Part shown: positions 1-10,120 of the stretch, piece by piece | How positions within the stretch are numbered: the first letter of the stretch is position 1 | How the letters are laid out: the number at the start of each line of letters is the position of its first letter | NCBI GenBank assembly: GCA_025353305.1 | Contig: JANXQX010000188.1 | Coordinates: 1-10,120, forward strand | DNA from: Holophagaceae bacterium | Lineage (GTDB): Bacteria > Acidobacteriota > Holophagae > Holophagales > Holophagaceae | Reading direction: 5' to 3' | DNA length: 10,120 nt | The notes under the pieces: model-generated | Database searches by the model: none | Told to the model about the DNA's origin: nothing | What the model saw: the letters and a program-made list of their open reading frames with translations, nothing else | Made by a program: the position numbers and the translations under genes

Positions 1-126
1 GCCGAAGGCCTCAACTCCATCCTCCAGGCCGCCAAAGCCAAGGCCCGAGGCTACAGCACCACCCGCAACCTCATCACCATCGCCTACCTGTTGGCAGGCA
101 AGCTCAGCTACGGCCTACCCACCTGA
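1..126 (+). CDS. ISL3-family transposase, C-terminal 41 residues
   Basis: The first 41 codons of the window are open and end in TGA at 124-126; the gene begins outside. The translation contains EGLNSILQAAKAKARGY followed by a short hydrophobic run and ends KLSYGLPT. A Glu in an EGxN context followed by a basic A-K-A-R-G-Y stretch is the usual end of the DDE domain of ISL3-family transposases, where the Glu is the third catalytic acidic residue. The enzyme would cut and paste its own insertion sequence. It points toward the replication gene and stops 48 bp before that gene's stop codon. The family call rests on this short tail only, and a degraded copy upstream cannot be excluded. Confidence 0.75.
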   Translation, partial: AEGLNSILQAAKAKARGYSTTRNLITIAYLLAGKLSYGLPT

Positions 127-134
127 AATGGAAA

Positions 135-165
135 GGAACCCTAAATCTGATGGAGGTCGGGTTCC
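135..165. repeat. Probable right terminal inverted repeat of the ISL3-type element
   Basis: GGAACCC (135-141) and GGGTTCC (159-165) form a perfect 7-bp inverted repeat around a 17-base loop. It begins 9 bp after the transposase stop codon, where the terminal inverted repeat of an ISL3-type element is expected. It could also act as a small transcription terminator, although there is no following T run. The left terminal repeat lies outside the window, so the boundary cannot be confirmed here. Confidence 0.4.
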
Positions 166-174
166 TGGGGGACG

Positions 175-1656
175 CTAGTGCCGGTCTCCTTGCGGAGGGA
201 GGAGGCTCATGATCGTGTCGCGAATAGCCCGCTGGTCACAGCCCTGTACGAGCATCATTTCGGCAGCGGCCCAAACCTGTACCACTACGGACCGGGAGTA
301 GCGGACATCTCCGAGGAGGGCGCAGAGGATGTGGATGATTTCCCGTCGGAGGCGGTCCCATGCCGCGGGAGCCATTTCCACGACATCCTCATCTGCCGTC
401 TCATCCTCGGCCATTGTTTCCTCGTCGGACTTGGCGGTTTCCTTATCGCTCCAGAGGCCGCCAACGCGGAACCAGCGCATGCCGCGAGTCGCGTTCCACA
501 AATTGATGCGTTCGCCCACGGGCATCTCTGACTCAGAGAGTCCGCGAGCCCGCTTCAATGCGCCGAACACGCCCTCTTTGAAGAGTCGGTCCAAGTCGGC
601 CAACCGGGATCCGGGCGCTTCCATCTCTGTCACGTCGATGGCCAGATCCTCGTGATGTTTGTCGCCCTTTACGACGTAGTGAACGACAGCCGCCAGCGCA
701 CCCTGGGCCATCTGGAGCCAGTCGTCCTTCCACTCGCAGGTGATATGGAAGCGCGGAGCATTCTTCTCGAACCAGGCCCGGCAGCGGTCCCGGTATTCCA
801 GGAACCACTGTTCCTTCTCCGCGAGGGTAGGCAGTTCCATCGGAGGCCGCAGGGAGCCACCAAATTGTAGGTGAGGATGGAATCCAAACATCGACGAGAA
901 GGTGGTTTCAGGGGCCATGAAGTACCCCGCCAGAACTTTGGGGTGGAAGGACTTCACACGGCGATCTCCGCCCACCCATGGCTGTTTGGCGAACTCGTTC
1001 CAGAGGTCACTGAGGGCGTCGAATTTCTCTCGCGGGTTGCCACCCATGTGGTGACGGCAGGTTAGCGCCCCGGCGACGTGGATCAGGCTGGAATCTTGCT
1101 CCACGAAGGAAGCCCGGCGCTGAAGCTGGAGAAGCCGCCGTACGGCCAGCCGCAGCCCGCAGACCGGGCAGAGACGCTTGCAGCACTTCCAAAGCCCAGC
1201 GACGTGGCCACCGATATCCTTGCCCTCTCGGCTGACCTTGCGTCTTCCTACGACGCGCAGCTTGCCATCCTTGTCCTTCCCCCTCCTCGACTTTCCGCAA
1301 ATACGAAGATTTTTCAGTACGTGGGCCGATTCCGGTCTCTCGCCGAACTGCTTCTGGATGGCCTGGAGAAAATCTGCTTTCTGGGACCAGGTGGACTTCC
1401 GACCTCCGCGCCGGAACCCGGCCAGGGATGGAACCGCCTCGGCAGGAACACCTGAAGGAAGCGGCTTGTATTCATGCGTTTGGGAGTTGGTGCTATTTTG
1501 TGGACGCCGCCCCTTCCGGGGCGGCCTCGCATCGCTCGTCTGTTCGGCATTGGCTCGAGGTCGTGACGACTTCCGCGAACCCTCTTGAGATTGTGCCGGC
1601 GGTTCGTCAGAACCCATACTGGTAGCGCGGGCCGTGAGGTCCGGTGCTGTCGACAT
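175..1656 (-). CDS. rep: Rolling-circle replication initiator, Rep_1-like HUH endonuclease
   Basis: A 493-residue protein read from ATG at 1656. The order of motifs is that of plasmid rolling-circle Rep proteins. A Cys/Trp-rich finger comes first (C120, then W157-K-C159 and CPVC at 163-166). A degenerate motif 1 lies around residues 192-225. The metal-binding HUH motif reads H260-P-H262-L. Motif 3 is H-Y327-V-V-K330, with Tyr327 as the expected nicking residue and Lys330 as its partner. Such proteins nick the double-strand origin and stay covalently attached to the 5' end. The first 90 residues are Arg/Ser/Pro-rich and look disordered, and the tail after about 400 is acidic then helical, so the protein is longer than the usual 300-350 residues. 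The start was chosen because an AGGGA Shine-Dalgarno (1664-1668 on the minus strand) precedes it by 7 bases. The frame stays open to 1875, but that extension covers the inverted repeats and has poor protein character. Confidence 0.82.
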   Translation of the reverse strand: MSTAPDLTARATSMGSDEPPAQSQEGSRKSSRPRANAEQTSDARPPRKGRRPQNSTNSQTHEYKPLPSGVPAEAVPSLAGFRRGGRKSTWSQKADFLQAIQKQFGERPESAHVLKNLRICGKSRRGKDKDGKLRVVGRRKVSREGKDIGGHVAGLWKCCKRLCPVCGLRLAVRRLLQLQRRASFVEQDSSLIHVAGALTCRHHMGGNPREKFDALSDLWNEFAKQPWVGGDRRVKSFHPKVLAGYFMAPETTFSSMFGFHPHLQFGGSLRPPMELPTLAEKEQWFLEYRDRCRAWFEKNAPRFHITCEWKDDWLQMAQGALAAVVHYVVKGDKHHEDLAIDVTEMEAPGSRLADLDRLFKEGVFGALKRARGLSESEMPVGERINLWNATRGMRWFRVGGLWSDKETAKSDEETMAEDETADEDVVEMAPAAWDRLRREIIHILCALLGDVRYSRSVVVQVWAAAEMMLVQGCDQRAIRDTIMSLLPPQGDRH

Positions 1657-1668
1657 GGATGTGTCCCT

Positions 1669-1684
1669 GCGCCTGAGAAGGCGC
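1669..1684 (-). promoter_or_regulatory. Short GC-rich hairpin just 5' of the rep ribosome binding site
   Basis: GCGCCT (1669-1674) and AGGCGC (1679-1684) pair perfectly across a 4-base loop. In the minus-strand transcript this stem abuts the AGGGA Shine-Dalgarno at 1664-1668. It could influence ribosome access and thus Rep level. Function is inferred from position only. Confidence 0.45.
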
Positions 1685-1701
1685 TTTGTCCTGGCCAGCA
1701 C

Positions 1702-1730
1702 GGTGGGGGTCGTTGGCGCGACACCCCACC
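1702..1730 (-). repeat. 11-bp bulged hairpin in the rep leader
   Basis: GGTGGGGGTCG at 1702-1712 pairs with 1719-1730 (CGAC, one bulged A at 1723, then CCCCACC) around a 6-base loop, TTGGCG. It is about 45 bp upstream of the rep start. Either strand's transcript would fold strongly. There is no T run, so it is not an ordinary terminator; leader control or part of an origin fits better. Confidence 0.5.
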
Positions 1731-1788
1731 CCAGGCTATTTGAATGAGGAACCCCGGTGCTGCTCTGGGGCCCATGTGTGATCGGCTC

Positions 1789-1844
1789 ACCCTCGCCAAG
1801 GCAATGCCAGGTAAAGCACCTGTCATTGCCTTGGCTACGAGGGT
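1789..1844. repeat. Long three-part cruciform/hairpin upstream of rep; candidate double-strand origin
   Basis: The left arm ACCCTCG-CCAAGGCAATG (1789-1806) pairs with CATTGCCTTGG (1824-1834), a 3-base bulge CTA (1835-1837), and CGAGGGT (1838-1844). After one C/T mismatch the stem continues as CAGGT (1808-1812) with ACCTG (1818-1822) around loop AAAGC. That gives 23 base pairs with only one mismatch and one bulge. It is the strongest structure in the window and lies 133 bp upstream of the rep start. Nick sites of rolling-circle origins commonly sit in or beside such cruciforms. A transcription-attenuation hairpin is the alternative. Confidence 0.6.
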
Positions 1845-1911
1845 GCCCGTGGTCGGTGGCAGGCAGCCCCAACATTCACTGATCGCGAAGAACCATCGAA
1901 TCGCTCGCGCC

Positions 1912-1956
1912 CGTCCCATCTCCCCCCCTTGGACGAGGGGGAGACGGGCCGGGACG
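1912..1956. repeat. Imperfect GC-rich hairpin between the regulator and rep
   Basis: TCTCCCCC (1919-1926) pairs with GGGGGAGA (1937-1944) across a 10-base loop. An outer stem, CGTCCC (1912-1917) with GGGACG (1951-1956), lies beyond an asymmetric internal loop. It lies about 110 bp past the stop of the AlpA-like gene on that gene's strand, so it could be a terminator for that transcript, but there is no T run. It may instead be part of the replication origin. Confidence 0.45.
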
Positions 1957-2064
1957 AACGCAGGGGGAAGAACTGCCAAGGGATGGGGACCCCTTGTAAA
2001 CCTGCGAAATGAGAGAGGGATCCAAGCCGAACCCCGCAGTGGGTGAGTTTACAAGATGCGCTCA

Positions 2065-2307
2065 TTACGCTGCCGACTCGCGGTCGGCCAGGAGCCGCTT
2101 GACTAGGAACCGGATCTCGTCGTCACCCTTGCCGGCTATGCGCGCGGCGTTGAGGGCTATCACCTCATACTCGGGCCACCCTCTAGCTCTCTCCCTAATT
2201 TTTACCGGCTTCGTGTAAAGCCCTTTCTTGATGTCGTCGTAATGCGTGCTCCTGGAGAGGCCACGCTGGCGGAGCACTTCGGGAAGTCGGAGGATTGCTT
2301 GGGACAT
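2065..2307 (-). CDS. AlpA-family DNA-binding regulator
   Basis: An 80-residue protein beginning MSQAILRLPEVLRQRGLSRS. The pattern ILRL-x2-V, then GLSRST-x-Y-x3-KKGLYTKPVKI, then a GW-x6-ALNAARIAGKGDDEIR tail is that of AlpA/CP4-57-type regulators. These are small MerR-like winged-helix proteins common on integrated elements, where they activate excision or regulate element genes. An in-frame GAGG Shine-Dalgarno (2315-2318 on the minus strand) lies 7 bases before the ATG. A good sigma70-like promoter is visible upstream (2389-2416). The gene is followed by the hairpin-rich region and then rep on the same strand, so it may influence rep expression. The family is clear; the target is not. Confidence 0.85.
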   Translation of the reverse strand: MSQAILRLPEVLRQRGLSRSTHYDDIKKGLYTKPVKIRERARGWPEYEVIALNAARIAGKGDDEIRFLVKRLLADRESAA

Positions 2308-2348
2308 ACATGAACCTCATAGGACATGAAGCCCATGCTAGATGTGCG

Positions 2349-2389
2349 GTTTTGCGCACTAGGCGCGCTCGGCCAACCCGTTTTGCGCA
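2349..2389. repeat. Direct repeats GTTTTGCGCA over the regulator promoter; operator candidate
   Basis: The 10-mer GTTTTGCGCA occurs at 2349-2358 and again at 2380-2389, 31 bp apart, so both copies sit on nearly the same helix face. The second copy touches the -10 hexamer of the AlpA-type gene's promoter and covers its likely start site. The first lies in the transcribed leader. A protein binding both would repress, which suggests autoregulation by the AlpA-like protein or control by the HTH protein of the neighbouring operon. The core TTGCGCA recurs at 2483-2489, 5370-5376 and 5393-5399. Confidence 0.5.
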
Positions 2390-2416
2390 TTCTATGGATT
2401 TCCCAAATGGGTTCAA
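2389..2416 (-). promoter_or_regulatory. Sigma70-like promoter of the AlpA-type gene
   Basis: On the minus strand TTGAAC (2411-2416) and TAGAAT (2389-2394) are separated by 16 bp. They match the consensus at 4 of 6 and 5 of 6 positions. Transcription would start near 2382, giving a leader of about 75 bases before the ATG at 2307. No other pair of comparable quality was found nearby. Confidence 0.55.
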
Positions 2417-2477
2417 TTGGCCGTATTGGTTTCTGTGGTGAAAATTTATTATTAGGCCAAGGGGTGTGCCAACAACG

Positions 2478-2520
2478 TCGGATTGCGCATAGGCAGTGGA
2501 GGGTCCGACGCGCAATCCGA
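2478..2520. repeat. 11-bp inverted repeat TCGGATTGCGC in the divergent control region
   Basis: TCGGATTGCGC (2478-2488) and its exact complement GCGCAATCCGA (2510-2520) are separated by 21 bp. The centre-to-centre distance is 32 bp, about three helical turns, like the 31 bp of the direct repeats at 2349-2389. The arms carry the same GATTGCGC core that is found near the oriT at 5368 and 5391. This fits a protein-binding site shared between the two regulatory regions better than an RNA hairpin. Confidence 0.5.
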
Positions 2521-2650
2521 TCCGGGGAGGACAGAGCCCCGTCAAACGCTCCTCGGTCCCTGCAGGCTTACTGGCCAAAAAGACTTAGGGTACATTAAGG
2601 TAAATAGTTTCATAAATTTGGAGTGATGTGACCAAAATACCGTGGAACCA

Positions 2651-2676
2651 TTTCACACTTCGTTTCACACTGTGAA
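2651..2676. promoter_or_regulatory. Operator-like TTTCACACT repeats and TTCACA palindrome upstream of the three-gene operon
   Basis: TTTCACACT occurs at 2651-2659 and 2663-2671, a 12-bp period. The second copy runs into TGTGAA, making the palindrome TTCACA-C-TGTGAA at 2664-2676. It lies 26 bp before the start codon of the first gene of the operon. This is the usual place and form of a repressor site, plausibly for the HTH protein encoded by the second gene. A convincing -35/-10 pair for the operon was not found; the AT-rich stretch at 2585-2620 is the likely promoter area. Confidence 0.5.
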
Positions 2677-2702
2677 GTAGGACATCCCACAGAGAGCGCC
2701 CA

Positions 2703-3530
2703 ATGAGCCACCACCTCTTCCTTGCGGATCCTCCCGAGACCGTCCCCCTGTCGACAAATGCCCCCCTGGAGCGGGTGATTGCACAGGTGAAGTTCCCCCC
2801 GATCCATCTAGCGGAGAAGAAGGGGATTCATGTCGGCTTCCATGAGTTGATCAAGCGCGAGTTCCCATATTGCACTCCTGAGCGGTTGCTTCAGATTGCC
2901 TGGGCGCCCGAGGGGGGTGAACTAAAGCAGATGGAAGCCCAGAATGTTTCCTTTCGTTTCGCATCGGCCGACAAGCAATGGGAACTGGTTCTCGCCGATG
3001 ATTTCATTTCGTTGGTTTGTACGCGCTACGACACGCGGGAAGAATTTGTCCAACGTTTCCGCTTGGCCATAGAGGTTGCGGCCAACTACTTTGGCATCGC
3101 CTACTGGGGGCGATTAGGTCTTCGGTACATCAACCGTGGCCCTAGATCAGAAGACCACGCTCGTGATCAATTCCAACAAATGCTAAAGGCGGAATACCGT
3201 GGAATCCCTGGAACGACCATTCTTGACGGGATGACGAACTGTTTGTTTTCAGCCGAATGGGATCTGGGCGGAGTTTTTGCCGCCGTTCGACATGGGTTCC
3301 TTGCGGCTGGGACCACCTACGAACCAAGTGGTGTTCCACCCTGGACCAAGGAAGCATGGATCCTTGATGTCGATGTATTCCTGAATCCCGAACGGAGTGG
3401 CCAGGTCGAATCCTTCACTGCTGATACGCTTTGTGCCAAGTTCTCAGAATTAGCCGACCGCGAATATTGCATCTTCAGGGAGTTGGTTACGCCAGAATTC
3501 ATAGCGGCACATAGGGGGGAGAAACAATGA
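2703..3530 (+). CDS. TIGR04255 family protein
   Basis: A 275-residue soluble protein with no signal peptide or membrane segment. The N-terminal LSTNAPLERVIAQVKFPPI (16-34) corresponds to the 'naPi-Evv-qirFp' opening of the TIGR04255 family. FRFASADKQWELVLADDFISLV followed by TRYDTREEFVQRF (84-119) matches the family's central beta-rich block. GRLGLRYINR (136-145), LDVDVF (221-226) and FRELVTPEF (258-266) match the later conserved blocks. Length is typical for the family. No biochemical function is established for it that I can name, and no catalytic motif is visible. A weak AGAGAG Shine-Dalgarno sits 6-7 bases before the ATG. The stop overlaps the next gene's start as ATGA, so the two are translationally coupled. 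Hand-counted lines in this operon are lower in GC than the flanking modules. Confidence 0.75.
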   Translation: MSHHLFLADPPETVPLSTNAPLERVIAQVKFPPIHLAEKKGIHVGFHELIKREFPYCTPERLLQIAWAPEGGELKQMEAQNVSFRFASADKQWELVLADDFISLVCTRYDTREEFVQRFRLAIEVAANYFGIAYWGRLGLRYINRGPRSEDHARDQFQQMLKAEYRGIPGTTILDGMTNCLFSAEWDLGGVFAAVRHGFLAAGTTYEPSGVPPWTKEAWILDVDVFLNPERSGQVESFTADTLCAKFSELADREYCIFRELVTPEFIAAHRGEKQ

Positions 3531-4138
3531 GTCCGGTCTACCAGCCGAGAATCTTGCCCTTGGAAGCGTGTTTCATTGCCTTTCTTACGGCAGTGCCATC
3601 TCCTGCTGGGCAGGACAACCTTCGTGCTAAACCAAAGCATCAACTCGTTGATATTAGTCGACCCGCAACCCCATCCCACACACTTGCATTCCGTCGCCTT
3701 AGAACCCTCACCGGTCTCTCCAAGACAAGACTATCTGAGATGCTATGTGTGGATCGTAGGACTCCGTATAACTGGGAAGACGGCAAGCCGATATCCCCTT
3801 CGAACGAGGCTCATCTGAGAGAAATCCTCGCTGCTCTGGAACCGCTTGAAGGGTGGGACCCCGAGTCAATTCGGGGATCTATACTTTCCATGGATGAAAA
3901 TGGTGTATGCCCAATGGATCGGTTCCGAGAAGGCCAATACCAGGAAGCAACCGCACGAATGTTCGCAGCCCTAAAAAACGGGGGACGTAGTTCATTCGGC
4001 GCTGTGGCTTTAGGGCATAGAGACCTTGCTGCTTCCCTGAAAGTCAGTGACCTGGATACTGATGAAGACCTGCCAATGACCAGCAAGACAGGCAAAAGGC
4101 TACGAATCGCCGGAAAGGTGATTCACAGCCGTGATTGA
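3527..4138 (+). CDS. Helix-turn-helix protein, second gene of the operon
   Basis: A 203-residue protein. Residues 52-104 (from TLAFRRLRTLTGLSKTRLSE through VDRRTPYNWEDGK) look like a Cro/C1-type helix-turn-helix. The GLSKTRLSEML and RRTPYNWEDG segments fit the two core helices and the 'sxxtvsrWExG' signature. The N-terminal 45 residues and the C-terminal 100 residues match nothing I recognise. It starts inside the stop codon of the upstream gene (ATGA) and overlaps the next gene by 8 bases, so it is a fixed part of this operon. It is probably the operon's regulator, acting at the TTCACA palindrome upstream, or the DNA-targeting part of a complex. The long C-terminal domain suggests it may do more than repress. 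Confidence 0.65.
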   Translation: MSPVYQPRILPLEACFIAFLTAVPSPAGQDNLRAKPKHQLVDISRPATPSHTLAFRRLRTLTGLSKTRLSEMLCVDRRTPYNWEDGKPISPSNEAHLREILAALEPLEGWDPESIRGSILSMDENGVCPMDRFREGQYQEATARMFAALKNGGRSSFGAVALGHRDLAASLKVSDLDTDEDLPMTSKTGKRLRIAGKVIHSRD

Positions 4139-5000
4139 TGTGTCGTCCGTTAACCAGGCAACCGCCGACTGGTGGCAGGGTGACTATATTCTTCTCGAGG
4201 AACTTGGTGATGATTACCCATTAGAAATGCTTCACCTGGTAGGGGGACAGGAAATGGAGCCTTCTACGGATGAAGCTATTGCCTGTAGATCACTCGATGT
4301 AGATGGCTTTGCAATGATCACTCAGACTTGCGATGTCACCCGCGAATGGAAGGGCAAAGAGAGAAAGTGGGTAATCCTGGCACCCGTGGTAAAGCCACCA
4401 AGAGACCAATGGAGATCAATATGCAGCGGCAGTGGATCGCGGTACCACACAACCGAAACACTTAAGGCACATGGTTTGGCAATTGATCTTGAACGAATGC
4501 AGACCTTTTCGAAGCTGGCCCTAGCGAAGGTTTCCAAATTTCGACGCTCTGGATGCTCATCTCAATCAGAGCGGAGAATGTTAGCCGAGGCTATCGGAGA
4601 CAAGCTCACCCGTCCTGCGTTACCGGACGATCTTACAAGTTCAGAGGCTGGCCATGAAGGGGCAATAGCTGAACTAGAAGGATGTCTTACCCAAGCAATA
4701 GAGGAGGAGGGGGATCTTGGACATTTCCTCCGGGCTACTCACGAAATTCGCCTCATGCCATTTGGGGAGAACACCGCTAACCCCTGGGAAACAGGAACAG
4801 TGGAAGTTCTATTTTATTTCATCATGAGGGTTCCACGCCTTGCCGCGACAGATCTTGAACAGTGGGAACCAATGGCGAAGGATATCGTCACGCTTCTGAA
4901 GACAAACGGTCGGTTCAGGCTTAGGGGTGTGGGCTACAAAATCGAAACTTGGAATAGCCTGAGTGCAGCGGAATTGAAGCGCTCAGATCGGTTGGCCTAG
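4131..5000 (+). CDS. Unnamed protein with TQTCD motif, third gene of the operon
   Basis: A 289-residue soluble protein starting at GTG 4131 inside the previous gene; GTG at 4140 is an alternative. I cannot name the family from characterised members. Notable segments are WWQGDYI (14-20), ITQTCDVTR (63-71) followed by a basic patch and WVILAPVV (80-87), and KLTRPALPDDL (158-168). The hydrophobic strand ending in TQTCD and the RPA-x-PDD block look like conserved family signatures. Cys67 and Asp68 are candidate active or metal-binding residues, but no fold can be assigned by eye. Residues 174-195 form an acidic helix. Overlap with the preceding frame and lower GC (28 of 60 bases at 4201-4260) mark it as part of the cargo operon. 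A role in defence or as a toxin component is conjecture. Confidence 0.6.
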   Translation: MIDVSSVNQATADWWQGDYILLEELGDDYPLEMLHLVGGQEMEPSTDEAIACRSLDVDGFAMITQTCDVTREWKGKERKWVILAPVVKPPRDQWRSICSGSGSRYHTTETLKAHGLAIDLERMQTFSKLALAKVSKFRRSGCSSQSERRMLAEAIGDKLTRPALPDDLTSSEAGHEGAIAELEGCLTQAIEEEGDLGHFLRATHEIRLMPFGENTANPWETGTVEVLFYFIMRVPRLAATDLEQWEPMAKDIVTLLKTNGRFRLRGVGYKIETWNSLSAAELKRSDRLA

Positions 5001-5024
5001 CTCTATCAACCATCTCCAAGGAGA

Positions 5025-5324
5025 TCAGAATTCGGTCGATCCCTTGGCGGAGGATTCTTCTCTCATGGAGAGGTCAAACAGTGCCCGATCCCGGTTCCAC
5101 CGAAGGAAGGGATCCATGGCTTTGCGCAAATCTTCCAAGGTCCTCATCGAGGGGATTGAATGACTGGCTTCTAGTTGATTGAGGACCATGAGCCCGACGA
5201 GGACCGCGCGCCTGGTTCGAGTTTTCCTGTCAGCCTCCTTGGTCTGTCCTTCCAGCTTTGCTGCACGGGCTAACAGTTGAGAGGCTTTTGCCCTGATCTC
5301 AGAGGCTCGAGTTGCCTTGTCCAT
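5025..5324 (-). CDS. TraD-like conjugal transfer/mobilization accessory protein
   Basis: A 99-residue basic protein. The first 32 residues form a charged amphipathic helix. They are followed by DRKTRTRRAVLVGLMVLNQL (32-51), the RK-x-R/D-TRR-x-x-x-x-G pattern of the small TraD family encoded beside relaxases on Ti-like and other mobilizable plasmids. Such proteins are thought to assist relaxosome assembly at oriT. The ATG at 5324 is preferred because GGAGG (5329-5333 on the minus strand) lies just before it, with a short 4-base spacer. The frame stays open to 5729, but that extension runs through the oriT and antisense to the relaxase. The gene diverges from the relaxase across the oriT region. 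It converges on the cargo operon with only 24 bp between stop codons. Confidence 0.72.
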   Translation of the reverse strand: MDKATRASEIRAKASQLLARAAKLEGQTKEADRKTRTRRAVLVGLMVLNQLEASHSIPSMRTLEDLRKAMDPFLRWNRDRALFDLSMREESSAKGSTEF

Positions 5325-5367
5325 GGGACCTCCATAGACCCATTCTCCTCCTCCGGCCAGACCCCTT

Positions 5368-5399
5368 GATTGCGCATGGATGGGGGACAGGATTGCGCA
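5368..5399. repeat. Direct repeat GATTGCGCA beside oriT
   Basis: GATTGCGCA occurs at 5368-5376 and 5391-5399, 23 bp apart, between traD and oriT. The 10-mer GATTGCGCAT at 5368-5377 is identical to 2481-2490 in the control region of the AlpA-type gene. This suggests the same protein binds upstream of traD and upstream of the regulator. Copies lie 45-75 bp upstream of the TraD start, where a repressor or activator of traD would act. Confidence 0.45.
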
Positions 5400-5433
5400 A
5401 AGGGCCGCCCAAAAGGCCGCGCAAAAGAGCCAT
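5398..5433. repeat. Three imperfect 12-bp tandem repeats beside oriT
   Basis: CAAAGGGCCGCC (5398-5409), CAAAAGGCCGCG (5410-5421) and CAAAAGAGCCAT (5422-5433) follow one another without gaps. The third copy is the most diverged. They end about 25 bp from the nic core, so they could bind an accessory relaxosome protein such as the TraD-like protein, or be a control site for the divergent genes. Confidence 0.4.
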
Positions 5434-5456
5434 GAAGAGATGGTGTACGGTACCCG

Positions 5457-5488
5457 AAGGGCGCACTTATACATTCCATGCGGAATGT
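5457..5488 (-). other. oriT: Origin of transfer, oriT, of the IncQ/Ti (MobA/MobL) type
   Basis: Read on the minus strand, a perfect 7-bp inverted repeat (ACATTCC, loop GCAT, GGAATGT; 5471-5488) is followed directly by ATAAGTGCGCCCT (5458-5470). TAAGTGCGCCCT is the nic core shared by Ti-type origins and, with one change, by RSF1010 (TAAATGCGCCCT). An inverted repeat just before the nic core is the IncQ arrangement. It is where the relaxase encoded next door would nick and attach through its tyrosine. It lies between the divergent traD-like and relaxase genes, as usual for this class. The exact cleaved bond is not shown by sequence alone. Confidence 0.85.
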
Positions 5489-5549
5489 GTGCGCCGAGGG
5501 GATTGGGGCAAGCCCCTCCCCTGGACCCCAACCCATTTCCCATGCCGCC

Positions 5550-6524
5550 ATGTCCCTCTACCACCTCGCCGCCCAGGTCATCTCCCGCAGCACCGGTCGC
5601 AGCGCCACCGGGGCGGCAGCTTATCGGGCAGGAGAGCGCATCGTCGACGACCGGACGGGGCTGGTCTTTGACTTCTCCCGCCGCAAGGCTGTGGACCATT
5701 CCTTCTGCAGGATCATGGCCCCAGCGCATTCACCCGACTGGGTCTTCGATCGCCGCGAACTCTGGAACCGAGTGGAGGCGGCGGAGAAACGCAAGGATGC
5801 TCAGGTCACGCGTGAAGTCGAGCTGGCCTTACCTGTCGAATTCACGCCAGAAGAGCAGATGGCGCTGGTATTCAGTTTCGTCCGGGAGCAGTTCGTGGCG
5901 CGAGGGATGATCGCGGACATCAGCCGGCACGTGAATGTAGGAAATCCCCACGCGCACATCCTCCTGACCATGCGCCCCCTCGTGAATGGACAGTTCTCTT
6001 CCAAGAAGGAAAGAGGCTGGAACGATGTATCCCTGCTCTTGGAGTGGCGGGAGGCCTGGGCGAATGCCCAAAATGCTGCCTTTGAAGGCCGCATGGTGAA
6101 CACACGGGTGGATCACCGGAGCCTGCGGGAGCAGGGCATCGCGAGACCGCCGCAGAAGCACATTGGTGCGGTTGTTTGGAACCTGGCAGTCAAAGGCCTG
6201 ACTTGGGCCAAGGAGGTAGTCGATGCGAAGAGATGGAGGTGGGCCAGTGAATCGCAAAACCTCGAAGAAGTCTGGCGAGAATCAGCAGTTCGATGGGACC
6301 AGTCCTCAGCTGGCCGGAGCCTCGGCCAGCAATCCTTCCGCGACCTCTTCCTCCGGATTGTCCGTCCCGAAGGAGGCCGGTCTCCCGGATCTCAGGATGC
6401 TGATGGCCTTCGCGGCGCCTCAGCCCCCTCGGTGGGAGGCGGACCATCCCACGGTTCAGAAGTGGAACAAGGACCAGCTGAACTACCTTCTTCGCAGGCG
6501 CCGAGGCAGTCTCGAGGCCGATGA
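5550..6524 (+). CDS. mobL: MobA/MobL-family relaxase
   Basis: A 324-residue protein from ATG 5550. It opens MSLYHLAAQVISRSTGRSAT, and Tyr25 in GAAAYRAGE sits where the catalytic Tyr of RSF1010 MobA is found. The metal-binding motif is D123-x3-H127 with NPHAHILLTMR (H134, H136). VDHRSLREQGI followed by PPQKHIG (188-206) is the next conserved block. The enzyme nicks oriT and carries the strand to the recipient. An upstream in-frame ATG at 5478 lies inside the oriT hairpin and adds 24 residues unlike the family, so it was not chosen. No Shine-Dalgarno precedes 5550. After residue 225 the sequence loses family resemblance and becomes Ser/Gly/Pro-rich, where it overlaps another gene. It lacks the helicase domain found in long TraA relaxases. 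Confidence 0.87.
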   Translation: MSLYHLAAQVISRSTGRSATGAAAYRAGERIVDDRTGLVFDFSRRKAVDHSFCRIMAPAHSPDWVFDRRELWNRVEAAEKRKDAQVTREVELALPVEFTPEEQMALVFSFVREQFVARGMIADISRHVNVGNPHAHILLTMRPLVNGQFSSKKERGWNDVSLLLEWREAWANAQNAAFEGRMVNTRVDHRSLREQGIARPPQKHIGAVVWNLAVKGLTWAKEVVDAKRWRWASESQNLEEVWRESAVRWDQSSAGRSLGQQSFRDLFLRIVRPEGGRSPGSQDADGLRGASAPSVGGGPSHGSEVEQGPAELPSSQAPRQSRGR

Positions 6525-6816
6525 GGAGTGGATGGAAGAGCTATTTCCCCTGATGGAGAAGCCCCTCCCCGCCGGGCTCAAGGCCTGGTTGGTGGACCTG
6601 CCCGTTGCATATGAACCGGAAGGGAAGCGGTCATATCTCGTCCTTTGTGCGGAACCTCCGGTACCCGGACGGACCTTGCTGATCCGTCCGATTATCGAGG
6701 GCTCGCTCATCTCGGGAACGGTTATGTGGGCCAGTTTCGAGCTTGGGGAGGCGCTGCTCCGGGAAGTCTGGGTTGGAGCCGCCTTGGATCAGCGGATTTA
6801 CCTTGATGCCATCTAG
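6223..6816 (+). CDS. Unrecognised protein overlapping the relaxase gene
   Basis: A 197-residue protein of unknown family. AAGGAGGT (6210-6217) lies 5-6 bases before ATG 6223, an ideal Shine-Dalgarno. A second candidate, GTG 6247, is also preceded by GGAGG (6235-6239). The first 55 residues are Ser/Lys/Asn-rich and probably disordered. From about 57 to 197 it looks like a folded alpha/beta domain (WEADHPTVQKWNKDQLNYLL, then SYLVLCAEPP, then LLIRPIIEG). There is no signal peptide or membrane span. It overlaps the relaxase by 302 bases in the +1 frame. Its last bases CTAG (6813-6816) also hold the stop codon of the converging helicase gene. Being co-transcribed with the relaxase, it may be a mobilization accessory protein, but this is inferred. 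Confidence 0.65.
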   Translation: MRRDGGGPVNRKTSKKSGENQQFDGTSPQLAGASASNPSATSSSGLSVPKEAGLPDLRMLMAFAAPQPPRWEADHPTVQKWNKDQLNYLLRRRRGSLEADEEWMEELFPLMEKPLPAGLKAWLVDLPVAYEPEGKRSYLVLCAEPPVPGRTLLIRPIIEGSLISGTVMWASFELGEALLREVWVGAALDQRIYLDAI

Positions 6817-8396
6817 GGATTCCTCGTGAACTTGCAGGAAGGATAGTTGGAGCAGCCCAGGAAGGGGCCGTACCGCCCCGTTCGGGACCTGAGGCTCCCT
6901 CCGCAGGAAGGGCAGATCTCGGCGGGAGGACTGCCTTCAGGTGCCGAAGGTGCCGTCACCGGGGCGGAATCCATGGGCTTGGAATTGCCAGCCATAGCCT
7001 GGTAGAACCGCTTGATCCTCGGGTCGCACTTGACCTCGCTGGCCTGGATGGGGCGCACCAGGCGGATGTCTTGCAGGGAGCGACACCGGCTGAGGGCCAC
7101 ATAGACCTGCCCAGGGGCGAAGGCCCCAGTGCCGAGGTCCACGCGAACTTTCTCCAGTGTCTTGCCCTGGCTTTTGTGAATGGTGACGGCCCAGGCAAGC
7201 ATCAGTGGGAACTGGGTGTACTCCCCGACGACCTCCATCTGGATGCGGTCTTGCGTGTAGTCGTATCTGTAGCGGTAGGACTCCCACTTCTCTCGGCTCA
7301 CCTCGTGGCGGGTGCCGGGGTGGTCGGTGATGAGCTCGATCTGAATGGAGTTGTCCAGGATGGCGTGAACCCGTCCGAGGGTACCGTTCACCCACCGCTT
7401 CCCGCTGTCGTTCTTGGTGAACATGACCTGAGCTCCGGGCTTCAAGGCAAGGTTCAATGGCGCGGGAAGGCGCTCTTCCTCGATGTTCAGCTTGCCCTTC
7501 ACCTCGCCCAGGAAGGTTCGGGCTTCGCCGGGGAGCTGGTTTAGCCGCTGCTGGTTCTCGCGATCGGCGGCGGCGTTGGTGCAGGTCAGGACGATGACCT
7601 GATCCGTAGCGTCTCCAGGCACGGCACAGGCGCCGTTGATGGTCGAGAGGGTGGGGGCGAGCTCCTCGGCAACCCGGACCCTGTTGAGCAGGTCCGCGAA
7701 CCCGGGGTCCCGCTGGCGGAACACCTTCCCGAGTTCGATGGGGGCCATCTGGCAGTGCTCCAGGGCCTTGGCACTGAAGAAGTAGGGGCTCTCGTAGTTC
7801 CGAGAGAACAGGACCGACTCCTCGGCCTTGGTGACGACGGGGGGCAACTGGAAGAGGTCCCCCACCAGAAGCAACTGCGTCCCGCCGAAGGGGGCATGTT
7901 CATCCCGTCCATTGAGGCGAAGAAACCGGTCCATGCCGTCCACCACATCCGCCCGGACCATGGAAATCTCATCCACGATCAACAGGTCTAGCTTCTGGTA
8001 GAGGCGACGATCCCTCACCTGCTCGATGTCTTCCTCCTGGAGGATGCGCGGAGGGAAGCGGAAAAAGGAGTGGATGGTCGCCCCCTTCACATTCAGGGCG
8101 GCCACGCCGGTCGGGGCCACCACGGCGACATGCTTCTTTGTGGCGTGCCGAAGGTAATGGATTAGGGTGGACTTGCCTGTCCCGGCCTTGCCGCTGACGA
8201 AGACGATGGGGAAGCCAGAATCCAGGACGTCACCAACCAGCCGGTAATCCTCCGTGACCTCAATGCCTTCAAGGGGGTCCGGTTTCGGTGCCACGGGGAT
8301 GTCCCGCGCCGGGGCATGGGTCGCCTGCCGGTTCAGCTCGCCAATGCTGACCGGCGTTACCCCCAGGAGGTTTTTGAGTGAATCGAGGAGCCCCAT
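6813..8396 (-). CDS. PIF1-like DNA helicase with C-terminal topoisomerase-type zinc ribbon
   Basis: A 527-residue superfamily 1B helicase. Walker A is GKAGTGKST (69-77). It is followed by APTGVAALNVKGATIHSFF (94-112), DEIS (142-145), LLLVGDLFQLPPV (176-188), the UvrD_C_2 block TIHKSQGKTLEKV (405-417) and VYVALSRCR (431-439). These are the PIF1/RecD2-type motifs for 5'-3' ATP-driven unwinding. The tail carries C495-x2-C498 and C515-x5-C521 in CPSCGG...GCSNYPSC, a topoisomerase-IA type zinc ribbon that probably binds single-stranded DNA. The ATG at 8396 is chosen because AGGA (8404-8407 on the minus strand) lies 7 bases upstream; a TTG at 8429 would be in frame but has little to support it. Four 11-bp repeats lie upstream. 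It could serve element replication, transfer or defence; the neighbouring AlbA_2 gene on the same strand favours a two-gene unit. Confidence 0.88.
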   Translation of the reverse strand: MGLLDSLKNLLGVTPVSIGELNRQATHAPARDIPVAPKPDPLEGIEVTEDYRLVGDVLDSGFPIVFVSGKAGTGKSTLIHYLRHATKKHVAVVAPTGVAALNVKGATIHSFFRFPPRILQEEDIEQVRDRRLYQKLDLLIVDEISMVRADVVDGMDRFLRLNGRDEHAPFGGTQLLLVGDLFQLPPVVTKAEESVLFSRNYESPYFFSAKALEHCQMAPIELGKVFRQRDPGFADLLNRVRVAEELAPTLSTINGACAVPGDATDQVIVLTCTNAAADRENQQRLNQLPGEARTFLGEVKGKLNIEEERLPAPLNLALKPGAQVMFTKNDSGKRWVNGTLGRVHAILDNSIQIELITDHPGTRHEVSREKWESYRYRYDYTQDRIQMEVVGEYTQFPLMLAWAVTIHKSQGKTLEKVRVDLGTGAFAPGQVYVALSRCRSLQDIRLVRPIQASEVKCDPRIKRFYQAMAGNSKPMDSAPVTAPSAPEGSPPAEICPSCGGSLRSRTGRYGPFLGCSNYPSCKFTRNP

Positions 8397-8440
8397 GAAC
8401 GATTCCTGTTGCCCTGCATCCCCAACCAAGGAGGCGGGAT

Positions 8441-8483
8441 TTAGACCGAGATTAGACCGAGATTAGACCGAGATTAGACCGAA
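8441..8483. repeat. Four 11-bp tandem repeats, TTAGACCGAGA
   Basis: TTAGACCGAGA is repeated at 8441-8451, 8452-8462 and 8463-8473. A fourth copy at 8474-8483 is identical for nine bases and ends in A-A. The period equals about one helical turn, so a protein could bind all copies on one face. The array lies 45 bp upstream of the helicase start and is followed by an AT-rich stretch (8484-8515) that could hold the promoter. It may be an iteron-like operator or simply slippage-prone DNA. No spacers separate the copies, so it is not a CRISPR. Confidence 0.8.
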
Positions 8484-8506
8484 TGTTTAATATAAATAAC
8501 AGATAT

Positions 8507-10108
8507 TCAATGACTTGGTGTTTCATTATTGGACCCCGAACCCAAGAACCAACGGGCTCCTCGGGTCTTTCCGACGGTATGAATAAGCCCCTCCGCCTTC
8601 ATGGTCTGGAGAAGGCGCTTGATACCCCGTTCCGGCTGACCTGGAAGGACCTGCTCCAGATCCTCGAAGCGGGCCCCTTCCTTGGACTCGCGGATGTGTT
8701 GGAGGAGGAGTTCTCGCTGGGCGGGGCGTCCGAGTCCCTTCAGGCGCGTGTATTTCCCCTTTTCTCCCAGGAGGGACATCAGGCGCCCTGAGGGAATGAC
8801 CTTCCGCCCGACCTGCTCGAGAATGCCGGCCTCAACCAATTCATGGATGCGAGGGCGGAGCGAAGTCGGGATGGACTGCTGGCGATAGGCCAGGTCCAGG
8901 AGCAGGAGGTGGTCCGTATCGAAACTCCGCACCTGCTCCAGGCCGATGGCCCCCAGCAGCCGCAGGAAGCGTTCATCCTGCACCTGCCCCTCCAGGGTGA
9001 GAAAGACCTGGTAGTCGTCCGTGCCGTCGAAGCGGGGGCGTGCCTTTGACTCGAGGATGCAGGCCTCCAGGATGCGGTCGAACCCCTGGCCGCTCCGCTC
9101 CACCAGGCCGCAACGGCTCAGGGCCTCCGCGAGGCGCCGGTTCCGCGGGGCCTGTTTGTAGAGGATGGTTTCCGGGGTGATTCCAGGCAGGAATCCGCCC
9201 GGGCTCTCGATGCGGATGCGCCGGGGATACTGCCGCACGAACACGGAACCATGAAGACGATAATCCCGGTGGGCGACGGCATTCAGGATGGACTCGCGCA
9301 CGGCCCCCTCGTTGAACGTGGCGACCTGCTTCATGAAGAGGCCGTCCTGCCAGGGCTGGAGGTCGTTCCGCTTGTTGACCAGTGCCCACAGGCGGTCCAG
9401 GAAGAGCAGGGCGCCCTCCCGGAACTCCTCGCGCTCCTGGGCGGGGCCTGGGGTGTCGTTTGAGCGGTATTCGAAGACGACCTCCGATTGGCCCAGATGG
9501 CGGTTCAGCGCCTTGCGGGTGCCCAGGAGGATGAGGGCGGCGTAGGTCAGCTGGTCCCCATCCAGGAGCTCCGCGTCCTCGAGGAGCTGGACTGCGTCCT
9601 GGGTCAGGCGCCTGGGATTGCGGTCCTTCTCGGACCAGCGTTCCCGGAAGCGCTGAATGGCGGTCGGCTCGAGGTCTTCCAGCGTGGCTGCCGGGCAGAA
9701 CCCCGCGGAGAAGTCGGGCCCGGTCTCATCGAAAATCTTCTGGAGCTGATGAGGCTTCATGGCCGTCAGTTCCTCGCCCTGGCGACACCAGTAGATCTTC
9801 TCGTACTGCAATGGCAGGCCCAGGGGGTGGGACGGCACCTCGAAGCGCACCACGCGTCCCCCGGGCGTCTCCAGGTCCTCCACGGGGATCCGGAGGTGAA
9901 GAAACCTAACGAGGTCGGCCCGGATGTCTTCGAGGGCCGGGAATGCGGAGCTGCCCACGATCTGCCGGGGCTTCTTGTCCGTGACCCCCAGGATGAGACG
10001 GCCGCCCCCCTCATTGGCCAACGCGCAGCAGTACTTGATGGCCTTGTCCTGACTGAAGCTCGCCTTGGCCTCCTTGAATTCGAGGTGCTCATCCTCGGAG
10101 GCGTTCAT
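8507..10108 (-). CDS. AlbA_2 (Schlafen-like) / GHKL ATPase-fold protein, COG2865-like
   Basis: A 533-residue protein of the type often labelled 'ATP-dependent DNA helicase RecG-like', though it has no helicase motifs. Residues 5-45 (EDEHLEFKEA, then ALANEGGGRLILGVTD) are the AlbA_2/Schlafen-type domain. FNEGAVRESILNAVAHRDY (265-283), ESPGGFLPG (301-309) and ERSGQGFDRI (337-346) are the HATPase_c_4 signatures. Two winged-helix-like segments follow, near 395-440 and 455-522. These proteins are thought to bind nucleic acid and act as regulators; several relatives occur in mobile and defence loci. The ATG at 10108 has no clear Shine-Dalgarno, and the frame is still open to the window edge, so a start a few codons upstream is possible. 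It runs toward the helicase gene, 110 bp away on the same strand. Confidence 0.83.
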   Translation of the reverse strand: MNASEDEHLEFKEAKASFSQDKAIKYCCALANEGGGRLILGVTDKKPRQIVGSSAFPALEDIRADLVRFLHLRIPVEDLETPGGRVVRFEVPSHPLGLPLQYEKIYWCRQGEELTAMKPHQLQKIFDETGPDFSAGFCPAATLEDLEPTAIQRFRERWSEKDRNPRRLTQDAVQLLEDAELLDGDQLTYAALILLGTRKALNRHLGQSEVVFEYRSNDTPGPAQEREEFREGALLFLDRLWALVNKRNDLQPWQDGLFMKQVATFNEGAVRESILNAVAHRDYRLHGSVFVRQYPRRIRIESPGGFLPGITPETILYKQAPRNRRLAEALSRCGLVERSGQGFDRILEACILESKARPRFDGTDDYQVFLTLEGQVQDERFLRLLGAIGLEQVRSFDTDHLLLLDLAYRQQSIPTSLRPRIHELVEAGILEQVGRKVIPSGRLMSLLGEKGKYTRLKGLGRPAQRELLLQHIRESKEGARFEDLEQVLPGQPERGIKRLLQTMKAEGLIHTVGKTRGARWFLGSGSNNETPSH

Positions 10109-10120
10109 CCAGGTGTGGAG

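Follow-up and report, generated by a model that had tools for sequence, protein, structure and literature searches.

A conserved three-gene operon led by a TIGR04255 protein in Holophagaceae cargo DNA: a possible toxin-antitoxin-like module

Introduction

Toxin-antitoxin systems of the HEPN and PIN types are, as a class, two-gene pairs. We know of no role for proteins annotated as TIGR04255, and the term itself did not occur in a search of PMC text, outside of which most subscription papers and preprints lie. Three-part systems in which a chaperone controls a toxin-antitoxin pair have been described. The SecB-like chaperones of TAC modules serve HigBA, HicAB and MqsRA pairs (PMC5105189), and in CmdTAC the chaperone senses the phage capsid, after which the toxin is freed (PMC11618068). 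PDC-M32, a phage-defence candidate of the PADLOC collection, is listed in Sinorhizobium prophages (PMC12429752).

Here we describe an operon of three genes, designated A, B and C, in a 10,120-nucleotide stretch of a Holophagaceae contig (JANXQX010000188.1), hereafter the window. TAC modules are its nearest working analogue; the logic of an accessory combined with exchangeable pairs is common to both, the parts are not. As in TAC and CmdTAC, three small genes are adjacent and one accessory family is combined with several antitoxin/toxin families. In contrast to them, A is not recognizable as SecB, the accessory gene comes first, and the fold of the putative toxin and the putative antitoxin are different ones. 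C resembles the MazF/PemK/Kid and CcdB toxins in the predicted fold of residues ~13-163 and differs from them in having no sequence similarity, an invariant QTCD motif and an extra C-terminal part. A HEPN or PIN gene stands third behind TIGR04255 in 3 of 56 surveyed places, which is a likeness to the pairs of these types, whereas HEPN pairs re-read elsewhere were without a recognizable TIGR04255 gene (8 of 9 loci) and the C protein of the window is neither HEPN nor PIN.

Results

The three open reading frames and their overlaps were found exactly where the first-pass annotation had placed them (Table 1). Reading of the sequence confirmed that A and B share the four bases ATGA (3527-3530) and B and C eight bases (4131-4138), and with these overlaps the operon displays the small, overlapping or coupled genes of type II toxin-antitoxin systems. 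The overlaps suggest coupled translation and no more; they do not by themselves bear out the earlier expectation of a fixed ratio between the products. The lower GC content that had been noted for the three genes was borne out, with 53.9% for A, 52.3% for B and 50.8% for C vs 59.7-64.5% in the six other window genes measured, and GC3 values were 58.7, 48.0 and 49.0 vs 61.7-82.6 in the same six genes. The suggested position between a regulator/replication module and a mobilization module could be substantiated as well: A-B-C is flanked upstream by an AlpA-type regulator and a Rep_1-like protein (E 4.7e-4, below the Pfam cut-off) and downstream by a MobQ relaxase, so that "cargo" is a fair description of it. 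Genes encoding a Pif1-like helicase and an AlbA_2 protein are also present in the flanks. Together with the overlaps, the low GC and the fixed gene order in other loci, this upholds the description as a compact cargo operon. No direct repeat of 15-200 bases was found at the window ends. In the search for an operator upstream of A, the best palindrome (2664-2676) was equalled in 44 of 200 shuffles, and the best palindrome of each of 22 loci was equalled by at least 36 of 200 shuffles.

Table 1. Positions of the operon, its predicted domains and the bordering genes in the window
Feature	Position	Strand	Basis and proposed role
Gene A, TIGR04255 family protein, 275 aa	2703..3530	+	ORF; TIGR04255 105.4 bits; proposed accessory/sensor
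Gene B, HTH protein, 203 aa	3527..4138	+	ORF; weak HTH matches; proposed antitoxin/repressor
HTH region of B, residues 55-95	3689..3811	+	PF13560, E 0.0051, below cut-off
Gene C, QTCD (QxCD) protein, 289 aa	4131..5000	+	ORF; no family match; proposed toxin-like effector
C residues 13-163, predicted MazF/CcdB-fold domain	4167..4619	+	
QTCD motif of C, residues 65-68, invariant	4323..4334	+	53-row C alignment
C residues 165-289, extra C-terminal alpha/beta part	4623..4997	+	predicted secondary structure; hhalign limit
AlpA-type regulator, upstream cargo border	2065..2307	-	PF05930 E 2.6e-7
MobQ relaxase, downstream cargo border	5478..6524	+	NF041496 227.6 bits (cut-off 200)

Protein A belongs to the TIGR04255 family of NCBIfam, its score lying far above the cut-off of 30 bits (E 4.2e-30). 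Its AF2 model (pLDDT 84.7) has an alpha/beta fold that looks duplicated, with weak TBP-like and guanido-kinase-like structure matches. At E<=1, Pfam gave a single match for A, Imm58, and this lay below its cut-off; SecB was not matched in Pfam and membership in that family is not indicated. The list of structure matches does not contain SecB either, which by itself says nothing either way. None of A, B and C matched a component of a known anti-phage system in PADLOC-DB 2.0.0 at E<=1.

For the second gene, the HTH named in the first-pass annotation was located at residues ~55-95, where the assignment depends on sub-threshold matches (Pfam HTH_31, E 0.0051; NCBIfam VC1465 family, E 2.2e-4). R77, W83 and G86 were invariant in an alignment of 17 B sequences, and the HTH profile derived from B adjoined a QxCD gene in all 13 loci where this profile was found. 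A conserved transmembrane stretch in B was considered and dismissed as not general, the Kyte-Doolittle maximum exceeding 1.6 in only 5 of 20 sequences.

Two blocks of C, ITQTCDVTR and RPALPDDL, had been singled out as conserved-looking. Q65, T66, C67 and D68 of the former are invariant over 53 alignment rows, and the latter falls in a region conserved as R-F-A-F-P-D in the same alignment. C did not match any family in Pfam, NCBIfam, PADLOC or PHROGs at E<=1, including PF02452 (PemK) in Pfam, and by sequence it is not a member of the MazF/PemK family. Residues ~1-160 (13-163) of the AF2 model (pLDDT 88.5) are predicted to adopt the MazF/CcdB toxin fold: MazF/CcdB entries rank first among the 50 entries listed by a second structure aligner, and by predicted structure C shares the fold of PF02452. 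The Foldseek list contained nothing at E<=0.001 and no MazF- or CcdB-titled entry among its top 50. Comparison of C with 18 MazF proteins by hhalign gave a probability of 1.9% and no detectable sequence similarity, and the best hit of a sequence profile search of the PDB (E 0.022) was no toxin. The catalytic residues of MazF are an arginine and a threonine or serine; an "RP" motif was not seen in the conserved blocks of the 53-row sequence alignment.

C is related to a group of short QxCD proteins of 131-209 aa (hhalign probability 97.7%, E 2.5e-12, 139 columns), and the C and D of the motif are also invariant in six aligned members of this group. The alignment stops at residue 170 of C, and the C-terminal part (165-289) is absent from the short proteins. 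With the short-QxCD profile the family comprised 2,223 proteins at E<=0.001, and no Pfam domain was present on any of the 120 members listed. The short proteins were also searched for in phages and none was found.

The A-B-C arrangement recurs elsewhere. A tblastn search with C against plasmids identified five records (Chroococcidiopsis, two of Rhizobium etli, Sinorhizobium and Sphingomonas), and in all of them a TIGR04255 gene is followed by an HTH-type gene and then by C; in the Sphingomonas plasmid the B gene is unannotated. Genome and viral contigs yielded no relatives when scanned with the single C sequence, and with the C alignment as the query 16 genome loci and one viral contig were recovered. 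A, B and C were contiguous in 18 of the 22 loci fetched first, with C split in two of these 18 (L010 and L011) and cut by the contig end in a third (L021), while in the remaining four (L014, L018, L019 and L020) neither A nor B was found, their C genes being truncated or frameshifted. Surveys around two operon-carrying genomes, which are samples of two taxonomic groups, detected C in 6 of 292 genomes (around the Calothrix genome of L008) and 3 of 289 genomes (around that of L016). A and B stood beside C in all ten places of these surveys, two of which are the survey centres and also belong to the 22 loci; C was interrupted in one place (genome G282).

Searching with A by tblastn returned eight plasmid and three phage records. 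Seven of the eight plasmids carry A, an HTH gene and a QxCD gene, namely the five recovered with C and those of Kocuria (L085) and Pseudomonas luteola (L087), and on the Rhizobium CB3060 plasmid (L086) A is accompanied by another gene pair. Two of the three phage records were read for partners, the third being a second MD-2021a record: the Acinetobacter MD-2021a "phage" record (L088) has A-HTH-QxCD, and a fecal scaffold (L089) has A without a recognized partner. The unit occurs in records labelled Cyanobacteria, Alphaproteobacteria, Gammaproteobacteria, Actinomycetota and Planctomycetota. Several units lie on plasmids or phage-like DNA, which is due in part to the inclusion of plasmid and phage collections in the search.

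In 19 loci, with start codons chosen by hand in L008, L012, L022 and L062, the A-B junction was -4 in 16 (range -8 to +6) and the B-C junction ranged from -89 to +11. Pairwise protein distances correlated between A and B (0.85), A and C (0.92) and B and C (0.89), values reached in 0 of 2000 permutations each, and shared host phylogeny accounts for part of this correlation. The three families, which would have been expected to co-occur rarely if the operon were no system, were thus found as a fixed unit across several phyla, and the operon stands as a candidate for an undescribed system.

Loss of A and B was compared with the state of C. By hand reading, all 25 full-length long C genes (window included) were accompanied by A and B, and four of seven broken ones had neither (intact with/without and broken with/without A+B, 25/0/3/4, plus two contig-cut; p 0.001). 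An automatic rule gave 23 intact C with A and B and one without, five broken with and three without, and two contig-cut (p 0.039). Its one intact C without A and B is that of L018, the last ~45 residues of which are in another frame; it scores L085, L087 and L088 as broken although each is one open reading frame (312, 287 and 270 aa), and L011 as intact although the start is in another frame. The link is weak and suggestive only, as decay of the whole operon would look alike and the recovery of loci by a search with C depends on C being detected.

TIGR04255 genes were surveyed more broadly in samples likewise drawn around operon-carrying genomes, which gave 35 places in Cyanobacteria, from 29 of 292 genomes, and 21 in Alphaproteobacteria, from 17 of 240. 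A same-strand open reading frame of at least 90 aa started between -30 and +15 nt from the TIGR04255 stop in 49 of the 56 places, vs 28% of positions drawn at random from the same strand of these loci and 8% of those drawn from the other strand; a looser rule (53 of 56 vs 54% of random same-strand positions) was considered less suitable than this stricter one. The downstream genes were sorted by iterated profiles, which can drift, into classes with names coined here, and partners were classifiable in 50 places, leaving six unclassified. These were an HTH gene with long C (10 places, two from the centre genomes), short QxCD without an HTH gene (eight, with another middle gene in seven and none found in L072), a WDGY middle gene (21, six of them with a third gene recognized by the NPHA profile), a YYRV third gene (seven), a HEPN third gene (two; L048, PF05168 E 4.7e-8, and L049, by profile match), a PIN third gene (one; assigned outside the profile set, by PF01850, E 6.8e-11) and an NlpC-like partner (one, classed by eye). 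As the partner classes differ, TIGR04255 heads operons whose other genes are exchangeable. In the PIN operon the middle gene, of 79 aa, may at a guess encode an antitoxin; a search of 194 genomes for its relatives returned only itself.

The WDGY operons, a sister class of the window operon, are the ones with a likeness to PDC-M32. Their middle genes are similar to PDC-M32A over the C-terminal ~110 residues of the latter (best E 1.2e-8, 9.1e-8 and 5.1e-6), with three of four matching in one test and none of one in another. Among eight third genes of TIGR04255 operons tested, one matched PDC-M32B weakly (E 0.0034). The idea that TIGR04255 corresponds to the N-terminal part of PDC-M32A was discarded, no such match being present in eight TIGR04255 proteins.

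The direct partners within these operons were addressed in two families. The middle gene of the HEPN operon had 13 matches, of which nine were re-read; the other four were the locus of the query itself and three matches interrupted by internal stops. A HEPN gene adjoined in eight of the nine, and no TIGR04255 gene was recognizable within about 3.3 kb of any. As HEPN and the same kind of middle gene occur without a recognizable TIGR04255 gene, A looks like an add-on. A sample of 285 cyanobacterial genomes contained short QxCD genes at 11 places, 10 of them credible and one (L142) probably spurious, and TIGR04255 was present at six of the 11. A middle open reading frame or its tail lies directly upstream of the short QxCD gene in all 10 credible places and A is unrecognizable in four, which suggests as the direct partner, or antitoxin, of QxCD the middle gene and makes A look like an accessory. 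L143 has a middle gene and QxCD and no A; in the near-identical L139 and L140 the tail of the middle gene appears by eye behind the apparent start of A; and in L141 a 259-aa open reading frame with 3.7 bits to the A profile takes the place of A. The alphaproteobacterial L072, in which QxCD follows A and no middle open reading frame was found, counts against this assignment. Six of the seven middle genes preceding short QxCD, L053 being the exception, end by eye in a short hydrophobic-acidic tail, for example RPPLVLDFE or PLPYPMDEE. The antitoxins of MazF and CcdB bind through extended C-terminal tails, and the tails of these middle genes therefore fit an antitoxin role. B of the window does not have such a tail.

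The flanks of 18 loci were scanned for defence genes, covering 75 of 114 listed open reading frames. The result was mixed: PADLOC matches at E<=1e-10 fell to a few families, among them methyltransferases, SoFic, RmrA and PDC-S36, each represented once or twice, with housekeeping genes alongside, and the families were counted overall and unassigned to loci. As the scan had no control, we do not claim an enrichment of defence islands.

Discussion

We give about even chances to the reading that A-B-C is a tripartite toxin-antitoxin-like cargo module that may act by abortive infection. The first-pass annotation had left the choice between defence, toxin-antitoxin and signalling; the predicted MazF/CcdB fold of C and the HEPN and PIN third genes elsewhere narrow it to a module of the toxin-antitoxin kind. 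C would be the effector, a putative toxin with a MazF/CcdB-fold domain, an unusual Q-T-C-D core and an extra C-terminal domain. B, the translation of which would be coupled to that of C and just precede it, would bind and silence C, and its HTH would repress the operon. A would be an accessory that either stabilizes the B-C complex or senses a trigger. Loss of A or B function would then release C, with growth arrest as the presumed outcome. Several observations speak against a toxin-antitoxin module: C has no MazF sequence similarity, no PemK match in Pfam and no entry titled MazF or CcdB in its Foldseek top 50, the HTH of B is sub-threshold with no evident operator, PADLOC has no match for A, B or C, and the partners in 28 of the 56 TIGR04255 places (WDGY 21, YYRV 7) are not known toxin types.

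The same parts could also serve plasmid addiction in the manner of TAC, with A as an antitoxin-stabilizing chaperone and an operon that keeps the plasmid rather than stops the phage. We consider this rather unlikely. The window is a Rep/Mob element, several A-B-C relatives are on plasmids, and the service of one SecB-type chaperone family to several pairs, as described in PMC5105189, resembles the partner exchange of TIGR04255; many relatives, however, are on contigs not labelled as plasmid, A has no SecB match in Pfam, the accessory gene comes first, and A is unrecognizable beside 4 of 10 short-QxCD genes. A non-toxic regulatory or signalling module, with the MazF-like barrel of C as a binding domain only, B as a repressor of the common kind and A as a reader of small molecules or nucleic acid, is in our estimation unlikely. 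Such a module would agree with a C devoid of MazF sequence similarity, with the weak TBP-like and guanido-kinase-like matches of the A model and with the weak HTH in B. The sporadic distribution of C (6 of 292 and 3 of 289 genomes) fits a conflict module better, and the base composition unlike that of the flanks, the HEPN and PIN partners elsewhere and the broken state of C in the four loci without A and B likewise argue against mere regulation. Cargo position and low GC would be shared by three unrelated genes that became neighbours by chance, a reading that is contradicted by the order and junctions conserved in several phyla and by the co-varying distances of A, B and C, and which we regard as extremely improbable.

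A wider and more tentative proposal, to which we give clearly less credence than to the tripartite toxin-antitoxin-like module itself, is that a large unrecognized class of modular three-gene immune systems, acting by abortive infection, has TIGR04255 as its constant sensor or adaptor, with exchangeable pairs and with QxCD as a new effector family. The pairs concerned are HTH with QxCD, a short middle gene with QxCD, HEPN, PIN, WDGY with NPHA (related to PDC-M32) and YYRV, and QxCD is here seen as a non-MazF effector with a MazF-like fold and a Cys-Asp core.

If TIGR04255 is indeed the shared control of exchangeable toxin-antitoxin-like pairs, a widespread annotation label and a large effector family without Pfam domains would both gain a testable role. 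TIGR04255 operons would then be a natural parallel to the chaperone-controlled toxin-antitoxin systems that sense phage.

Operons related to the three-gene operon

The C-terminal part of PDC-M32A, a phage-defence candidate in PADLOC, was matched by middle genes of the class that we profiled as WDGY, which lie behind TIGR04255 in loci L082, L083 and L079 from other genomes. In a plasmid of Rhizobium sp. CB3060 (L086), a three-gene TIGR04255 operon, whose third gene appeared NlpC-like by eye, adjoins a multiubiquitin/ThiF/DUF6527 operon.

In L125, L127 and L129 the HEPN and middle-gene pair is preceded by a gene of about 230 codons without a match to the TIGR04255 profile, which may serve this pair as another accessory. 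In L139 and L140 a start resembling that of the TIGR04255 gene is joined to the middle gene's tail, an apparent deletion that leaves the QxCD gene intact. A middle-gene and QxCD pair lacking TIGR04255 (L143) lies downstream of a tRNA-Gly gene, possibly an integration site.

Other features of the window

Shortly upstream of the window's TIGR04255 gene lies the perfect palindrome TTCACA-C-TGTGAA, a possible operator, but not one that stands out from chance: 44 of 200 shuffles equalled it. The MobQ relaxase gene is overlapped at its 3' part, in a different frame, by a 197-aa ORF that had no family match in Pfam, NCBIfam or PADLOC.

Coordinates of the features described
Feature	Locus	Position	Strand
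Replication-type protein	window	175-1875	-
Palindrome	window	2664-2676	
197-aa ORF	window	6223-6816	+
TIGR04255 operon	L086	1192-6174	
tRNA-Gly	L143	974-1044	

Since the replication-type protein matched Rep_1 only weakly (E 4.7e-4) and tblastn returned no relatives among 72,556 plasmid records, the window's replicon may itself be undescribed.
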